From positions 2,527,496 to 2,591,495 of the forward strand of contig NZ_JQLU01000005.1 of the NCBI RefSeq assembly GCF_000744375.1: a DNA stretch of 64,000 nucleotides, in the 5' to 3' direction. Below the pieces are notes generated by a model. The model was given only the letters and a program-made list of their open reading frames with translations. It had not been told where the DNA came from and did no database searches. Both the position numbers and the translations under genes were made by a program. This document shows, in pieces, positions 1 through 64,000 of the stretch; position 1 is the first letter of the stretch; every line of letters begins with the position of its first letter. This stretch comes from Carnobacterium gallinarum DSM 4847 (lineage in GTDB: Bacteria; Bacillota; Bacilli; Lactobacillales; Carnobacteriaceae).

Positions 1-1
1 T

Positions 2-1888
2 GTTAATAATCCAGTTGTAAAACGGGCGGTTAAACAAGCCATTAAACTAGTGAAAAATATTGAAAGACAATATGGCTATCCACCTGATGCACTCAATATT
101 GAATTAGCTAGGGAAATGGGTAAAACATTTGCAGATCGTCGAAAAGTGATGAAGTTTCAAGAAGAAGGGCGAAGAAGAAATGAACAACTTGCTGAGAGAA
201 TCCGTGACTTAGGTCAGTCAGTTAATGGAGAAAATATTACTAGACTTAAGCTATATGAAGAGCAAAATGGATTTGATCCATATACTGGTAACACAATTCC
301 TTGTAATCAAATTTTTTCAGATGTTTATGATGTAGACCATATTATTCCTTATAGTAAAACATTAGATGATAGCTTTGGTAATAAAGTTTTAGTTAGTTCA
401 GCTGCAAATAAAGAAAAGGGCAATCGAATCCCAATGGACTATATTGGAGGCAATCCAGAGCGCCGAAAGAAATTAGAAACTATTGCAAATTCAATTAAAA
501 ATCCTAAAAAACGTGAAAAGCTATTAAAAGAAGAGTTAACAAAAGAAGATATGGAAGGTTGGAAAGCACGAAATTTAAATGATACTCGCTATATTTCTAA
601 GTTACTCTATGATTACTTTAGACAAACTATTCAGTTCCCAGAATTAGCAGTAGAAAAAAAGAAACGTGTTTTTGCGATTAATGGTTCGGTTACTGCAAAA
701 CTGAGAGCGAGATGGGGATTTAATAAAGTTCGTGCTAATGGAGATGAACATCATGCCTTAGATGCTTTAGTTGTAGCATGTGTGACAGATAAGTATATCC
801 AAGAAGTAACAAAATATAGTAAAAGAAAAGAAGTTAGAGAAAACAGTGATTTGTGGAGATTAGATGAAACACCAGAGGCTATTGAAGCAGATGTTGTTAA
901 AACTAAGACAGACTATAATCGAATATTTAATCAAGCTTTCCCAACTCCATGGGTAAATTTTAGAGAAGAAACCAGATGTCGTATGTCAGGAAATCCATCA
1001 GAATTAATGAAGAACTATACATGGGAAACTTATACAGATGAAGAAATTGCAGATTTAAAGCCAATCTTTATTGTACGTCTCCCTAAAATGAAAACGAAAG
1101 GTGCTGCCCATGAAGAAACTTTGCGTAGTGGAAAACTTTATGAGCAAGGATTGAATATTAGTCGAGTTTCAGTTAGCCGATTGAAATTAGATAAAAATGG
1201 TGTGATCAAAAGTGGAAATGCAGAATTTTATCAAGCAGATGGCAATGGTTGGAAACTTGTTCATGAGAAATTAACAGAAGCATTATTGGCTCATGGAGGA
1301 GATGGTAGTAAGGCTTTTCCAGAGGGATTCTTACAGTATACTCATGAAGGTAAAGAGTATATGGTAAGAAAAGTTCGAGTCGTTGGGAAATCATCGTTAC
1401 AAGTACCCTTAAATACTAAACTAGCTGTAGCAGATAATGGTTCAATGATCCGAATTGATATTTTTAGAACAGAAAATGGTAAATATCAATTTGTTCCAAT
1501 TTATGTTAGTGATAAGGTGAAAGAAACTCTTCCTAACCAAGCTTCTGCAGGTGGTAAGAATTCAAAAGATTGGCCAGTTGTTAAGCCAGAGGACTTTTTA
1601 TTTTCACTTTACCCAAATGATTTAATTCGCATTAAGCATAAAAAAGGGGTAAAACATACTTCAAAAGACGGAAATAAGGAAGTAGAAATTAAATCAGATT
1701 TTTTTGCGTACTACAAAGGAGCTAATATCTCAACCGCTAGTATTTCTGGAATTAATCACAATAACTTTTTTGAATTTGAAGGTGTGGGCTTAGCTACTTT
1801 AATCAGTCTAGAGAAATATCGAGTGGATTACTTTGGTAATTACTATAAAGTGAATGAAAAAATACGTCAAGAATTCCACAAAAAATAA
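2..1888 (+). CDS. cas9: CRISPR-associated endonuclease Cas9, type II-C-like (C-terminal part)
   Basis: RNA-guided DNA endonuclease of a type II CRISPR system. The reading frame is open from base 2, so the gene begins outside the window and 628 residues are visible. The RuvC-II segment (IELARE, near base 98) is followed by an HNH domain (YDVDHIIPYSKTLDDS, bases 326 onward, with the catalytic His in DVDH and a following NKVL). RuvC-III follows (HHALDALVVAC, bases 749 onward), then about 370 residues corresponding to the wedge and PAM-interacting region. The HNH and RuvC-III wording (SFGNKVL, KGNRIP, HHALDA) is closest to compact type II-C enzymes such as those of Geobacillus and Neisseria; this subtype call is by recalled similarity. 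No catalytic residue is missing in the visible part. The CRISPR array lies 119 bases downstream and no cas1, cas2 or csn2 follows. Confidence 0.95.
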   Translation, partial: VNNPVVKRAVKQAIKLVKNIERQYGYPPDALNIELAREMGKTFADRRKVMKFQEEGRRRNEQLAERIRDLGQSVNGENITRLKLYEEQNGFDPYTGNTIPCNQIFSDVYDVDHIIPYSKTLDDSFGNKVLVSSAANKEKGNRIPMDYIGGNPERRKKLETIANSIKNPKKREKLLKEELTKEDMEGWKARNLNDTRYISKLLYDYFRQTIQFPELAVEKKKRVFAINGSVTAKLRARWGFNKVRANGDEHHALDALVVACVTDKYIQEVTKYSKRKEVRENSDLWRLDETPEAIEADVVKTKTDYNRIFNQAFPTPWVNFREETRCRMSGNPSELMKNYTWETYTDEEIADLKPIFIVRLPKMKTKGAAHEETLRSGKLYEQGLNISRVSVSRLKLDKNGVIKSGNAEFYQADGNGWKLVHEKLTEALLAHGGDGSKAFPEGFLQYTHEGKEYMVRKVRVVGKSSLQVPLNTKLAVADNGSMIRIDIFRTENGKYQFVPIYVSDKVKETLPNQASAGGKNSKDWPVVKPEDFLFSLYPNDLIRIKHKKGVKHTSKDGNKEVEIKSDFFAYYKGANISTASISGINHNNFFEFEGVGLATLISLEKYRVDYFGNYYKVNEKIRQEFHKK

Positions 1889-1957
1889 ATTTGCCATTAA
1901 ATGAATGAAAGACATCTAAAAATAAGAATAATTTAAAATTGTGTCCATTTTTTAGCC

Positions 1958-2001
1958 AGCAAAAAAGCCGTAGAAACGTTGAGGTTCTGCGGCTTTTTGC
2001 T
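1958..2001. terminator. Bidirectional terminator between cas9 and the CRISPR array
   Basis: A near-perfect inverted repeat has arms at 1958-1975 and 1985-2001 (core GCCGTAGAA / TTCTGCGGC), flanked by an A run on the left and a T run on the right. It can end cas9 transcription rightward and array transcription leftward. Confidence 0.8.
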
Positions 2002-2007
2002 GAGGGT

Positions 2008-2571
2008 ACTACATTATAGCTGATTCTGTAAGGAAACTATAGCTCTGTTTCTATCTTTTTTAAATTTTTAGTAACTACATTATAGCTGATTCTGTAAGGA
2101 AACTATAGCTTGCGAAGTACAAGTTTGATGAACTTACTGACTACATTATAGCTGATTCTGTAAGGAAACTATAGCTCTTTCTTTCACTTTCATTTTTCTA
2201 ATTTTACTACATTATAGCTGATTCTGTAAGGAAACTATAGCAATGAGTAATCAACACCTTCAATTTTGTTTACTACATTATAGCTGATTCTGTAAGGAAA
2301 CTATAGCTGTAGTGAGTGTTCAAGTAAACGTTAATAAACTACATTATAGCTGATTCTGTAAGGAAACTATAGCTCATCAATGACTGACAAAATTAAAGCA
2401 CCAACTACATTATAGCTGATTCTGTAAGGAAACTATAGCACCTTGACGCTAAAGCAGTCTATCACACACACTACATTATAGCTGATTCTGTAAGGAAACT
2501 ATAGCCTCGAAAGTCTATTGATCAGTCCATTTATAACTACATTATAGCTGATTCTGTAAGGAAACTACAGC
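2008..2571 (-). CRISPR. CRISPR array, 9 repeats of 36 bp and 8 spacers of 30 bp
   Basis: Repeats start at 2008, 2074, 2140, 2206, 2272, 2338, 2404, 2470 and 2536. All eight spacers are exactly 30 bp. On the + strand the repeat begins ACTACATTATAGCTG and ends GTAAGGAAACTATAGC. The last copy differs at one base (C instead of T at 2568). The reverse complement begins GCTATAGTTTCC, like type II-C repeats in crRNA orientation, so crRNAs are probably made from the - strand, towards cas9. In that orientation each repeat carries a perfect TATAAT five bases before its end. No anti-repeat was found in the flanks, so the tracrRNA is probably upstream of cas9, outside the window. Confidence 0.97.
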
Positions 2572-2653
2572 AAAAACCAATCAACATATTTAATTTATTT
2601 TAACGCTCTACAATGATTTTCATAGGAGAATCATATACATATTTTGGTTTTTG

Positions 2654-2682
2654 TTGACAAATTTGATAAACAATATTAATGT
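2654..2682 (+). promoter_or_regulatory. Putative promoter of the DUF2087 regulator gene
   Basis: A perfect -35 box TTGACA (2654-2659) is followed after 17 bases by a poor -10 (TAATGT). The predicted transcript start near 2690 places the in-frame ATG at 2683 outside the mRNA and supports the start at 2710. Confidence 0.45.
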
Positions 2683-2709
2683 ATGTTTAGATGTCTAAGA
2701 GGTGAAGCG

Positions 2710-3453
2710 ATGGATTTAGGGAAAAGAACATTTCAAGAAATCAAACAAGGATACTTTCTAGCTGAGGAAGGTTACCATTGTCATTATTGTGAGGAAAATT
2801 TTTCAATCAATCAAGTTTATTCTCTTAACGATAAAATCTATATGGCCCAGCAAGCTATTCAGCAGCACATTGAGATAGAACACAGTGGGAATTTTCAACA
2901 ATTAGTGGGAAATGAAAGCAAATATAATACGTTAACTGAAAAGCAGAAGCAGTTATTAATTGAATTTGAAAGTGGTGAATCAGATGCAGAAATTGCTAAA
3001 AATTTGGGTGTATCTCATTCGACAATTCGGCATCAAAAATTTACTTTTCGTGAAAAGGCCAAGCAAGCAAAATTTTATTTAGCCTTGTATGAAAATACTT
3101 TTACTTCAATTGAAACAACCGAAGATGCCTTGATTTCTATTCATAATGAGGCACTTATGATAGATGATCGTTATGTAACCACTGAAAAAGAACAAAAAGA
3201 TATTTTAGAAAAAAACTTTTCAACATTTGGACCACTTACACTCGTTCACTGGCCTAAAAAAGAAAAGAAAAAAATTGTAATTATGAAACGAATCATTGAA
3301 GAATTGAAAATAAACTATACCTATACAGAAAAAGAATTAACGAAAACGTTAGCCAAAATATATCATGATCCAGTGACATTGCGACGCTATTTATATGATT
3401 ACGGCTATCTTAATCGCACGCCTGATGGTGGTGCATATTGGTTAACTAAATAA
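2710..3453 (+). CDS. HTH regulator with zinc-finger-like N-terminus and C-terminal DUF2087
   Basis: Predicted DNA-binding protein of 247 residues. The N-terminus has a possible zinc site (HCHYC near residue 17 and HIEIEH near residue 47). A LuxR/GerE-like helix-turn-helix follows around residues 75-115 (LTEKQKQLLIEF, DAEIAKNLGVSHSTIR). The C-terminal 70 residues are a DUF2087 domain (FPK-like WPKKEKKK, YTEKELTK, LRRYLYDYGYLNRTPDG). The start at 2710 is chosen for its AAGAGGTG ribosome binding site at 2697-2704; an ATG at 2683 lacks one. It is probably cotranscribed with the GIY-YIG gene 16 bases downstream. The target and signal are unknown. Its place directly beside the CRISPR array may be chance. 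Confidence 0.8.
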   Translation: MDLGKRTFQEIKQGYFLAEEGYHCHYCEENFSINQVYSLNDKIYMAQQAIQQHIEIEHSGNFQQLVGNESKYNTLTEKQKQLLIEFESGESDAEIAKNLGVSHSTIRHQKFTFREKAKQAKFYLALYENTFTSIETTEDALISIHNEALMIDDRYVTTEKEQKDILEKNFSTFGPLTLVHWPKKEKKKIVIMKRIIEELKINYTYTEKELTKTLAKIYHDPVTLRRYLYDYGYLNRTPDGGAYWLTK

Positions 3454-3469
3454 ACGAAGGAGTAAGAAA

Positions 3470-3823
3470 ATGGAAAAAGATCGCAAAAAAGCATTAGCTC
3501 AAGAATATAAAGAAATGAAAAAATATTATGGCGTCATTCAAATTAAAAATGAAAAAAATGGGAAAATCTTTATTGACACAGTTGCAAATACTAAAAACCG
3601 TTGGATTGTCTACCAAATGAGCTTAAAATCAAACCGTTTAATTAATAAAGAATTGCAAAAAGAGTGGAATGAATTTGGGGCAGAAGCATTTACCTATACT
3701 ATTTTATGGGAAAAAGATAGCTCACAAATCAAAGATATGAAATATGAATTAAAAAAATTGAAAAAAGAGTGGCTCTTGAAATTAGAACCCTTTGACGACA
3801 AAGGCTATCATAAACCACTTTAA
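3470..3823 (+). CDS. GIY-YIG nuclease family protein
   Basis: Small protein of 117 residues resembling stand-alone GIY-YIG domains. The sequence YYGVIQIKNEKNGKIFI near residue 19 stands where the GIY and YIG strands would be, and a family-like NRWIVYQMSLKSNRLINKELQ follows. The canonical GIY and YIG triplets are altered and the expected catalytic Arg/Glu pair is not obvious, so it may not cleave DNA. RBS GAAGGAG lies just upstream. Its position after a DUF2087 regulator suggests a two-gene unit, closed by the terminator at 3830. The family call rests on overall resemblance and is moderately sure. Confidence 0.65.
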   Translation: MEKDRKKALAQEYKEMKKYYGVIQIKNEKNGKIFIDTVANTKNRWIVYQMSLKSNRLINKELQKEWNEFGAEAFTYTILWEKDSSQIKDMKYELKKLKKEWLLKLEPFDDKGYHKPL

Positions 3824-3829
3824 ATTTTG

Positions 3830-3859
3830 AAAAGACTATCACTAAGTGGATAGTCTTTT
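3830..3859 (+). terminator. Rho-independent terminator after the GIY-YIG gene
   Basis: Stem AAAAGACTATC / GGATAGTCTTTT with a seven-base loop, six bases after the stop codon. Confidence 0.8.
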
Positions 3860-3882
3860 GTTATTTGAAGACCCCATATTCA

Positions 3883-3910
3883 TTGCTTATTTTTCGATTA
3901 GCGATATACT
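3883..3910 (+). promoter_or_regulatory. Promoter of oleate hydratase
   Basis: TTGCTT (3883-3888), 16 bases, TATACT (3905-3910). It lies 49 bases before the start codon. Confidence 0.6.
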
Positions 3911-3958
3911 TAATTTAGTTCCATAATCGTCAAAAATAAAATTAGAGGAGTGTTATTT

Positions 3959-5728
3959 ATGTATTATAGTAATGGAAATTATGAAGCATTCGCACGTCCC
4001 AAAAAACCACAAGATGTTGATCAAAAATCAGCATATTTCGTTGGCTCTGGTTTGGCTTCGTTAGCAGCAGCAGTATTTTTGATACGAGATGGTCAAATGA
4101 AAGGTAAGCGGATTCATATTTTAGAAGAACTGCCAATTACTGGTGGTAGTTTAGATGGAATCCATAATCCAACAAAAGGTTTTATTATCCGTGGTGGTCG
4201 AGAAATGGAAAATCATTTTGAATGTTTATGGGATTTATTTCGTTCCATTCCCTCATTAGAAATAGAAAATGCATCGGTTTTAGATGAATTCTACTGGCTA
4301 AACAAAGAAGATCCGAATTCTTCTAAGATGCGGGCAACAGAAAATCAAGGACAAGATGCTCATACAGATGGAAAATTTACATTAACAGACAAAGCTTCTG
4401 AAGAAATTGTAAAACTTTTTTTGGCCTCAGAAGAAGAACTAAATGATAAAAAAATATCAGATGTCTTTACACAAGATTTCTTTGATTCTAATTTTTGGTT
4501 GTATTGGCGGACGATGTTTGCCTTTGAAGAATGGCATAGTGCTATGGAAATGAAGCGTTACATCACACGATTTATTCATCATATTGGTGGATTACCAGAT
4601 TTATCCGCGTTAAAATTTACTAAATACAATCAATATGAATCTCTCGTTTTACCACTTGTAAGCTATTTAGAAGAGCAAGAGGTTCAATTTCAATATGATA
4701 CGACTGTGACGAATGTCCTTGTTGATCGGGAGAATGGCAAAAAAGTTGCCAAGAAATTAATTTATCAAGAAGCTGGAAATGAAAAAATTCTTGATTTAAC
4801 GGAAGATGATTTTGTCTTTGTGACAAATGGTAGTATTACAGAAAGTTCAACATATGGAGACCAAGAACATCCTGCTATCTTAAATTCAGCTTCTGGTGGT
4901 AGCTGGACACTGTGGAAAAATATTGCTGCACAAGATCCGAGTTTTGGTCGACCAGAGAAATTCTGTTCTAATATTGCCGCAACCAGCTTCGTTTCAGCTA
5001 CGCTAACGACATTAGATAATCGTATTCCTCCTTATATTGAAAAAATTAGTCAACGTGATCCATTTGCAGGAAAAGTAGTGACTGGTGGAATTGTAACGGC
5101 GAAGGACTCAAATTGGTTAATGAGCTATACGTTGAATCGTCAACCGCATTTTAAATCTCAACCAAAAGATCAACTAGTAGTCTGGATTTATGGCTTATTT
5201 TTAGATAGACCAGGAAACTATGTAAAAAAAGCGATGCGAGATTGTACTGGAATTGAACTAGCGGAAGAATGGCTATATCATTTAGGCGTTCCAGAAGCTG
5301 AGATTCATGAAATGGCTGTAAATTCAGCCAATACAATTCCATGTATGATGCCGTATGTGATGTCTTATTTTATGCCTCGTGCGATTGGAGATCGTCCGAA
5401 TGTTGTTCCAGAAGGGTCAATTAATTTAGCTTTTATTGGTAATTTTGCTGAAACTCCGAGAGATACAGTTTTTACAACAGAGTATTCTGTTAGAACGGCA
5501 ATGGAATCAGTGTATCAATTATTAGCAATCGATCGAGGAGTACCTGAAGTATTTGCTTCTGCATTTGATATTCGAGTATTATTAAATTCTTCTAGTCGAA
5601 TGATGGACGGCAAAAAACTTTATGATTTGAAGATGCCATTTTTGTTAAAACATCTAGAAAAAAGAGGTGTTGAAAAATCAAAAGGAACAATTATTTACGA
5701 TATGTTAAAGGATTCAGGGCTGATTTAA
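3959..5728 (+). CDS. ohyA: Oleate hydratase (myosin-cross-reactive antigen family)
   Basis: FAD-dependent enzyme that adds water to cis-9 unsaturated fatty acids such as oleate, giving 10-hydroxy fatty acids; in this family it is linked to tolerance of host or dietary fatty acids. The 589 residues match the family length. The N-terminal dinucleotide-binding motif is [16 protein letters not shown] (about residue 24), followed by GGSLDG and by [17 protein letters not shown], which holds the conserved acidic catalytic region. Further family blocks are [32 protein letters not shown] and the C-terminal [16 protein letters not shown]. The start at 3959 uses AGAGGAG at 3944-3950; a GTG at 3950 overlaps this ribosome binding site and is rejected. 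It is a single-gene transcript between its own promoter and terminator. Confidence 0.95.
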
Positions 5729-5753
5729 GTCTAGTTTGCAAATGAACGTACTG

Positions 5754-5793
5754 AAAAAGATAGCATCAGTTTATATCGATGCTATCTTTTTTT
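5754..5793 (+). terminator. Terminator after oleate hydratase
   Basis: Stem AAAAAGATAGCATC / GATGCTATCTTTTT with a T7 tract. Confidence 0.85.
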
Positions 5794-5819
5794 AATAGAA
5801 TAAATAAAAAACAAATCTA

Positions 5820-5876
5820 TTGACATATGAGTATGTATTCATGTATTATATAGATAGCAAATGAATATATACTCAT
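5820..5876 (+). promoter_or_regulatory. Metal-ATPase promoter with two SmtB/ArsR-like operators
   Basis: TTGACA (5820-5825) and TATTAT (5844-5849) are 18 bases apart. Two 16-bp imperfect palindromes sit on them: ATGAGTATGTATTCAT (5827-5842, filling the spacer) and ATGAATATATACTCAT (5861-5876, just after the start point). Their shared form ATGARTATRTAYTCAT resembles operators of SmtB/CzrA/CadC repressors. No repressor gene is adjacent; an SmtB-type gene lies at 47062. Confidence 0.7.
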
Positions 5877-5932
5877 GTGAATAAAATTAACTAAATTTAA
5901 AATTGAATTTTACTTTGGAGAGGAAGATTACG

Positions 5933-7918
5933 ATGGAAACAGTTGAAAAAAAAGCACACAACCATGAAGAAAAACATGACCACAATCACGAAAAAGGTCA
6001 TAAACATGACCACAGTCAAAATCATAATCATGATGGACACAATCATGGCGATAGTAAATCGCCTGTCATTTTATTTTTTATTGGTTTGGCGGCTTTTGGG
6101 CTAGCGCTATTAATAAAAGAAAAAAATGTCATGCAAAGTGCATTATTTGTTGGAGCTATGGTTTCGTCAGGCTATCATATTATTGGTGAAGGTATAGGGG
6201 ATACAATTAAAAATACAATAAAAAATAAACGATTTTCACCTAATGTCCATCTTTTAATGACTTTAGCAGCTATAGGTGCAGCTATTATTGGGAATTTTGA
6301 AGAAGGGGCATTACTAATTATTATTTTTGCTGGGGCACATTTCTTAGAGGAATATGCTGAAGGACGTAGCAAACGTGAAATTACAAACTTATTAAAAATG
6401 AATCCAACTGAAGCGCGTTTGATTCAACCAGATGGAAGTACAAAAACAGTGGATGTATCTACGCTAAAAATTGGAGACAAACTACAAGTTTTAAATGGTG
6501 ATCAAATTGCCACGGATGGTGTGATTTTATCTGGAATGACGTCCATCGATGAATCTTCAATCAATGGAGAAAGTATTCCAAGAGAAAAAACAGTTGGTGA
6601 TAATGTGTTTGGTAGTACGATTAATGGCAGTGGTGTGATTACAATGGAAGTAACGAAGGATAGTAGTGACACAGTTTTTGCTAAAATTATCCAACTTGTT
6701 AATCAATCACAATCTAACTTATCAAAAACTGCTACTAAAATTCAACGAATTGAACCTTACTATGTAACTCTTGTTCTTGTTTTAGTACCAATCTTTATTA
6801 TCCTAGCACCAACATTGTTTAACTGGACATGGAATCAAAGCTTTTACCGTGGAATGGTGTTCTTGATTTCAGCTTCCCCATGTGCGCTGGCAGCAAGTGC
6901 AATTCCAGCAACATTGTCCGCAATTTCTAACTTGGCAAAACGTGGTGTTTTATTTAAAGGTGGTTCTTATTTATCTAACTTGGCTGAAATTAAAGCCGTT
7001 GCATTTGATAAAACGGGAACACTAACAAAAGGGAAACCTTCTGTAACTGATTTTTACTTTGAAATGGCTGAAGCAACAGATTCTGAACAAGGATACATGG
7101 ATATCATTGTTGCAATGGAAAAAACAGCTAATCACCCATTAGCGAATGCTATTTTAGGCAAATTTAACGCTGAAAATATGTTGAACATCGAAGTTGAAAA
7201 TAAAATTGGAACAGGCTTAATTGCTGAATATGAAGGTGCAACTTACCAAATTGGTAAACCTGAAATATTTGAAAATGTCGATCAATCTATTCAACAACAC
7301 AATCAAGAGTATAGCAATGAAGGGAAAACAGTTGTTTATTTTGCTAAAAATAAACAAGTATTAGGACTCATTGCAATGATGGATGTGCCTAATGAAAATG
7401 CAATCGAAGTAATCCGTTATTTGAAATCACAAAATATTCATACAACAATGATTACTGGTGATGCTGAATTAACTGGACAAGCAGTGGGACGTATAATCGG
7501 AATTGATGAAGTTGTAGGAAATGTGCTTCCAGAAAATAAAACACAGATTGTAAAAGAACAACAATCTCGTTATGGAATGACTGCAATGTTAGGAGATGGA
7601 GTCAACGATGCACCAGCTTTAGTTACAGCAGATATTGGTGTGGCAATGGGCGATGGAACAGATATCGCAATTGATGTAGCAGATGCTGTTCTAATGAAAA
7701 ATGATTTGACAAAATTCAGTTATGCTCATAAGACTGCTAAACGTTTAGATCAAGTTGTTTGGCAAAATATTATTTTCTCAATGTTAATTGTAGCAACATT
7801 AGTCTTTTTAAACAGTATTGGCAAAATGGATATTACGCTAGGTGTTTTAATCCATGAAGGTAGTACACTATTAGTTATTTTGAATGGTTTAAGATTATTG
7901 ATTCCAACTAAAAAATAG
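5933..7918 (+). CDS. Heavy-metal P-type ATPase, P1B-4-like, with His-rich N-terminus
   Basis: Membrane pump that uses ATP to export a divalent transition metal. The first 50 residues are a His/Asp-rich tail (HNHEEKHDHNHEKGHKHDHS) in place of a CxxC metal-binding domain. Visible motifs are the actuator loop SSINGESIP, the membrane motif SASPCALAAS, the phosphorylation site DKTGTLTKG, HP in NHPLAN, MITGDAE and the hinge MLGDGVNDAPA. The SPC motif in TM4 together with HEGSTLLVILNG in the last helix marks the P1B-4 subgroup, whose known substrates include Co, Fe, Zn and Cd; the metal cannot be told from sequence alone. The start at 5933 uses GGAGAGGA at 5917-5924. It is a single-gene transcript under the twin operators upstream. 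Confidence 0.92.
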   Translation: METVEKKAHNHEEKHDHNHEKGHKHDHSQNHNHDGHNHGDSKSPVILFFIGLAAFGLALLIKEKNVMQSALFVGAMVSSGYHIIGEGIGDTIKNTIKNKRFSPNVHLLMTLAAIGAAIIGNFEEGALLIIIFAGAHFLEEYAEGRSKREITNLLKMNPTEARLIQPDGSTKTVDVSTLKIGDKLQVLNGDQIATDGVILSGMTSIDESSINGESIPREKTVGDNVFGSTINGSGVITMEVTKDSSDTVFAKIIQLVNQSQSNLSKTATKIQRIEPYYVTLVLVLVPIFIILAPTLFNWTWNQSFYRGMVFLISASPCALAASAIPATLSAISNLAKRGVLFKGGSYLSNLAEIKAVAFDKTGTLTKGKPSVTDFYFEMAEATDSEQGYMDIIVAMEKTANHPLANAILGKFNAENMLNIEVENKIGTGLIAEYEGATYQIGKPEIFENVDQSIQQHNQEYSNEGKTVVYFAKNKQVLGLIAMMDVPNENAIEVIRYLKSQNIHTTMITGDAELTGQAVGRIIGIDEVVGNVLPENKTQIVKEQQSRYGMTAMLGDGVNDAPALVTADIGVAMGDGTDIAIDVADAVLMKNDLTKFSYAHKTAKRLDQVVWQNIIFSMLIVATLVFLNSIGKMDITLGVLIHEGSTLLVILNGLRLLIPTKK

Positions 7919-7933
7919 AAACTAGACTAGAAG

Positions 7934-7978
7934 AATCGAAACAAAACTTATTTTTAGTTTTGTTTCGATTTTTTTTTA
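7934..7978 (+). terminator. Terminator after the metal ATPase
   Basis: Stem ATCGAAACAAAACT / AGTTTTGTTTCGAT followed by a T9 tract. Confidence 0.9.
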
Positions 7979-7987
7979 ACAAAATTC

Positions 7988-8046
7988 TTGTAACTGTTAA
8001 GAGAACATGATATAGTAAAAAAAGCAAAACGTAATAATTTCGATTT
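7988..8046 (+). promoter_or_regulatory. rpsN2 promoter with a Zur box
   Basis: TTGTAA (7988-7993), 17 bases, TATAGT (8011-8016). A 21-bp site at 8026-8046, with halves AAAACGTAAT and ATTTCGATTT around a central A, matches the Bacillus Zur consensus (AAATCGTAAT / ATTACGATTT) at all but two positions. It lies at the expected transcription start, so bound Zur would block initiation. Confidence 0.75.
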
Positions 8047-8068
8047 ATAAAGTGTGAGGAGGAAAAAC

Positions 8069-8338
8069 ATGGCAAAAAAATCAAAAATAGCTCAAGCAAA
8101 AAGACAAGTTCTAATGATTGAAAAATATGCTGATTTACGTGCAGAATTAAAGGCGAGAGGTGACGTGAAGGCCTTAGCAAAATTACCAAAAGCTTCTCAT
8201 CCGAATCGCTTGAGAAATCGGGATCTATTAGATGGTCGTCCAAGAGGTTATATGAAAAAATTTGGATTATCCCGAATTAATTTTAGAAATTTGGCTCATA
8301 GCGGACACTTACCTGGTGTAAAAAAAGCGAGTTGGTAA
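8069..8338 (+). CDS. rpsN: Ribosomal protein S14, zinc-free paralogue
   Basis: Small-subunit ribosomal protein of 89 residues that assembles into the 30S head. It has the S14 signature region ([30 protein letters not shown]) and ends GVKKASW. There is no CxxC pair, so this is the non-zinc (C-minus) form, which in Firmicutes substitutes for the zinc-ribbon S14 when zinc is scarce. The Zur box in its promoter supports that role. The start at 8069 uses GAGGAGG at 8056-8062. A small basic gene follows 37 bases downstream and is probably cotranscribed. Confidence 0.93.
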
Positions 8339-8375
8339 TAAGGGGCAGTAAACTTAATGTATGGAGGTGATAAAA

Positions 8376-8510
8376 ATGGAAAAGATAGATTCTTCAAGTG
8401 CGCGTAGGCGATTAAAAAGCAGAAATATCAAAACGCGAAAACGTGCATTAAAACTTATTAAGCAAGCTAAAACTGAGAAAAAAAAGAAGATGGTTGGTTC
8501 GCCAGTGTGA
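8376..8510 (+). CDS. Small highly basic protein (44 aa), possible metal-homeostasis protein
   Basis: Short open frame with an excellent ribosome binding site (GGAGGTGAT, 8363-8371) and an ATG at 8376. The product is 44 residues, with about 18 Lys or Arg (SSARRRLKSRNIKTRKRAL, then KQAKTEKKKKM). No signal peptide or membrane segment is seen. It recalls short basic proteins annotated in enterococci and relatives as putative metal homeostasis proteins, which fits its place in a Zur-controlled unit with rpsN. That name comes from memory and the function is unproven. It could instead be a ribosome- or RNA-associated peptide. Confidence 0.7.
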   Translation: MEKIDSSSARRRLKSRNIKTRKRALKLIKQAKTEKKKKMVGSPV

Positions 8511-8579
8511 ACGCTTGCTAGCTTGGAAATTTAAAGGCATTCCTAAAAATAGAATAAGGTATGAAAGAGGCTGAATTGT

Positions 8580-8667
8580 AGCGTATTCTAAACAATGAAA
8601 AGTTCATAATAATCATCCTTTTTCCTAGACTTTTTGCGTGAAATAACTTAGGATAAATAAATACGCT
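8580..8667 (+). promoter_or_regulatory. Structured leader upstream of the CDF transporter (candidate RNA element)
   Basis: AGCGTATT (8580-8587) pairs perfectly with AATACGCT (8660-8667), closing an 88-base region. Inside are two possible hairpins (ATGAA/TTCAT, and TCCTA with TAGGA). The right arm runs into TTTTGGAG just before the start. It does not show the conserved bases of the yybP-ykoY Mn or NiCo riboswitches as I remember them. The rest of 8511-8696 holds nothing else recognisable. Confidence 0.3.
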
Positions 8668-8696
8668 TTTGGAGTTACATGCTAGGAGGAATAATT

Positions 8697-9869
8697 TTGA
8701 TTAACTATCTATTAAATCGTTTTGAACGCAATTATAAGGGAACACGAGAAGGACTTAGGACAGGACTAGGGATTTTAGCCGGAAAAATAGGCTTACTTTC
8801 TAATCTAGTTCTTTTTTTAATCAAATTAATGATTGGATTGCTTTCTGGAAGTGTCTCAATTATGGCAGATGCGATTAATAATTTGTCAGATACAATTTCG
8901 TCTATTTTGACTTTAATCGGTTTCTATATCTCTGGTAAGCCAGCAGATGCAGAACATCCATATGGACATGAGCGTTTTGAATATATCAGCGGAATGCTCG
9001 TATCAGTATTGATCACCTTTGTTGGTTTTCAGTTTTTGATTACTTCTGTTAAAAGAATCATGAATCCACAAAGTGTTAAAGTAACGGGACTTGTATTAGT
9101 TATTTTAATTTTTTCAATCGGCATTAAAACTTGGCAAAGTTTCTTTTATCAAAAAACAGCTAAAAAGATTGATTCTAATACATTAGTTGCATCAGCAAAA
9201 GATAGCATTAATGATGTTTTCACAACATTAACGGTATTATTATCAGCCATTGTAGAAGGGATAACCGGTTTACGAATTGATGGATATGTTGGGTTATTGA
9301 TTGCTATTTATATTATCTATAGTGGTTTTAAAATGATTCTGGAGTTTATTGATGCATTGATGGGAACAAGACCGCCACAGGCTGAAATCGATGCTATGAA
9401 AGAACATTTATCTTTAGTAAAGGATATTGTTGGTTACCATGATCTATTGATTCATAATTATGGACCTAATAAAGTTTTTGCATCGGTTCATATTGAAATT
9501 GACGATACGTGGGATTTGAGAAAAGCCCATGATACCATTGACTTGATTGAAAGAGAATTTAAACACGGATTAGGTGTAGACTTAGTCTGTCATATGGATC
9601 CTGTAAGCCTACATGATCAAGAACAAAACAGAATTTATCTATTATTGAAAGAAATTATTCATTCACTAGACAATAATTTAAAAATGCATGACTTACAAAT
9701 TGAGCAAAAAGACGGAGAAACTTCAACTATTTACTTTGATATTGCGATTCCTAAGGATTTTAACTTAACTGATAATGAATTAGAAGAGCGAATTCAATAT
9801 GCAGTTGAACAAAAAATTGGTGAATTTCAAGTGGAAATTACCTTCGATCATATTTATCTGTTGATTTAA
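8697..9869 (+). CDS. Cation diffusion facilitator (CDF) metal transporter
   Basis: Proton-coupled efflux pump for a divalent metal (Zn, Mn, Fe or Co), 390 residues. It has about six membrane segments near residues 25-220. TM2 carries SIMADAINNLSDT and TM5 SAKDSINDVFTT, the two Asp-containing sites of the family. The linker after TM2 carries DAEHPYGHERFEYISG (HPYGHGR-like). The C-terminal 170 residues form the cytoplasmic metal-binding dimer domain plus an extra region. The TTG at 8697 is chosen because AGGAGG (8684-8689) lies 7 bases upstream; an ATG six codons earlier has only GGAG. Its long C-terminus and lack of a His-rich loop favour the MntE/FieF-like branch over CzcD, but the substrate is not certain. 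Confidence 0.88.
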   Translation: MINYLLNRFERNYKGTREGLRTGLGILAGKIGLLSNLVLFLIKLMIGLLSGSVSIMADAINNLSDTISSILTLIGFYISGKPADAEHPYGHERFEYISGMLVSVLITFVGFQFLITSVKRIMNPQSVKVTGLVLVILIFSIGIKTWQSFFYQKTAKKIDSNTLVASAKDSINDVFTTLTVLLSAIVEGITGLRIDGYVGLLIAIYIIYSGFKMILEFIDALMGTRPPQAEIDAMKEHLSLVKDIVGYHDLLIHNYGPNKVFASVHIEIDDTWDLRKAHDTIDLIEREFKHGLGVDLVCHMDPVSLHDQEQNRIYLLLKEIIHSLDNNLKMHDLQIEQKDGETSTIYFDIAIPKDFNLTDNELEERIQYAVEQKIGEFQVEITFDHIYLLI

Positions 9870-9892
9870 ATGAACAAAAAATTGTACCCAAT

Positions 9893-9945
9893 AAAATAGT
9901 TGAACTTTTTAAATGTTTTTATTTAAAAAGTTCAACTATTTTTTT
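9893..9945 (+). terminator. Strong terminator after the CDF gene
   Basis: Arms AATAGTTGAACTTTTTAAAT and its complement around a short loop, with a T7 tract. The rest of the 9946-10237 gap is very AT-rich, with a T12 run at 10185-10196 and no gene. Confidence 0.9.
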
Positions 9946-10237
9946 GCAAAATTAAAGAGGGTAATGATAATATTTTTTCTGAAAATATAGAAAAAATAAA
10001 AAAAGATTTACGGTTGTTATTTTTCAAGGAAATTAGTAAAGATATAGATAGAAAACTCCGTCTATATAGGAATAAGAAAAGTTAGATATATTTTGGAATT
10101 ATAAGAAAAATTATTTAAATTTAAGAAATAGACGTTTTTTTTTGAAAAAGTGCTTAAAAAAGTGTCTAAAATTAAATGAAATAATTTTTTTTTTTTAGAT
10201 AATTAGTAAAGTTAAAAAATATTAGCTATAGATTTAA

Positions 10238-10246
10238 TGGTAAAAT
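10238..10246 (+). promoter_or_regulatory. Extended -10 promoter of the envelope operon
   Basis: TGGTAAAAT is an extended -10 (TGn plus TAAAAT) 39 bases before the start codon. No good -35 box is visible. Confidence 0.45.
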
Positions 10247-10285
10247 GTATAAGATGTTTAGCAGATTTTGAGAGGAGAATTCAAT

Positions 10286-12205
10286 TTGATAGTATTTTTA
10301 ATTTTATTATTTGTCTTTAACGGAACATTACTAATTACAGGAAGATGGTTTTTATACAAACAAAAAGATAAATTTTCAACGATTTTTTTAAAAAGTATTC
10401 AATGGTTAATGAATGGCATCTTTTTGATAGTAAATTCAGAATTGTTATTGTCGACAATGTATCCCAATACATACCATCCAGTCATTTTTGAAATTGGAGT
10501 GTCGAACTTTATACTTACGCTTATTATTCAAATTCCTTTTTACTTACTTATTTATGGCTTCCTTGGTTTTTATATAGGGAATGCTTTATTGACCGTTTTA
10601 ACCTTTATATTAGGTGTTTCAAATTACGTGAAGTTTACATTACAAGGTTTGCCCCTATTTATTTGGGATTTTTTATCATCTAAAATGGTTACAGATGTGC
10701 TTTTTAATATGGTATTGAAAGAACAATTACTGATTACAATTCTTTCACTTATTCTATTAACTGCTATGATTTGGGGCTTGAAGAAACTATTTTATTCTTG
10801 GCATTTTCCCACTGAAAATTGGAAATTACGAGGAACTTTAGCCGCAATTGGCTGTATTAGTATGGTGTTTTTCTTTTTTAATTTTGAACAGATTTACTCG
10901 AAGTTTAACATTCAAGCGGCAGAGTATAACAAACCGATTCAAAAAAGTTATCAAGAAAATGGATTTGTTCTATCGTTTCTTGGGAATTCTAATCAACATG
11001 GAATGGTTATGCCTGCGAACTATTCAAAAGAAACAGTTGCAGAGGCTGTCACTGAAATTAAAAATAAAATGGATGCGATTAATAAGCCAAAAGTTGAGCT
11101 AATTAAAGAACAACGACCAAATATTATCTTTATTTTAAGCGAAGCATTTTGGGATCCAACTACAATTAAAGAAGCGGAATGGACACAAGATCCAATTCCA
11201 ACTATCCATGGTTTAATGGAAACGTCTGGTGGGTACCTATTTTCACCAGAGTTTGGTGGTAGCACTGCGAATGTAGAATGGAATGTTTTAACTGGTTTTT
11301 CTTCTAATTTTACTATTGATGGTTATATTCAATACAATCGAACAACTCAACTAAAACAGGCACCAAGTATTGTTGAACCTTTGAAAAGTCAGGGGTATCA
11401 AGCGATTGCCTTACATGATTATCAAAAAGAGTATTATTATCGGACAGAAGTTTACAAAAAGTTTGGTTTTTCAGAATTCATTTCTGAAACAGAAATGACG
11501 CATCACGATACGAATAATATTGGTACGTACATTAGTGACGCATCTATTTTTAAAGAAGCAGTTGAATTGATAGATAAAAAAGGAAAAGATAATCCTATGT
11601 TGCTACATATGATTACTATGCAAAATCATTATCCTTATACATCAAACTCTAAATTTGGCCAAATAGATTATGTGAAGAATAAAGAGGCATTAGTTGATGG
11701 TGACCAATTTAATTTATATATAAATGGGTTAGCAGATACAGACAAGGCAGTTAAAGAATTATTAACCAGTCTTGAAAAAGTTAAACGTCCAACCTATGTT
11801 GTCTTTTATGGTGATCATTTGCCATCTTTAAATAATGAATTCTATGAGCATGCAACCTTTAATACAAATCAAAACCAAGTCGTTGCCAAACACGAAACTT
11901 CTTATTTTGTTTGGAAAAATGATGGAGAAAAACTAGAAGTGCCAAGTGAGGTAATCAGTCCTAACTATATTGCTGGAGATATAATGGAAAGATCTGGATT
12001 GCATCAAACTATTTTTCAACAATATACGACCTATGTTCAAAATAAAATACCTGCCTTTAATAAGCGTGTATATTTGGACAAAAAAGGCAATTCAAAAAAA
12101 TTAACCAATGATGAAGAGGAACTGTTAGATCGTTATTATTTAATTCAATACGATATGATGTATGGAGAACAGTATAGTTCCAAAATTTTTGAAGTTGAAA
12201 GTTAA
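10286..12205 (+). CDS. LTA synthase-like sulfatase-fold membrane enzyme (phosphoglycerol transferase family)
   Basis: Membrane enzyme of 639 residues. Five membrane segments in the first 200 residues are followed by an extracellular sulfatase-fold domain. Key blocks are RPNIIFILSEAFWDPT, EFGGSTANVEWNVLTGFS (containing the likely nucleophilic Thr), MQNHYPY and VVFYGDHLPSLN (metal ligands). The family moves glycerol-phosphate from phosphatidylglycerol to an acceptor, building lipoteichoic acid or similar polymers. It is more diverged than housekeeping LtaS, so it may be a primase-like or alternative enzyme. The TTG at 10286 follows AGAGGAG (10271-10277); an upstream TTG at 10268 precedes that site. 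It is first of four closely spaced genes. Confidence 0.82.
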   Translation: MIVFLILLFVFNGTLLITGRWFLYKQKDKFSTIFLKSIQWLMNGIFLIVNSELLLSTMYPNTYHPVIFEIGVSNFILTLIIQIPFYLLIYGFLGFYIGNALLTVLTFILGVSNYVKFTLQGLPLFIWDFLSSKMVTDVLFNMVLKEQLLITILSLILLTAMIWGLKKLFYSWHFPTENWKLRGTLAAIGCISMVFFFFNFEQIYSKFNIQAAEYNKPIQKSYQENGFVLSFLGNSNQHGMVMPANYSKETVAEAVTEIKNKMDAINKPKVELIKEQRPNIIFILSEAFWDPTTIKEAEWTQDPIPTIHGLMETSGGYLFSPEFGGSTANVEWNVLTGFSSNFTIDGYIQYNRTTQLKQAPSIVEPLKSQGYQAIALHDYQKEYYYRTEVYKKFGFSEFISETEMTHHDTNNIGTYISDASIFKEAVELIDKKGKDNPMLLHMITMQNHYPYTSNSKFGQIDYVKNKEALVDGDQFNLYINGLADTDKAVKELLTSLEKVKRPTYVVFYGDHLPSLNNEFYEHATFNTNQNQVVAKHETSYFVWKNDGEKLEVPSEVISPNYIAGDIMERSGLHQTIFQQYTTYVQNKIPAFNKRVYLDKKGNSKKLTNDEEELLDRYYLIQYDMMYGEQYSSKIFEVES

Positions 12206-12225
12206 CATAAAAAGGAGATTAATGA

Positions 12226-13395
12226 ATGAATATCGGTATTTTTACAGATACGTATTTTCCGCAAATAAGCGGTGTTGCAACATCAATTGCGATGTTGCAA
12301 AAGGAGTTAACCAATCGTGGACACCAAGTTTACATTTTTACAACATCGAATCCTGAAGCAAATGATATAGAAGATTATCCCAATGTTTATCGAATTCCAA
12401 GCATTCCTTTTCTATTTTACACGGAGCGACGTATTTCCTACGTTAGCTCCCGTAAAATAACGCGTTTAGTAGAAGAATTGAAGCTTGATATTATTCATAC
12501 ACAGACTGAATTTTCATTAGGGGTGATTGGACAAAAAGTAGCACAAAAATATAACTTACCGTTGTTACATACGTATCATACGATGTATGAAGATTACTTG
12601 CATTATATTGCGAACGGAAAATTATTAACTAAACCGATGGTGAAGTACTTAATGCAATCATTCTGTCAAAAAGCAGATATTGTGATTGCTCCTACTGAAA
12701 AAGTGAAATTAACTTTGGAGAAGTATCAAATATGCCGTCCAATTAAAATTATTCCTACAGGGATTGATTTTCAAAGTTTTGAGCAAACAGATTATTTACA
12801 ACAACAAACCAATGAATTAAAAAAAGAATTAGGTTTGTCAGAGGATGATTTTGTTTTAGTCTGGCTTGGACGGGTTGCTTATGAAAAAAATTTAGAAGAA
12901 ATTTTAAGAGAATTACCAGCTATTTTAATGGAACAGTCGAATACGAAGTTAGTTATTGTTGGTGACGGTCCTGCTAAAAAAGATTCTGAAAAAATAGTGC
13001 AAGAATTAGGTTTAAATGAAGTGGTTCAATTTTTAGGTGAACAAAATTGGGAAAATATTAATAAATTTTATCAGCTAGGAAATGCTTTTATCAGTGCATC
13101 AACTACAGAAACACAGGGCTTAACTTATATAGAAGCGTTGGCGTCAAATCTACCAGTTATTGCCAAACGAGATAGTAGCATTGAGCAATTAATAGTTGAT
13201 AAACAAACTGGATTTTTATTCGAGAAATCTAGTGAACTGCCAGCCATTATAAAATCTATTAGTCAATATCCAGCCGCAACAGAGGCTATTATTAAAAATG
13301 GACGTGAACAAATTAAGAATCTTTCGGTTGAACATTTTGGTGATACTTTAGAAGAAGTTTATGAAGGTTTGTTAAAAGAAGCAGTTGAAAAATAA
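12226..13395 (+). CDS. GT4 glycosyltransferase, diacylglycerol glucosyltransferase-like
   Basis: Cytoplasmic-face glycosyltransferase of 389 residues. The N-terminal Rossmann domain opens with MNIGIFTDTYFPQISGVATS, typical of processive lipid glucosyltransferases, and has HTQTEFSLG and HTYHTMYEDYLHY. The C-terminal domain has WLGRVAYEKNLEEIL, VIVGDGP and the retaining EX7E motif ETQGLTYIE. Relatives make alpha-glucosyl-diacylglycerol, the lipid anchor of lipoteichoic acid. Position directly after an LTA-synthase-like gene (20-base gap) supports a glycolipid or polymer-anchor role. RBS AAGGAG. The exact sugar and acceptor are inferred. Confidence 0.82.
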   Translation: MNIGIFTDTYFPQISGVATSIAMLQKELTNRGHQVYIFTTSNPEANDIEDYPNVYRIPSIPFLFYTERRISYVSSRKITRLVEELKLDIIHTQTEFSLGVIGQKVAQKYNLPLLHTYHTMYEDYLHYIANGKLLTKPMVKYLMQSFCQKADIVIAPTEKVKLTLEKYQICRPIKIIPTGIDFQSFEQTDYLQQQTNELKKELGLSEDDFVLVWLGRVAYEKNLEEILRELPAILMEQSNTKLVIVGDGPAKKDSEKIVQELGLNEVVQFLGEQNWENINKFYQLGNAFISASTTETQGLTYIEALASNLPVIAKRDSSIEQLIVDKQTGFLFEKSSELPAIIKSISQYPAATEAIIKNGREQIKNLSVEHFGDTLEEVYEGLLKEAVEK

Positions 13396-13421
13396 ATGCA
13401 CCAAGTAAGAGGGGAAAATAA

Positions 13422-14117
13422 ATGATTAGAGTAATTGATTCATCAAAAAGCTATCCGATGGGTGATCGACTACAGATGGTAAATAACAAAATTAGTTTTA
13501 AGATTCGTAAAGGTGAATTAGCTATGATTATTGGACCTTCTGGTTCAGGAAAATCAACAGTTTTAAATATCCTTGGTGGATTAGAAGTAAATGATTCAGG
13601 ATCAGTTTATGTAAATAAAAAAAATATTAGTAAGTTTAGTGAAAAAGAACGCTCCTTGTATCGAAAAGATGTAATTGGTTTTGTTTTTCAATTTTATAAC
13701 TTAATTGCAAATCTTACAGCAAGAGAAAATGTTGAACTAGCAGCAAATATGGCTGAAAATCCTTATACAGCAGAAGAAGTGCTGAAACAAGTTGGATTAG
13801 CGAATCGGATGGATAATTTTCCAGCACAGTTATCTGGTGGCGAACAGCAACGTGTTGCAATAGCACGTGCTTTAGTAAAAAGACCGAAAATTTTATTATG
13901 TGATGAACCAACTGGCGCATTGGATTTTGAAAGTGGCCAAGGGGTTTTAATGTTGCTACAAGAAACCGCACAAAAATATGGAACGACCGTAGTCATGGTC
14001 ACTCATAATGGTGCGATTGCTTCAATGGCGAACCGAGTAATTGAGATTAAGGATAGCCGTGTCAAAGAGATTAAAGTGAATAAAAGCCCAATTCAAGCCA
14101 ACTTGATCGAGTGGTAG
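13422..14117 (+). CDS. ABC transporter ATP-binding protein (MacB/LolD-like)
   Basis: Nucleotide-binding subunit of 231 residues. Walker A is GPSGSGKST (about residue 39), the Q-loop is FVFQFYNLI, the signature is [15 protein letters not shown], Walker B is ILLCDEPTGALD and the H-loop is VVMVTHN. It pairs with the FtsX-type permease starting 19 bases downstream and probably powers a mechanotransmission or lipid/peptide extrusion machine. It is third in the envelope operon; RBS GAGGGG. Confidence 0.93.
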   Translation: MIRVIDSSKSYPMGDRLQMVNNKISFKIRKGELAMIIGPSGSGKSTVLNILGGLEVNDSGSVYVNKKNISKFSEKERSLYRKDVIGFVFQFYNLIANLTARENVELAANMAENPYTAEEVLKQVGLANRMDNFPAQLSGGEQQRVAIARALVKRPKILLCDEPTGALDFESGQGVLMLLQETAQKYGTTVVMVTHNGAIASMANRVIEIKDSRVKEIKVNKSPIQANLIEW

Positions 14118-14136
14118 TAAGGAGGAGATACTCAGA

Positions 14137-17100
14137 ATGAAAGTTTTAAGACTTGATTTTTGGCGAGAAATTTCAAAATCTAAAAATCGCTTTTTTTCAA
14201 TTTCGTTGTTAATTATGATTGGTACGATTCTGTTCATTGGATTAAAATCAGTGGGTCCCAATATGACCGATACCGCAAGTGACTATTACAAAAAGTATCA
14301 ATTATTAGATTTTCAAATCCAAACAACAGTAGGCTTTGAAGAAGCAGACTATTTGAATTTAATGAAAGCTGATCCAACAATTGAAAGCAGTGAGCTTGGG
14401 TATTCACAGATTGTCATGAGCTATGAAAAGAATTTAGTTGCCTACTTAAAATCTTTTCCAAAATATCAAAAAAATGAAGATAGCGGTTTAGAGATTATCG
14501 AAGGGAAATTACCTAGAAAAAGCGGCGAATTAGCAATTGATAAAAAAATGTTAGGTAGTTATAAGATTGGTGATAAAATTACCTTTAACGACAGTTCAGA
14601 TACAGCTATTAAAGATCAATTAAAAGTAACTACTTTCAAAATAGTAGGAATTGTTTCTAGTCCAGAATTTATCCAAAGTGGCACTCGTGGTTTAAGTCCG
14701 GTGGGCAAAGGGCTGATTGACTTTTTTGGTGTTATTTTAGAGGAAGATTTTGCCTTACCAGTTTACTCAACAATCTCATTACGTTATCAGAATACTAAAA
14801 ATTTAAATGGTTATAGCCAAAAATATAGTGATGAAATTGACAAGAAAACAAAAGTTTTAGAAAGTTGGCTAGACGAGTTAGTCTTAAATAAACAAACAAA
14901 AGCTAAAGAAGACTTGCAAAAATCCGTAAAATCCTTAGAAAAAGAAGTGATCTCCTTAAAAGATGAGATTAAGAACGGAACGGAAAAGCTAGAAGAAAAT
15001 GAAAAGCTACTAAATGAAAAAAAAGCCGAATATGATAAAAATAAAGCCGAATATGATAAGAAACATGAAGAAATTCAAGTAGAATTAGAATCAAAAGATG
15101 CAGAGCTACAGGAAAATCAAGAAAAAATACAGCATCAAGAACAATTATATGAAGAAAAAGCACAAGAATTTGAAAAGGCAGAGAGTCTTTTGCAAGAAAA
15201 AAAGACAGAATTGGCTGGATTACGGAGTCAATTAGAAGAAGCAAAAGCTAGTTTAGAAGAATCTCGTCAGGAGTTGATTCGACAAAATCAAGCATTGACT
15301 AGTCTACCTCCTCAACAACAAGCAATTGCTACTGAACAATATAATACAGCTTATGCAGAATATTTAACTCAAGAACAAGTAATTCTAGCCCAAGAAAATG
15401 AATTGCTAACGAATGAAACTGCGCTAATTGCAAATGAAACAGAGTTAAATGCGAATCTTAGTGAGATTGAGGCGGCAAAAGGCGAACTGCTTCAGGCCCA
15501 GACTAATTTTAATCAAGCAGCAGAAAAATTTCAAACAAGCGAAGAAGAAGTGAATCAGAATTTAGAAGAACAGCAACAAGCAATTGATGATGCTGAAGAA
15601 CGTTTGGATAGTGAAGAAACTAAGTTTGATGATTTTGTTAGTAGCTTTGAGGAACAGAAAGCAGATGCTGAAGCTGCTATTGAAGAATTAGGCGAAAATA
15701 TAAAAAAATTAACGAATTCAGTTAAGAAAGTTAGTTTACCAAAGTATACAATTCAGACAAGATTTGATCAACAAGGATATTCTTTATACAAAGAAAACAT
15801 TGATCGTCTAGAAGGTTTAGGTTTGATTTTTCCAGTTTTCTTTTTTGGAGTAGCTTTACTTGTTACAATGACTACCATAACAAGAATGATTGAGATGCAA
15901 CGAATTCAAATTGGAACATTAAAAGCATTAGGTGTTTCACCAGTGAATATTTTTTCTAAATATTTTTACTATGCGTTGTCGTCTGGTTTATTAGGCTTCA
16001 TTGTAGGGAGTATCATAGGAATTTATGGATTGCCAAACTTTATGTTTTATATGTATAAGCCAATGTATAATTTTGAAAGTCTAATTACGACAGTTAAGTT
16101 TGAATATGTTCTACAGGCATTTTTAATTACAATTATTGTAACGACATTACCTGTTTTTCTATTTTATACATCTATCTTTAAAGAAAGTGCCTTAAAACTA
16201 ATGCGTCCGAAAGTTCCATTAGTTGGTCGAAAAATATTAATTGAGAAATGGACATTTCTATGGAGTAAGTTTAGCTTTGATACAAGATTGTCTTTAAGAA
16301 ATTTATTTAGATATAAATTACGAGCTTTAATGGTTATTGTTGGAATTGCAGGTTCAATTGCTTTACTCTATACGGGATTTAGTGCAAATGAAGCCATTCG
16401 GAAAATTCCGGATCGACAATATCAACAATTAAATCAATATCAATTAACTATGCAACTAAATAATGCTGTAGATGAAACCGATACAGAAGCAAATCATCCC
16501 TACCAGTCAGTACTAAACTATTATGGGGTGAATGAGCGACTATTAGTTCATCAGCAAGTCATTGAGGTTGGAAAAAGTAAAGAATCTAAAAAGGTGACTC
16601 TAGTTGTACCTAAAAACGAAAAGCAACTAAATGAGTTTATTTTGTTAAGAGATCATTGGAATCATGATGCTATTCCTTTAACAAACACGGGAGTCATTAT
16701 TTCAGAAAAGCTTGCCAAAATGTTTAAGCTAAAAGTTGGTTCTACAATTGAATTTAAGACTAATGATGGCAGTAAAAAGCAAGCTAAAGTGGCAGCTATT
16801 AGTGAAAACTATATGAATAATTTTATTTACTTTACTAGTGAGTACTATCAAGAAACCATGAAGCAAAAGCCAAGCTTTGATGTTGAATTGTTGAAATTAC
16901 CACTAGAGTTTGATCAACAACTAGTTTCTACTACTAAAGAAACAAAAGCTAGCGAAGATACAGTGCTAATTGATGCACCGTTTTATAGCTATTCTGAGAA
17001 ACTAGATTCTTCATCTGATGACGAAACAGATGCGTCAGAAGATAGTACAGAGGCGACTAAAGAAGCAGAACTGTTTAAAATTGTGAATCGAAGTGGTAAA

Positions 17101-17613
17101 GATAGTACAGTTCAAGATAATATTGTTCGGAATTTATTAGATCTCGACGAAGTTTCAGGTATCACTTTTATTAGCGATGCAAAACAAGAAGTGAGCAGTG
17201 TTCTAGATAGCTTAACGAGTATTTTTTATCTATTAACGGTTTCCGCTGTCGTCTTAACAATTGTTGTGCTAATTAATTTAGCCAATATTAATGTCTTTGA
17301 ACGCCGACAAGATATTTCAGTGCTGAAAGTGATGGGGTATAATGGAAAAAAAGTCACGCTTTACGTTTTCCGTGAAATTTACTTGTTAATGTTTGTGGGA
17401 ATCGGACTCGGTGGATTAATTGGAATTTGGCTGTATAATATTGTAATGGCTGAATTAGAATTAGATTTTATTCTGTTTCCAGAAAGTACATTTTTGCTTA
17501 ATTTTGGAAATTCTAGTGTAGTTGTTATTCTTTTATTCATGCTAATTATGTTAAGAATGCATCGAACCATTCAAGATATTAATCTTTTGGAATCATTAAA
17601 ATCAGTTGAATAA
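14137..17613 (+). CDS. FtsX-family ABC permease with a very long extracellular coiled coil
   Basis: Membrane subunit of 1158 residues, well above the 400-850 usual for MacB/FtsX permeases. TM1 lies near residues 18-38, then a MacB-like periplasmic-type domain. A Gln/Glu/Lys-rich coiled coil spans about residues 240-540 (for example KLEENEKLLNEKKAEYDKNK). Three TMs follow around 565-700, then a second extracellular domain, and a final three-TM bundle near 1040-1150 (VLINLANINVFERRQDISVLKVMG). The coiled coil probably reaches through the cell wall. Cargo is unknown; the operon partners suggest an envelope polymer or lipid. RBS AAGGAGGAG. Confidence 0.88.
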   Translation: MKVLRLDFWREISKSKNRFFSISLLIMIGTILFIGLKSVGPNMTDTASDYYKKYQLLDFQIQTTVGFEEADYLNLMKADPTIESSELGYSQIVMSYEKNLVAYLKSFPKYQKNEDSGLEIIEGKLPRKSGELAIDKKMLGSYKIGDKITFNDSSDTAIKDQLKVTTFKIVGIVSSPEFIQSGTRGLSPVGKGLIDFFGVILEEDFALPVYSTISLRYQNTKNLNGYSQKYSDEIDKKTKVLESWLDELVLNKQTKAKEDLQKSVKSLEKEVISLKDEIKNGTEKLEENEKLLNEKKAEYDKNKAEYDKKHEEIQVELESKDAELQENQEKIQHQEQLYEEKAQEFEKAESLLQEKKTELAGLRSQLEEAKASLEESRQELIRQNQALTSLPPQQQAIATEQYNTAYAEYLTQEQVILAQENELLTNETALIANETELNANLSEIEAAKGELLQAQTNFNQAAEKFQTSEEEVNQNLEEQQQAIDDAEERLDSEETKFDDFVSSFEEQKADAEAAIEELGENIKKLTNSVKKVSLPKYTIQTRFDQQGYSLYKENIDRLEGLGLIFPVFFFGVALLVTMTTITRMIEMQRIQIGTLKALGVSPVNIFSKYFYYALSSGLLGFIVGSIIGIYGLPNFMFYMYKPMYNFESLITTVKFEYVLQAFLITIIVTTLPVFLFYTSIFKESALKLMRPKVPLVGRKILIEKWTFLWSKFSFDTRLSLRNLFRYKLRALMVIVGIAGSIALLYTGFSANEAIRKIPDRQYQQLNQYQLTMQLNNAVDETDTEANHPYQSVLNYYGVNERLLVHQQVIEVGKSKESKKVTLVVPKNEKQLNEFILLRDHWNHDAIPLTNTGVIISEKLAKMFKLKVGSTIEFKTNDGSKKQAKVAAISENYMNNFIYFTSEYYQETMKQKPSFDVELLKLPLEFDQQLVSTTKETKASEDTVLIDAPFYSYSEKLDSSSDDETDASEDSTEATKEAELFKIVNRSGKDSTVQDNIVRNLLDLDEVSGITFISDAKQEVSSVLDSLTSIFYLLTVSAVVLTIVVLINLANINVFERRQDISVLKVMGYNGKKVTLYVFREIYLLMFVGIGLGGLIGIWLYNIVMAELELDFILFPESTFLLNFGNSSVVVILLFMLIMLRMHRTIQDINLLESLKSVE

Positions 17614-17621
17614 AACTAGTT

Positions 17622-17668
17622 AAGCCGTTAAATCTAAGAAATTATTTCTGGATTTAACGGCTTTTTTG
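17622..17668 (+). terminator. Terminator of the envelope operon
   Basis: Stem AAGCCGTTAAATC / GATTTAACGGCTT with a T6 tract. Confidence 0.88.
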
Positions 17669-17672
17669 CATT

Positions 17673-17716
17673 AAAAAAAGTGAGTATTGGTGATTTTTCA
17701 CCAATACTCACTTTTA
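17673..17716 (-). terminator. Terminator of the trehalose PTS gene
   Basis: Perfect stem AAAAGTGAGTATTGGTGA / TCACCAATACTCACTTTT, with the T run on the - strand side, just past the convergent PTS stop codon. Confidence 0.85.
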
Positions 17717-17728
17717 AAGAAATCTCAA

Positions 17729-19693
17729 TTAGTTGGTAGTTGCAGAACCAATTGTTTCTTTAGCAGACACATTTCCAGTTTTTTGTAAATCAAATTTGGC
17801 AACTTTTTCCATGTTCGTAATAGCAACAATCATATCTGTCGCCTTACCAGCATCGATAATTTGTTTTAAATCAACAGTAGCAATTAATGTATCAGCCGTA
17901 ACAACATCACCAGCTTGAACTTTGATTTCAAATGGAGCACCTTTTAACTCAACCGTATCAAGCCCCATATGCAAGAGAATTTCTAAACCACTGCTCATTT
18001 CAAATCCGAGAGCATGCTTCGTTTCAAAAACATTGATGATTTTACCAGCAACAGGGGAATAAATAGCACCATCTGTTGGCTGAACAGCATAACCATCACC
18101 CATCATTTTTTCTGAGAAGACAGGATCGCTAACTTCTGAAATTGGAATTAAAACACCATTAACAGGAGCATGGAATTCAACAGTTTGAACTTCATTTGAA
18201 GTTGTTTCTGTTTCTGTAACAACAGGAGCTTTAGTTGCTGCAGGAGTTGGGGCTACATTTGCTGTAACTGGTGTGACAGGATCTAATTTATTAAAGATTC
18301 CTGCACGACGGAAGAAAATGGTTAAGAAGAATGGTACCACAATTGAGATTGCCATTCCGATAAAGAAAGGAACCCAATCTTGAATTCTAACAGATAGGAA
18401 ACCAGGTAAACCACCGACGCCGATTGAGTTTGCTCGAACACCCATTAAGGTTACAAACATACCAGCAATACCAGATCCAATCATAGCAGCTACAAACGGA
18501 TAGATATATTTTAAATTAATTCCGAACATCGCAGGCTCAGTAACACCTAGATAAGCAGAGATTGTTGCAGGAATTGAGATTTGTTCTTCTTTTTCATTTC
18601 CTTTGTGAAGGAAGATAACTGCAAGAACGGCAGAACCTTGAGCAATATTTGATAAAGCAATCATTGGCCATAAGTTAGTTGTACCAAAGTCAGCAATTAA
18701 TTGTGCATCGATTGCCAATGTCGTATGATGCAGACCAGTAATAACTAACGGTGAATAAATGAAGCCAAACAAAGCACCAAATAACCAGCTTAATGAAGAT
18801 GTTAATCCCATATTTACAACAGCTGAAATCCAGCTACCGATTGTCCAACCAATTGGTCCTAAAATAACATGAGCTGCAATAACAGTAGGAACTAAAGCCA
18901 ATAATGGCACGAAAATCATTGAAACAACTTCAGGAACATGTTTTCTAAAGAATCTTTCTAGATAAGCTAACATAAAACCAGCTAACATGGCTGGAATTAC
19001 TTGTGCTTGGTATCCAATTTTATCAACTTGGGCAAAACCGAAGTCCCAGAAAGGAATATCAGCAACTTTAGTTGAAGCAACAGCATAAGCATTTAGTAGT
19101 TGTGGAGAAACTAAGGTAATCCCTAGAACAATCCCAAGGATTTGGGTAGTTCCCATTTTCTTCGTAACACTCCACGTAATTCCAACTGGTAAGAATTGGA
19201 AGATAGCTTCCCCGATTAGCCATAGGAAATCATTTACTCCTGCCCAAAACTGTGACATTTCAACGATTGTTTGACCACCAAATTGAATATCTCCAAGAAT
19301 ATTACGGAAACCTAAGATTAGCCCTCCGATAACAATTGCTGGTAATAACGGCGTGAAAATTTCAGCTAAAATAGCAACGGCTTTTTGAACAATATTTTGA
19401 TGTTGTTGTGCTGCACCTTTAACTTGCTCTTTTGAAACGCCTTCAACGCCAGAAACAGCAGCGAAGTCATTATAAAATGTAGGAACATCATTCCCAATAA
19501 TAACTTGGAATTGTCCAGCATTTGTAAACATACCTTTAACAGATGAAATATTTTCAATTGCATCTTTATCGGCTTTTGAATCATCATTTAAAACAAAACG
19601 CATCCGTGTGGCACAATGTGTGACCGCAGAAATGTTCTCTTTTCCCCCAATGTCCTTTAACAACTTTGTAGCGTCGTCAGTGTACTTCCCCAT
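17729..19693 (-). CDS. treP: Trehalose-specific PTS enzyme IIBCA
   Basis: Sugar-uptake permease of 654 residues that imports trehalose and releases trehalose 6-phosphate. Domains run IIB (active Cys in AVTHCATRMRF, about residue 26), IIC (roughly residues 105-450, ten membrane segments, with GVTEPAMFGIN) and a fused IIA at the C-terminus (about 500-654; GVLIPISEV, phospho-His in EILLHMGLDTV). Substrate is inferred from the divergent phosphorylase/pgmB genes, the nearby treR and the TreB-like IIB/IIC sequence. The start at 19693 is favoured by AAAGGGG just upstream; an ATG six codons earlier overlaps that site. Operator and promoter lie directly upstream. Confidence 0.9.
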   Translation of the reverse strand: MGKYTDDATKLLKDIGGKENISAVTHCATRMRFVLNDDSKADKDAIENISSVKGMFTNAGQFQVIIGNDVPTFYNDFAAVSGVEGVSKEQVKGAAQQHQNIVQKAVAILAEIFTPLLPAIVIGGLILGFRNILGDIQFGGQTIVEMSQFWAGVNDFLWLIGEAIFQFLPVGITWSVTKKMGTTQILGIVLGITLVSPQLLNAYAVASTKVADIPFWDFGFAQVDKIGYQAQVIPAMLAGFMLAYLERFFRKHVPEVVSMIFVPLLALVPTVIAAHVILGPIGWTIGSWISAVVNMGLTSSLSWLFGALFGFIYSPLVITGLHHTTLAIDAQLIADFGTTNLWPMIALSNIAQGSAVLAVIFLHKGNEKEEQISIPATISAYLGVTEPAMFGINLKYIYPFVAAMIGSGIAGMFVTLMGVRANSIGVGGLPGFLSVRIQDWVPFFIGMAISIVVPFFLTIFFRRAGIFNKLDPVTPVTANVAPTPAATKAPVVTETETTSNEVQTVEFHAPVNGVLIPISEVSDPVFSEKMMGDGYAVQPTDGAIYSPVAGKIINVFETKHALGFEMSSGLEILLHMGLDTVELKGAPFEIKVQAGDVVTADTLIATVDLKQIIDAGKATDMIVAITNMEKVAKFDLQKTGNVSAKETIGSATTN

Positions 19694-19724
19694 AAAATAA
19701 ACCCCTTTCATTTTTCGTATTTGT

Positions 19725-19778
19725 AACTTGTATATATAAGTTCTTTATCATAATACTCTGCTGGAATAAAAAATGCAA
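19725..19778 (-). promoter_or_regulatory. Promoter and TreR-like operator of the trehalose PTS gene
   Basis: On the - strand, TTGCAT (19773-19778) and TATTAT (19750-19755) are 17 bases apart. At the expected start point lies AACTTGTATATATAAGTT (19725-19742, + strand), an 18-bp palindrome with one mismatched pair. It resembles Bacillus TreR sites (TTGTATATACAA). Confidence 0.7.
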
Positions 19779-20028
19779 GTTTTTATTCTGATAGAAGTCA
19801 AATATTTTATTAAAAGCTGTTCCTATAGGTTTTTTAATTCTTTGAAACCCCTTTTATATAAAAAGCTTATTAGATGATATAGGTATAAATTAGTGTTATA
19901 TTAAATTTAATAATTCATTTAATTAAGATCAGTTTATCATGTTTAATCAAGATTTTCTTCTTTGAACCCTTTTATTGGAAGAATCTAATTTTAGGGAATA
20001 AAGAAAATATCAAAATAAAAGAAACTGC

Positions 20029-20085
20029 TTGAAAAATTTGTTTAAACACTATATAATTTTTATTGAGTACATGTATAGACAAGTT
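20029..20085 (+). promoter_or_regulatory. Promoter and TreR-like operator of the phosphorylase/pgmB operon
   Basis: TTGAAA (20029-20034), 17 bases, TATAAT (20052-20057). GTACATGTATAGACAAGTT (20067-20085) follows at the start point; its reverse complement starts AACTTGTCTATAC, like the left half of the PTS-side operator. The stretch 19780-20028 between the two promoters is AT-rich with no gene seen. Confidence 0.7.
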
Positions 20086-20107
20086 AAAAATTAAAAGGAG
20101 CGATTAA

Positions 20108-22837
20108 ATGAAATTTTTAGAGATGAAGCTTTCGTCTAATTTTGATGATACAAATAATAAAGTAGAGATTCATTTAGTAAATTCAACAACATCTGAAACC
20201 GAAAAGGAACTAACTATTGAAAACGTAGTAAGTTTAAGTGATATTGAAAACTTACTTGTTTCAATTAAAGCACAATTTTCAGATTTTTCTGGTGGAATAG
20301 TTACACAAGCTGGCAGAGAACAAGAGCAAGATATTCTATTTACAGACCAGAATAAAATTTATGATTTTCTACAAGTATTATCAGAAGGATTAAATCAACC
20401 TTTTATTTCAAGTCAAATGGCAAATGGAAAGACGATTGAAGCTGCTTTACAAGAGGCTAAGGAATTCTATAGTTGGAATCTTTCTTATGTTGGATACAAT
20501 CCAGGTAAAGATGAGTATTCAGTTGAATCGTTACTAACAACTGGAAATGGATTCATGGGTTTACGTGGAACAGTTCCAGAAATGAAAATTTCAACAGGTA
20601 ATTATCCAGCTACCTATTTAGCGAGTCTATATAATACAGCAGATTCAAAAGTTGCTGATGCAACTGTTTCAAATGAGGATTTTGTGAATGCACCAAATAT
20701 GCAGTATCTTGCTCTTAAAATTGGTGAAGAACTTATTGACATTGAATCAAATCAAGTTAATTATTTAAAACGTACGTTGAATTTAAAAAATGGATTATTT
20801 TCATCTGTTGCTTTATTAGAAACAAAGGATGGCAAACAAGTAGAAATTAAATCTGAGCGTATTGCAAATATGGCAGATATGAACCATTATTCAATTCGAT
20901 ATACATTCAAACCCTTGAATTTTTCGGAAAAAGTAACCTTACTTTCAGCAGCAGATGGAGACGTCTATAATTATAATGTGGAAAGATACCGCAGTTTAGA
21001 ATCACATCATTTAGACTTGGTTGATCTTCAAGCTGAGGGAACGAAAGCAATCTTGGTTTCAGCAACAAAACAATCGAAGTTTACGATTGTGCAAAAATCA
21101 GAATTACTTGGTGACTTAGTTGAGGGACAAGAAATAACTAATGAGTTACAACAGAATTATTTAACTCAATCGGTAACAATCGATGTTCAAAAAGGACAAG
21201 CTTACGCTGTAACGAAAAATGTTGATGTTTTCTTATTTAATCAAGGAGAAGAAGCTCTAGCAACGAAAGAAAGTCAAACTCCTATTGCCAGTCGTAGCTT
21301 TGATGAAGAGTTAGCACAATCAGCAGCAGCTTGGGAAAAATTATGGAAGAAATCGACGATTACTATTACTGGTGATTTGATGTCAGAAAAAATGCTACAT
21401 TTGCATACGTATCACATCTTAGTATCGGGTTCACCAAATGCAAATCCTAAATTAGATGCTTCAATTACAGCTCGTGGATTACATGGTGAAGCGTACCGTG
21501 GTCATATTTTCTGGGATGAATTGTTTATTTTACCATTCTATATTATTCATTTCCCTGAAACAGCTCGTCAATTATTGATGTATCGCTACAATCGTTTAGC
21601 AGCAGCTAAAAAAGATGCGTTAGTAGCTGGTTATAAAGGTGCAATGTTCCCTTGGCAGTCTGGCTTAGATGGAACGGAACAATCACAAGATTTGCATTTA
21701 AATCCATTGAATGGTGAGTGGGGCAAAGACTTTAGTCGCTTGCAACGTCACGTTTCATTAGCAGTAGCTTATAATGTTTGGTTATACTGGAATAACACAG
21801 ATGACAAAGAATATATGCAACAATATGGATCAGAGTTACTATTAGAAATTGCGCACTTCTGGGAAAGTGCAGCTACATTTGATGAAGCAACGGGTCGTTA
21901 TTCAATCGATAAAGTGATGGGACCAGACGAATTCCATGAAGCTTATCCAGGTAAAGAAGAAGAAGGCGGTTTGAAAGATAACGCCTATACTAACATGATG
22001 GTTGTTTGGTTATTTGAACAAGTTAAAGCACTGCCAACAATAATAGGTGACACAGAGTTTACAATCGTTGCTGAAAAAGTTGGTTTGACTCCAACAGATT
22101 TGATTAAAATGAACGAAATGAAACACAAATTAGCATTAGAGATTAATCCAGAAGGTATTATTGCACAATTTGATGGTTATTTTGATCTAAAAGAAATTGA
22201 TTGGGACTATTATCAAGAGAAATATGGCAATATTTACCGTATGGACCGCATTCTAAAGGCTGAAGGTGAATCAGCTGATGATTATAAAGTAGCAAAACAA
22301 GCGGATACCTTAATGATTTTCTATAACTTTGCTAAAACAAAAGTAGATGAAATTTTAAAAGATTTGACTTATACTTTACCAACAGACTATTTAGAGAAGA
22401 ACTTAGAGTATTATTTAAAACGAACATCTCATGGATCAACTTTATCACGGGTAGTTCATTCACAATTGGCAGCTATCGCTGGAAATGCAGACTTAGCATG
22501 GCAATTGTATCAAGAAGCGCTTTATTCAGATTATCGTGATATTCAAGGCGGTACAACAGCTGAAGGAATTCATGCAGGTGTAATGGCTGCAACCATTTTC
22601 ATCACGTTAAGCACATTTGCTGGTGTAGATATCCGAAACAATGAAGTGACGATTGCACCAAATTTACCAAAACAATGGCAAGACATTCAATTTGGCTTAA
22701 CAATTAAAAACGTGAACTATCAAATTGATTTAAATCACACAACATTGACTATTCAAGCAGATCAAGCAACAACTATTTCTGTTTTAGGAAAAAGTTATGC
22801 ACTGCTTGCGAATCAGACTGAAACAGTATACTATTAA
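20108..22837 (+). CDS. trePP: Glycoside hydrolase family 65 phosphorylase, probable trehalose-6-phosphate phosphorylase
   Basis: Cytoplasmic inverting phosphorylase. In this setting it should split trehalose 6-phosphate with phosphate into beta-glucose 1-phosphate and glucose 6-phosphate. It has 909 residues, with an extra N-terminal region of about 120 residues before the family start (WNLSYVGYNPGKDEYSVES, GNGFMGLRGTVPE). The (alpha/alpha)6 barrel includes ARGLHGEAYRGHIFWDELF and the catalytic acid motif MGPDEFHEAYPG, and TSHGSTLSRVVHS for phosphate binding. Maltose or other disaccharide phosphorylases are the alternatives; the adjacent pgmB (30-base gap), PTS and treR favour trehalose 6-phosphate. 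RBS AAGGAGCG. Confidence 0.87.
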   Translation: MKFLEMKLSSNFDDTNNKVEIHLVNSTTSETEKELTIENVVSLSDIENLLVSIKAQFSDFSGGIVTQAGREQEQDILFTDQNKIYDFLQVLSEGLNQPFISSQMANGKTIEAALQEAKEFYSWNLSYVGYNPGKDEYSVESLLTTGNGFMGLRGTVPEMKISTGNYPATYLASLYNTADSKVADATVSNEDFVNAPNMQYLALKIGEELIDIESNQVNYLKRTLNLKNGLFSSVALLETKDGKQVEIKSERIANMADMNHYSIRYTFKPLNFSEKVTLLSAADGDVYNYNVERYRSLESHHLDLVDLQAEGTKAILVSATKQSKFTIVQKSELLGDLVEGQEITNELQQNYLTQSVTIDVQKGQAYAVTKNVDVFLFNQGEEALATKESQTPIASRSFDEELAQSAAAWEKLWKKSTITITGDLMSEKMLHLHTYHILVSGSPNANPKLDASITARGLHGEAYRGHIFWDELFILPFYIIHFPETARQLLMYRYNRLAAAKKDALVAGYKGAMFPWQSGLDGTEQSQDLHLNPLNGEWGKDFSRLQRHVSLAVAYNVWLYWNNTDDKEYMQQYGSELLLEIAHFWESAATFDEATGRYSIDKVMGPDEFHEAYPGKEEEGGLKDNAYTNMMVVWLFEQVKALPTIIGDTEFTIVAEKVGLTPTDLIKMNEMKHKLALEINPEGIIAQFDGYFDLKEIDWDYYQEKYGNIYRMDRILKAEGESADDYKVAKQADTLMIFYNFAKTKVDEILKDLTYTLPTDYLEKNLEYYLKRTSHGSTLSRVVHSQLAAIAGNADLAWQLYQEALYSDYRDIQGGTTAEGIHAGVMAATIFITLSTFAGVDIRNNEVTIAPNLPKQWQDIQFGLTIKNVNYQIDLNHTTLTIQADQATTISVLGKSYALLANQTETVYY

Positions 22838-22866
22838 ACAAATTAGAAAACTTAAGGAGTGTCATC

Positions 22867-23517
22867 ATGAAAAAAGGATTTATATTTGATTTAGATGGAG
22901 TTATTACAGATACAGCGAAGTATCACTATGTTGCTTGGAAAGAGTTAGCAGATTCAATCGGGATCTCAATTGATTTACAATTTAATGAACAATTAAAAGG
23001 GATTAGCCGCATGGATTCTTTAGATCGTATTTTAGAACGTGGTGAAAAAGCTGACAGCTATACGCAAGCTGAAAAAGAAGCATTAGCAACAAAGAAAAAT
23101 ACTAATTATGTAGAGCTTTTAGCGGATTTAACACCAAGTGATTTATTACCAGGTGTGCAAGAATTTTTAGAAGAAGCGAAGCGTCGTGAGATTCCTTGTG
23201 TAATTGCCTCTGCATCAAAGAATGCTCCTTTTATTCTTAAAAAATTAGGTGTTGCCGATGATTTTGCTCATATTGTAGACCCAGCAACACTGAAAAAAGG
23301 CAAACCCGATCCAGAAATCTTTGTAAAAGCTGCTGAAGCAATCTCAATTAGCCCAGCAGATGCAGTTGGTTTTGAAGATGCTCAAGCTGGAGTAGATGGA
23401 ATTAAAGCTGCTGGAATGTATGCAGTTGGTGTTGTTGTAGATGAACCATTGCACGGCGCAGATATTGAAGTGAAAAAATTAACTGATTTAGATATAGATG
23501 TACTTTTGGCACAATAA
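22867..23517 (+). CDS. pgmB: Beta-phosphoglucomutase
   Basis: HAD-superfamily enzyme of 216 residues that converts beta-glucose 1-phosphate to glucose 6-phosphate. The nucleophile motif is FDLDGVITDTAKYH (Asp-Leu-Asp), the substrate loop is GISRMDSLDRIL, motif II is IASASKNAP and motif III/IV is KKGKPDPEIF...GFEDAQAG. It completes the phosphorolytic trehalose route started by the gene immediately upstream. RBS AAGGAG; a terminator follows. Confidence 0.95.
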   Translation: MKKGFIFDLDGVITDTAKYHYVAWKELADSIGISIDLQFNEQLKGISRMDSLDRILERGEKADSYTQAEKEALATKKNTNYVELLADLTPSDLLPGVQEFLEEAKRREIPCVIASASKNAPFILKKLGVADDFAHIVDPATLKKGKPDPEIFVKAAEAISISPADAVGFEDAQAGVDGIKAAGMYAVGVVVDEPLHGADIEVKKLTDLDIDVLLAQ

Positions 23518-23550
23518 CTAGATTTTGAAATTAGACCAAGTTGGTTTACT

Positions 23551-23604
23551 AAAAAATTCTTTAAGAAAATAGAGAGTAATTTCTATTTTTTGAAGAATTT
23601 TTTT
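23551..23604 (+). terminator. Terminator after pgmB
   Basis: Arms AAAAATTCTT and AAGAATTTTTTT, with inner pairing around ATAGA/TCTAT. Confidence 0.75.
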
Positions 23605-23665
23605 GTTAAAGCAACTGGTGTCCAATTGGAAATAATCATCTTTTTTACTACTTACATCATTTAAA

Positions 23666-23694
23666 TTGCTAAAAAGTTAAAGGAGTTATATAAT
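23666..23694 (+). promoter_or_regulatory. treR promoter
   Basis: TTGCTA (23666-23671), 17 bases, TATAAT (23689-23694). No palindrome like the two trehalose operators is seen here. Confidence 0.65.
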
Positions 23695-23739
23695 AAATTA
23701 AGATTTGCTTGAAAAATGGAATGGATTTAGGAGTAGTTT

Positions 23740-24456
23740 ATGAATAAATTTAATGAGATTTTTTTAGACCTTGAAAAAAAAATAGTAGGAAATGAATATC
23801 CGTCTGGAACGTTATTGCCTAGCGAAAGTCAGCTAATTCAGATTTATGGAGTTTCTAGAGAAACGATTCGTAAAGCTTTGAATTTATTGACAAATGCCGG
23901 TTATATTCAAAAGAAACAAGGGAAAGGCTCGATTGTCCTTGATTTAAACCGATTTGATTTTCCCATATCTGGTTTAACAAGTTTTAAAGAGTTACAAGAT
24001 GCGCAACATATTCCCAGCAAAACAGTTGTCTGTGAGTTAAATGAAATTAGTGTGGATGAACAAATAAGTAAATTAACTCAATGGAAAATTGGAACACCCG
24101 TTTGGAAATTAGTTCGCCAACGTTTTATTGATGGGGAAGCAGTTATTTTAGATATTGATTACTTATTAAAAGAAGTGATTCAAGAGTTACCTCATGAAAA
24201 AGCAGAGGAATCAATTTATAAGTATTTTGAAACGGAGCTAGGCTTAGAAATTGGATATGCTCAAAAAGAAATTATTGTTGAACCAATCAATCAACAAGAC
24301 CAAGAATTATTAACGTTACATGATGATGAGAACATCGTTGTGGTCAGAAGTTTAGTTTATTTGGAAGATACCCATTGTTTTGAGTATACCGAATCGCGTC
24401 ACCGCTTAGACAAATTTCGTTTTGTAGATTTCGCTAGGCGAAGAAAGTCACTTTAA
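23740..24456 (+). CDS. treR: GntR/UTRA-family repressor, probable TreR
   Basis: Transcription regulator of 238 residues. An N-terminal winged helix spans residues 5-70 (PSGTLLPSESQLIQIYGVSRETIRKALNLL) and a UTRA effector domain residues 90-235. TreR proteins of this family release DNA on binding trehalose 6-phosphate. Two TreR-like operators flank the divergent trehalose promoters about 4 kb upstream. RBS GGAG precedes the ATG. It has its own promoter, so it is expressed separately from the catabolic genes. Confidence 0.88.
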   Translation: MNKFNEIFLDLEKKIVGNEYPSGTLLPSESQLIQIYGVSRETIRKALNLLTNAGYIQKKQGKGSIVLDLNRFDFPISGLTSFKELQDAQHIPSKTVVCELNEISVDEQISKLTQWKIGTPVWKLVRQRFIDGEAVILDIDYLLKEVIQELPHEKAEESIYKYFETELGLEIGYAQKEIIVEPINQQDQELLTLHDDENIVVVRSLVYLEDTHCFEYTESRHRLDKFRFVDFARRRKSL

Positions 24457-24471
24457 AGAGTTATTTTGAAT

Positions 24472-24521
24472 AAAAAGATCTGTCATTCACTAATTTTCAA
24501 GTGAATGACAGATCTTTTTTT
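24472..24521 (+). terminator. Terminator after treR
   Basis: Perfect 19-bp stem (AAAAGATCTGTCATTCACT with its complement), T7 tract. Confidence 0.9.
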
Positions 24522-24553
24522 GATTTTCCATCTTTACAACTTCCACATTCTGT

Positions 24554-24586
24554 CTTTATATCTGCTTCACATTAGCTTGGTAAGCT
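24554..24586 (+). promoter_or_regulatory. Promoter motif of the ABC/PASTA operon (tandem response-regulator box)
   Basis: CTTTATAT (24554-24561) and CTTCACAT (24565-24572) form direct repeats with an 11-bp period. They are followed by a weak -10 (TAAGCT, 24581-24586). Closely similar repeats with the same spacing precede the response regulator gene at 28412. Further CTTTACA and CTTCCACA copies lie at 24532 and 24540. Confidence 0.5.
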
Positions 24587-24616
24587 AGGAGTGTAAATAA
24601 ATTTAGGAGGAACACT

Positions 24617-26104
24617 ATGAAATTTTATAAGCGTGCATTTTTAAGTATTACTAGAAGAAAAGGGAAATCATTGATTTTATTTGCAGTTATTTTTATCTTA
24701 GGAAACTTAATTGCTGGGGCGATTTCGATTCAAGAGGCAACGAATAATGTTGAAAATACAATTAAGAAAAAATTAGGCAGTATTGCCACAATTGAATTAG
24801 ATCTGCAAAAGCTACAAGAATCCGAGGACATGACAAAAATTCCAAGTTTAGATGAAAAGAAAATTAATGCATTTGGCAAACGTCCCGAAGTAAAATACTA
24901 CGATTACAACATAGACAAATATGTTACTTCAGAAACCATAACACCCTATAAACCAGACAGCAGTGATAATAAAGATGCTATGGTTATTGGAGGTGTTGGA
25001 GGATCTGAATTTAAACTAAAAGGCGTTCAGTATGCTTCAATATTGGATTTTAAAGAAAAGAAAGCCAAGTTAATTGCTGGTCGAACCTTTACTGAAGAAG
25101 AAATTAAAAATAATCGTTCAAGTACCCTGATTTCAAAAAAATTAGCTGATGCAAACAATCTTTCAGTTGGTGATACATTTACTATGAAAAACGCAGTCTA
25201 TGATTATAGCCAACGAGATACTGAGGCCATTGCTTCTCGAGATATTCAGATGGAAGTCATTGGTATTTTTGATCCTTTGGAAGCTAAAAAATCCGATGAT
25301 TCAAAAGAAAAAAAATCCTTATCGTCTGATTTTTTTAATACTGATTTTCAAAATACATTATATGTTCCAAATGAAGTAGCAAAAAGTGAAACGGAATTTG
25401 AAAGAGACTCCATGAGAAAAGCTGGTTTGCTATCAGATAATCAATCTAACGAAACGTTTATTACACCTACTTATGTCTTGAAAACGCCAGAAGATAGTCA
25501 GCGTTTTAAATCGGCAGTTCAAGCACAAATCCCTAAGGAATATAAAGTAACAAGCTCAAGTGATCAATACAATACAATTGCAGCGCCAATTAAATCTATG
25601 TCAGAATTATCTAAATACGTACTGATTGCAGCATTAGGGGCTACCATTTTAATTATTGGTTTAGTTGTTTTGCTATTTTTGCGAGATCGTAAGCACGAGT
25701 TTGGCATCTATTTATCTTTAGGTGAGCGTCGTAAACATATTCTAGGGCAGATTCTAATTGAAGTTATGGCAGTTGCCATCGTTGCTGTTAGTTTATCAAT
25801 TTTTACTGGAAATCTATTAGCTAGTGGTTTATCAGAGTCCATGATTCAAAGTCAAATCGCGGCTGATGCTGAAAAAGAGGCAGCAAGTTCAAATGTCGGT
25901 TCGACAATGGTGATGTTAGGCGGTGGTGATGCTAGTAGAGGGGGGGATGTCTCGCAAGCCGATGTTACAAAAGCATATCAAGTTCAATTAAATCAAAAAT
26001 ATATTGGAATGATTTATTTAGTTAGCTTATCCACAATTCTACTATCGACCATCATTCCTGTTACCTATATTGTACGATTAAACCCTAAAAAAATTATGTT
26101 ATAA
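24617..26104 (+). CDS. FtsX-like ABC transporter permease (Vex-like)
   Basis: Membrane protein of 495 residues. TM1 lies at about residues 15-37 (RRKGKSLILFAVIFILGNLI), followed by a MacB-like extracellular domain of 290 residues. Three TMs lie in the last 170 residues (KYVLIAALGATILIIGLVVLLFLRDRK, and two later). The opening RRKGKSLILF and overall size recall Vex1/Vex3 of pneumococcus. There is one permease gene here where vex loci have two, so the transporter would be a homodimer or use another partner. RBS AGGAGG. It is probably cotranscribed with the ATPase 16 bases downstream. Confidence 0.87.
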   Translation: MKFYKRAFLSITRRKGKSLILFAVIFILGNLIAGAISIQEATNNVENTIKKKLGSIATIELDLQKLQESEDMTKIPSLDEKKINAFGKRPEVKYYDYNIDKYVTSETITPYKPDSSDNKDAMVIGGVGGSEFKLKGVQYASILDFKEKKAKLIAGRTFTEEEIKNNRSSTLISKKLADANNLSVGDTFTMKNAVYDYSQRDTEAIASRDIQMEVIGIFDPLEAKKSDDSKEKKSLSSDFFNTDFQNTLYVPNEVAKSETEFERDSMRKAGLLSDNQSNETFITPTYVLKTPEDSQRFKSAVQAQIPKEYKVTSSSDQYNTIAAPIKSMSELSKYVLIAALGATILIIGLVVLLFLRDRKHEFGIYLSLGERRKHILGQILIEVMAVAIVAVSLSIFTGNLLASGLSESMIQSQIAADAEKEAASSNVGSTMVMLGGGDASRGGDVSQADVTKAYQVQLNQKYIGMIYLVSLSTILLSTIIPVTYIVRLNPKKIML

Positions 26105-26120
26105 GAAAGCAGGCAGAACT

Positions 26121-26795
26121 ATGGCAATTTTAGAAGTTAAAGATTTAAATTATTATTATCAAGATGGCGATCAACGTCGTACCATTTTAAAGGACACAAA
26201 TTGTATGTTTGAAAAAGGTAAATTTTATACAATTTTAGGACAATCAGGTTCAGGAAAAACCACTTTTCTATCTTTAATCAGTGCGTTAGATCAACCAAAA
26301 AGTGGCGAGATTTTCTATGATCAAAAAAATATTGAAACTATTGGATTAGAAAACTATCGGCGCAATCAAATTGGCATTGTTTTTCAGAGCTACAACTTAA
26401 TTCCATATTTAACGGCAGTTGAAAATGTTTTACTGCCAATGGCTATTACAGATAATCAATTGCCAGCTGAGCAATTGCTAGTAGCTTATAATTTATTGGA
26501 TTATATCGGCATTGGAAAAAGTAAAGCGGATCGAACAGTCAATCGTTTGTCTGGTGGAGAACAGCAGCGTGTGGCGATTGCTCGAGCAATTGCAACAAAT
26601 GTTGAAGTGATTTTAGCTGATGAACCTACAGGGAATTTAGACGAAGAAATGGAACAAGAGATTGTACGAATCTTTAAAGAATTAGCTCATAAGCATCAAA
26701 AATGTGTGATTGTCGTTACCCACTCGAATGAAATTGCACTACAATCGGATGAAACATTTTATTTACAAAAAGGAAATTTAATTTCATATGAGTGA
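26121..26795 (+). CDS. ABC transporter ATP-binding protein (Vex2-like)
   Basis: ATPase subunit of 224 residues. Walker A is GQSGSGKTT, the Q-loop is [12 protein letters not shown], the signature is [15 protein letters not shown], Walker B is [12 protein letters not shown] and the H-loop is VIVVTHS. It belongs to the MacB/LolD class and serves the permease just upstream. The last 8 bases overlap the start of the PASTA gene, so translation is probably coupled. Confidence 0.93.
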
Positions 26796-28113
26796 TTTTT
26801 TATCAGGCTTTAGCTCAACTACTAATCAGGAGACTTCATCCTCAAAGAGTGATAGTACGTTGAATCAACCTGTAAGTATAGTGCAAACTAGTGGGAAGTT
26901 TAGACTAACAGAAGAATCTGAATTTGATCCTAATTTTAAAAAAAAGCAACGAAAGAAGCAGTATTTGATTTTATTGGGAGTGGTTGTTGGCATTGTAATC
27001 TTATCCATCTTCTATTATAAGACTACCCATGTTCCAATGCCTAATTTTGTAAATAAGCCAGTCAGTGAAGCTCGAAATTGGGCTGCAAAGAATAAGATAG
27101 AATTAGAGTTAAAACAAAGTTACAATTTGAAAAAAGAAGCAAACCAGGTGATTCGTCAAAAAGAAAAATCTGGAAAACAGATAAGAAAAGGTCGTACAAT
27201 TGAACTAGCAGTTAGTTTAGGTGCCGATCCTGATGGGAGTATTCAGTTGCCAGATTTTGCCAAAATGTCAGAACAGACGATAGACCAATGGATTAAGGAA
27301 AATCAAGCTGAGAATCTAAAATTAATTAAAGAATATAGCGATTCTGAAGAAAAAGGTCAATATTTACGCTTTGAAATTAAAAATAAAGATGTGACAGCAG
27401 CAACGTATAAACGAAAAGATAATGCTAGTGTCTATTACTCAAAAGGCAAAGAAATTTTTGAAAAAAATATTAAACTGCCAAATTTCGTTGGAAAGACTAA
27501 AAGTGAAGTTGAAACTTGGGCTAAGGCGAATGAGATTCAAGTCACCTATGAAGAGACTGATTCAAATGATAGAGCTGTTGATCAAATTATTAGTCAAACA
27601 ATAGCTGAAAATGAAAAAATAGCAAAAAAAGACAGCATGTCTGTAACAGTTTCATTGGGTAAAGCAGTCATTGTTCCATATTTTGGCAATCTGTCTGCAG
27701 AAACAGCTAGCATGATTGCTGATTTAAATGTATCTGTTAGGAAAATGTATAGCACCGATGTTGCATTTGGTCATTTAATTTCTCAATCGGTTGCGGCTGA
27801 TACTAAATTAACTACGAAAGATGATCAAAAAGTTGTAGTTGTTTATTCAGAAGGTCGTCCATATTTGAAAGATTATCGTGGCATAACAGAAGGTGAATTA
27901 CAGAAGCAATTCTATGACGATTATCAATCAAAAGGCGCAAATGTGTTGTATACAATTGATTATGTTGATTCTACAGAAGCTAAAGGAACAGTTGTTAAAA
28001 TGAGTACTTTTAACGAATATATTCCTTTAGACTATACGGTGGCAATTAGCATCAGCAAAGGCAATTTAGTAGGGGCTGAGGAGAAGTCAGCGAATAAAAA
28101 TACCTCAGAGTAA
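26788..28113 (+). CDS. Single-pass membrane protein with about five PASTA repeats, no kinase domain
   Basis: Protein of 441 residues. A Ser/Thr/Gln-rich cytoplasmic stretch (residues 1-60) is followed by one TM (about 63-80, YLILLGVVVGIVILSIFYY). Then come five PASTA-like repeats of about 70 residues: MPNFVNKPVSEA, QLPDFAKMSEQT, LPNFVGKTKSEVE, VPYFGNLSAET and LKDYRGITEGEL. PASTA domains usually sit on Ser/Thr kinases or penicillin-binding proteins and bind peptidoglycan fragments or beta-lactams; here neither partner domain is present. The coupled start inside the ATPase gene makes it a likely part of the transporter. It may sense wall material for the ABC transporter or two-component system (inference). 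Confidence 0.85.
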   Translation: MSDFLSGFSSTTNQETSSSKSDSTLNQPVSIVQTSGKFRLTEESEFDPNFKKKQRKKQYLILLGVVVGIVILSIFYYKTTHVPMPNFVNKPVSEARNWAAKNKIELELKQSYNLKKEANQVIRQKEKSGKQIRKGRTIELAVSLGADPDGSIQLPDFAKMSEQTIDQWIKENQAENLKLIKEYSDSEEKGQYLRFEIKNKDVTAATYKRKDNASVYYSKGKEIFEKNIKLPNFVGKTKSEVETWAKANEIQVTYEETDSNDRAVDQIISQTIAENEKIAKKDSMSVTVSLGKAVIVPYFGNLSAETASMIADLNVSVRKMYSTDVAFGHLISQSVAADTKLTTKDDQKVVVVYSEGRPYLKDYRGITEGELQKQFYDDYQSKGANVLYTIDYVDSTEAKGTVVKMSTFNEYIPLDYTVAISISKGNLVGAEEKSANKNTSE

Positions 28114-28196
28114 TCTGATCATCTTAATTGATAGAAAAAGGTTGAGTGAGAAAAAAACTACTATTTGGGATAAAAAATCAGGTGAATAAAATAAGA

Positions 28197-28244
28197 AACT
28201 GTAAGAAGTCAGCATTTGCAAAAATTGATTTCTTGCAGTTTTTT
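28197..28244 (+). terminator. Terminator after the PASTA gene
   Basis: Stem AACTGTAAGAA / TTCTTGCAGTT with a T6 tract. It separates the ABC/PASTA operon from the two-component genes. Confidence 0.75.
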
Positions 28245-28337
28245 CAATGTTAAAACGTATGTCCTAGTCATTTAATTCTTAATTTTATAGATAGAAACTG
28301 TCATAAAAAAATGCTTGCTTCGCATGTTCATTGATTT

Positions 28338-28370
28338 CTTCATACTGACTTCACATACATAAGGTATACT
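28338..28370 (+). promoter_or_regulatory. Promoter of the two-component operon with tandem response-regulator box
   Basis: CTTCATAC (28338-28345) and CTTCACAT (28349-28356) repeat with an 11-bp period. TATACT (28365-28370) starts 15 bases after the TTCACA hexamer. This is the same arrangement as at 24554-24586. Confidence 0.55.
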
Positions 28371-28411
28371 ATAAAAAGACAATGAACAAAGGACCAATTA
28401 GGAGGACCAAA

Positions 28412-29074
28412 ATGGAGTATCATATATTATTAGTGGAAGATGAAAAAGAAATTCGGACAGCTATGTATAATTTTTTAATACGAGAGCATTATCAAGTTGT
28501 GGCAGTTGAAACTGGTGAGGAAGCTTTAGAGCAATTTAAAAAAGCTGATTTTCATTTAGTTTTATTAGATATGATGCTACCAGGAATATCTGGGGAAGAG
28601 GTGTTAAAACAAATTCGCTTGAATTCAGACGTTCCAATAATGATTATTAGTGCGTTAAATGATGAGTTAATTCAGCTAGATGCATTTGAACAAAGTGTGG
28701 ATGATTATGTAGTTAAGCCTTTTTCTATGAACATTTTGATGCATAAGATTGCGTCACTATTGCGTCGGGTATACGAACAACAAGCAAAAGAGTTAGTTTA
28801 TCGTGATTTGCGCTTATTGGTAAATAATTATGAGGCCTATTATCAAAATGAACTATTAGATTTAACAGTTAAAGAATTTGAAATTTTGCAAACAATGCTA
28901 CAAAATTCTGGGAAAGTCTATACACGTGAAGAATTGTTGACAGTTGTTTGGGGCTATGAATACTTTGGTGATAGTCGTAATATTGACGTTCATATTAAAA
29001 ATATTCGTAAAAAAATTAAAGAGGATATCATTAAAACAATTAAAGGAATTGGATATAAGGTGGAACGTTTATGA
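28412..29074 (+). CDS. OmpR/PhoB-family response regulator
   Basis: Regulator of 220 residues. The receiver domain (residues 4-118) has the phospho-acceptor Asp in LVLLDMMLPG, a conserved Ser in MIISAL and Lys in YVVKPFS. The C-terminal winged helix (130-220) ends RNIDVHIKNIRKKIKEDIIKTIKGIGYKV. The ATG at 28412 follows AGGAGG (28400-28405); an in-frame ATG ten codons earlier lacks a site. It overlaps the kinase gene by four bases. By neighbourhood it resembles VncR. The tandem box in its own promoter suggests autoregulation (inference). Confidence 0.94.
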   Translation: MEYHILLVEDEKEIRTAMYNFLIREHYQVVAVETGEEALEQFKKADFHLVLLDMMLPGISGEEVLKQIRLNSDVPIMIISALNDELIQLDAFEQSVDDYVVKPFSMNILMHKIASLLRRVYEQQAKELVYRDLRLLVNNYEAYYQNELLDLTVKEFEILQTMLQNSGKVYTREELLTVVWGYEYFGDSRNIDVHIKNIRKKIKEDIIKTIKGIGYKVERL

Positions 29075-30498
29075 TCAAAAAAATCTCACTTTATTGGAAA
29101 ACATGGCTCATTACAGTCACAACAATTTTACTTACTCTTGGTGTTTTTTTTATTATATTTTCTCAATTTGCTACTTATTTTTTAGAAGATGCCCAAAAAA
29201 ATCGATTTAATCAAGGGGTAAAAGAGATCAAAACATACACAGAAAAAAATGGGATTGATCCTAACTATTTAGGAGAATACTATCGTAGCGGATTTCTTGT
29301 GACAATTGTAAAAGGAGAGAATCTAATTTTTCCTGTACAAGGAATATCTGGCGAGGTTGCTGGGGTAGTCCCATTTACAGAAGAATTACAGGTAAATGAA
29401 AGTACAAAAGCCTATCCCAGTGAGGCGGTAACCATTATGAATACAACAATTGCCTCAAATTCGCTCTTAACAATGGAAGAAAATATAACGTATCAAGGAG
29501 AAGTTTACAGATTATGGGTTAGTTATCCGTTGAGCTTAAATAAAGAAGACATTCAACAAGTTTTAACGTCCGTTACACCATTTTTCCTAGGAATTGGTTT
29601 AATTGTATCCTTTGTCGTCTCGATTATTTATGCTAAATATTTTTCTTCTAAAATTACAAGGCTCAATACAGCAATTAATCAAATGGCCGATGGAACACTG
29701 ATTGAGGAACATTTTGAAAAAGAAGGAGACGAACTACAAGAATTAGAAAATAACTTGCATCGAATGTATCAAGATTTACAAAGTGCGTTACAACAACTGA
29801 ATCAAGAAGTTCAAGTAGTGAAGCGATTAGAAAAAGATCGGCAGTTATTTATGAGAGGAGCTACGCACGAATTAAAAACGCCAATTATGGCTATGAGTAC
29901 AATGTTAGAAGGTATGTTAGAAAACGTTGAAGGCTATGAAAATCGAGATCAATATTTGAAAGCCTGCTATGGTCGCTTGCAAAGTATGGGGAAATTGGTA
30001 AATGAAATGCTAGAAGTTTCTCGAATTGAAGGAATTATCTATCAAGGTAAAACAAATTTAAAAATAGCTACTGAGGAAGTCATTGATATTTATCGGTATA
30101 TGCTAGAAGATAAAGCAATTGATTTATTGTTGTCAGAGCTATTCGTAACAGAAATTGAAATTCCTAAGCGTAATCTACAAAAGGTATTATCCAATTTAAT
30201 TGGCAATGCAGTGAAATACACACCAGAACAAGGAAGCATTAGAATTTATTCCAACCAAGAAATATGGAGTATTACGAATACAATGAAAGAAGGGTCAATT
30301 AAAGATGCTAGTAAAATATTTGAACCTTTTGTATCCTATGAAGAGCAGTCTGAAAATGAATTTGATCAGAGTCATGGGTTAGGTTTATACATTGTAGATG
30401 CTATTTTAACTCAGTATGGTATTGTTTATGATTATTCTATTGATGGAGAGAAAAATACGTTTGAATTCAAATTAGAATTAGGCAATAGTCAGGAATAA
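29071..30498 (+). CDS. Sensor histidine kinase
   Basis: Membrane kinase of 475 residues. TM1 (about 14-36) and TM2 (about 168-190) frame a 130-residue extracellular sensor domain. A HAMP-like linker follows, then the phospho-His box MRGATHELKTPIMAMS and an HATPase domain with N box LSNLIGNAVKYTP and a G box HGLGLYIVDA. The partner is the response regulator, whose stop it overlaps (ATGA). The architecture matches VncS/VanS-like sensors. The signal is unknown; the neighbouring PASTA protein makes a cell-wall cue plausible. Confidence 0.94.
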   Translation: MIKKISLYWKTWLITVTTILLTLGVFFIIFSQFATYFLEDAQKNRFNQGVKEIKTYTEKNGIDPNYLGEYYRSGFLVTIVKGENLIFPVQGISGEVAGVVPFTEELQVNESTKAYPSEAVTIMNTTIASNSLLTMEENITYQGEVYRLWVSYPLSLNKEDIQQVLTSVTPFFLGIGLIVSFVVSIIYAKYFSSKITRLNTAINQMADGTLIEEHFEKEGDELQELENNLHRMYQDLQSALQQLNQEVQVVKRLEKDRQLFMRGATHELKTPIMAMSTMLEGMLENVEGYENRDQYLKACYGRLQSMGKLVNEMLEVSRIEGIIYQGKTNLKIATEEVIDIYRYMLEDKAIDLLLSELFVTEIEIPKRNLQKVLSNLIGNAVKYTPEQGSIRIYSNQEIWSITNTMKEGSIKDASKIFEPFVSYEEQSENEFDQSHGLGLYIVDAILTQYGIVYDYSIDGEKNTFEFKLELGNSQE

Positions 30499-30610
30499 TG
30501 ATTGTATAGAAAACTAAATAAATGATGAAATAGAAAAGGTAAGTAGCTAATGAGTTGCTTTTTCTCAAATTTTAGATGAAAGAATGCTGCTCAAAAGTCT
30601 TAAAATAATA

Positions 30611-30661
30611 AAAAACCTAATAAATCCATTTTTCCAAATGATGATTTCTTAGGTTTTTTTA
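30611..30661 (+). terminator. Terminator of the two-component operon
   Basis: Two-part stem AAAAACCTAA / TTAGGTTTTT with inner AAATC / GATTT, then a T run. Confidence 0.75.
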
Positions 30662-30751
30662 TTTTTTATGTAAACATGTGGAAGTTGGTTCATTAAAAGT
30701 GAAAAAAGCAATTAAATGGGGCTTTTTACTATTGAAGATTACAAAAAAGAT

Positions 30752-30789
30752 ACATAAAGCCACATAAAGAGCATAAAAAATACATAAAG
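30752..30789 (+). repeat. Phased direct repeats, candidate DeoR-type operator
   Basis: ACATAAAG occurs at 30752, 30762 and 30782, with a variant GCATAAAA at 30771. The spacing is about one helical turn (9-11 bases). The sites lie just upstream of the phosphonate operon, whose last gene encodes a DeoR-family regulator; that family commonly binds short direct repeats. Confidence 0.5.
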
Positions 30790-30831
30790 TAAAAAAACAA
30801 ACTCATTTTTTACTTCTATTTTACAGTCATT

Positions 30832-30840
30832 TGCTACAAT
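30832..30840 (+). promoter_or_regulatory. Extended -10 promoter of the phosphonate operon
   Basis: TGCTACAAT (TGn plus TACAAT), 36 bases before the start codon. TTTACT (30809-30814) and TTTACA (30820-30825), 11 bases apart, lie where a -35 box would be. Confidence 0.55.
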
Positions 30841-30876
30841 CAATTTAGCAAGAGATAAGAGGAGGAATTAAAAGAA

Positions 30877-31929
30877 ATGAAGAAGAAAATAGTTAGTTTT
30901 TTAGCCATCCTATGTTTAAGTTTGACGGTGTTAGCTGCTTGTGGCAAAGGAAGTACTGCTGAAAAAGAAAAACTTACTGTATATACCGCAATTGAAGAAG
31001 AACTTGTTCAGAGCTATTTAGAATCTTATAAAAAAGAGAATCCTAATGTGGAGGTAACGATTGTTCGTGATTCAACAGGAATCATCACAGCTAAGTTACT
31101 GGCAGAAGGTAAAAATACAAAAGCTGATGTTATCTGGGGTGTTTCAGCATCTAGTTTGCTAACATTAGAGCAAAAAGATTTATTAGCAGGATATACACCT
31201 AAAGGAAGTGACGCGGTCTTACCAAACTATAAAGACACGAAATCACCAACAAAATGGGTAGGTGTTGCTGGCTACCAAACAGGAATTATTGTCAATACAA
31301 CTGAGTTAAAAAAGAAAAATATCGCGATTCCCCAAACGTATGCAGACTTAACAAAGCCTGAATATAAAGGCTTGATTGCAATGCCAAATCCAGCTTCATC
31401 AGGAACAGGGTTTCTAACAGTTTCAGCATGGTTACAAATGATGGGAGATACAAAAGCATGGGAATTTATGACAGAACTTCATAAAAATATCGGAACGTAT
31501 ACGCAGTCAGGTTCAAAACCAGCTAAATTAGCTGCAGCTGGAGAATACCCAATTGGAATTACCCTTGCATATAGTGGTGTTCAACAGCTTAAACAAGGAG
31601 CACCAGTTGAAATTGTCTTACCAAAAGAAGGATTAGGTTGGGACGTAGAAGCGAATGCATTAGTAAATAAAGAAGGCAACTCAGATAATAAAGTAGCTCA
31701 AAAATTCTTAGATTGGGCCCTTACAAAAGATGTTATGCAAAAAGCCTTTGATGCTAATGGATTTGTGAGTATCAAAAATGAGTTTAAAGCTCCAGAGAAT
31801 TTCCCGAAAAATATTGAAGAAAAAATGTATAAAGAAAATAATTTACAATGGGCTGCTACTAATCGTGAGCCTATCTTAAAAATGTGGGATCAAAAATTTG
31901 CAGAAAAAGCAGAAGTAACTAAAAAGTAA
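30877..31929 (+). CDS. 2-Aminoethylphosphonate ABC transporter substrate-binding lipoprotein
   Basis: Extracellular solute-binding protein of 350 residues, tethered by lipid. The signal peptide ends in a lipobox (LTVLAACGKGS, Cys about residue 22). The mature part is a class-II periplasmic-binding fold of the iron/AEP type (LTVYTAIEEELVQSYL, ADVIWGVSASSL, GYQTGIIVNT, PNPASSGTGFL, ALVNKEGNSDNKVAQKFLDW). An Fe(III) ligand is the main alternative; downstream phnX and phnW favour 2-aminoethylphosphonate. It is first of six genes in one transcript; RBS AGGAGG. Confidence 0.88.
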   Translation: MKKKIVSFLAILCLSLTVLAACGKGSTAEKEKLTVYTAIEEELVQSYLESYKKENPNVEVTIVRDSTGIITAKLLAEGKNTKADVIWGVSASSLLTLEQKDLLAGYTPKGSDAVLPNYKDTKSPTKWVGVAGYQTGIIVNTTELKKKNIAIPQTYADLTKPEYKGLIAMPNPASSGTGFLTVSAWLQMMGDTKAWEFMTELHKNIGTYTQSGSKPAKLAAAGEYPIGITLAYSGVQQLKQGAPVEIVLPKEGLGWDVEANALVNKEGNSDNKVAQKFLDWALTKDVMQKAFDANGFVSIKNEFKAPENFPKNIEEKMYKENNLQWAATNREPILKMWDQKFAEKAEVTKK

Positions 31930-31942
31930 GGAAGTGAAAGTG

Positions 31943-32959
31943 ATGCAGGCACCGTACTTGGAGGTTCAACAAGTAAATAAGCAATTTGGTAAATTTGATG
32001 CCTTAAAAGAAATTTCTTTAACAATTGAAAAAGGTGAATTTGTCTGTTTATTAGGCCCAAGTGGTTGTGGAAAGACAACCTTGTTACGTATTATTGCAGG
32101 TTTAGAAACAGCTTCTACAGGTGAAATTATCATTGCTGGGAAAAATGTGACAAGATTAGTACCAGCTAAACGGAATTTTGGCATTGTTTTTCAATCCTAT
32201 GCATTGTTTCCTAATATGACCGTTGAACAAAATATTGAATACGGCTTAAAGAATAAAAAAATTGATTCAGCACAACGAAAACAACAAGTAGCTGAAGTGA
32301 TTGAATTTGTTGATTTAAATCATGTGAAAAAGAAATATCCAGCACAGCTTTCAGGGGGGCAACAACAAAGAGTTGCCCTTGCTAGGGCAATCTCATTGAA
32401 GCCTGATTTATTATTATTGGACGAACCACTATCAGCACTAGATGCTAAGGTACGCGAGCGTTTAAGAGTTGAGATTAAAGAAATTCAAAAAAAACTAGGT
32501 ATTACAGCTATTATGGTCACTCATGATCAAGAAGAAGCTTTGACCATGGCTGACAAAGTTGTTGTCATGAATCATGCCCAAATCATGCAGATTGGTACGC
32601 CAGAAGAAATTTATAAAACACCAACAAATCCATTTGTAGCCAAGTTCATTGGCTCAATGAACTTTTGGGAAACACAGCAAGTTGAAGAAGTCTATGGAAT
32701 ACGACCTGAACATGTCACCTTGTCAAATGAAGGCGAGGGAGAAAAAGGTGAGGTAACAGCCATTGAATTTCGTGGAAGCCACTATCGAATTCAAGTGAAA
32801 ATGAAAGAAAGTCTATATTTCTCAACGACTAACGAAGTAATTGTAGATATTCAAGCAAAAGAATTAGAAAAAGCTCAACTATCTATTGGTAGTGAACTTA
32901 CACTAACTTTTAATCCGAAAAAAATTCTAACCTATCCTAAAAGAGCAGTTGAGGTGTAA
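31943..32959 (+). CDS. 2-Aminoethylphosphonate ABC transporter ATP-binding protein
   Basis: ATPase of 338 residues. Walker A is GPSGCGKTT, signature LSGGQQQRVALARAI, Walker B LLLLDEPLSALD, and the C-terminal OB/TOBE domain covers about residues 240-335 (YGIRPEHVTLS). It powers the importer of the flanking genes. The ATG at 31943 is preferred because GGAAGTGA lies 5-12 bases upstream; a GTG at 31934 overlaps that site. Confidence 0.9.
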   Translation: MQAPYLEVQQVNKQFGKFDALKEISLTIEKGEFVCLLGPSGCGKTTLLRIIAGLETASTGEIIIAGKNVTRLVPAKRNFGIVFQSYALFPNMTVEQNIEYGLKNKKIDSAQRKQQVAEVIEFVDLNHVKKKYPAQLSGGQQQRVALARAISLKPDLLLLDEPLSALDAKVRERLRVEIKEIQKKLGITAIMVTHDQEEALTMADKVVVMNHAQIMQIGTPEEIYKTPTNPFVAKFIGSMNFWETQQVEEVYGIRPEHVTLSNEGEGEKGEVTAIEFRGSHYRIQVKMKESLYFSTTNEVIVDIQAKELEKAQLSIGSELTLTFNPKKILTYPKRAVEV

Positions 32960-32962
32960 GCA

Positions 32963-34729
32963 ATGGTTCGACCAGTTTCTCAAAAAGTGAATAAGTTCAA
33001 CAAAAAAACAATTAAACAAAAAGCAGATAAAAATAGTTGGTTGCAACGTAGTTTAGTGCTAATTATGCTTTTAAGTTTTCTATTATTTTTGATTTTACCC
33101 TTGTCTATGTTGTTTTCTCAAGCCTTCTTTGATAATAATCAGAAATTTATTGGTGTTGCTAATTTTTCCGAATATTTCACAACACCAGCCTTAGTAGAAT
33201 CATTGAAAAACTCTTTAACCGTATCTAGTCTAACAACAATTATTTCAGTTAGTTTAGCCTTTTTCTTTAGTTATGGGTTAACGAGAACCAATATGTTTGG
33301 TAAAACAATTTTTCGCTATATATTGTTGTTGCCTTTATTTGCTCCAACAATGTTCTATGGGATTGGTTTGATGTATTTATTTGGCAATCAAGGTATTGTT
33401 ACTAATGGGTTATTTGGTGTTTTGCCACCAATTAAAATTGAACTTTATGGACCAGTTGGTATTGTCTTAGCTGAAATTTTATATACATTGCCACAGGCAT
33501 TTATGATTTTATTAGTGGCTTTTAAGTCATCAGACTATCGGTTATATGAGGCGAGTGAAGTTCTGTATGCAAGCAAATTAAAACAATTTTTTACTGTTAC
33601 TTTACCAAGTGTAAAATATGGACTCATTAGTGCAATGTTTATTAGTTTTACATTATGTTTTACTGATTATGGTGCGCCTAAAATAGTTGGAGGTATGTAT
33701 AACGTACTGGCAACAGATGTTTATAAAAAAGTTATTGGTCAACAAAACTTTGCAATGGGAGCAACTGTTGGAATCTTACTAATGTTGCCAGCCTTGATGG
33801 CTTTTGTAGTAGACCAAGTCACCAATAGAAAAGCTGGCTTGTCATTAACTGCCAAATCAACTGCCTATCAAATTAAACCAAATAAAGGACGGGATTTGAT
33901 CTATACAATCTATGGTCTAATAGTAGCATTAGCTGTCTTACTGGTTTTCTTTGCAGTAACAATTGCAGCAGTCGTGAATGTTTTTCCATATGACATGGGT
34001 TTGACATTGAAGAACTTTAATTTTAATACATGGAGTGGCGATGGGTTAGTAGCCTATAAAAATAGTTTAATCGTAGCGAGTTTAACAGCTTTGATTGGAG
34101 TAGTTGTAACCTTTTTATTTGCCTATTCAATCGAAAAAATTCGTATCTGGCCATTAGCTAGAAAATGGGCAAGCTTCTTTTCAGTCTTACCTATTGCGTT
34201 GCCAGGCTTGGTATTAGGGCTATCGTATGTATTTTTCTTTAGCAAACCAGAAATTCAAGTCTTTTCAATTTCTCTTCCAAATCCATTATATGGACTATAT
34301 GGTACGATAGGATTGCTAGTGATTGTCAATATTCTTCATTTTTATTCCGTTAGCTTTGTTACAGCAACTACAGCCTTAAAAAAGTTAGATGGAGAGTTTG
34401 AAATGGTGGCTGAAGCTATGAGTATTCCATTCTATAAATTGCTTTTTCAAGTAACCTTACCGCTTTCTTTTGGAGCTCTAGTTGAAATGGCAATGTATTT
34501 ATTTGTGAATTCAATGGTGACTATTTCAGCAGTAATCTTTTTATATCCGCCAGATTTCAAATTAGCAGCTGTTTCAATTATCAATATGGAAGATTCTGGA
34601 AATGTTGCAGCAGCAGCAGCGATGTGTTTGCTAATTGTCTGTACAAACTTACTTGTTCGGATTTGTTATGAAGCAGCAACCAAAGGGATATCCATAATAA
34701 AAAAACGTAGAAACGAGAGGTCAGAATAG
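32963..34729 (+). CDS. 2-Aminoethylphosphonate ABC transporter permease (fused double permease)
   Basis: Membrane channel of 588 residues made of two binding-protein-dependent permease units, about six TMs each. EAA-type loops are seen near residue 190 (YEASEVLYASKLKQFFTVTLP) and near residue 480 (EMVAEAMSIPFYKLLFQVTLP). A fused protein replaces the two separate permeases known in some phosphonate loci. It starts three bases after the ATPase stop. Confidence 0.9.
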   Translation: MVRPVSQKVNKFNKKTIKQKADKNSWLQRSLVLIMLLSFLLFLILPLSMLFSQAFFDNNQKFIGVANFSEYFTTPALVESLKNSLTVSSLTTIISVSLAFFFSYGLTRTNMFGKTIFRYILLLPLFAPTMFYGIGLMYLFGNQGIVTNGLFGVLPPIKIELYGPVGIVLAEILYTLPQAFMILLVAFKSSDYRLYEASEVLYASKLKQFFTVTLPSVKYGLISAMFISFTLCFTDYGAPKIVGGMYNVLATDVYKKVIGQQNFAMGATVGILLMLPALMAFVVDQVTNRKAGLSLTAKSTAYQIKPNKGRDLIYTIYGLIVALAVLLVFFAVTIAAVVNVFPYDMGLTLKNFNFNTWSGDGLVAYKNSLIVASLTALIGVVVTFLFAYSIEKIRIWPLARKWASFFSVLPIALPGLVLGLSYVFFFSKPEIQVFSISLPNPLYGLYGTIGLLVIVNILHFYSVSFVTATTALKKLDGEFEMVAEAMSIPFYKLLFQVTLPLSFGALVEMAMYLFVNSMVTISAVIFLYPPDFKLAAVSIINMEDSGNVAAAAAMCLLIVCTNLLVRICYEAATKGISIIKKRRNERSE

Positions 34730-34730
34730 T

Positions 34731-35513
34731 ATGAGCAAAGTTGAAGGAGTTATTTTAGATTGGGCAGGAACAATGATTGATTATGGTTGTTTTGCACCAT
34801 TGGATGTCTTTTTAAAGTCATTTAAAAAACATGGGATTGAAGTGACGATTGATGAAGTCCGTGAACCTATGGGACTATTAAAAATGGATCATATCAAGAG
34901 AATTTGCGAGATGGAGCGTGTAATGGATCAATGGCAAATCGTTTTTGGACGTCATCCTAATGACGCAGATATTCAGACAATTTATCAAAATTTTGAAGCA
35001 GAGTTACTAAAAAGTGTAGCAGAATATACAGAATTAATTCCAGGGGCTTTAACTTTAGTTGCGTATTTGAAAAAACGTCAGATTAAAATTGGTTCTACAA
35101 CAGGCTATACATCAAAAATGATGGAGATTGTTTCTTTGAAAGCTCAAGAACAAGGCTATCAACCAGATTGTTATTTTACTGCTGATGAAGCAGGAAAAGG
35201 TCGACCGTATCCAAATATGATTTATAAAAATGCAGACTATTTGGATATTTATCCGTTAACTCATTTCGTTAAGATTGGCGATACGGTAGTTGACATGCAG
35301 GAAGGTAAGAATGCTGGAACGTGGACAATTGGGGTTGTCTTAGGAAGTAGCATCCTAGGTCTAACCAGTAAAGAAGTAGCTGAACTATCTGAAATAGAGT
35401 TAGAGCATAAGGTAAATCGTGCGAAGGTGGCTTTGTATGAGGCTGGAGCCGATTATGTGGTTCTTTCTATTGGTGATGTTCCAGCAATTATTGAAAAAAT
35501 TGAACAACGATAA
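34731..35513 (+). CDS. phnX: Phosphonoacetaldehyde hydrolase (phosphonatase)
   Basis: HAD enzyme of 260 residues that splits phosphonoacetaldehyde into acetaldehyde and phosphate, breaking the C-P bond. The nucleophile motif is LDWAGTMIDYG (Asp about residue 9). The Schiff-base Lys lies in EPMGLLKMDHIKRI (about residue 50). Motif II is GSTTGYTSKMM, the Arg/Pro block is GRPYPNMIYKNA, and the metal site is KIGDTVVDMQEGKNAG. It starts one base after the permease stop and is followed by phnW, the preceding step of the pathway. Confidence 0.96.
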   Translation: MSKVEGVILDWAGTMIDYGCFAPLDVFLKSFKKHGIEVTIDEVREPMGLLKMDHIKRICEMERVMDQWQIVFGRHPNDADIQTIYQNFEAELLKSVAEYTELIPGALTLVAYLKKRQIKIGSTTGYTSKMMEIVSLKAQEQGYQPDCYFTADEAGKGRPYPNMIYKNADYLDIYPLTHFVKIGDTVVDMQEGKNAGTWTIGVVLGSSILGLTSKEVAELSEIELEHKVNRAKVALYEAGADYVVLSIGDVPAIIEKIEQR

Positions 35514-35525
35514 GGAGTAAATTTG

Positions 35526-36614
35526 ATGAAAAATCCCTATTTATTATTAACACCAGGACCGTTAAGTACAACTGAAACTGTTCGCAATGCGATGGGCGTG
35601 GATCATTGTACTTGGGATGAAGAATACAAAGAGCTGACACAAGATGTGAGGTCAAGGTTAGTTGCATTAGGTGGTAGCGAAGAGTATACAGCAATCTTAA
35701 TGCAAGGAAGTGGAACCTTTGTTGTAGAAGCAACCATTGGATCTGTTTTGCCACGAAAAAATGCAAAATTATTGATAGCGGCTAATGGTGTATACGGACA
35801 ACGAATTGCTGAAATTGCTGAAATATTGGCAATTCCCACTCAACTACTGGATATGGGAGAGGTGAACCAAATTACCGTTGAAGCAGTAGAGGAACAGTTA
35901 AAAAGTGATGCTACAATTACTCATATTGCGGTGGTTCATTGTGAAACGACAACAGGAATTTTAAATCCAGTTGCAGAAATTTGTCAATTAGCAAAACGTT
36001 ATCAAAAAGTGACAATTGTTGATGCTATGAGTAGCTTTGGCGGTGTTCCACTTAATTTAAAAACAGCAAAGATTGATTTCCTAATTAGCAGTGCAAATAA
36101 ATGTATTCAAGGAGTTCCAGGATTTGGCTTTGTTTTAGCAAAGAAAGATCAAGTAGCGGGATTAGCGAATAATGCTCGGTCATTATCACTTGATTTGTTC
36201 GATCAGTTAGAAACGATGGATCAAACAAATGGTAAATGGCGTTTTACTTCGCCAACGCATGTCTTACATGCTTTTCACCAAGCTTTGCTGGAATTAGAGC
36301 AAGAAGGTGGGATTACGAATCGTTATCAACGTTATTCAGCGAATCAAAAACGTCTAAGTCAAGGGATGGAATTAGCAGGATTTCCATTATTATTAAAGCC
36401 AGAACAGCAGTCGCCGATTATTACATCGTTTTGTTACCCAACGACTACTTTTTCTTTTACTGAATTTTATGAACAATTAAAGGAAAGAGGATTTGTTATT
36501 TATCCAGGTAAGATTTCTAAAGAAGCAACTTTTAGAATTGGCACAATAGGAGATGTAAACGAGGCGGATATCGAAGAATTTTTAGAAGCTGTACATCAAA
36601 TTATGAAAACATGA
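35526..36614 (+). CDS. phnW: 2-Aminoethylphosphonate-pyruvate transaminase
   Basis: PLP enzyme of 362 residues that converts 2-aminoethylphosphonate and pyruvate to phosphonoacetaldehyde and alanine. N-terminal family block LLTPGPLSTTETVRNAM, HCTWDEEY, QGSGTFVVEATIGS, and the PLP-binding Lys in SSANKCIQGVPGFGF (about residue 192). With phnX it gives a full route from imported phosphonate to phosphate, acetaldehyde and alanine. The ATG at 35526 is 8 bases from AAGGAG; the adjacent TTG at 35523 is too near. Confidence 0.96.
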   Translation: MKNPYLLLTPGPLSTTETVRNAMGVDHCTWDEEYKELTQDVRSRLVALGGSEEYTAILMQGSGTFVVEATIGSVLPRKNAKLLIAANGVYGQRIAEIAEILAIPTQLLDMGEVNQITVEAVEEQLKSDATITHIAVVHCETTTGILNPVAEICQLAKRYQKVTIVDAMSSFGGVPLNLKTAKIDFLISSANKCIQGVPGFGFVLAKKDQVAGLANNARSLSLDLFDQLETMDQTNGKWRFTSPTHVLHAFHQALLELEQEGGITNRYQRYSANQKRLSQGMELAGFPLLLKPEQQSPIITSFCYPTTTFSFTEFYEQLKERGFVIYPGKISKEATFRIGTIGDVNEADIEEFLEAVHQIMKT

Positions 36615-36635
36615 CATGAATAGGGGAGTTTGGCT

Positions 36636-37361
36636 ATGTCAATTGTAACAGAACATCGTCAAGTAGAAATTATTAAAATAGTCAATACATTGGGGAAAGC
36701 GCAAGTAAAAGAATTAGCTACTTATTTCCATGTCTCAACTGAGACAATTCGTCGAGACCTGCAACATTTAACGAGAGAGAAAAAAGTAGAAAAAATTTTT
36801 GGTGGAGCAAAAAGAATCAGCTCACAATTGATTGAACCACCGATTGGCACAGCTGGTGAAGAAATTAAAGAATTACAAGCGAAAAGAAAAATTGCAGAAA
36901 AAGCAGCAAGCTATATTAAAGAAAATGAACTAATCATTTTAGACGAAGGGACGACAACTTTACAGATGTTGCCATTTCTTTGTCGCTATCGCTCCCTTAA
37001 AATCATTACAAATTCTTTTCAAATCGCAAATGAATTAATGAATTTAGCTAGAAATGGGAAGTTCAAAGGAAAGTTGATTTTTATTGGAGGCGTAGTACAG
37101 CTTAAACATCAGCGTTCTTTGGGATTAATAGCTGAAAAAATGATTCAAGAATTTTATGTAGATCGTGCTTTTTTATCAGCAGATGGTTATTCAGAAGAGT
37201 ATGGAATTACAGGCTTTGACTTAGAAAAAGTTCAATTAACAAAATTATTTTTAAAACAAGCGAAAAGAAACTATTTTTTGCTAGATAAGAGTAAACAAGA
37301 ATTTAGAACCAATTATCATATTTGTGACTATCAAGATGTAGATGACATTATTTCGGCTTAA
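36636..37361 (+). CDS. DeoR/GlpR-family transcriptional regulator
   Basis: Regulator of 241 residues. The N-terminal HTH_DeoR has EHRQVEIIKIVNTLG, VKELATYFHVSTETIRRDL and EKIFGGAKR. The DeoR C-terminal sensor fold has ILDEGTTTLQM, IIFIGG-like LIFIGGVVQ and DRAFLSADGYS. It lies last in the phosphonate operon, so it probably controls it in answer to a pathway intermediate. The phased ACATAAAG repeats at 30752-30789 are a candidate target. The ATG at 36636 has AGGGGAG 7 bases upstream. Confidence 0.88.
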   Translation: MSIVTEHRQVEIIKIVNTLGKAQVKELATYFHVSTETIRRDLQHLTREKKVEKIFGGAKRISSQLIEPPIGTAGEEIKELQAKRKIAEKAASYIKENELIILDEGTTTLQMLPFLCRYRSLKIITNSFQIANELMNLARNGKFKGKLIFIGGVVQLKHQRSLGLIAEKMIQEFYVDRAFLSADGYSEEYGITGFDLEKVQLTKLFLKQAKRNYFLLDKSKQEFRTNYHICDYQDVDDIISA

Positions 37362-37381
37362 CATAAAATTGGACTAAGTGG

Positions 37382-37414
37382 TGTTAGTGAGAGAGACTCA
37401 CTAACGCTTTTTTT
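37382..37414 (+). terminator. Terminator of the phosphonate operon
   Basis: Stem GTTAGTGAG / CTCACTAAC with a five-base loop and T7 tract. Confidence 0.85.
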
Positions 37415-37470
37415 ATTGTAACGTAGGTTTTCATAAAATTGGAAATTTAATAGGAACTGTCATTTTTATA

Positions 37471-37479
37471 TGATAAAAT
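37471..37479 (+). promoter_or_regulatory. Extended -10 promoter of the M20 amidohydrolase
   Basis: TGATAAAAT (TGn plus TAAAAT); the start codon is 93 bases downstream. Confidence 0.4.
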
Positions 37480-37571
37480 TAAAAAGAGCCTTAAATAAAG
37501 ATAGTAAGCGTTTTTAATTTGTTGGTAATAAGGGAAGCTAAAATAAAACTGAAAATGAAGGAGGAAGCAAT

Positions 37572-38765
37572 ATGTTTAGAGAGACGTTAATGACATTATT
37601 AGAGGAACGTCAAAAAGAAATGAGTGAGATTCGCCGTTATCTACATGAACACCCAGAATTATCCTTTAAGGAGGATAAGACAGCCGCTTACATTTGTGAT
37701 TTTTATCATGGAAAAGATGTCATTGTTGAAACTGAGGTTGGTGGAGTACATGGCATTATTGTGACGATAACTGGAGGGAAACCGGGGAAAACAATCGGTT
37801 TAAGAGCTGATTTTGATGCATTGCCGATTGCTGAAGAAACGGAATTGGAATTTGCTTCTAAAAACCCTGGAGTGATGCATGCTTGTGGACATGATGGACA
37901 TACAGCTTATTTAATGATCTTAGCTGATTGTTTCATTCAATTAAAAAAAGAATTGCCAGGTACAATAAAAATTATTCATCAACCTGCTGAAGAAACACCA
38001 CCGGGTGGAGCTAAAAGTATTATGGAATCAGGTGCTTTAGATGAAGTATCGGAAATTTTCGGTATTCATTTCTTTCCAACTTTTGGAAAAACAGGCGAGG
38101 TTGGATATCATAAAGGGTTTTCAATGGCAGGTAGAACTTATTTTAAATTAGGCATTCAAGGAACAGGTGGTCATGGTTCATCCCCACATATGGCAAATGA
38201 CGCAATTGTGGCAGCAAGTTATTTTGTAACTGCACTTCAAACAGTTGTTAGCCGTCGCTTAAATCCATTTGAAACTGGTGTAGTCACAATAGGTTCCTTT
38301 GATGGTAAAGGTAGTTTTAATGTAATCAAGGATTATGTGGAGCTTGAAGGTGATGTTCGGTATATGAATCAGGCTACTCAAGAAAGAATTGAATCTGAAA
38401 TTAAAGGTTTAGTTGTTGGATTAGAGAGTATGTATGGCATTAAAGCAACTTTAACTTATACAGCAGATTATCCACCATTATACAACAACCCAGAGGTAAC
38501 AGATCAAGTTGTTAGTTATTTACAAAAAGGAATGGGTGAGTATTTAACGGATATTCGTGAGGCGGAAATGTTATCTGGTTCAGAAGATTTTGCCTATTAT
38601 TTAGAAAAAATTCCGGGAACTTTTTTCTACATTGGCTGTGCTCCTGAGGGTGTCAATCAACCATTCTTTAATCATCATCCTAAATTTGATATTGATGAAG
38701 CAGCCTTACTTGTTGCTGCTAAATCGGTTGCTGAGGTTGTTTGTGGCTATTATCAGTTAACTTAA
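37572..38765 (+). CDS. M20-family amidohydrolase (hippurate/N-acyl-amino-acid hydrolase type)
   Basis: Cytoplasmic metallo-hydrolase of 397 residues that removes acyl groups from N-acyl amino acids or similar amides. Family blocks are RRYLHEHPELSFKE, LRADFDALPIAEET, metal-binding HACGHDGHTAYLM (about residue 100), HQPAEETPPGGA, the dimerisation lid with GHGSSPH, and SGSEDFAYYLEKIPGTFFYIG near the end. The exact amide is not evident. It is a single-gene transcript with RBS GGAGG between the phosphonate operon and the glycine riboswitch. Confidence 0.9.
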   Translation: MFRETLMTLLEERQKEMSEIRRYLHEHPELSFKEDKTAAYICDFYHGKDVIVETEVGGVHGIIVTITGGKPGKTIGLRADFDALPIAEETELEFASKNPGVMHACGHDGHTAYLMILADCFIQLKKELPGTIKIIHQPAEETPPGGAKSIMESGALDEVSEIFGIHFFPTFGKTGEVGYHKGFSMAGRTYFKLGIQGTGGHGSSPHMANDAIVAASYFVTALQTVVSRRLNPFETGVVTIGSFDGKGSFNVIKDYVELEGDVRYMNQATQERIESEIKGLVVGLESMYGIKATLTYTADYPPLYNNPEVTDQVVSYLQKGMGEYLTDIREAEMLSGSEDFAYYLEKIPGTFFYIGCAPEGVNQPFFNHHPKFDIDEAALLVAAKSVAEVVCGYYQLT

Positions 38766-38838
38766 ATTTTTTATTTAAAATAAAGTTTCTATGAAATCAA
38801 TTTATTTATGGAAGCTTTGTTTTTTTACTGTATTATGC

Positions 38839-38868
38839 TTGACTTATGTAGGAAATAACTTGTATACT
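38839..38868 (+). promoter_or_regulatory. Promoter of the glycine-cleavage operon
   Basis: TTGACT (38839-38844), 18 bases, TATACT (38863-38868), about 50 bases before the riboswitch. Confidence 0.6.
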
Positions 38869-38917
38869 TATTTTGGAAGCGCAATCATTTTTGGTAGTTA
38901 ATTTAATTTGGATGAAG

Positions 38918-39012
38918 ATTATGGGAGAGTCTATGTGCAAATATAGCACCGAAGGTATAAGTGATTAGTTGGCTAAATTAATCATGAAAATCTCAGGTAA
39001 ATGGACCATAAT
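38918..39012 (+). ncRNA. Glycine riboswitch, single aptamer
   Basis: P1 is ATTATGG (38918-38924) paired with CCATAAT (39006-39012). Between them are the conserved blocks GGGAGAG (38923), CCGAAGG (38949), CTCAGG (38992) and GGACC (39003), in the order known for the glycine aptamer. No full second aptamer follows. Instead there are two plain hairpins (AATCCT/AGGATT at 39018-39045; CTTTGG/CCAAGG at 39046-39062), then the attenuator before gcvT. Confidence 0.85.
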
Positions 39013-39084
39013 TAGACAATCCTCTGAAAAAAATATCAAAGGATTCTTTGGATACCCCAAGGATGAAAAATGAATTTTTAACAG

Positions 39085-39126
39085 GGAAGCAGCATACAGT
39101 AGTTTTGTGTGGGCTTCCTTCTTTTT
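39085..39126 (+). terminator. Attenuator terminator of the glycine riboswitch
   Basis: Outer stem GGAAGC / GCTTCC and inner stem CATAC / GTGTG (one G-U pair), then TTCTTTTT. It lies 37 bases before gcvT, so glycine binding probably prevents termination. Confidence 0.75.
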
Positions 39127-39162
39127 GTTATAAAAATAATGATAGAGGGTGAGGGGAAAAGG

Positions 39163-40251
39163 ATGGAATTAAAAACACCGTTGTATCAAAATCATTTGGA
39201 GGCGAAAGGAAAGTTAGTCAATTTTGCTAATTATTTGTTGCCAATTCAATATCCAACTGGTGTATTGAAAGAACATTTGGCCGTGCGGAAAAGTGCAGGT
39301 TTATTTGATGTGTCTCATATGGGAGAGTTAGTGATTACTGGCAAAGATGCATTGAAAAATATGAATCAGTTATTCTCAAATAATTTTACAACAATGGTTA
39401 ACGGACAAGTTCGTTATAGTTTAATGTGCAATCACGAGGGAGGAATTTTAGATGATGTAATCGTGTACCGCTATACAGCAGAAAAATATATGGTAGTTGT
39501 CAATGCTGCTAATCACGCCAAAGATGTTGCTTGGATTCAAAAGCAGTTAATTGGTAATGTGACATTAACCGATGTATCTGAGGAAATCGCCCTATTGGCA
39601 TTGCAAGGACCAAAAGCAAAAGCTATTTTAAGTCAACTTGTTGTAGAAAAAGAATTACCTGAAAAATATTATACATTTAAAGAAAAGGTCCAGATTGGGG
39701 ATATTCAAGCGGATATTTCTCAAACTGGCTACACGGGAGAAACAGGATATGAGATTTATTTAGCAAACAAAGATGCCGCTACAATATGGCGACTATTACT
39801 TGAGAAAGGCGAGGCTTGGGATCTAATTCCATGTGGCTTAGGTGCTAGAGATACGTTGCGTTTAGAAGCTGGTATGCCACTATACGGGCATGAAATGGAT
39901 GAAACAATCACGCCATTTGAAACGAGTTTGAATTTCGCTGTTAAGATGCAAAAAATAGATTTTATTGGCAAAAAAGCTTTAGAAAAAAAAGGAGAGCCTA
40001 CTATTACGAGAGTTGGATTAAAAGTTGTTGGACGGGGAATTATTCGCGAAGACACGCACCTTTATGTGGGAGATCAACAAGTTGGAAAAACAACTTCAGG
40101 TACACAGGCGCCCTATTTAGGTTATCCAATTGCTATGGCTTTAATTGATAGTAAGTATCAATTAATCGGCACAGTTGTTGAAGCAGATGTTAGAGGACGA
40201 AGAATTGAAGCAGAGCTTGTAGCGCTTCCTTTTTATAAAAAAGAAAGATAA
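39163..40251 (+). CDS. gcvT: Glycine cleavage system T protein (aminomethyltransferase)
   Basis: Subunit of 362 residues that moves the aminomethyl group from the lipoyl arm of H protein to tetrahydrofolate, giving methylene-THF and ammonia. Family blocks are TPLYQNHLEAKGKLVNFANYLLPIQY, GLFDVSHMGEL, GYTGETGYEIY (folate region), LGARDTLRLEAGMPLYGHEMDE and PYLGYPIAMALID. The ATG at 39163 follows a purine-rich GAGGGTGAGGGG. A GTG at 39109 lies inside the attenuator hairpin and is rejected. It is first gene of the riboswitch-controlled operon. Confidence 0.95.
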   Translation: MELKTPLYQNHLEAKGKLVNFANYLLPIQYPTGVLKEHLAVRKSAGLFDVSHMGELVITGKDALKNMNQLFSNNFTTMVNGQVRYSLMCNHEGGILDDVIVYRYTAEKYMVVVNAANHAKDVAWIQKQLIGNVTLTDVSEEIALLALQGPKAKAILSQLVVEKELPEKYYTFKEKVQIGDIQADISQTGYTGETGYEIYLANKDAATIWRLLLEKGEAWDLIPCGLGARDTLRLEAGMPLYGHEMDETITPFETSLNFAVKMQKIDFIGKKALEKKGEPTITRVGLKVVGRGIIREDTHLYVGDQQVGKTTSGTQAPYLGYPIAMALIDSKYQLIGTVVEADVRGRRIEAELVALPFYKKER

Positions 40252-40268
40252 ATTTAGGAGGAGAAAAC

Positions 40269-40655
40269 ATGACAAATCCCAAAGAGTTACTTTATACAAA
40301 AGAGCACGAATGGATTCAATTTTTAGATGCAGATAAAAAAACAGCAAAAGTTGGAATTACTGATTTTGCTCAAAGCGCTTTAGGAGATATTGTTTTTATG
40401 ACATTACCAGAGAGTGGAGATCAGGTGACAAAAGGAGACCAAGTGGCTGATGTGGAATCAGTTAAAGCCGTGTCTAATATTTATACACCGGTTACAGGAA
40501 CGGTTACAAAAGTCAATGAAGAAATTATAGACAATCCAGCGGAGTTAAATACCAAACCTTATCAAAGCTGGTTGTTTGAAGTGAAAGAAATCACTGATAC
40601 AACTGAATTGTTGGATAGTGAAGCTTATGAAAAAGTAGTGCTTGAGGAGGAGTAA
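40269..40655 (+). CDS. gcvH: Glycine cleavage system H protein
   Basis: Lipoyl carrier of 128 residues that shuttles the aminomethyl group between the P, T and L proteins. N-terminal YTKEHEWIQF, lipoylation site ADVESVKAVSNIY (Lys about residue 63), then PVTGTV. RBS AGGAGG; 17 bases after gcvT. Confidence 0.97.
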   Translation: MTNPKELLYTKEHEWIQFLDADKKTAKVGITDFAQSALGDIVFMTLPESGDQVTKGDQVADVESVKAVSNIYTPVTGTVTKVNEEIIDNPAELNTKPYQSWLFEVKEITDTTELLDSEAYEKVVLEEE

Positions 40656-40657
40656 TT

Positions 40658-41971
40658 ATGGGGAATTATTATCCATCAACAATTGCAGAACAAAAAGCAA
40701 TGCTAGAGAGTTTTGGTAAATCGACATTGGATGATTTATTTGTAGCTATTCCTGACGAATTAAAAATTAGCAAATTAGCGCTTCCTACTGCAAAATCTGA
40801 ATTAGAAGTCCGTCAAACGATAGAAGCAATTGCCTTGAAAAATAAAGTCTTTTCAACAATTTTTCGAGGAGCTGGTGCTTATAATCACTACATTCCATCA
40901 TTAGTAAAGCAAATTACGGCAAAAGAAGAATTTTTAACAGCATATACTCCATACCAACCTGAAATTAGTCAAGGAGTACTACAGGCCATTTTTGAATTTC
41001 AAACAATGATTTGTGAATTAACAGGTTTAAATGTAGCGAATGCTTCTGTTTATGATGGTGCTTCAGCAGCTGCAGAAGCCATCAACATGTGCGTAGATCG
41101 TAAGCGAAAAAAAGTACTAATTGCCAGTACAGCTCATCCTATGACGATTCAAACAATCCAGACATACTGTAAGGGAATGGATATTGAAGTAGTTCTTGTA
41201 CCAGAAAAGAATGGTGTAACAGATGAACAAGCACTAAAAACATTAATGACAGAAGAAATCGCTTGTTTTTATCTACAACAACCTAATTATTATGGACAGA
41301 TTGAATTGGCTCAAGAGTTAGGAGAAAGCGTTCATCAAATGAATGGAAAATATATTTTGGGTGTGAATCCAATTGCAATGGCTGTTTTAAAAACACCAAG
41401 TGAATGTGGTGCTGATATTGCGACTGGCGAAGCACAGCCATTAGGATTGCCTTTATCATTTGGAGGTCCTTATCTAGGTTTTATGGCTTCTACAGAAGCA
41501 ATGATGCGCAAATTACCAGGAAGAATCGCTGGTGAAACCACGGATTTAAATGGAGAACGAGCTTTTGTCTTAACTTTACAAGCACGAGAACAGCATATTA
41601 GACGAGAAAAAGCTTCATCAAATGTGTGTTCCAATCAAGCTCACTGTGCATTAACGGCTTCAGTTTATTTAACGGTTATGGGACCAGAGGGATTGAGATC
41701 GGTAGCAGAAGCATGTTATGGAAAAACACATTATTTAGCTCAACAATTAGAAACGATTGAAGGCTTTAATTTACGTTATACAGAAAATTATTTTCATGAA
41801 TTTGTTATGACAACACCGATACCAGCTAGTGAATTGTTGTTAAAGCTAGAAGAACAAGATATTTTAGGTGGTTATCCAGTGGGAAACGATTTGCTTTGGT
41901 GTGCAACGGAGCTAACAAGTAAATCCGAAATTGACAAAATGATTACGATTATTCAGGAGGTGTGTAAGTAA
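40658..41971 (+). CDS. gcvPA: Glycine decarboxylase subunit 1
   Basis: N-terminal half of P protein, 437 residues, which with GcvPB decarboxylates glycine. Family blocks are FRGAGAYNHYIPS, YTPYQPEISQGVLQAIFEFQTMI, NASVYDGASAAAEA and PGRIAGETTDLNGER, plus HIRREKASSNVCSNQA. The two-subunit form is usual in Firmicutes. Its stop codon shares a base with the gcvPB start (TAATG). Confidence 0.96.
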   Translation: MGNYYPSTIAEQKAMLESFGKSTLDDLFVAIPDELKISKLALPTAKSELEVRQTIEAIALKNKVFSTIFRGAGAYNHYIPSLVKQITAKEEFLTAYTPYQPEISQGVLQAIFEFQTMICELTGLNVANASVYDGASAAAEAINMCVDRKRKKVLIASTAHPMTIQTIQTYCKGMDIEVVLVPEKNGVTDEQALKTLMTEEIACFYLQQPNYYGQIELAQELGESVHQMNGKYILGVNPIAMAVLKTPSECGADIATGEAQPLGLPLSFGGPYLGFMASTEAMMRKLPGRIAGETTDLNGERAFVLTLQAREQHIRREKASSNVCSNQAHCALTASVYLTVMGPEGLRSVAEACYGKTHYLAQQLETIEGFNLRYTENYFHEFVMTTPIPASELLLKLEEQDILGGYPVGNDLLWCATELTSKSEIDKMITIIQEVCK

Positions 41972-43404
41972 TGAAGTTAATTTTTGAAAAAAGTCGAACT
42001 GGTCGCAAAAATCAACTACTTCCAGAATTAGATGTACCCTTTTCAGGTATTCCTTCTGAGTTTGAACGTAAACAAGCCCTTCATTTGCCTGAAATCGTCC
42101 AACCAGATATTAGCCGTCATTATACAGAATTGGCTAAAGCCACTCATGGTGTGAATGATGGGTTCTATCCACTGGGCTCATGCACGATGAAATACAATCC
42201 AAAAATAAATGATGAGCTGGCAAATCTATCAGGATTTTCGGGGATTCATCCGTTGCAACCTGAGCATACTGTTCAAGGCTGCTTAGAAGTATTCGTGACT
42301 GCTGAAAACTATTTAACGGAAATTACTGGAATGGATGCTATGACCTTTCAACCAGCGGCAGGTGCTCATGGAGAGCTAACTGGATTACTGATGATAAAAG
42401 CCTATCATGAATCTCGTGGGGATTTTAAACGAAAAAAAATTATCGTACCAGATTCTGCACATGGAACCAATCCAGCAAGTGCATCAATGGTTGGATATAC
42501 GACCATAAATATTCCTTCAGATGCTTCTGGATGTGTTGATTTGGATCAATTGAAGGCCGTAGTCGATGAAGAAACAGCTGGTCTAATGTTAACCAATCCT
42601 AATACAGTTGGCATCTTTGAACAGCAGATTATTGAAATCACAAGCATCATTCATAAAGCAGGTGGGCTAAATTATTATGATGGAGCGAATCTAAATGCAA
42701 TTATGGGAATTGTTAAGCCTGGAGATATGGGCTTTGATGTTATTCATCTTAACTTGCATAAAACTTTCTCAACGCCTCATGGTGGTGGTGGACCAGGTGC
42801 TGGACCAATTGGATGCAAAGCATTATTGGCTCCATTTTTACCAATGTATTATCCTGTTCAAACAAATGAGGGAATTCATTTTGACTCTCCAATTGAAACT
42901 ATTGGAAGTGTAAAAGGTTTTTATGGTCATTTTTTAATTGTTCTTCGAGCGTTAACTTATATTTTAACATTAGGCCAAGAAGGGATACCAGCTGCCGCTA
43001 AAAATGCAGTTTTAAATGCAAATTATATGATGAATCAGCTATCTGATTTGTATGATGTTTCGTACCAAGGAATCTGTATGCATGAATTTGTGCTGACCTT
43101 AGCCCGTTTGAAGAAAGAAACTGGAATTACAGCGCTAGACGTGTCCAAAGCGATCTTAGATCATGGAATGCATCCACCTACAATGTATTTTCCAATGACG
43201 ATTAGTGAAGCCTTGATGGTGGAGCCAACAGAAACCGAATCAAAAGAAACATTAGATGACGCGATAGCTGTATACCGTCAAATTTATCAAGAAGCATATG
43301 ATCATCCGCAAGTATTACATGAAGCGCCGATTCATACTCAAATTCGACGATTAGATGAAGTAGGGGCTGCTCGAAATCCCAAATTAAGATTTAAATTTGA
43401 CTAA
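41971..43404 (+). CDS. gcvPB: Glycine decarboxylase subunit 2 (PLP-binding)
   Basis: C-terminal half of P protein, 477 residues. Family blocks are YPLGSCTMKYNPK, GAHGELTGLL, DSAHGTNPASASMVGY, LTNPNTVGIFE, and the PLP Lys in LNLHKTFSTPHGGGGPG (about residue 270). No lipoamide dehydrogenase (L protein) gene is in the operon; it is presumably shared with another dehydrogenase complex elsewhere. Confidence 0.96.
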   Translation: MKLIFEKSRTGRKNQLLPELDVPFSGIPSEFERKQALHLPEIVQPDISRHYTELAKATHGVNDGFYPLGSCTMKYNPKINDELANLSGFSGIHPLQPEHTVQGCLEVFVTAENYLTEITGMDAMTFQPAAGAHGELTGLLMIKAYHESRGDFKRKKIIVPDSAHGTNPASASMVGYTTINIPSDASGCVDLDQLKAVVDEETAGLMLTNPNTVGIFEQQIIEITSIIHKAGGLNYYDGANLNAIMGIVKPGDMGFDVIHLNLHKTFSTPHGGGGPGAGPIGCKALLAPFLPMYYPVQTNEGIHFDSPIETIGSVKGFYGHFLIVLRALTYILTLGQEGIPAAAKNAVLNANYMMNQLSDLYDVSYQGICMHEFVLTLARLKKETGITALDVSKAILDHGMHPPTMYFPMTISEALMVEPTETESKETLDDAIAVYRQIYQEAYDHPQVLHEAPIHTQIRRLDEVGAARNPKLRFKFD

Positions 43405-43418
43405 ATTAGTTTTAAAAG

Positions 43419-43453
43419 AGCTAACTGGTTCTAAAACAGCTTAGCTTTTTTTT
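43419..43453 (+). terminator. Terminator of the glycine-cleavage operon
   Basis: Stem AGCTAACTG / CAGCTTAGCT (one bulged C) with a T8 tract. Confidence 0.8.
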
Positions 43454-43593
43454 ACATGAACAAAATTAATAGAAAAATTGATTTTATCTGTTATTAAATT
43501 AGCGGTCAAATCAATATGAAAGTAATTTTTATATAAGGCTGGATCTAAATTATGTAAGGTTTTCATAATTTGAAAATTATTTTTCAATATGCA

Positions 43594-43622
43594 TAGACTT
43601 ATGAGGAAAATTAGTTTATAAT
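43594..43622 (+). promoter_or_regulatory. Promoter of the first HTH/TPR regulator
   Basis: TAGACT (43594-43599), 17 bases, TATAAT (43617-43622). Confidence 0.5.
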
Positions 43623-43688
43623 ATTAATATCTTATGGTAGATTGAAAATTGGGAAAATAAAGGTTATTGTAAGAAAGGAAGTAATAAG

Positions 43689-44579
43689 TTGGGGCAATTA
43701 GGAAAAAAAATTAAGGCAAGCCGTTTAGCTAAAGGAATGACACAAAGCGAGTTAGCAGAGGGAATTTGTACACAAGCCACAATCAGTAACTTAGAAAGTG
43801 ATTCAAGTGTACCTTCATTGGAAACTTTGTTATCTATTGCAGATCGTTTAAATATTGAATTTAGTGAAATATCTGAATATGCGATGAAAAATGAAAGCAC
43901 AAGCATTAGAGTTTTTAGTCAAGTTAAAGAACTATGTAGTCAATTTAAGTATCAAGAAGCTTATAGCTTATTGACTAAAGAGATTACTCTTGATGAATTA
44001 GAAACAAGTTACGAAAAGAAAGAATATTATTATTATTTTGGAATCACAGCATTATTAGGTGAAAAAAATTATTCTGATGCGCATTACAATTTTAATTTAG
44101 CTCTTTTCTTAGAAACAGGTAAACATTTGAATTTATTAGATGTTTCTATTACAAATGGAATTGGTTTAGCTTACTCAATGAATTCCGAGACAGATAAAGC
44201 GTTAACTTATTTTGAAAAATCACTGCAACAATTAGATGAAGTGATGGAACGAATTGATACGCTTCAAGATAGCAAAGAAGTTATTCGAATATATTTCAAT
44301 ACTGCTAAATTTTATGCACAAGTTGAAAAGTACAATAAAGCAATAAATCTTTGTTCTTTAGGGATAGCCCTAGAACAAAACCAAAATATGAATTATATTT
44401 TAGATGAATTGACGTATGAAAAAGCCTATAGTCTGTTTAAATTAGGCCAAACTGAAGATGCAGAACTTTTCTACTGTTATACAGCAACGTTAGCTAGATT
44501 ATCAAACAATGATTCATTAGTTAAAAAAATTAAAAAAGACATGAAAGAGTTTGGATTAAAAGGATATAAATACTGGTAA
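43689..44579 (+). CDS. XRE-family regulator with TPR-like C-terminus (Rgg/PlcR-type)
   Basis: Regulator of 296 residues. The HTH covers residues 3-58 (LGKKIKASRLAKGMTQSELAEGICTQATISNLES). The rest is helical TPR-like sequence (YEKKEYYYYFGITALLG, KALTYFEKSLQQL, KAINLCSLGIAL), the form used by RRNPP regulators to bind short signal peptides. The TTG start follows AGAAAGGAAG (43672-43681). No peptide gene is obvious beside it. A paralogue, frameshifted, lies just downstream. Targets are unknown. Confidence 0.85.
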   Translation: MGQLGKKIKASRLAKGMTQSELAEGICTQATISNLESDSSVPSLETLLSIADRLNIEFSEISEYAMKNESTSIRVFSQVKELCSQFKYQEAYSLLTKEITLDELETSYEKKEYYYYFGITALLGEKNYSDAHYNFNLALFLETGKHLNLLDVSITNGIGLAYSMNSETDKALTYFEKSLQQLDEVMERIDTLQDSKEVIRIYFNTAKFYAQVEKYNKAINLCSLGIALEQNQNMNYILDELTYEKAYSLFKLGQTEDAELFYCYTATLARLSNNDSLVKKIKKDMKEFGLKGYKYW

Positions 44580-44609
44580 AAATAATCTGAATGTACTTTA
44601 ATTATAAAA

Positions 44610-44651
44610 AAAGAATTAGCAGGCATAATTTTATGTCTGCTAATTCTTTTT
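44610..44651 (+). terminator. Terminator after the first HTH/TPR regulator
   Basis: Stem AAGAATTAGCAG / CTGCTAATTCTT with a T5 tract. Confidence 0.85.
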
Positions 44652-44703
44652 GATTTTATTAAACTTTAGAGATGTTTTCAGAATGTCGTTAATAAAACAA
44701 GTG

Positions 44704-44712
44704 TGTTATAAT
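44704..44712 (+). promoter_or_regulatory. Extended -10 promoter of the second HTH/TPR regulator
   Basis: TGTTATAAT (TGn plus TATAAT), 59 bases before the TTG start. Confidence 0.55.
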
Positions 44713-44770
44713 ATGGATAATGAATAGGGGCTAACTTGTTCGGAATAATGAAGTTAAAGAGGTGAAAGGA

Positions 44771-46062
44771 TTGAATACTCTTCTAGGGATTCGGATTGCT
44801 AATTTAAGGAAACAAAAGGGAATTTCTGCAAAGGAGTTGGCAGAGGGGATTATTTCGATCTCTTACTTATCTAATATTGAAAAAGGGAAAAAATACCGAG
44901 TATTGAGACCTTTTTATTTTTATCAGAGCGTTTAGAGATTGCCGATAAACAACTACTACCAAATTTTGAAAAAAATAAGGTTTTAGAAGCACGTTTAGAA
45001 AGAATCTTTGAACTTCTAATTTACAATCGACTAGAAGAAGCCAATATGGAATTAATACAACTAAATCAAGATTATCGATTTGAAAAAGAAAGTCCTACTG
45101 TAGAGCTTGGTTATTTCTTTTTAAAAAGTATTTATCATTTAAAAGCATGGGAATTTGATCAATCAGAAGAGATTACTAAGAATTATTTAAATTCCTTTAT
45201 CAAACTAACAGATAAAAAAAAGGTACCAATCTATTTAATGGGTTACTTTTACTTGCATGAAGGTGTAAAAAACAACTTATACGGAAAATACCAAAATTCA
45301 ATTAAATCCTTTCAACAGTACTTAAATCTCAATCATAAAAATGAACAAATAAATCTAATCATAGAAACAAGCATTGTGATTAATTATATTTGTATATGTT
45401 ATTACGAACAAGCAATTCAACTGATCAATTCCTTATTAGAAAAAATAACTAAATTTCCTGAAAAACAACAAGAACAAAAGGTAAAACTGCTTTATTTGAA
45501 AGGGTTTACTTATTTTTACATTGGTTTTTATAAAAATGCATTAGATAACTTACAGCAAACGTTAGCAGCCATTAAAGTCTATCCTGAGATGGAGAATGAA
45601 TATCTACTAACAACGCAATATCGCTTAATAAGTGTATTACATGAAATGAATCTGATTGATGAAAAGAAACGCTATTTAATGGAAATTTATCAAGCGATTA
45701 TGCGGAAAAAGAAATCAAATCGAGCATTTTTAAAAAATGAGCTGTTGCCTATTTCAGAATTATTTGTCATTTTTTCTGAAGAAGGTGACATTACGAGGGC
45801 TATTGAGTTATTGTCTATTTTAAATGGTATTGAGTTTAAAACTCAGGAAATGAATTATTTTATAGATTATGGTTTGGCCCTATGTTACCTTCATAAAGGT
45901 GATGTAGAGCAGTACGAAAGAGCTATTTTATTGCTACTTAAAAAAGTAGGTCAATCTAATGATCCAACATTTATTGCCAAAGTAAAAAAACAAGCAAGTT
46001 CATACTTTGCCAATCAACAAAAATATAAAAAGTCCTATGAGATTTTAAAAGAGGAGCAATAA
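44771..46062 (+). pseudogene. XRE/TPR regulator broken by a one-base frameshift
   Basis: A TTG start at 44771 with AGAGGTG upstream opens an HTH (LGIRIANLRKQKGISAKELA, then SYLSNIEKGKK). After a run of six A (44888-44893) the frame turns to YRVLRPFYF and stops at 44933. Reading one base back restores the family sequence IPSIETFLFLSERLEIADKQL, which continues without a stop to 46062 with TPR-like helices. An A7 run would give a single protein of about 430 residues. It is therefore a pseudogene, a slippage-prone switch or a homopolymer sequencing error. The long open downstream frame shows that decay, if real, is recent. It is a divergent paralogue of the regulator at 43689. Confidence 0.85.
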
Positions 46063-46084
46063 ATATAGAGGGAATTAAGTAGAG

Positions 46085-46121
46085 AAAAATCAAGTTGACC
46101 AATACAGTCAACTTGATTTTT
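46085..46121. terminator. Bidirectional terminator between convergent genes
   Basis: Perfect stem AAAAATCAAGTTGAC / GTCAACTTGATTTTT. It overlaps the last codons of the DUF1801 gene on the - strand. Confidence 0.85.
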
Positions 46122-46473
46122 CTTTATTCTCCTCAACTCTAAATTTCACAATTTTACTAATTAATTCATAAGGTAATGGTTGATTTAGAGGGAATTGAAT
46201 AGCACCTTTTGAAGTTTTATAATTTACTAGCTCTTCAGAAAATGCCGTGATGCCACTAGGAGTAGGATAAAAACCAATATGTTGCTTGGCAGCAGCGAAA
46301 TGAACTAAATTTCCCATAAATACAAAAGTAGGCATTTGATAGCTGATTTTTTCTGTGCTTTCGGGTGCAGCATCTTGGATAACTTTTCTTAATGTAGTTA
46401 GGCGTTCTTGTACAGTAGGATCACAAGTCGCAATATAAGCATCAATCGTTGAAATTGTTTTTTCTTTATCCAT
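46108..46473 (-). CDS. DUF1801 protein (YdhG/frataxin-like fold)
   Basis: Small cytoplasmic protein of 121 residues. Family signs are IDAYIATCDPTVQERLTTLR, the conserved EKISYQMPTF, and HIGFYPTPSGITAF. Members share the YdhG/SACOL1421 fold, one of which has been proposed as an iron chaperone; the role here is not shown. Single-gene transcript, RBS GGAGG. Confidence 0.85.
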   Translation of the reverse strand: MDKEKTISTIDAYIATCDPTVQERLTTLRKVIQDAAPESTEKISYQMPTFVFMGNLVHFAAAKQHIGFYPTPSGITAFSEELVNYKTSKGAIQFPLNQPLPYELISKIVKFRVEENKEKSS

Positions 46474-46954
46474 GGGAATCCTCCAAATTTAATTAATCTG
46501 TCTCAAATTAGTATACTATAAATAAGAAAGAATTCCTTTCTATTTGCTTCTATTAGAGTAAGATTAGTACATTATTGTATATAAAGCTCGTTATTGGGGA
46601 ATATCTATAAAGAGAGAGAAATAGGAATACAAATAAGAAAATAGCCGTAGCCAATTCTGACTATGCAGAGAATTTAGATTAAAATCATGATTTTTACTAA
46701 CTATATAAATTCAACAAAAAGGTAATAATACTATCTCTATAGAAAATTATAAGAGGTAGAGTGTACGTGATAATGGAGCTAGTAGTCCCTCAATAAGTTG
46801 AAATAAATAGTTAGAAACTAGAGATAAAGTGTAAGCATATTAAAGCTATAATAGAGTTCCTTGTTTTATAGGTTTAATATTATTCTGCTAAATTATAATG
46901 TTAATGTGGAGCAAGATAAGGATCCTATAATGTATAAATAAAAAGAAGTAAAAT
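46474..46954. other. Intergenic stretch, no gene seen
   Basis: About 480 bases of AT-rich sequence between the DUF1801 start and the SmtB-type promoter. No open frame with a ribosome binding site, no repeat and no convincing hairpin was found. Confidence 0.6.
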
Positions 46955-46982
46955 TTGACCAATGTTTAAATTTAGTTATAAT
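46955..46982 (+). promoter_or_regulatory. Promoter of the SmtB-type regulator
   Basis: TTGACC (46955-46960), 16 bases, TATAAT (46977-46982). A single half-site like the ATPase operators (ATGAATA at 47014) lies in the leader; a full palindrome is not seen. Confidence 0.6.
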
Positions 46983-47061
46983 GAAGGAATACAAACTATT
47001 TTTTATAACATAGATGAATAATATAAGTAAATACGTACTAAGAAAAGAAGAGGGAATAGGG

Positions 47062-47409
47062 ATGAAAGAAATTAATGAAGTCAAAACTGTTCAACCAGAA
47101 GTAATGGATCGTGTCATGAATAAATTACCTGAACCAGAAATAGTTAACCAACTATCTAATTTTATTAAAGTTCTGGCAGATGCTACACGAATTAAGATGA
47201 TTTGGATTTTAGAAGAAAATGAAATGTGTGTGAATGATTTAGCTGTAGCCTTAAATATGACGCAATCAGCAGTCTCTCATCAACTAAAAACATTAAAAGA
47301 TGCAAATGTTGTAAAATCTAAAAAAGAAGGAAAAAATGTGTTTTATTCATTATCTGATGATCATGTAAAGGATATTTTCCTAAAAACTTTAGAGCACATT
47401 CAAGAATAA
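47062..47409 (+). CDS. ArsR/SmtB-family metal-sensing repressor
   Basis: Winged-helix regulator of 115 residues. DNA-binding region: NDLAVALNMTQSAVSHQLKTL. The C-terminal helix carries DDHVKDIFLKTLEHIQE, which fits the alpha-5 zinc site D-x-H-x10-H-x2-E/H of SmtB and CzrA. The alpha-3 motif has one Cys (EMCVNDL), so a thiolate-type cadmium or arsenic site is unlikely. It probably releases DNA on binding Zn or Co. No transporter adjoins it; the metal ATPase at 5933 has SmtB-like operators and is a candidate target. The ATG at 47062 is chosen over 47014 for its purine-rich upstream sequence (AGAAGAGGG). Confidence 0.88.
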   Translation: MKEINEVKTVQPEVMDRVMNKLPEPEIVNQLSNFIKVLADATRIKMIWILEENEMCVNDLAVALNMTQSAVSHQLKTLKDANVVKSKKEGKNVFYSLSDDHVKDIFLKTLEHIQE

Positions 47410-47436
47410 ATCACCTACTCACCTTGTTTATTAGTT

Positions 47437-47470
47437 GTCAGCTACTCACTTTTAATATGCTGGCTTTTTT
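47437..47470 (+). terminator. Weak terminator after the SmtB-type gene
   Basis: Short stem GTCAGC / GCTGGC (one G-U) with a 16-base loop and a T6 tract. Confidence 0.5.
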
Positions 47471-47612
47471 ATTTTTAATAAAAAAATGGTTTCCTATATA
47501 AATTTTTTTAAAATAACAGATAAATTTCATTAGAACTTAGTAAAATTTTAAAAAAATTAAGGTATAGTCATACTAATACTTGATTATTGTAAGTTAGAGA
47601 TGGGGGATAAAA

Positions 47613-47909
47613 ATGGCAAACAAGTATATTACGATAGATTATAAGGAATTCGATGAACTAAAAAATAGAGTTAAGACTTTGGAGTATTACTGGATGCGAT
47701 ATAAGAGCCAAAATGGAGACAGTGTAGATCTTGAATTTAATAAAAATCAAGATTCCATTGAGAAATTTATAAAACTGCATCGATATGAAGAGCTTAAGAT
47801 GGTTCGATTTAATTTTCGTGGAACAAAGGTCAAAATGGAAGAAGAAAATTATTATGAGCTAGTTCATTTTGCTGATTTAGCTTTTGATATTCAAAATAAA
47901 GTAAACTAA
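47613..47909 (+). CDS. Hypothetical protein (98 aa)
   Basis: Not recognised. The frame has a good ribosome binding site (GGGGGAT) and its own terminator, so it is probably real. The product is 98 residues, charged, with no signal peptide or membrane segment. The opening YITIDYKEFDELKNRVKTLEY suggests a short coiled coil; the second half (MVRFNFRGTKVKMEEENYYEL) may be a small beta-rich fold. It stands alone between the SmtB-type gene and fabI. Confidence 0.6.
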   Translation: MANKYITIDYKEFDELKNRVKTLEYYWMRYKSQNGDSVDLEFNKNQDSIEKFIKLHRYEELKMVRFNFRGTKVKMEEENYYELVHFADLAFDIQNKVN

Positions 47910-47957
47910 AAAAGACAAAATTATTAAGTAGTAATAGCTTAATAATTTTGTCTTTTT
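47908..47957 (+). terminator. Terminator after the 98-residue protein gene
   Basis: Perfect 19-bp stem (AAAAGACAAAATTATTAAG and complement) with T5. It begins inside the stop codon. Confidence 0.9.
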
Positions 47958-48055
47958 GTCTAGAAAACATCATTGTAAATGATGTAGATATCCTTTATCT
48001 ATAATGAATGCTTAATAAATAGAATAAATTTATTTAGCAAGAAATTTCATTTATG

Positions 48056-48064
48056 TGTTATAAT
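48056..48064 (+). promoter_or_regulatory. Extended -10 promoter of fabI
   Basis: TGTTATAAT (TGn plus TATAAT), 28 bases before the start codon. Confidence 0.6.
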
Positions 48065-48091
48065 GGCAATAAATAAAAGGATGTGAAATTT

Positions 48092-48850
48092 TTGAATACA
48101 TTATTAAAAGATAAAAAGATTGTCATTATGGGAGTTGTAAATAAAGCCAGTATCGCTTGGGGTTGTGCAAAAGCAATGAGCGATTGTGGTGCTACAATTA
48201 TTTATACGTATCAAAATGATCGAGTGAAAAAACAACTTGAAAAATTAGTTGGCTCAGAAGCAAATATGGTAGAATGCGACGTAGCTACAGATGAACAAGT
48301 AGAAACAGCATTTAATTTGATTCATGAAAAATATGGTACTATTGATGGATTAGTTCATTCAATAGCTTTTGCTCGTAAAGAAGAACTTGGTGGGAATATT
48401 TATGATGCAACTCGTGAAGGATTTGCATTGGCGCACGATATTAGTTCTTATTCATTCCTATTAGTTTCTCGCTATGCAAGCAAAATTATGCACGAGGGTG
48501 GAAGCATTATCACAATGACTTATATTGGTTCTGAACGTGCGATTGCTAATTACAACATTATGGGCTTGGCAAAAGCATCATTAGAGGCTTCTGTTCGCTA
48601 TTTAGCATTAGATTTAGCAAAACAAGATATTCGAGTGAATGCAATCTCTTCAGGAGCGATTAAAACATTAGCAGCTTCTGGAATTAAAGGTTTTAATGCC
48701 TTATTAGATGAACAAGCTGCAAGAACACCATCAGGTAAACAAGTAACAACTGATGAAGTTGGAAATACTGCTGCATTTCTAATGAGCGATATGTCTCGGG
48801 GAATTGTTGGAGAAATTATTTATGTAGATAAAGGCACTCATATGACATAA
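48092..48850 (+). CDS. fabI: Enoyl-ACP reductase FabI (NADH/NADPH-dependent)
   Basis: Reduces enoyl-ACP in the last step of each fatty-acid elongation cycle; the target of triclosan-type inhibitors. 252 residues. The start region KKIVIMGVVNKASIAWGCAKA is the FabI cofactor-binding motif. SIAFA and TMTYIGSERAIANYNIMGLAKASLE carry the catalytic Tyr and Lys (Y-x6-K), and INAISSGAIKTLAASGI is the substrate loop. The TTG at 48092 is favoured over a GTG at 48083, which is too close to AAAAGG. It is alone, away from any fab operon. Confidence 0.94.
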   Translation: MNTLLKDKKIVIMGVVNKASIAWGCAKAMSDCGATIIYTYQNDRVKKQLEKLVGSEANMVECDVATDEQVETAFNLIHEKYGTIDGLVHSIAFARKEELGGNIYDATREGFALAHDISSYSFLLVSRYASKIMHEGGSIITMTYIGSERAIANYNIMGLAKASLEASVRYLALDLAKQDIRVNAISSGAIKTLAASGIKGFNALLDEQAARTPSGKQVTTDEVGNTAAFLMSDMSRGIVGEIIYVDKGTHMT

Positions 48851-48863
48851 GCTTGATTTAAGT

Positions 48864-48905
48864 CAAAAAAAGATCTCTTAGATTATTCTAAGAGATCTTT
48901 TTTTT
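48864..48905. terminator. Bidirectional terminator between fabI and the YbhN-like gene
   Basis: Perfect stem AAAAAAGATCTCTTAG / CTAAGAGATCTTTTTT. Confidence 0.9.
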
Positions 48906-48930
48906 GAGAAATATTAATTAATGGAAGGGA

Positions 48931-49950
48931 TTAGTCTTTTTCTAATGGTTCACTTTCCTCTAATTTTAATGCAAATACACCCAAGAAAATACCTAGATAA
49001 TAAGTAAAAATTCGCCATAAAATCAACGCGATGATTAATTTTTCCTGATTAAGAATAAATCCTCCAAATAGTAATGTAAAGCTATATTCAGCCCCACCAG
49101 CCCCACCTGGAATTGGAAACATAGATACAATCAAAACGATAAAAGCATGTAGGCTAATAATGGTTAAAATACTCGTATGATGTACGCCTAGACTTAACAG
49201 AATAAAATAGGGAACAATAAAGTAGAAAAATAATTGAATCAGTGTAAGAAGGCAAACCTCCAATAACAATTTTTTTTCTCTTCTGATATACAAGCTTTCT
49301 TCATAAAATAAATTAATTTTTTCAATTAAAGTATCTTCCCATTGATTGATTTTAGCAGGTTCTTTAAATTTTGTTGCAAATTTTAATACCCAGTGAATAA
49401 GTGCTTTTAACCAGCTGGCTTTAAAGGTAATTAGCAATAACATGATAATCACACCGATATGAATGAGCAAACCAAAAATAATTAAAAGAGAAAGCTGAGA
49501 CAATTGTGTACTTAAAGCTTGATAGCCAAATAAAACACAAACTGCGAAAACAACTACAATCATTCCTTGATATACGACAAACTTCATTAATAAAACGGAG
49601 CTGCCTATTCCAACATCCACCCCAGTTTTATTTAAGGCAACTAGTTGAGCCGGCTGGCCACCAGTAGAAAATGGAGTAATGGCATTAAATAGATCTTCAA
49701 TTAACGAAACTTTATAAGCGTTTGTGAACTTATATTTTTTATACCTTCTTCGTAATAATGTCTGAATAACTTTTGCTTTTATTCCCCAATAGATTAACAT
49801 AGAAACCAATGCAATTAAAATCCAGCCCCAATTAAGTTGCTTTAATTCTTGCCAAACTTGAGAAAATGATAATTGTCTAAATTCCCAAATAAAAATGCCA
49901 AGCCCAATGGCTAAAACAATTCCTAGAAACCATTTATTTTTTTTACTCAT
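48931..49950 (-). CDS. YbhN/UPF0104 family membrane protein (lysyl-PG synthase transmembrane domain-like)
   Basis: Integral membrane protein of 339 residues with about eight membrane segments. It resembles the flippase part of MprF without the lysyl-transferase domain. Recognisable blocks are NAITPFSTGGQPAQLVALNKTG and MFPIPGGAGGAEYSF, which recur in this family. It may move lipids across the membrane; substrate unknown. The promoter is an extended -10 on the - strand (TGGTATAAT, 49993-50001). Confidence 0.82.
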   Translation of the reverse strand: MSKKNKWFLGIVLAIGLGIFIWEFRQLSFSQVWQELKQLNWGWILIALVSMLIYWGIKAKVIQTLLRRRYKKYKFTNAYKVSLIEDLFNAITPFSTGGQPAQLVALNKTGVDVGIGSSVLLMKFVVYQGMIVVVFAVCVLFGYQALSTQLSQLSLLIIFGLLIHIGVIIMLLLITFKASWLKALIHWVLKFATKFKEPAKINQWEDTLIEKINLFYEESLYIRREKKLLLEVCLLTLIQLFFYFIVPYFILLSLGVHHTSILTIISLHAFIVLIVSMFPIPGGAGGAEYSFTLLFGGFILNQEKLIIALILWRIFTYYLGIFLGVFALKLEESEPLEKD

Positions 49951-49992
49951 AAAGCATCTCCTTAATTTAATCGTTTAGAAAGAATTCAACTT

Positions 49993-50001
49993 ATTATACC
50001 A
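49993..50001 (-). promoter_or_regulatory. Extended -10 promoter of the YbhN-like gene
   Basis: TGGTATAAT on the - strand. The remaining gap to 50483 is very AT-rich and holds only a possible promoter (overlapping TATACT boxes at 50378 and 50384) for the Mga-like gene. Confidence 0.55.
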
Positions 50002-50483
50002 TTTTTTTGATAGCTAAGAGTATTAGAAATCATTTTAAAGCCTATATTACTGATGTTTAAAAATATTCTATTATTTTAGAAGTTTTCTAAAAAAACAGTA
50101 GCATGTTATTTAATTGTAAAAATGATAAAAATGAGCATAAATTAAATAAATTACATTTTTATTTTGTGAAAAAATTACTTTCGTTAGAAATACAAAAATT
50201 GAAAATAAATTTCGATAGTTATTTATATTTGATTAAATTCAATAATATCAACATTTAGAGTTTTTTATAAAGTTATTTTAAATTCTATAATAACATTTTA
50301 ATTTTTTAAGGTTTGCTTGTTTAAAAAAATGATGAAAAAATGGCAAATATTTAAAGAGAAATAAGTTGCGGATTCGGTATACTTATACTAGATATTTGAA
50401 TCTGGAATTCTAAAGTAAAGCTAAGAATCCTTTGATTTATTATTAAAAAGTAATCATTATTTACTAGAAAGGATTGATAAAAG

Positions 50484-52013
50484 TTGAATGTATTTTTGGA
50501 AAAAATTTCCTTAAGAAAGCTATACCTACTGTCGTTACTCTACTCCCAAAAAAAATCGTTTATGATTAAAGAACTAGAAAAAGAATTGGGCTATAACAAT
50601 AAAACTATTGTTAAAATGATTCAAACTTTACAGATTGAACTAGAACCTTGGAAAGATCAGATTAAGTTAGTGATAAATCCTGATAAAACTCTGTATCTAG
50701 AGAAAGAGCCCAGTTTTTCTCTTGAAACAATAAAATTAACTTATTTAAAGCAATCCTATATATTTAAAGCATGTTGTGCAATATTTAACGAAGAATTTGT
50801 TGATATAGCAACATTTTCAAATGCCAACTATATTAGTTATAGTACTTTATATGGGCGTTTAAATGAGATAAAGCCCTTATTAAAAAGCTATCAAATTGAG
50901 TTTAAATCAAATAATATAGCAACCTTTGAAGGCGAAGAAAAGCAAATTCGCTATTTTTTTTATCATTTTTATTGGGGAACATATTGGGGAACTGAATGGC
51001 CTTTTAAAGGTATTGATAAAGAAAAATTCACCTCTTTAATTGGTTTGATTGAAAAAATCCGAAGAAAAGCTATGTATATATCAGAGTGGGAATCTTTTGC
51101 TTTTTGGTTAGGAGTCATAGCGACAAGGATAGAACTTGGCCATGTCATTGAACATGTAGAGCTTTATGATCCTATTATTGAAGACAGTACTGCATATAGT
51201 TCTTTTGAAGCTCAAGTACTGACTGAATTTCAAACTTTATTTCCACAATTAGAACATGGTCAATTAATCAATGAAATCAAGTTCTTCTATAGTATTTACT
51301 ATTCAAACACTTCATTTGAAATCAATGATTTATTAATCAGCGAGACCTTAGTATTTTCGCAAAATAAGAAAAATGAACTCTTTGAAGTAACAAACTATTG
51401 GTTGAAAGAATGGATAGATTTATTTAATCTATCCTTAACAGCTGCAGAATATGGTGCAATTTATGCTAATTTAGTACATTTGCATGCAGGAGTTTACTTT
51501 TTTGAAGGAAATATTGATGGCTTTTTTTATGATGAACCAGGTGAAATAAAATCAAATAATTCTGAAGATATTTATGATTCTTTGATGGATTATTTTTATG
51601 AAAAATTAATTTCAAATAGAAAATACAAAGATATTTTTAGTCAAAAAAATCGAATGTTGCCAAATTATAAATTAATTGCAAGAAAATTTATCAAGGTCGA
51701 TATTGAAAAAAATCCAGTTCGTATCTATTTGATTTCGATTCATGGAAATAAAGAAATGGGTCGGTTAGAACGTTTAATTAGGCAAACATCTGGTGGTTAC
51801 AATATTGAGTTTGCCGATCAACTAGAAAATGTTGATTTAATCGTTTCGGATCGGATGTATGCAGGTATTGTAAATCAAGAAGCTACAATAATTATATGGG
51901 GAGAAAATCCTAACGAAAATGAAGTTCTTTCAATTAACTTGGCTATTAAGGAAATATTATTACTAAAAGTAAAGAAGAATATTAAGGAAGTCAATGAATT
52001 TCAATTGCAATAA
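50484..52013 (+). CDS. Mga-like transcriptional regulator
   Basis: Regulator of 509 residues of the Mga/AtxA type. N-terminal HTH region: KLYLLSLLYSQKKSFMIKELEKELGYNNKTIVKMIQTL, followed by a second winged-helix segment (YSTLYGRLNEI, GEEKQIRYFFYHFYWG). The middle part is PRD-like, and the end (IYLISIHGNKEMGRLERLIRQT, LIVSDRMY) resembles an EIIB-like domain. TTG start with AGAAAGGA upstream. It stands immediately before the WxL genes in the same direction, and such regulators are common at WxL loci, so it probably activates them (inference). Confidence 0.8.
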   Translation: MNVFLEKISLRKLYLLSLLYSQKKSFMIKELEKELGYNNKTIVKMIQTLQIELEPWKDQIKLVINPDKTLYLEKEPSFSLETIKLTYLKQSYIFKACCAIFNEEFVDIATFSNANYISYSTLYGRLNEIKPLLKSYQIEFKSNNIATFEGEEKQIRYFFYHFYWGTYWGTEWPFKGIDKEKFTSLIGLIEKIRRKAMYISEWESFAFWLGVIATRIELGHVIEHVELYDPIIEDSTAYSSFEAQVLTEFQTLFPQLEHGQLINEIKFFYSIYYSNTSFEINDLLISETLVFSQNKKNELFEVTNYWLKEWIDLFNLSLTAAEYGAIYANLVHLHAGVYFFEGNIDGFFYDEPGEIKSNNSEDIYDSLMDYFYEKLISNRKYKDIFSQKNRMLPNYKLIARKFIKVDIEKNPVRIYLISIHGNKEMGRLERLIRQTSGGYNIEFADQLENVDLIVSDRMYAGIVNQEATIIIWGENPNENEVLSINLAIKEILLLKVKKNIKEVNEFQLQ

Positions 52014-52029
52014 GTAGTCAATGAACATA

Positions 52030-52068
52030 GGCAGCTAAGAAAATGAATTTCTTAGCTGCCTATTTTTT
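52030..52068 (+). terminator. Terminator after the Mga-like gene
   Basis: Stem GGCAGCTAAGAAA / TTTCTTAGCTGCC with a T6 tract. Confidence 0.9.
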
Positions 52069-52496
52069 GATTGTGGAAGACAACTCTTAAATTTTAAAGG
52101 TTAAAAAATTAAGATGAAAAAAAATTATAAAAAATTTTTCTAAAAAAAGAATCAGTTTTTAATGTTTTTAGTTATTTTATTAAAAAATGGATTTATTCTA
52201 AAATTAAATCTTTAAATTTTAAGTTAAACTATAGTCTGTGGTTCACACTCTAGGCCACTTAAATTTTTGTATATACTTGCTTTTTTCAATATATTTTTGA
52301 TGACTAATTTATGGGTAGTTTATTTTAAAACTATTATAAAAGTAAGAGTATACGTGATTATCTATTATAGAGAAGCTTTTTTTGCAAGTCGATTTCTAAA
52401 TTGGTCTTGGATGAGATTTGTTTTCAAGGATGTGGTGAATAGAGATAATTATGAACTGTTTAAAAGTTTAAAGGAGTAAATTAAGGAGGAGGTAGA
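52069..52496 (+). promoter_or_regulatory. Leader and presumed promoter region of the WxL locus
   Basis: 428 bases without a convincing gene. TATACT at 52272-52277 may be a -10; no -35 box fits, as expected if an activator such as the Mga-like protein is needed. GTGG and CCAC (52238-52258) form a weak inverted repeat upstream of it. Confidence 0.35.
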
Positions 52497-55400
52497 ATGA
52501 TTTCTTATAAGAAGAGTAAATTTATTATCGTAATTGTTGCTTTCTTATTAACAGTGAGTGCCACTAACGCGATTGGTCAGTTTATTGGTACTACTTCAAA
52601 AAATCGAGTGCAAGCAGACTCTAGTTTAATAATGGCAATAGATAAAACTAAACTATCAACTGGTGATGCAGCAACTGCTACAATTACTTATCAATCAGAA
52701 ATTCAACATTCTGATAAAATTATAGTTCCAATTCCTATTGGTTTAACTATTGATGAAGAAAAAACAAAGCAGTTAAATGACGGAATAGCTAAAGACTTAA
52801 TTTGGAATTCCGAAAAAGCACAATTTGAAATATCTTCTATTATAGAAGGAGAAACAACAAACAACTTTAAAGTTGCCCTAATTGCTAATGATGCAGGTAA
52901 CTATCAACTATCAGCATCATTGGCTAACTTAACAGCGGAACCAGTTGAGTTAAGTGTTGAAGATAAACTTGCTAATTTAGATGCAACATCTCAATTAGAA
53001 CCTAGTCTACTAGACACTATCATCACTCCATATAGTACACCAACTAGATGGCCTGATTATATAAACATAATGGATCGGCCAGGGGTTAAATTGGTAGAAG
53101 ATAATACGGATTATGTCATTCCCGGGAAAAACTCTTTTGTTATGCAGCTATATCCTGAAACAACTTATGTAGCTGTTGGGGAAGGTATTACTGATAATAC
53201 TGGAAATACTGATTCAGATTTATTATGGGGATACGTTTTTTCTAACACAAGTCAATTAACTGATCCAACAGCCGAAAGGTATGTACTCGCTCAGAAAATT
53301 GGAAAGTATCGTGGAAAATGGGTTGATACTAAAATTTTTATAGATGAAGTAATAACAGCAAATCCTAAAGTTGGATTTGGGGTTGCTACACCAGATTTTA
53401 GTAATAAAGATGTGCAATACCAACGTACTAATACGTATGGTAATTTCTTTATGGCTGTTGGAACACCTAAAAATTCTTCAAGAAATGATCAATATAAGTA
53501 TCATTATGAGTTTTTTGATAACGAAACAGGAAATAAAATCACAAATATGTCAGGAATGTGGAATTTTCAAAATATTAATGAATTAAAACAAACAGATATT
53601 AAAATGGATTCAAAACATATGTCAAGTTTGTTTGCCACATCATCCGCAACAATTGAATATAGAGAAGATGAACCTTCAGATGCTGATTCTATGCGACTAT
53701 GGGGAACAAGTGTATCAATACCTAATCCTGGATTAGGCACATATGTTACTACTTTATTTGATGATATTTCTGAATACCCAATCACAATGACATCACAAAC
53801 TGGTGGAGGAATAAATGGAATGATTGTCATGTATAATCAAGCTCCATTAGTTCGGATTTTTCCAACCATACCTGAAGTAATTGGTACAAGAACTGAAGAA
53901 AATCCTATGAGGCTTAAATATGAAATCTTGCAAAGTGTTCCTGCACAATTAGCAAAATACTATGCTAAGAGTTTTGAATTAACATCAGAACTTCCAGCAG
54001 AATATGATTTTGATTTAACTTCGCTTGTTGTAAAAAATGAATTAGATGGCGCTATTGAGACGGCCTTGTTTACTCCATCTTACGGAGATAATGGTGCTAG
54101 TAAAAATAAACTAGTACTCACTGCCAATGATTCAGCTAGCACAGAATTTAATGGGAAAACTTACCGTGTCTTTGTTGAGGCAACTCCCAATAATATCTTT
54201 AATATTGCAGAGTACCTAGGTGGCAATAAAGGACCTAGAGATAAACAATATAATCAAGGAGATAGTTACTTGCAAGTTCCTTTACAAGCAACCAATACAT
54301 TTGATACTGGGAATCCTAATCTAGGTGTAGTTATCCAGAATTCAGAAGTTCTTACTCCTGATGAAGCAATTTCTTATATGTTGTATAAAGGGAAACCAGA
54401 TGCAGATCCACAGGACGGAAAGAAAGTACCAATTGGAACCGATTGGAACCAACAGAATGCTGAAGACTTTGTTATGAATGGTAGAACAGACACTAGTTCT
54501 CCACTTGATGGACCATTAAGTTATACGTTTAAACCAGGGACATTACCAGATACTAGTAATAGAGGAAATGCCACAATTGTTGTAATTGTTGAAACGGCCC
54601 GTGGTGAAAAGAAAGAAATCACTGTCAATATCGTGATTGCTAATGATGATCCTATTCCTGTTTTCAAAATTGAAAATTTAATTAAAAACACAACACAAAA
54701 TCTTGGATTTTCTAAAAATCAAAATGCAAAGATCAAGGATCAATTAACCTTACAAGCAAAAATAACTAAAGGAATAGATGGTTCTATTTGGAACAATCCT
54801 GTCATTACCATGACAGTACCAGATGGTGTTGAATTGCCGACAGAAGGAGCAATTTCTTTAAATGATGGTGTTAATGCTATCGCTACTACGTCGATAAACA
54901 TTACTGCAGATCGTAAAATTACTGCAACTTTGGCACAATCTGTAACTTCAACAACTCCTATTTATTTAAGTTTTGATACTAAAGTTCTAGATAATGCACT
55001 AGGTCAAATTTATACATCTACTGTAGAGATTAGTGGACAAGATAGCAATCAAGATATAGTTACTGGAACAGATACATCTCAGCTAACAGTTCTTGATTAT
55101 GAAAGTCCTACTATTACGTTAGAACCAAAAATTGAAAAACAACTGCCTGATGGTATATCTTGGGAAGAAAATAGCAATGTAAAACCTGGAAATACGGTTC
55201 GTTTTACGATTCAAAGTACATTGAATAATGATTATACGATTTGGAAAAATCAAAAAATCGTTGTAACGATTCCAAATGGCTTAGATACTATTCAAATTAT
55301 ACCAGATAAAGCAGTTATTGTTCGACCAGGGCAACCGGATATTGAAGTGACTCCAGATAGTTTGACTCAATTTAGTAAAGTTGGTAATCAAATTATTTTT

Positions 55401-56006
55401 GAAACAAATGATCCTCAATATCAATTTATGGCAGCAAATAGCCGGATTCGTTTTAGCTATACTGCGAATGTAATGATTGATGCAGTGGCAATCGCCCAAG
55501 TAAAAACTTCTGTTCAAGTTAGTGGTTTGAATTCACGAGATGAAGCTGTTAGTATTCCAGAACAGTTTATGACATTAAATGTTACTGAAGGAAAACTTGA
55601 TTTTAAGGCATCACCTACGATTGATTTTGGAACGAATGACTTAATTAGCACAGGTTCTGTGATTCGTAATCCTACTGAAAATTTTGCTGTAAATATTACA
55701 GATACGCGTGGTACAGCTAACTCTGGATGGAAAATTTTTGCAGAAATTAGTCGACCATTTACTTCAACCAATGGACGGTCAACTTTAAATGGTGAGATTA
55801 TTTTTGTTGATAAAGAGAATAAGAGACATGTTCTTAACAATGGGTTTACACCGGTACACGAAAATACGAGTCCATTAACTAGTCAACCAATTACTTGGGA
55901 GAATAGTGCTGGACAAGGGTTATTCTTAAACCAAAGGGCTGGATTAAATTTAACAGGAACATCGTATTCTGGTGAGATTACATGGACATTAAGTGAAGGA
56001 CCTTAA
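52497..56006 (+). CDS. Large WxL-domain cell-surface protein
   Basis: Secreted protein of 1169 residues. The signal peptide is about 30 residues (KSKFIIVIVAFLLTVSATNA). A long N-terminal region of unknown fold follows (residues 40-640), then repeated immunoglobulin-like units. Two units around residues 735-860 and 865-1000 are similar to each other (GSIWNNPVITMTVPDG versus YTIWKNQKIVVTIPNG). The C-terminal 150 residues are a WxL domain with motifs SGWKIFAE and ITWTLSEGP. WxL domains bind peptidoglycan without covalent linkage. It is first gene of the surface cluster; RBS AGGAGGAGG; 12 bases before the LPXTG gene. Confidence 0.85.
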   Translation: MISYKKSKFIIVIVAFLLTVSATNAIGQFIGTTSKNRVQADSSLIMAIDKTKLSTGDAATATITYQSEIQHSDKIIVPIPIGLTIDEEKTKQLNDGIAKDLIWNSEKAQFEISSIIEGETTNNFKVALIANDAGNYQLSASLANLTAEPVELSVEDKLANLDATSQLEPSLLDTIITPYSTPTRWPDYINIMDRPGVKLVEDNTDYVIPGKNSFVMQLYPETTYVAVGEGITDNTGNTDSDLLWGYVFSNTSQLTDPTAERYVLAQKIGKYRGKWVDTKIFIDEVITANPKVGFGVATPDFSNKDVQYQRTNTYGNFFMAVGTPKNSSRNDQYKYHYEFFDNETGNKITNMSGMWNFQNINELKQTDIKMDSKHMSSLFATSSATIEYREDEPSDADSMRLWGTSVSIPNPGLGTYVTTLFDDISEYPITMTSQTGGGINGMIVMYNQAPLVRIFPTIPEVIGTRTEENPMRLKYEILQSVPAQLAKYYAKSFELTSELPAEYDFDLTSLVVKNELDGAIETALFTPSYGDNGASKNKLVLTANDSASTEFNGKTYRVFVEATPNNIFNIAEYLGGNKGPRDKQYNQGDSYLQVPLQATNTFDTGNPNLGVVIQNSEVLTPDEAISYMLYKGKPDADPQDGKKVPIGTDWNQQNAEDFVMNGRTDTSSPLDGPLSYTFKPGTLPDTSNRGNATIVVIVETARGEKKEITVNIVIANDDPIPVFKIENLIKNTTQNLGFSKNQNAKIKDQLTLQAKITKGIDGSIWNNPVITMTVPDGVELPTEGAISLNDGVNAIATTSINITADRKITATLAQSVTSTTPIYLSFDTKVLDNALGQIYTSTVEISGQDSNQDIVTGTDTSQLTVLDYESPTITLEPKIEKQLPDGISWEENSNVKPGNTVRFTIQSTLNNDYTIWKNQKIVVTIPNGLDTIQIIPDKAVIVRPGQPDIEVTPDSLTQFSKVGNQIIFETNDPQYQFMAANSRIRFSYTANVMIDAVAIAQVKTSVQVSGLNSRDEAVSIPEQFMTLNVTEGKLDFKASPTIDFGTNDLISTGSVIRNPTENFAVNITDTRGTANSGWKIFAEISRPFTSTNGRSTLNGEIIFVDKENKRHVLNNGFTPVHENTSPLTSQPITWENSAGQGLFLNQRAGLNLTGTSYSGEITWTLSEGP

Positions 56007-56018
56007 GGGAGGAGATTA

Positions 56019-56381
56019 ATGATGAAAAATTTTAAATTTCTCCATTCTAAAAGGAATTTGCTGTTTGGATTAGTAGTATTAAGTGGTTTAATTATTGGGC
56101 TAAACAGCTCAATATCAGCATCCGCTAGTACAATGGATTCAAATGTCGGAATAGAATTCACTGGAGAAGTAACTGTTAAGAAGCCAGATCCTCCAAAAGT
56201 CCCGGATCCACCAGTAATTCCGGGAACGCCTACCCCTATACCAGGAGGGAAATTACCACAAACTGGAGAATCACAAACAGATAGCCTGGCTGCATTTGTT
56301 GGTATTTTTATTATCGGAATTGGTTTAACTTTTATGAAAGCTAAGCCAATTAGAAAAGGAGGAGAAATGAATGGTTGTTAA
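56019..56381 (+). CDS. Small LPXTG-anchored protein
   Basis: Wall-anchored protein of 120 residues. The signal peptide (about residues 12-36) precedes a short mature part with a proline-rich spacer (VKKPDPPKVPDPPVIPGTP). The sorting signal is LPQTG, then a hydrophobic segment and a positive tail (MKAKPIRKGG). It would be linked to peptidoglycan by sortase A. Such short LPXTG proteins are regular members of WxL loci, where they may serve as wall attachment partners. Its last four codons overlap the start of the next gene. Confidence 0.9.
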   Translation: MMKNFKFLHSKRNLLFGLVVLSGLIIGLNSSISASASTMDSNVGIEFTGEVTVKKPDPPKVPDPPVIPGTPTPIPGGKLPQTGESQTDSLAAFVGIFIIGIGLTFMKAKPIRKGGEMNGC

Positions 56382-57099
56382 TCTAAAAAAATTAATAAAC
56401 ATGACAGCATTAGCCAGTTTGGGCTTGCTTTTAACTTCTCCGCCGATAGTAATAGCAGCTGAGGGTGGAACAATTGATAATGATGCAGATTTAGGTTTTA
56501 TAGAAAACACTGATAGTACAAATCCTGTTGATCCTTCAGACCCATCAAAACCAATTAAGCCTACAAAGCCACCAACACCAGGTCCATTAGCTTTAAATTA
56601 TGCTTCTGATATTGTTTTTGGTTCTCACGATCTTTCTGAAGAGGAAGTTACTTTTTATGCACTTCTAGATAAAGCAACCCTTGATGATGGAACAGATGAA
56701 CAAATTGAACGACCTAACTTTATTGAAATGACAGATAATCGTGGCACGAATTCTGGATGGCGTTTAACAGTAAAACAAAATGGAAAATTAAAAAATGCTA
56801 ATGGAACAGAGTTGATTGGCGCTTTTATTTCATTACAAAATACAGAAATTGTTACTTTGGATGAAGTGAATTCAGCACCTACAGGCATAAAAAAAGAGTC
56901 GATTCCTATAAGTGATTCTCACGAAGCTCTAGTAGTTAATGCTGAAAAAGGAACTGGCATGGGAAGTTGGAGCGTGAACTTTGGTAGTGATGCTACTGAA
57001 GGGAAATCTAGTATTTCTTTGTTTGTTCCAAAAGATACACCTAAAGAAAAAGGAATTTATACTACAAGTTTAACATGGACATTAAGTGATTCAATTTAA
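56371..57099 (+). CDS. WxL-domain surface protein
   Basis: Secreted protein of 242 residues: signal peptide to about residue 27, a Pro/Asp/Lys linker (DPSDPSKPIKPTKPPTPGP), then a WxL domain. First motif SGWRLTVK and final SLTWTLSDSI, both intact. The translation start lies inside the LPXTG gene, with AAAGGAGGAG upstream, which suggests coupling. Confidence 0.92.
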   Translation: MVVNLKKLINMTALASLGLLLTSPPIVIAAEGGTIDNDADLGFIENTDSTNPVDPSDPSKPIKPTKPPTPGPLALNYASDIVFGSHDLSEEEVTFYALLDKATLDDGTDEQIERPNFIEMTDNRGTNSGWRLTVKQNGKLKNANGTELIGAFISLQNTEIVTLDEVNSAPTGIKKESIPISDSHEALVVNAEKGTGMGSWSVNFGSDATEGKSSISLFVPKDTPKEKGIYTTSLTWTLSDSI

Positions 57100-57160
57100 T
57101 TAATTTTATAGCGGTTAAAGTGAATCAATTAATATAATTAGGGTTTATAGGAGGAGAATA

Positions 57161-57979
57161 ATGAGTTTAAAACAATTTACAAAAATAAGTTTAATTTCGA
57201 CAGTAAGTGCATTAATGCTATTTTCTGCAGCATTACCAGTGCTTGCTGCTGTTGAAGAATCAGTACCGACAAAAGGTGATATCGGATTTGAAAAAGATGA
57301 AACAGGTACAACACCACCTTTGGAATCAGAAAATCCAGATATTGATGAGCCTGTTGACTTAGTTGAACCACCAGTTTCAACGGTAGGAGCATTAAGAATT
57401 GATGTAGCTCCAATCCTGCATTTTGGTAATAATAATAAAATTGTTGCTACTAGACAAAATTATTATGCAGAGTTTGTACGTGGAACTAAGTTTGGTGAAA
57501 CAGTTGTATCAGATATTGCGAACTATTTACAAGTAACAGACGTTCGTGGAGGAACTCAAGGATTTAAAGTATCTGTTAAAACTGATGGTATTTTTACTTC
57601 TGGAACAGATAAAATTGAAAATACGATTATTACTATGAATGATTTTAGTATTCATTCTGGTAGTAAAATTGTAGATTCTACAGTATTTCCAAAAGTTTCA
57701 ACAACTCCAATGTCTATTAGCGATAATCAATCACATGTTTTGATGGATGCTGCTGTAGGTCAAGGTTATGGAATCTGGACAATGCCTATGGGAACAGAAG
57801 CTGTAAAAACTTCTGGACAAGGAAAAGATGGTACGGGAACTACTGGTGCAATTGATGTGACTAAAGCTGGACGTAATCCAGCAATTCAACTAACTATTCC
57901 AGCGGGACAAATTATTAAGGCTAGCACTGCAACACCATATGTTTCAACATTAAATTGGACTATTTCAGATAATATTTAA
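57161..57979 (+). CDS. WxL-domain surface protein with a diverged first motif
   Basis: Secreted protein of 272 residues. Signal peptide ends near AALPVLAAV; acidic linker; WxL domain over residues 85-272. The Trp of the first motif is Phe (TQGFKVSVK) and the second ends NWTISDNI. The nearby block LQVTDVRGG is conserved with its neighbours. RBS AGGAGG, 61 bases after the previous gene. Confidence 0.9.
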   Translation: MSLKQFTKISLISTVSALMLFSAALPVLAAVEESVPTKGDIGFEKDETGTTPPLESENPDIDEPVDLVEPPVSTVGALRIDVAPILHFGNNNKIVATRQNYYAEFVRGTKFGETVVSDIANYLQVTDVRGGTQGFKVSVKTDGIFTSGTDKIENTIITMNDFSIHSGSKIVDSTVFPKVSTTPMSISDNQSHVLMDAAVGQGYGIWTMPMGTEAVKTSGQGKDGTGTTGAIDVTKAGRNPAIQLTIPAGQIIKASTATPYVSTLNWTISDNI

Positions 57980-58002
57980 TTAAAAATTAGGAGGAAAACA
58001 TT

Positions 58003-58803
58003 ATGAAGAAAAAAGTTTTAGCAGCAGTATTATTAAGTGGGATTTTATTACCAACATTCGCATCAGCAGCGGATCAACCTGGAGTACCAACAAGAGGTAG
58101 TGTTGTATTTGAAGTAGTTGGTGATACTGAAACAGGTACAGTAATTGTACCAGGAGAAGAAGATACAGATGACAATACAATTATTCCAGAAGGTGGCGGT
58201 AGTTCAACAGGACCATTAAGACTTGAGTCTGTACCTGATATTAAATTTGGAACAATTAAATTTAAAACAGGAAAAACTACTCACCCTGCACTTCTTGAAG
58301 AGTATACAAAACCTGCAGAACCAACAGTAAAACGTGCTATTCCACATTTCGTTCAAGTCACAGATGAACGTGGATTAGTAGATGGAACTTGGAAATTAAA
58401 TGTTACTTCAACTACATTTAAGGATACAGCAGCTGTTGCACCAGAATTGATTAATTCAAAAATCATTTTGAAACAACAATCATTTTTTAACTCAGTTGGT
58501 GATTTTGCTACACCTGTTGTAGCTGCAACTACTTTAGTAGATGGTTTTACTGGGACAGAAGCAACAATCCCAACAGATGGCACAACAAATGTTCAGATTT
58601 TATCAACAAAAACTGGGCAAACAACAAATGGTTCTAAAACATCTACGGTTTTCAATTCTGCATATCTTCCTGAAAACTTAGATTCATATGAAGTTAACAC
58701 ATACAATGATGGGGTTATTCTAGATAAAGCGAATGGCGATAATGTTCAAATTGGAGTTAACTATGAAAGCAACTTAATTTGGACATTGAGTGATTCAATT
58801 TAA
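58003..58803 (+). CDS. WxL-domain surface protein
   Basis: Secreted protein of 266 residues: signal peptide to about residue 22 (TFASA), an acidic Thr/Glu linker, then GPLRLESVPDIKFGTIKF and a full WxL domain with VQVTDERG, GTWKLNVT and LIWTLSDSI. RBS AGGAGG. The N-terminal pattern (VPTRGSVVFEV) matches its neighbours, showing tandem duplication. Confidence 0.93.
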   Translation: MKKKVLAAVLLSGILLPTFASAADQPGVPTRGSVVFEVVGDTETGTVIVPGEEDTDDNTIIPEGGGSSTGPLRLESVPDIKFGTIKFKTGKTTHPALLEEYTKPAEPTVKRAIPHFVQVTDERGLVDGTWKLNVTSTTFKDTAAVAPELINSKIILKQQSFFNSVGDFATPVVAATTLVDGFTGTEATIPTDGTTNVQILSTKTGQTTNGSKTSTVFNSAYLPENLDSYEVNTYNDGVILDKANGDNVQIGVNYESNLIWTLSDSI

Positions 58804-58842
58804 TCTATTTAATAATTAATTAACAAGAAAGAGGATGATAAA

Positions 58843-59682
58843 ATGAAATTAACAAAAGTAGCAGTCATTGCATTAGTTGCAAGTGTCGGATTAACAGGTT
58901 TAGGTTTATCAGCTGAAGCAGCAACTACATCAGCTGACACAACAGGGAAAGTACAATTTAAAGCACCAACGGATCCAAGTGGTCCAACTGTAAAACCAGA
59001 TACACCAGATGAAGAAATTACTACAGATACTGGTAATCTGACTACAGGTACGTTAAGAATGGAACATGTACCTGATTTTGATTTTGGTAGTGTATTCTAT
59101 CGTTCAGGAAGCCAAGAGTTCTGGGCTAAGAATGAAGGCTATAAAACTGGAGCAGTTCAATCTTATATTCCAAACTTTGTTCAAGTGACAGATGAACGTG
59201 GGGCTGAAGCTGATTGGAATGTGAGTGTATCTGCTACTGTTTTTACAGCAGATAAAGGTACAGCAACTGAAAAAAGATTAGATAATACAAGCATTCAATT
59301 AAGAGAGAAAAAATTAACCAATAATGTGTATGATTATGCACCATTTGATTTGACTGGAAGTGGAGCTGAAACAGCTACGCGTTTAGAAGGATTTGATGTA
59401 ACAAGTGGTACAATTCCAACTACTGGTTCACTTACTATTTTTGGTACAAAAGCAGGGGCAAATACTGAAGGTTCTAAATCTTCAATTGTGTTTAACACTG
59501 CCTACACAGAAGGAACTTCATATTCTGCTCCAGAGGATGAAGTAGAAGTAAGTGGAGTAATTGATCGAAAATTAGATGGTAAAAATTCTGGAGTTGTTTT
59601 AGTAAAACCAGCTTCAGACAGAGCTTTAGTAGGAAAAGAATACGTATCTACTTTAACTTGGACAGTTTCATCATCAATTTAA
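58843..59682 (+). CDS. WxL-domain surface protein
   Basis: Secreted protein of 279 residues: signal peptide to about residue 25 (LSAEA), linker with DPSGPTVKPDTPDEEI, then GTLRMEHVPDFDFGSV and a WxL domain. VQVTDERG is followed by DWNVSVSA, and the end is LTWTVSSSI, so both motifs are WxV. RBS AAGAGGATG. Confidence 0.93.
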   Translation: MKLTKVAVIALVASVGLTGLGLSAEAATTSADTTGKVQFKAPTDPSGPTVKPDTPDEEITTDTGNLTTGTLRMEHVPDFDFGSVFYRSGSQEFWAKNEGYKTGAVQSYIPNFVQVTDERGAEADWNVSVSATVFTADKGTATEKRLDNTSIQLREKKLTNNVYDYAPFDLTGSGAETATRLEGFDVTSGTIPTTGSLTIFGTKAGANTEGSKSSIVFNTAYTEGTSYSAPEDEVEVSGVIDRKLDGKNSGVVLVKPASDRALVGKEYVSTLTWTVSSSI

Positions 59683-59753
59683 ACTAGTTCTAAATTGAAA
59701 ATATTATGGTAACACTGTAACAAAATATAAATTAGAAAAGGAAGTAATTGAAC

Positions 59754-61091
59754 ATGAAGAAAAATAAATTTGTCCTAGTTGGGTTATGTGCACTTGTATT
59801 AGCAACAGGAGCTGGATTAGCATTAAATGCTGACACAGCAGAAGCAGCAAAAGTTTCAAGTCCAGCATTAACAGTTGTAGTACCTACAAGCTACACAGAA
59901 GTTAACACGATTGATGAATTTAAAGCGGCTTTAAAAGATGAAAACGTAACATCAATTAAAGTAATGAGTAGTATTAAATTTACTGGAAATATTACTAAAA
60001 TCCCAAATCGTGATTTAGTAATTAATGGTAATGCAGATCAAGGAGTTGTCATTGATTCTAATATTTATTCAATCTATGGCAAACAAAATACTAAAGGTAG
60101 TAATGTATTTGCAATTCAAAATGCTAATATTACTGGTGATGCAGGAGTAGGTCGCTTCTTTACCGGTGGAACTGGTAATGGTCCTTGGAGCTACGGATGG
60201 GATGTAAATGCTAAAGATGTAACTTATACAGGAGCTCGTTTTGTACATTTATCAGAAGGTACATTAGTATTTGATGGAACAAACAAAATTGATACAGGAG
60301 CTGAAAATGCTTGGGTTCATAATCTAGTATTTAAAGCTGGTTCAAAATATAACGGAACTGCAGCAACAAAAGGTCAATTTTCTGCATTTTATTTCAACGG
60401 TGAATTAAGTGGAGGTAACGCAGACGGTAAAGTTCAAATTGAAGATAATGCTGAAGTAAATGTAGTTATTTCACCTGAAAACGATAAAAACTATTTCTAT
60501 CCAGTATTTTATGACAAAGTATATCAAGTAAACGTTGGTAAAGGCGTTAAATTTAACGTAGATGCTGCTGGAGTAGCTTTCCAATTTATTCCACGTGCTG
60601 ATTTCCCAGAAGAACCATCATTAAATATTCAAGATGGCGCTAATGTTAACTTTAATGGTCGTGGTGGTGGATCATATGCTGCAATGAAAATCCAACAATA
60701 TGGTACTAACATTAATTTAGATCAAGGTTCTGAATTAAAAGTTACAGGAAATTCAAAATATGGTGTTATTGAAAGTAAATATAATTTCGTAGACTTCAAT
60801 ATTAATGCTGCCTACAATTTTGAAGTAACAAATAATTTAGCAGATGCTCCATTATTCAATGCTTCAAAAACTGAAATTAAAGCTGTAAACGTATCTGCTA
60901 TTAGTACTTGGGGAAAAACAGGAGCAGAGTATACTGAAGTTGAGGACCATGCTTTTAATGGTGTAAGAACATTTACTACTAGCATTACTGGTAATGCTAA
61001 TGGGGAAGTTCAATCAGTGAATACAGATGCAGTTGAAAATTTCCAAATGGATAATTATGGAAAAGTTAAATTCATCGCTGGTGGATGGTAA
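59754..61091 (+). CDS. Secreted pectate-lyase-like beta-helix protein (adhesin type)
   Basis: Secreted protein of 445 residues. The signal peptide ends near NADTAEA. Short repeating beta-strand units follow (IKVMSSIKFTGNITKIPN, RDLVINGNADQGVVIDS, NVFAIQNANITG, FDGTNKIDTG), typical of parallel beta-helix proteins annotated as pectate-lyase-like adhesive domains. No WxL motif, LPXTG or membrane anchor is present; it ends KVKFIAGGW. The opening YTEVNTIDEFKAALKDENV is shared with the partial gene at 63587. The ATG at 59754 fits AAAGGAAG better than a TTG at 59748. Enzyme activity is not implied. Confidence 0.82.
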   Translation: MKKNKFVLVGLCALVLATGAGLALNADTAEAAKVSSPALTVVVPTSYTEVNTIDEFKAALKDENVTSIKVMSSIKFTGNITKIPNRDLVINGNADQGVVIDSNIYSIYGKQNTKGSNVFAIQNANITGDAGVGRFFTGGTGNGPWSYGWDVNAKDVTYTGARFVHLSEGTLVFDGTNKIDTGAENAWVHNLVFKAGSKYNGTAATKGQFSAFYFNGELSGGNADGKVQIEDNAEVNVVISPENDKNYFYPVFYDKVYQVNVGKGVKFNVDAAGVAFQFIPRADFPEEPSLNIQDGANVNFNGRGGGSYAAMKIQQYGTNINLDQGSELKVTGNSKYGVIESKYNFVDFNINAAYNFEVTNNLADAPLFNASKTEIKAVNVSAISTWGKTGAEYTEVEDHAFNGVRTFTTSITGNANGEVQSVNTDAVENFQMDNYGKVKFIAGGW

Positions 61092-61114
61092 AAAATAGTT
61101 AAAAATTAAACTTG

Positions 61115-61152
61115 AGCTAGAATAGGATTTTATCTTATTCTAGCTATTCTTT
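61115..61152 (+). terminator. Possible terminator or processing hairpin
   Basis: Stem AGCTAGAATA / TATTCTAGCT with an inner GAT/ATC pair. The T tract is poor (ATTCTTT), so read-through is likely. Confidence 0.5.
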
Positions 61153-61175
61153 AAAATAATGGAGGAAATAAAAAA

Positions 61176-61946
61176 ATGAAAAAAAATAAATTTGCAATGA
61201 TTGGTTTCGCAGCAATTGCTTTATCAGTAGTATCTTTTAATACTGTAGCATCTGCTGTTCCAACAAATGCTGATGTACAGTTTGAAATAGATGATGACTC
61301 GACTATTGGTGAGGTTATTAAACCTGGTACTCCTGAATTAATTATTACTCCTGAAGAAGGTGGAAGTACAACGGGTCCATTAAGAATTAATCATGTTCCA
61401 TATATGCATTTCGGAACACAAAAAATTTCAACAGCTAAGAAAGTATATCATCCAACTGTTGAAAGATATACAGAAGGAATAGAAGTGAAATATATTCCGC
61501 ATTTTGTACAAGTTGCTGACGCTCGAGGAAGTATGACGGCTACTTGGAAACTTACGGTTTCTGGAACTGTATTTAGTCCTACTGTATCAACAACAAATCC
61601 AAAATTAAACAATACTTATATTTCTTTGGATCAAGGAACAATTACAAATAACTATTATGATGAGCAGTTACCAGTTGAAACGGCAAATATATTATCAGGT
61701 ATTGGAGCTACAAAAATTATTCCAACATCTGGTGGATCACTTGATGTTTTACAAGTACAAGCTGGAAAAAATACAAACTCAACTATTTCTTCAATTGTTT
61801 TAGCTGATGGTTATAACGAAAGTACTCCATACACTGAAACTGATTTGAATTCTGGAGTTAGTTTGCATGTTCCAACTAATGATATCAAAGTTAATGGAGA
61901 GAAATATGAATCTACTTTAACTTGGACATTAGCAGATTCTATCTAA
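61176..61946 (+). CDS. WxL-domain surface protein
   Basis: Secreted protein of 256 residues: signal peptide ending VASA, linker with VIKPGTPELIITPEEGG, GPLRINHVPYMHFGTQ, then a WxL domain with VQVADARG, ATWKLTVS and LTWTLADSI. It is most like the protein at 58003. RBS GGAGG. The last of the six WxL genes in the window, followed by a strong terminator. Confidence 0.93.
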   Translation: MKKNKFAMIGFAAIALSVVSFNTVASAVPTNADVQFEIDDDSTIGEVIKPGTPELIITPEEGGSTTGPLRINHVPYMHFGTQKISTAKKVYHPTVERYTEGIEVKYIPHFVQVADARGSMTATWKLTVSGTVFSPTVSTTNPKLNNTYISLDQGTITNNYYDEQLPVETANILSGIGATKIIPTSGGSLDVLQVQAGKNTNSTISSIVLADGYNESTPYTETDLNSGVSLHVPTNDIKVNGEKYESTLTWTLADSI

Positions 61947-61965
61947 ATTAAAAATAGATGATCTA

Positions 61966-61996
61966 AATTCGGGCATTTTGCTTGCCCGAATTTTTT
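61966..61996 (+). terminator. Terminator after the last WxL gene
   Basis: Stem AATTCGGGCA / TGCCCGAATT with a T6 tract. The following 61997-62261 is AT-rich leader with no gene seen. Confidence 0.9.
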
Positions 61997-62261
61997 AATC
62001 AATTTTTGCTGATTAATTTGATTCCCAACTATCTTAAATACATAGGAATAGAGTATGTAATGGATATAAGCGTTCATCAAAACGATCAATATGACGACTG
62101 ATTTGTAAAAAGAAAAACTTATAGGTAAAGTATATTGAATTATAGCTATAAACTAAATGAATATTTTGAATAATTATGAATGACTGTTTAAGAAGCTATC
62201 CAATAAATGATACTGAGTAAGTTTATAGTTAAAGATACTTAATTGAAGGAGCGATTACAGG

Positions 62262-63440
62262 ATGAAAAAATCTAAAATTTTTTCAATTTTATTTACAATA
62301 ATGGTGTTACTAACAACTTACTTGCCACAAAAAGCTTATGCTGCTAATGAAGATAGTTCAGTTCCTATTTCGGCAAATGTAGTTTTACCAGAAAATCAAT
62401 ACAAAAAGGAAGCATCGTATTTCTATTTGAAAATGACTCCTGGTCAAGAGCAAGAACTTGAAGTCAAATTAAACAATGGTTCAGATAAGGCACAAACCGT
62501 TGATATTAGTTTAGCTTCAGGTATTACAAATGATGGTGGAATTATTGATTATCCAGATGATTTGAAAAAATTTGATAAAACCTTGAAATATCCATTTTCA
62601 AAAATTGCTTCAACAGATAAAACAGCCACTATTGATCCCAATTCTACAAAATCAATTTTTATTAAAGTGAAAATGCCTGCTGAAGAATACGATGGTATGA
62701 TTATTGGTGGGATTAATATTAGTTTAAAAGAGAATAATGACAAAGAAAAAGCCGACAAAGATTCTGAAGGTGGCATGAAAATAAAAAATGTTATTCGATA
62801 TAACTTTGGTATTGTTTTAATTGAAAATGAAAATGTAGTTATTCCTGATATGAAATTGAATAAAGCTTATGCAGGACAAGTCATGGGGATTAATACAATT
62901 AAGGCAAATCTATCTAATACAGAGTCTTGGATTATTGATAACCTTGATATTACTGCGAAAGTTTCTAAAAAGGGTAGTAAAGAAGTTCTTTATGAAACGA
63001 CTAAAAACGGGCTAAGAATGGCACCTAATTCTAATTTTGATTTTGGAATTGGAATGGGGAATAAAGCTTATAAAGCTGGTAGCTATAAAGTAACGATTGC
63101 AGCTAAATCAGATAGTCCAGAAAAAGAATGGAATTTTGAAAAAGAATTTACAATTGATAGTGAAACAGCCAAAAAATTAAATGATAAAGCAGCTGAACTA
63201 GAAGCGCCTGATTATACAATGTATTGGATTATTGGTGGTGTTAGTTTAGGTGCATTGCTGATTGTTGTTATTGTAACTCTAGTCATTTACAAAAAAAAGA
63301 AAAAAGCTAGAGAAAAAGAAGAGCGTCGAAAACGTTTGATGAGAAAGAAAAAACGTCAAGCACAAAATAAAAAAAGAGCAGCAACTAATTCAGCTGATAA
63401 GTCAGTGAAAAGAAAAACAAATTCTACAAAAAAAGAGTAA
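62262..63440 (+). CDS. DUF916/DUF3324 membrane protein (WxL-interacting protein)
   Basis: Membrane-anchored surface protein of 392 residues. Signal peptide to about residue 27 (PQKAYA); DUF916 domain about 30-150 (YFYLKMTPGQEQELEVKLNN); DUF3324 about 160-300 (NVVIPDMKLNKAYAG); one TM near 322-345 (MYWIIGGVSLGALLIVVIVTLVIY); then a Lys/Arg-rich cytoplasmic tail of about 45 residues. Proteins of this build bind WxL domains and wall, so it probably tethers the locus products. RBS AAGGAGCG. Confidence 0.92.
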   Translation: MKKSKIFSILFTIMVLLTTYLPQKAYAANEDSSVPISANVVLPENQYKKEASYFYLKMTPGQEQELEVKLNNGSDKAQTVDISLASGITNDGGIIDYPDDLKKFDKTLKYPFSKIASTDKTATIDPNSTKSIFIKVKMPAEEYDGMIIGGINISLKENNDKEKADKDSEGGMKIKNVIRYNFGIVLIENENVVIPDMKLNKAYAGQVMGINTIKANLSNTESWIIDNLDITAKVSKKGSKEVLYETTKNGLRMAPNSNFDFGIGMGNKAYKAGSYKVTIAAKSDSPEKEWNFEKEFTIDSETAKKLNDKAAELEAPDYTMYWIIGGVSLGALLIVVIVTLVIYKKKKKAREKEERRKRLMRKKKRQAQNKKRAATNSADKSVKRKTNSTKKE

Positions 63441-63525
63441 TGAATTCAAAAACTAACATAGGATGCATAAATTATTAAATTCCTTATTTTTTGATAATTT
63501 GATAAAATTAAAAATGTTTATTTTA

Positions 63526-63534
63526 TGTTATGAT
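63526..63534 (+). promoter_or_regulatory. Possible extended -10 promoter of the last gene
   Basis: TGTTATGAT (TGn plus TATGAT), 52 bases before the start codon; no clear -35. Confidence 0.35.
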
Positions 63535-63586
63535 TTATTTATCGGCTTAAATAAAGTTGAAATTTAGTTAATAAAAGGGGAAAATT

Positions 63587-64000
63587 ATGAAAAAAACAAT
63601 TACAAAAGTTGCTTTAATTGCAACACTATCTTTATCAACAGGAGTCTTATTAGCTCAAACGGCTCACGCTACTGAAGGAGTCTCTACAACAGGGATTGCG
63701 TTAAAAAGTTCGGTAGTTGTAAATACCTATGAAGAGTTGGCTACTGCTTTAAAAGATGTTTCTATTAGTGAGATTATTGTAAATAATAATATTACGTTCC
63801 CAAAAGCAATTACTGGAGTACCTGCTCGTAATGTTCGTATCTATGGTTCAAAAGATAAAGCTATTACAATTAATTTAGGTAAATATTGGATTAAAGGAAA
63901 TTCTATTAAGAATTCTGATAGTAATGCAGTCATGACTTTAGAAAATGCTAATATTGTTGGTTATCGTAAATTGGCAACGTTCCTTAAAGGTGAAAAAGGT
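63587..64000 (+). CDS. Secreted pectate-lyase-like beta-helix protein (cut by window edge)
   Basis: 138 residues are visible and the frame is open at the right edge. Signal peptide to about residue 28 (AQTAHA), then VVVNTYEELATALKDVSISEIIVNNNITF, PARNVRIYGSKDKAITIN and AVMTLENANIVG. These match the opening of the protein at 59754 block by block, so it is a paralogue. RBS AAGGGG. Confidence 0.8.
   Translation, partial: MKKTITKVALIATLSLSTGVLLAQTAHATEGVSTTGIALKSSVVVNTYEELATALKDVSISEIIVNNNITFPKAITGVPARNVRIYGSKDKAITINLGKYWIKGNSIKNSDSNAVMTLENANIVGYRKLATFLKGEKG

Follow-up and report, generated by a model that had tools for sequence, protein, structure and literature searches.

Organization of the locus

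Five genes lie at positions 24617-30498 of the window (the whole 64,000-nt stretch of Carnobacterium gallinarum DSM 4847 DNA that was analysed). They encode a permease, an ATPase, a PASTA protein, a response regulator (RR) and a sensor histidine kinase (HK), and an ORF check placed all five on the + strand at the coordinates given beforehand, confirming the gene list of the initial annotation. The features are as follows:

24472..24519, + strand: putative intrinsic terminator between a treR-like gene and the module (fold -28.3 kcal/mol, z -8.2)
24554..24572, + strand: 11-bp-period direct-repeat box of the ABC-PASTA operon, CTTTATATCTG CTTCACAT (pattern searches)
24617..26104, + strand: MacB-like (type VII) ABC permease, 495 aa (Pfam, AF2, Foldseek/VIA)
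26121..26795, + strand: ABC ATPase, 224 aa (Pfam, NCBIfam)
26788..28113, + strand: gene of the kinase-less PASTA protein, 441 aa (Pfam, AF2)
28193..28244, + strand: putative intrinsic terminator between the PASTA and RR genes, given to the end of its T run (-22.3 kcal/mol, z -5.1)
28338..28356, + strand: second direct-repeat box, before the RR and HK genes, CTTCATACTGA CTTCACAT (pattern searches)
28412..29074, + strand: OmpR/PhoB-type RR, from its probable start (longest ORF 28382-29074)
29071..30498, + strand: sensor HK, 475 aa (Pfam, NCBIfam)
30610..30659 (approximate limits), + strand: hairpin and T run after the HK gene, likely a terminator (fold of 30600-30670, -16.2 kcal/mol, z -4.8)

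The RR probably starts at the ATG at 28412 rather than at 28382, because AGGAGG stands at 28400-28405 and its relatives begin with MSYNILLVEDE or similar. The 268-nt gap between the PASTA and RR genes contains both a direct-repeat box and a terminator, whose loop is too long for the terminator scan and which was found by reading and folding. A promoter consensus scan returned 33 promoter-like matches against 32.8 in shuffles, and promoter matches are therefore given no weight.

The PASTA protein

PASTA arrays are the wall-sensing part of kinases and are also part of penicillin-binding proteins (PBPs); what they bind and how they signal is under debate. In the window, the third gene product matches the Pfam PASTA family (PF03793) with 92.8 bits in three stretches (cut-off 23.2), its only Pfam match. 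Its only NCBIfam match is the PASTA-kinase model NF033483, of which just positions 307-563 of 563 align (128 bits against a cut-off of 450). Pfam and NCBIfam revealed no kinase, PBP or HlyD/MacA-type domain in it. Its predicted parts are:

26788..26811, + strand: N-terminal motif MSDFLSGF (aa 1-8; sequence)
26935..27027, + strand: single transmembrane helix (aa 50-80; AF2), with a basic stretch on its N-terminal side
27031..27228, + strand: PASTA repeat 1 (aa 82-147; Pfam stretch, AF2, hhalign)
27229..27462, + strand: PASTA repeat 2, divergent (aa 148-225; AF2 and hhalign, without a Pfam stretch)
27463..27666, + strand: PASTA repeat 3 (aa 226-293; Pfam stretch, AF2, hhalign)
27667..27858, + strand: PASTA repeat 4 (aa 294-357; weak Pfam stretch, AF2, hhalign)
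27859..28071, + strand: fifth, PASTA-like end domain (aa 358-428; AF2 only)

The AF2 model (mean pLDDT 85.9, at least 90 at 347 of 441 residues) shows a helix at residues 50-80 followed by five units of helix and strands, and the description of the protein as single-pass and kinase-less is borne out. In hhalign profile comparison units 1-4 recognise each other as PASTA with probabilities of 94.5-99.6%, including the divergent repeat 2 (94.5-97.2% against repeats 1, 3 and 4) and repeat 4 (94.5-98.2%), whose Pfam stretch of 22 bits is below the cut-off. Unit 5 is not recognised (0.3-8.1%, little over the 0.1-0.8% of controls), and it has the highest mean conservation of the five units. The top Foldseek matches of the model, among them 3py9 (E 2.9e-14), are the S. 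aureus PrkC ectodomain and further PASTA chains, and the VIA matches with Z 8-11 cover repeats 1-4, the fifth domain falling outside. The predicted fold is that of a PASTA protein with four repeats by profile and predicted structure and a fifth that is PASTA-like in the model only. The count of five repeats taken from the AF2 model was therefore lowered to four; the earlier "about five PASTA-like repeats" is a fair wording, and the suspicion that the repeats might not fold as PASTA found no support.

The permease and the ATPase

The permease matches the Pfam families FtsX (38.2 bits, cut-off 25.5) and MacB_PCD (31.3 bits, cut-off 27). Its AF2 model (pLDDT 87.3) has four long membrane helices, and Pfam, AF2, Foldseek and VIA agree on a MacB-type fold with an extracellular domain between helices 1 and 2. 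Structural matches (Foldseek/VIA) are MacB, LolCDE, S. pneumoniae 5xu1, YtrEF and FtsX. The highest Z in VIA belongs to the S. pneumoniae MacAB-like pump 5xu1 (Z 19.1, 364 residues aligned, rmsd 10.6), and the YknZ ectodomain 5f9q aligns over 175 residues (Z 13.9, rmsd 2.8); YknZ is also the sole PDB sequence match (8.1e-5). The ATPase matches ABC_tran with 110.8 bits (cut-off 25), and the Walker motifs and the signature LSGGEQQR are readable in its translation.

The PASTA protein was initially thought to replace a second permease. A four-helix MacB-like subunit is expected to work as a homodimer, so no second permease need be missing, and that idea was dropped; the PASTA protein rather holds the place of the MacA-type adaptor in MacAB-like pumps.

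Distribution and unity of the three-gene module

In 395 Lactobacillales genomes, all 78 permease matches of at least 570 bits, a threshold fixed at a gap in the score list after the scores were known, are followed on the same strand by one ATPase gene and then a PASTA gene, at a median permease-to-PASTA distance of 684 nt. Below this threshold a PASTA gene accompanies the broken copy G079 (394 bits) and is absent from G316, G018, G210 and G197 (464-298 bits). A second collection, in which Bacillales and clostridial MAGs were also represented, gave no match to a single window protein; with a three-row alignment as query it yielded 132 relatives, of which 80 loci were kept, all 80 with the order permease-ATPase-PASTA. 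The view of the locus as a strain-specific oddity was dropped on these counts. Permease, ATPase and PASTA protein are a conserved unit in many Bacillota. Pairwise distances of PASTA protein and permease correlate at 0.92, to which shared ancestry also contributes. We found no description of a PASTA-ABC unit in the open-licence PMC literature.

The module is present in Enterococcus, Vagococcus, Streptococcus, Granulicatella, Isobaculum and Bacillales. About 60 of the 395 Lactobacillales genomes carry it, broken copies included, in a search that scored only the best 3 or 4 candidates per genome, so that misses are possible. The 70 matched genomes include three orphan PASTA copies and seven that match only via a frame of 656-731 aa (89.9-106.4 bits), likely PASTA kinases or PBPs. 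The window's own genome is the only one of 3 in the genus with the module, and 2 of 18 genomes in the family (G000 and G016) have it; further genus and family matches (E<=1e-5) reach 25-41 bits in frames of 664-683 aa and are likely PASTA kinases. A phylum-wide search found the module in 7 of 388 genomes. Five lie outside the order, and one of these, G454, has its PASTA frame in pieces. Broken copies were seen on E. raffinosus plasmids and in G079, G234 and G454.

The last 8 nt of the ATPase gene are also the first 8 nt of the PASTA gene, an overlap that is real and conserved across relatives; the survey covered 83 loci, one genome being counted twice (L030 and L053), and L047, L050 and L110 are without a start at -7. 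An MSDFLSxF motif is nearly invariant at the PASTA protein N-terminus. By profile the motif was present in 30 of 30 distinct loci, a sample that takes the top-scoring match from 30 of the 70 matched genomes (34 loci, of which L145-L148 repeat L113, L114, L122 and L117), in which L111 and L112 are rows of the query alignment that itself begins with the motif. In L031-L110 its presence is partly selection, since MSDFLS[GKN]F was one of the two patterns of the search that gave these loci. Synonymous codons differ at motif positions 4-8, and the constraint therefore acts on the protein. The motif probably lies in the cytosol, as a basic stretch precedes the helix. Three genomes (G099, G120 and G183) keep a PASTA protein without the motif and have no permease match at E<=1e-25, indicating that the PASTA protein can have a use alone.

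The two-component pair and the direct-repeat box

An RR and an HK were found nearby on the same strand in 22 of 81 loci and were absent in 59, in a count that stops at opposite-strand ORFs of at least 100 aa and at contig ends; on the far side of such an ORF, L038, L047 and L052 do carry an RR together with an HK-like frame. The pair is thus optional to the module, and the type found in the window recurs. The three closest relatives of its HK (52, 48 and 44%) stand directly behind a permease-ATPase-PASTA module, giving the five-gene order in four genomes (the window and three more), with a PASTA-RR gap of 51-67 nt in three, and the next closest HKs (L149, L174 and L175) adjoin MacB-like ABC genes without PASTA. 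The nearest NCBIfam models of RR and HK are VanR-B and VanS-B, both far under their cut-offs, and, as read from the sequence, some 130 aa of the HK form an extracellular loop that separates its two membrane segments.

The first direct-repeat box begins 63 nt ahead of the permease start. With at most one mismatch, the box occurs at all four modules with a window-type pair and at none of the 80 modules without; in the window's own 4.04-Mb genome it has three matches, of which the two perfect ones are the window's two promoters, the pattern having been written after these promoters had been seen. A pattern made from the sites of other genomes, two mismatches allowed, gave 3 matches in the window against 0.33 expected, two at 24554 and 28338 and one elsewhere. 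There are 22 nine-mers that occur in at least 4 of 5 promoters, compared with 0-5 in 20 mononucleotide shuffles, and six other genomes hold 3-6 box matches each against 0-3 with a reversed-pattern control. One extra perfect box, in G210, begins 262 nt ahead of a gene whose product has glucosaminidase and NlpC/P60 domains. The absence of a pair from most loci had suggested a chance neighbour; this reading was dropped because the closest HK relatives sit behind modules and the box is shared. The shared box and the five-gene order in three more genomes make it probable that the sensor pair and the ABC-PASTA genes are linked.

Genomic neighbourhoods

Neighbour gene names were assigned by eye and then checked on representatives. 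In ten Enterococcus loci the module is flanked by frr and uppS. At eight further loci, seven from Vagococcus, it stands upstream of dnaG and rpoD, with glyS upstream in seven of the eight; no single gene recurs beside it beyond a minority of loci. In other lineages than that of the window the module has further ABC permeases among its neighbours, accompanied by two-component pairs of their own, at 17 Enterococcus loci, 3 Oceanobacillus loci and 1 S. ovuberis locus (L098), where a 661-aa FtsX-type permease, BceB-like by size, and an RR-HK pair lie near the module. For the second Enterococcus permease the FtsX match falls under the Pfam cut-off, so an antibiotic-type reading of such neighbours is weak. 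Two surface proteins in L013 that had been read as WxL-type had no Pfam match.

Proposed function

We propose, with about even confidence for and against, that the locus encodes a regulated PASTA-ABC system, a type VII ABC transporter with a PASTA rod that is under envelope-stress control and serves antimicrobial target protection. Permease and ATPase would form a type VII (mechanotransmission) ABC dimer, with the PASTA protein as an extracellular accessory tethered by one helix and docked on the cytosolic face of the ABC dimer by its flexibly linked MSDFLSxF peptide. The four PASTA repeats and the PASTA-like end domain may reach into the wall and bind nascent peptidoglycan or lipid II, and ATP-driven permease movement would work on whatever the rod holds. 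The most likely effect would be to free wall precursors from envelope-active antimicrobials, a target protection as proposed for BceAB. The HK would sense envelope damage, and the RR would bind the two boxes and raise both the pump and its own pair. Antibiotic defence is our best guess at function, in favour of which the neighbouring ABC permeases with their own pairs were counted, and wall-fragment or antibiotic sensing, as initially suggested, may be involved. In favour of the proposal are the constancy of the three-gene unit and the predicted folds; for docking, the constraint on the MSDFLSxF peptide and its absence from the PASTA proteins of the three genomes lacking a permease match; and for regulation, the shared box and the position of the closest HK relatives. 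Against it count the 59 of 81 loci that are without a nearby RR and HK, the three genomes that keep a PASTA protein but not the ABC genes, the terminator that separates the RR and HK genes from the PASTA gene, the lack of the box at L174, out of three loci that have the same pair and no PASTA gene, and the MSSFLNNF and MSNFLTSF that replace the motif in two of the four copies linked to a two-component pair. The frr/uppS and dnaG-rpoD settings also count against it, suggesting constitutive expression and perhaps a growth role.

These settings in two lineages, together with a permease in the same fold class as FtsX, would suit an FtsEX-type regulator of wall growth. The ABC dimer would use ATP to move the PASTA rod and thereby switch on or position enzymes that hydrolyse or synthesise the wall during growth, antibiotic defence being secondary. 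The G210 box near a glucosaminidase-NlpC/P60 gene points the same way, although it is a single case, farther off than other boxes, and may be chance. We consider this regulator rather unlikely: the patchy distribution and the broken copies argue against a core growth role, as does the lack of a widely recurring neighbour gene. An exporter of the MacAB kind, expelling a peptide or lipid while the PASTA protein merely anchors the pump or guides the substrate, is decidedly less probable. The 5xu1 and YknZ matches and the three-gene layout of spr0693-0695, which has the same kinds of part in the accessible text of PMC5768738, favour it; set against them are the lack of an HlyD/MacA-type domain in the third gene (Pfam, NCBIfam) and the description of Spr0693 in that text as a nanotube channel, in contrast to a PASTA chain of small domains.

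The five-gene order, the short PASTA-RR gaps and the box common to both units could also mean that the PASTA protein is the ligand sensor of the neighbouring HK, in a flux- or ligand-sensing complex to which the ABC transporter is secondary. This is highly improbable, as most loci (59 of 81) lack a nearby RR and HK, related HKs adjoin PASTA-less ABC genes and the HK appears to have an extracellular loop of its own. Beyond the preferred target-protection reading we suggest, tentatively and as a minority prospect, a PASTA system of a third type, alongside the kinases and the PBPs. This would be an ATP-driven mechanical wall probe: via a cytosolic docking peptide, a type VII ABC dimer would pull on a wall-bound PASTA rod, either to clear or move lipid II and wall fragments or to report tension in the wall, and an optional two-component pair would set its level.

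The widespread unit offers an independent setting for asking what PASTA repeats bind, and the PASTA protein would be a new kind of partner for the MacB/FtsEX/LolCDE class. Given the taxa in which it occurs, the module may bear on tolerance of wall-active drugs, and specific testable predictions follow from the box, from the docking motif and from the orphan copies that occur naturally.

Comparison with known systems

Like the PASTA Ser/Thr kinases (PrkC/StkP/PknB/IreK), the window protein has an extracellular PASTA array on one membrane helix, and 3py9 and 3m9g are its best Foldseek and best PDB profile matches. In place of a kinase domain, its N-terminus carries the conserved eight-residue motif and then a disordered linker, and its gene overlaps that of an ABC ATPase. 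BceAB-BceRS likewise joins an FtsX-type ABC transporter to a two-component pair; BceB is a permease of about 650 aa with 10 helices and BceS is intramembrane-sensing, whereas the window permease has 495 aa and four long helices in its model and the HK a predicted extracellular loop. FtsEX with EnvC/PcsB/RipC, so far as the accessible sources describe it, is also a type VII ABC transporter acting on the wall through an extracellular partner, with a different ectodomain; in the window the partner is a PASTA protein in which neither a coiled coil nor a hydrolase was recognised.

The Gram-positive MacAB-like pumps (Spr0693-0695, YknWXYZ) share a MacB-type permease, a separate ATPase and an extracellular accessory, which in the window is a PASTA protein and not an HlyD/MacA-type adaptor (none in the unit by Pfam and NCBIfam), in the order permease-ATPase-PASTA. 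Vex/Vnc loci (vex123-pep27-vncRS; vex23-vncRS), to which the initial annotation likened the window, have ABC genes followed by an RR-HK pair. They combine two FtsX-type permeases with one ATPase, in place of which the window has one permease, one ATPase and one PASTA protein, and the likeness does not extend to the conserved unit, which is permease-ATPase-PASTA with an RR and HK nearby in a minority of loci. It is reasonable for the two-component pair, whose next closest HKs adjoin PASTA-less MacB-like ABC genes: the PASTA-less relatives L174 and L175 consist of permease, ATPase, RR and HK, the same four components as Erysipelothrix vex23-vncRS in the accessible part of PMC9637936.

Organization of the locus

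The module consists of genes for a permease, an ATPase and a PASTA protein, and is followed by genes for a response regulator and a histidine kinase. The features of the locus are as follows:

24472-24519, + strand, strong terminator parting a treR-like upstream gene from the module (folding)
24617-26104, + strand, MacB-like permease (Pfam and structure comparison)
26121-26795, + strand, ABC ATPase
26788-28113, + strand, kinase-less PASTA protein
28193-28244, + strand, second terminator, between the PASTA gene and the regulator gene (folding)
28382 (start more likely 28412) to 29074, + strand, OmpR/PhoB-type regulator
29071-30498, + strand, histidine kinase

Folding also places a hairpin 3' of the histidine kinase gene. 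On the same strand, genes of a 2-aminoethylphosphonate-type uptake and breakdown system follow (30877-36614), including a phnS2 binding protein and a phosphonoacetaldehyde hydrolase, both above the model cut-offs, together with an ATPase, a permease and a class-V aminotransferase. Two further PASTA proteins are encoded in the same genome by frames of 683 and 737 aa, which, judged from length alone, would be a kinase and a PBP.

The AlphaFold2 model of the permease (pLDDT 87.3) has as structural neighbours the Streptococcus pneumoniae MacAB-like pump 5xu1 (Z 19.1, rmsd 10.6, 364 aligned residues) and YtrEF 9o9x (Z 16.2, rmsd 5.1, 385 aligned residues), as well as LolCDE, MacB, BceAB and FtsX. 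By sequence, its sole match in the PDB is the YknZ ectodomain (8.1e-5).

Conservation and genomic context of the three-gene unit

A contig-collection scan with a three-row alignment as query gave 132 relatives, 80 of which were retained. The order permease-ATPase-PASTA is found in all 80 loci, with a called frame of about 60 aa intervening in two. Represented are Enterococcus, Vagococcus, Streptococcus, Granulicatella, Isobaculum, many Bacillales and a few MAGs, Clostridia and Tissierellia among them. An independent search covered 395 Lactobacillales genomes; in these, a PASTA gene lies downstream (median 684 nt) of every permease match of at least 570 bits (78/78). Below 570 bits, a broken match in G079 (394 bits) is accompanied by PASTA; the permease matches without PASTA are that of G316 (463.6 bits) and second copies in G018, G210 and G197 (376-298 bits). 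The G316 locus (L149, 3089-7802) encodes an ATPase, a protein of 114 aa that probably has membrane segments and is unmatched in Pfam, a permease, a response regulator and a histidine kinase; here a small membrane protein unrelated to PASTA seems to have taken its place.

In ten Enterococcus loci (L075, L076, L080, L081, L085, L092, L093, L094, L103 and L104) the module interrupts a row of otherwise housekeeping genes between frr and uppS; in eight loci, mostly from Vagococcus, it lies upstream of dnaG and rpoD. A co-oriented regulator-kinase pair occurs within five genes of the module in 22 of 81 loci, the window included. In 17 Enterococcus loci the pair is followed by another permease-like protein, whose FtsX match is below the Pfam cut-off, and an ATPase; three Oceanobacillus loci have the pair plus another ABC (an 864-aa FtsX/MacB_PCD permease in the one read fully), and the S. 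ovuberis locus has the pair plus a 661-aa FtsX-type permease. On an E. raffinosus megaplasmid (L013, 2707-14120), genes for a histidine kinase and a second permease and ATPase precede permease-ATPase-PASTA; behind the module are genes for likely surface proteins, WxL-like by eye and without Pfam matches. In the inspected stretch, four other E. raffinosus plasmids carry PASTA pieces only.

The PASTA protein and its N-terminal motif

The AlphaFold2 model of the PASTA protein (alignment of 77 sequences, mean pLDDT 85.9) has a single helix at residues 50-80 followed by five units, whose helices span residues 92-101, 162-171, 238-248, 304-307 and 368-378. Foldseek matches it best to the PASTA ectodomains of PrkC from S. 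aureus and PknB from M. tuberculosis and to the PASTA regions of PBPs. In profile-profile comparison, units 1-4 recognize one another (probability 94.5-99.6%), whereas unit 5 recognizes none of them (0.3-8.1%; controls 0.1-0.8%). The protein thus carries four PASTA repeats; its fifth domain resembles PASTA in the AlphaFold2 model only. The five units have a mean conservation of 0.60-0.67, highest in the fifth, and this conserved domain may be a contact part for the permease or the ligand.

Residues 1-46 are predicted to be disordered, yet residues 1-8, the motif MSDFLSxF, hardly vary: their mean conservation is 0.94, compared with 0.35 in the adjoining linker. In 80 of 83 loci, which include one genome twice, the PASTA gene begins within the end of the ATPase gene, with an overlap of 8 nt; one of the exceptions has a shortened ATPase frame. 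Since the overlap spans codons 1-3 only and synonymous codons vary at positions 4-8, the motif is conserved at the protein level.

Three genomes (G099, G120 and G183; loci L151, L152 and L153) keep a shorter PASTA protein of 385-393 aa with no ABC genes as partners, and searching each whole genome gave no permease match at E<=1e-25. glyS lies upstream of all three PASTA genes, once with another gene in between; of the eight full modules with dnaG downstream, seven also have glyS upstream. The MSDFLS motif is absent from all three orphan proteins, which suggests that it is tied to the ABC partner, although the three cases are probably not independent events.

The two-component pair and a shared direct-repeat box

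Among the 395 genomes, the kinases closest to that of the window (G210, G065 and G148; 52, 48 and 44% identity) are each encoded directly behind permease-ATPase-PASTA, with a PASTA-regulator gap of 51-67 nt. The pair is a recurrent partner of the module. The next three kinases (42, 37 and 35%) lie behind MacB-like ABC genes without PASTA (L174, L175 and L149); according to PMC9637936, Erysipelothrix vex23-vncRS has the same four components as such loci. In two other loci, L176 and L177, relatives of the pair adjoin genes for secreted surface proteins, named by eye, and no ABC transporter is next to them.

The pump and the sensor pair are linked by a shared direct repeat, CTTYAYAYNNNCTTCAYAT, whose period is 11 bp and which is found upstream of the module and pair operons. 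The window has two copies, before the permease (24554-24572) and before the regulator (28338-28356), where 0.04 matches with at most one mismatch are expected in 64 kb. These are the only perfect copies among three such matches in the 4.04-Mb genome, and the third has no likely gene after it on the same strand. At the same threshold, the box precedes all four modules with a window-type pair and two of the three loci that have a related pair but no PASTA (L174 is the exception). It precedes 0 of 80 modules without a window-type pair; the best site among these has 4 mismatches. Its period and position are similar to those of PhoB-type boxes. Given this distribution and the box before both permease and regulator genes, both units in the window are most likely driven by this regulator despite the terminator between them. 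Other genomes have further box matches, most of them unexplained. One perfect box (L220 1426-1444; G210:C19:26425-26443) is found some 240 nt 5' of a gene encoding glucosaminidase and NlpC/P60 domains, which is possibly a regulon member, or the box may occur there by chance.

Proposed function and comparison with known systems

We propose that the PASTA protein docks through its MSDFLSxF motif, taken as cytosolic, that the ABC works by dimer mechanics, and that the ligand would be peptidoglycan or lipid II. The function would plausibly be defence against wall-active antimicrobials; the housekeeping sites of the module, and the fact that most loci are without a two-component pair, leave room for a role in growth.

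Our literature search, which covered open-licence papers, found no description of a PASTA-ABC unit. Set against known systems, this is a type VII ABC unit whose extracellular accessory is of a new kind. It is neither a PASTA kinase nor a MacA-type pump nor, strictly speaking, a Vex locus.
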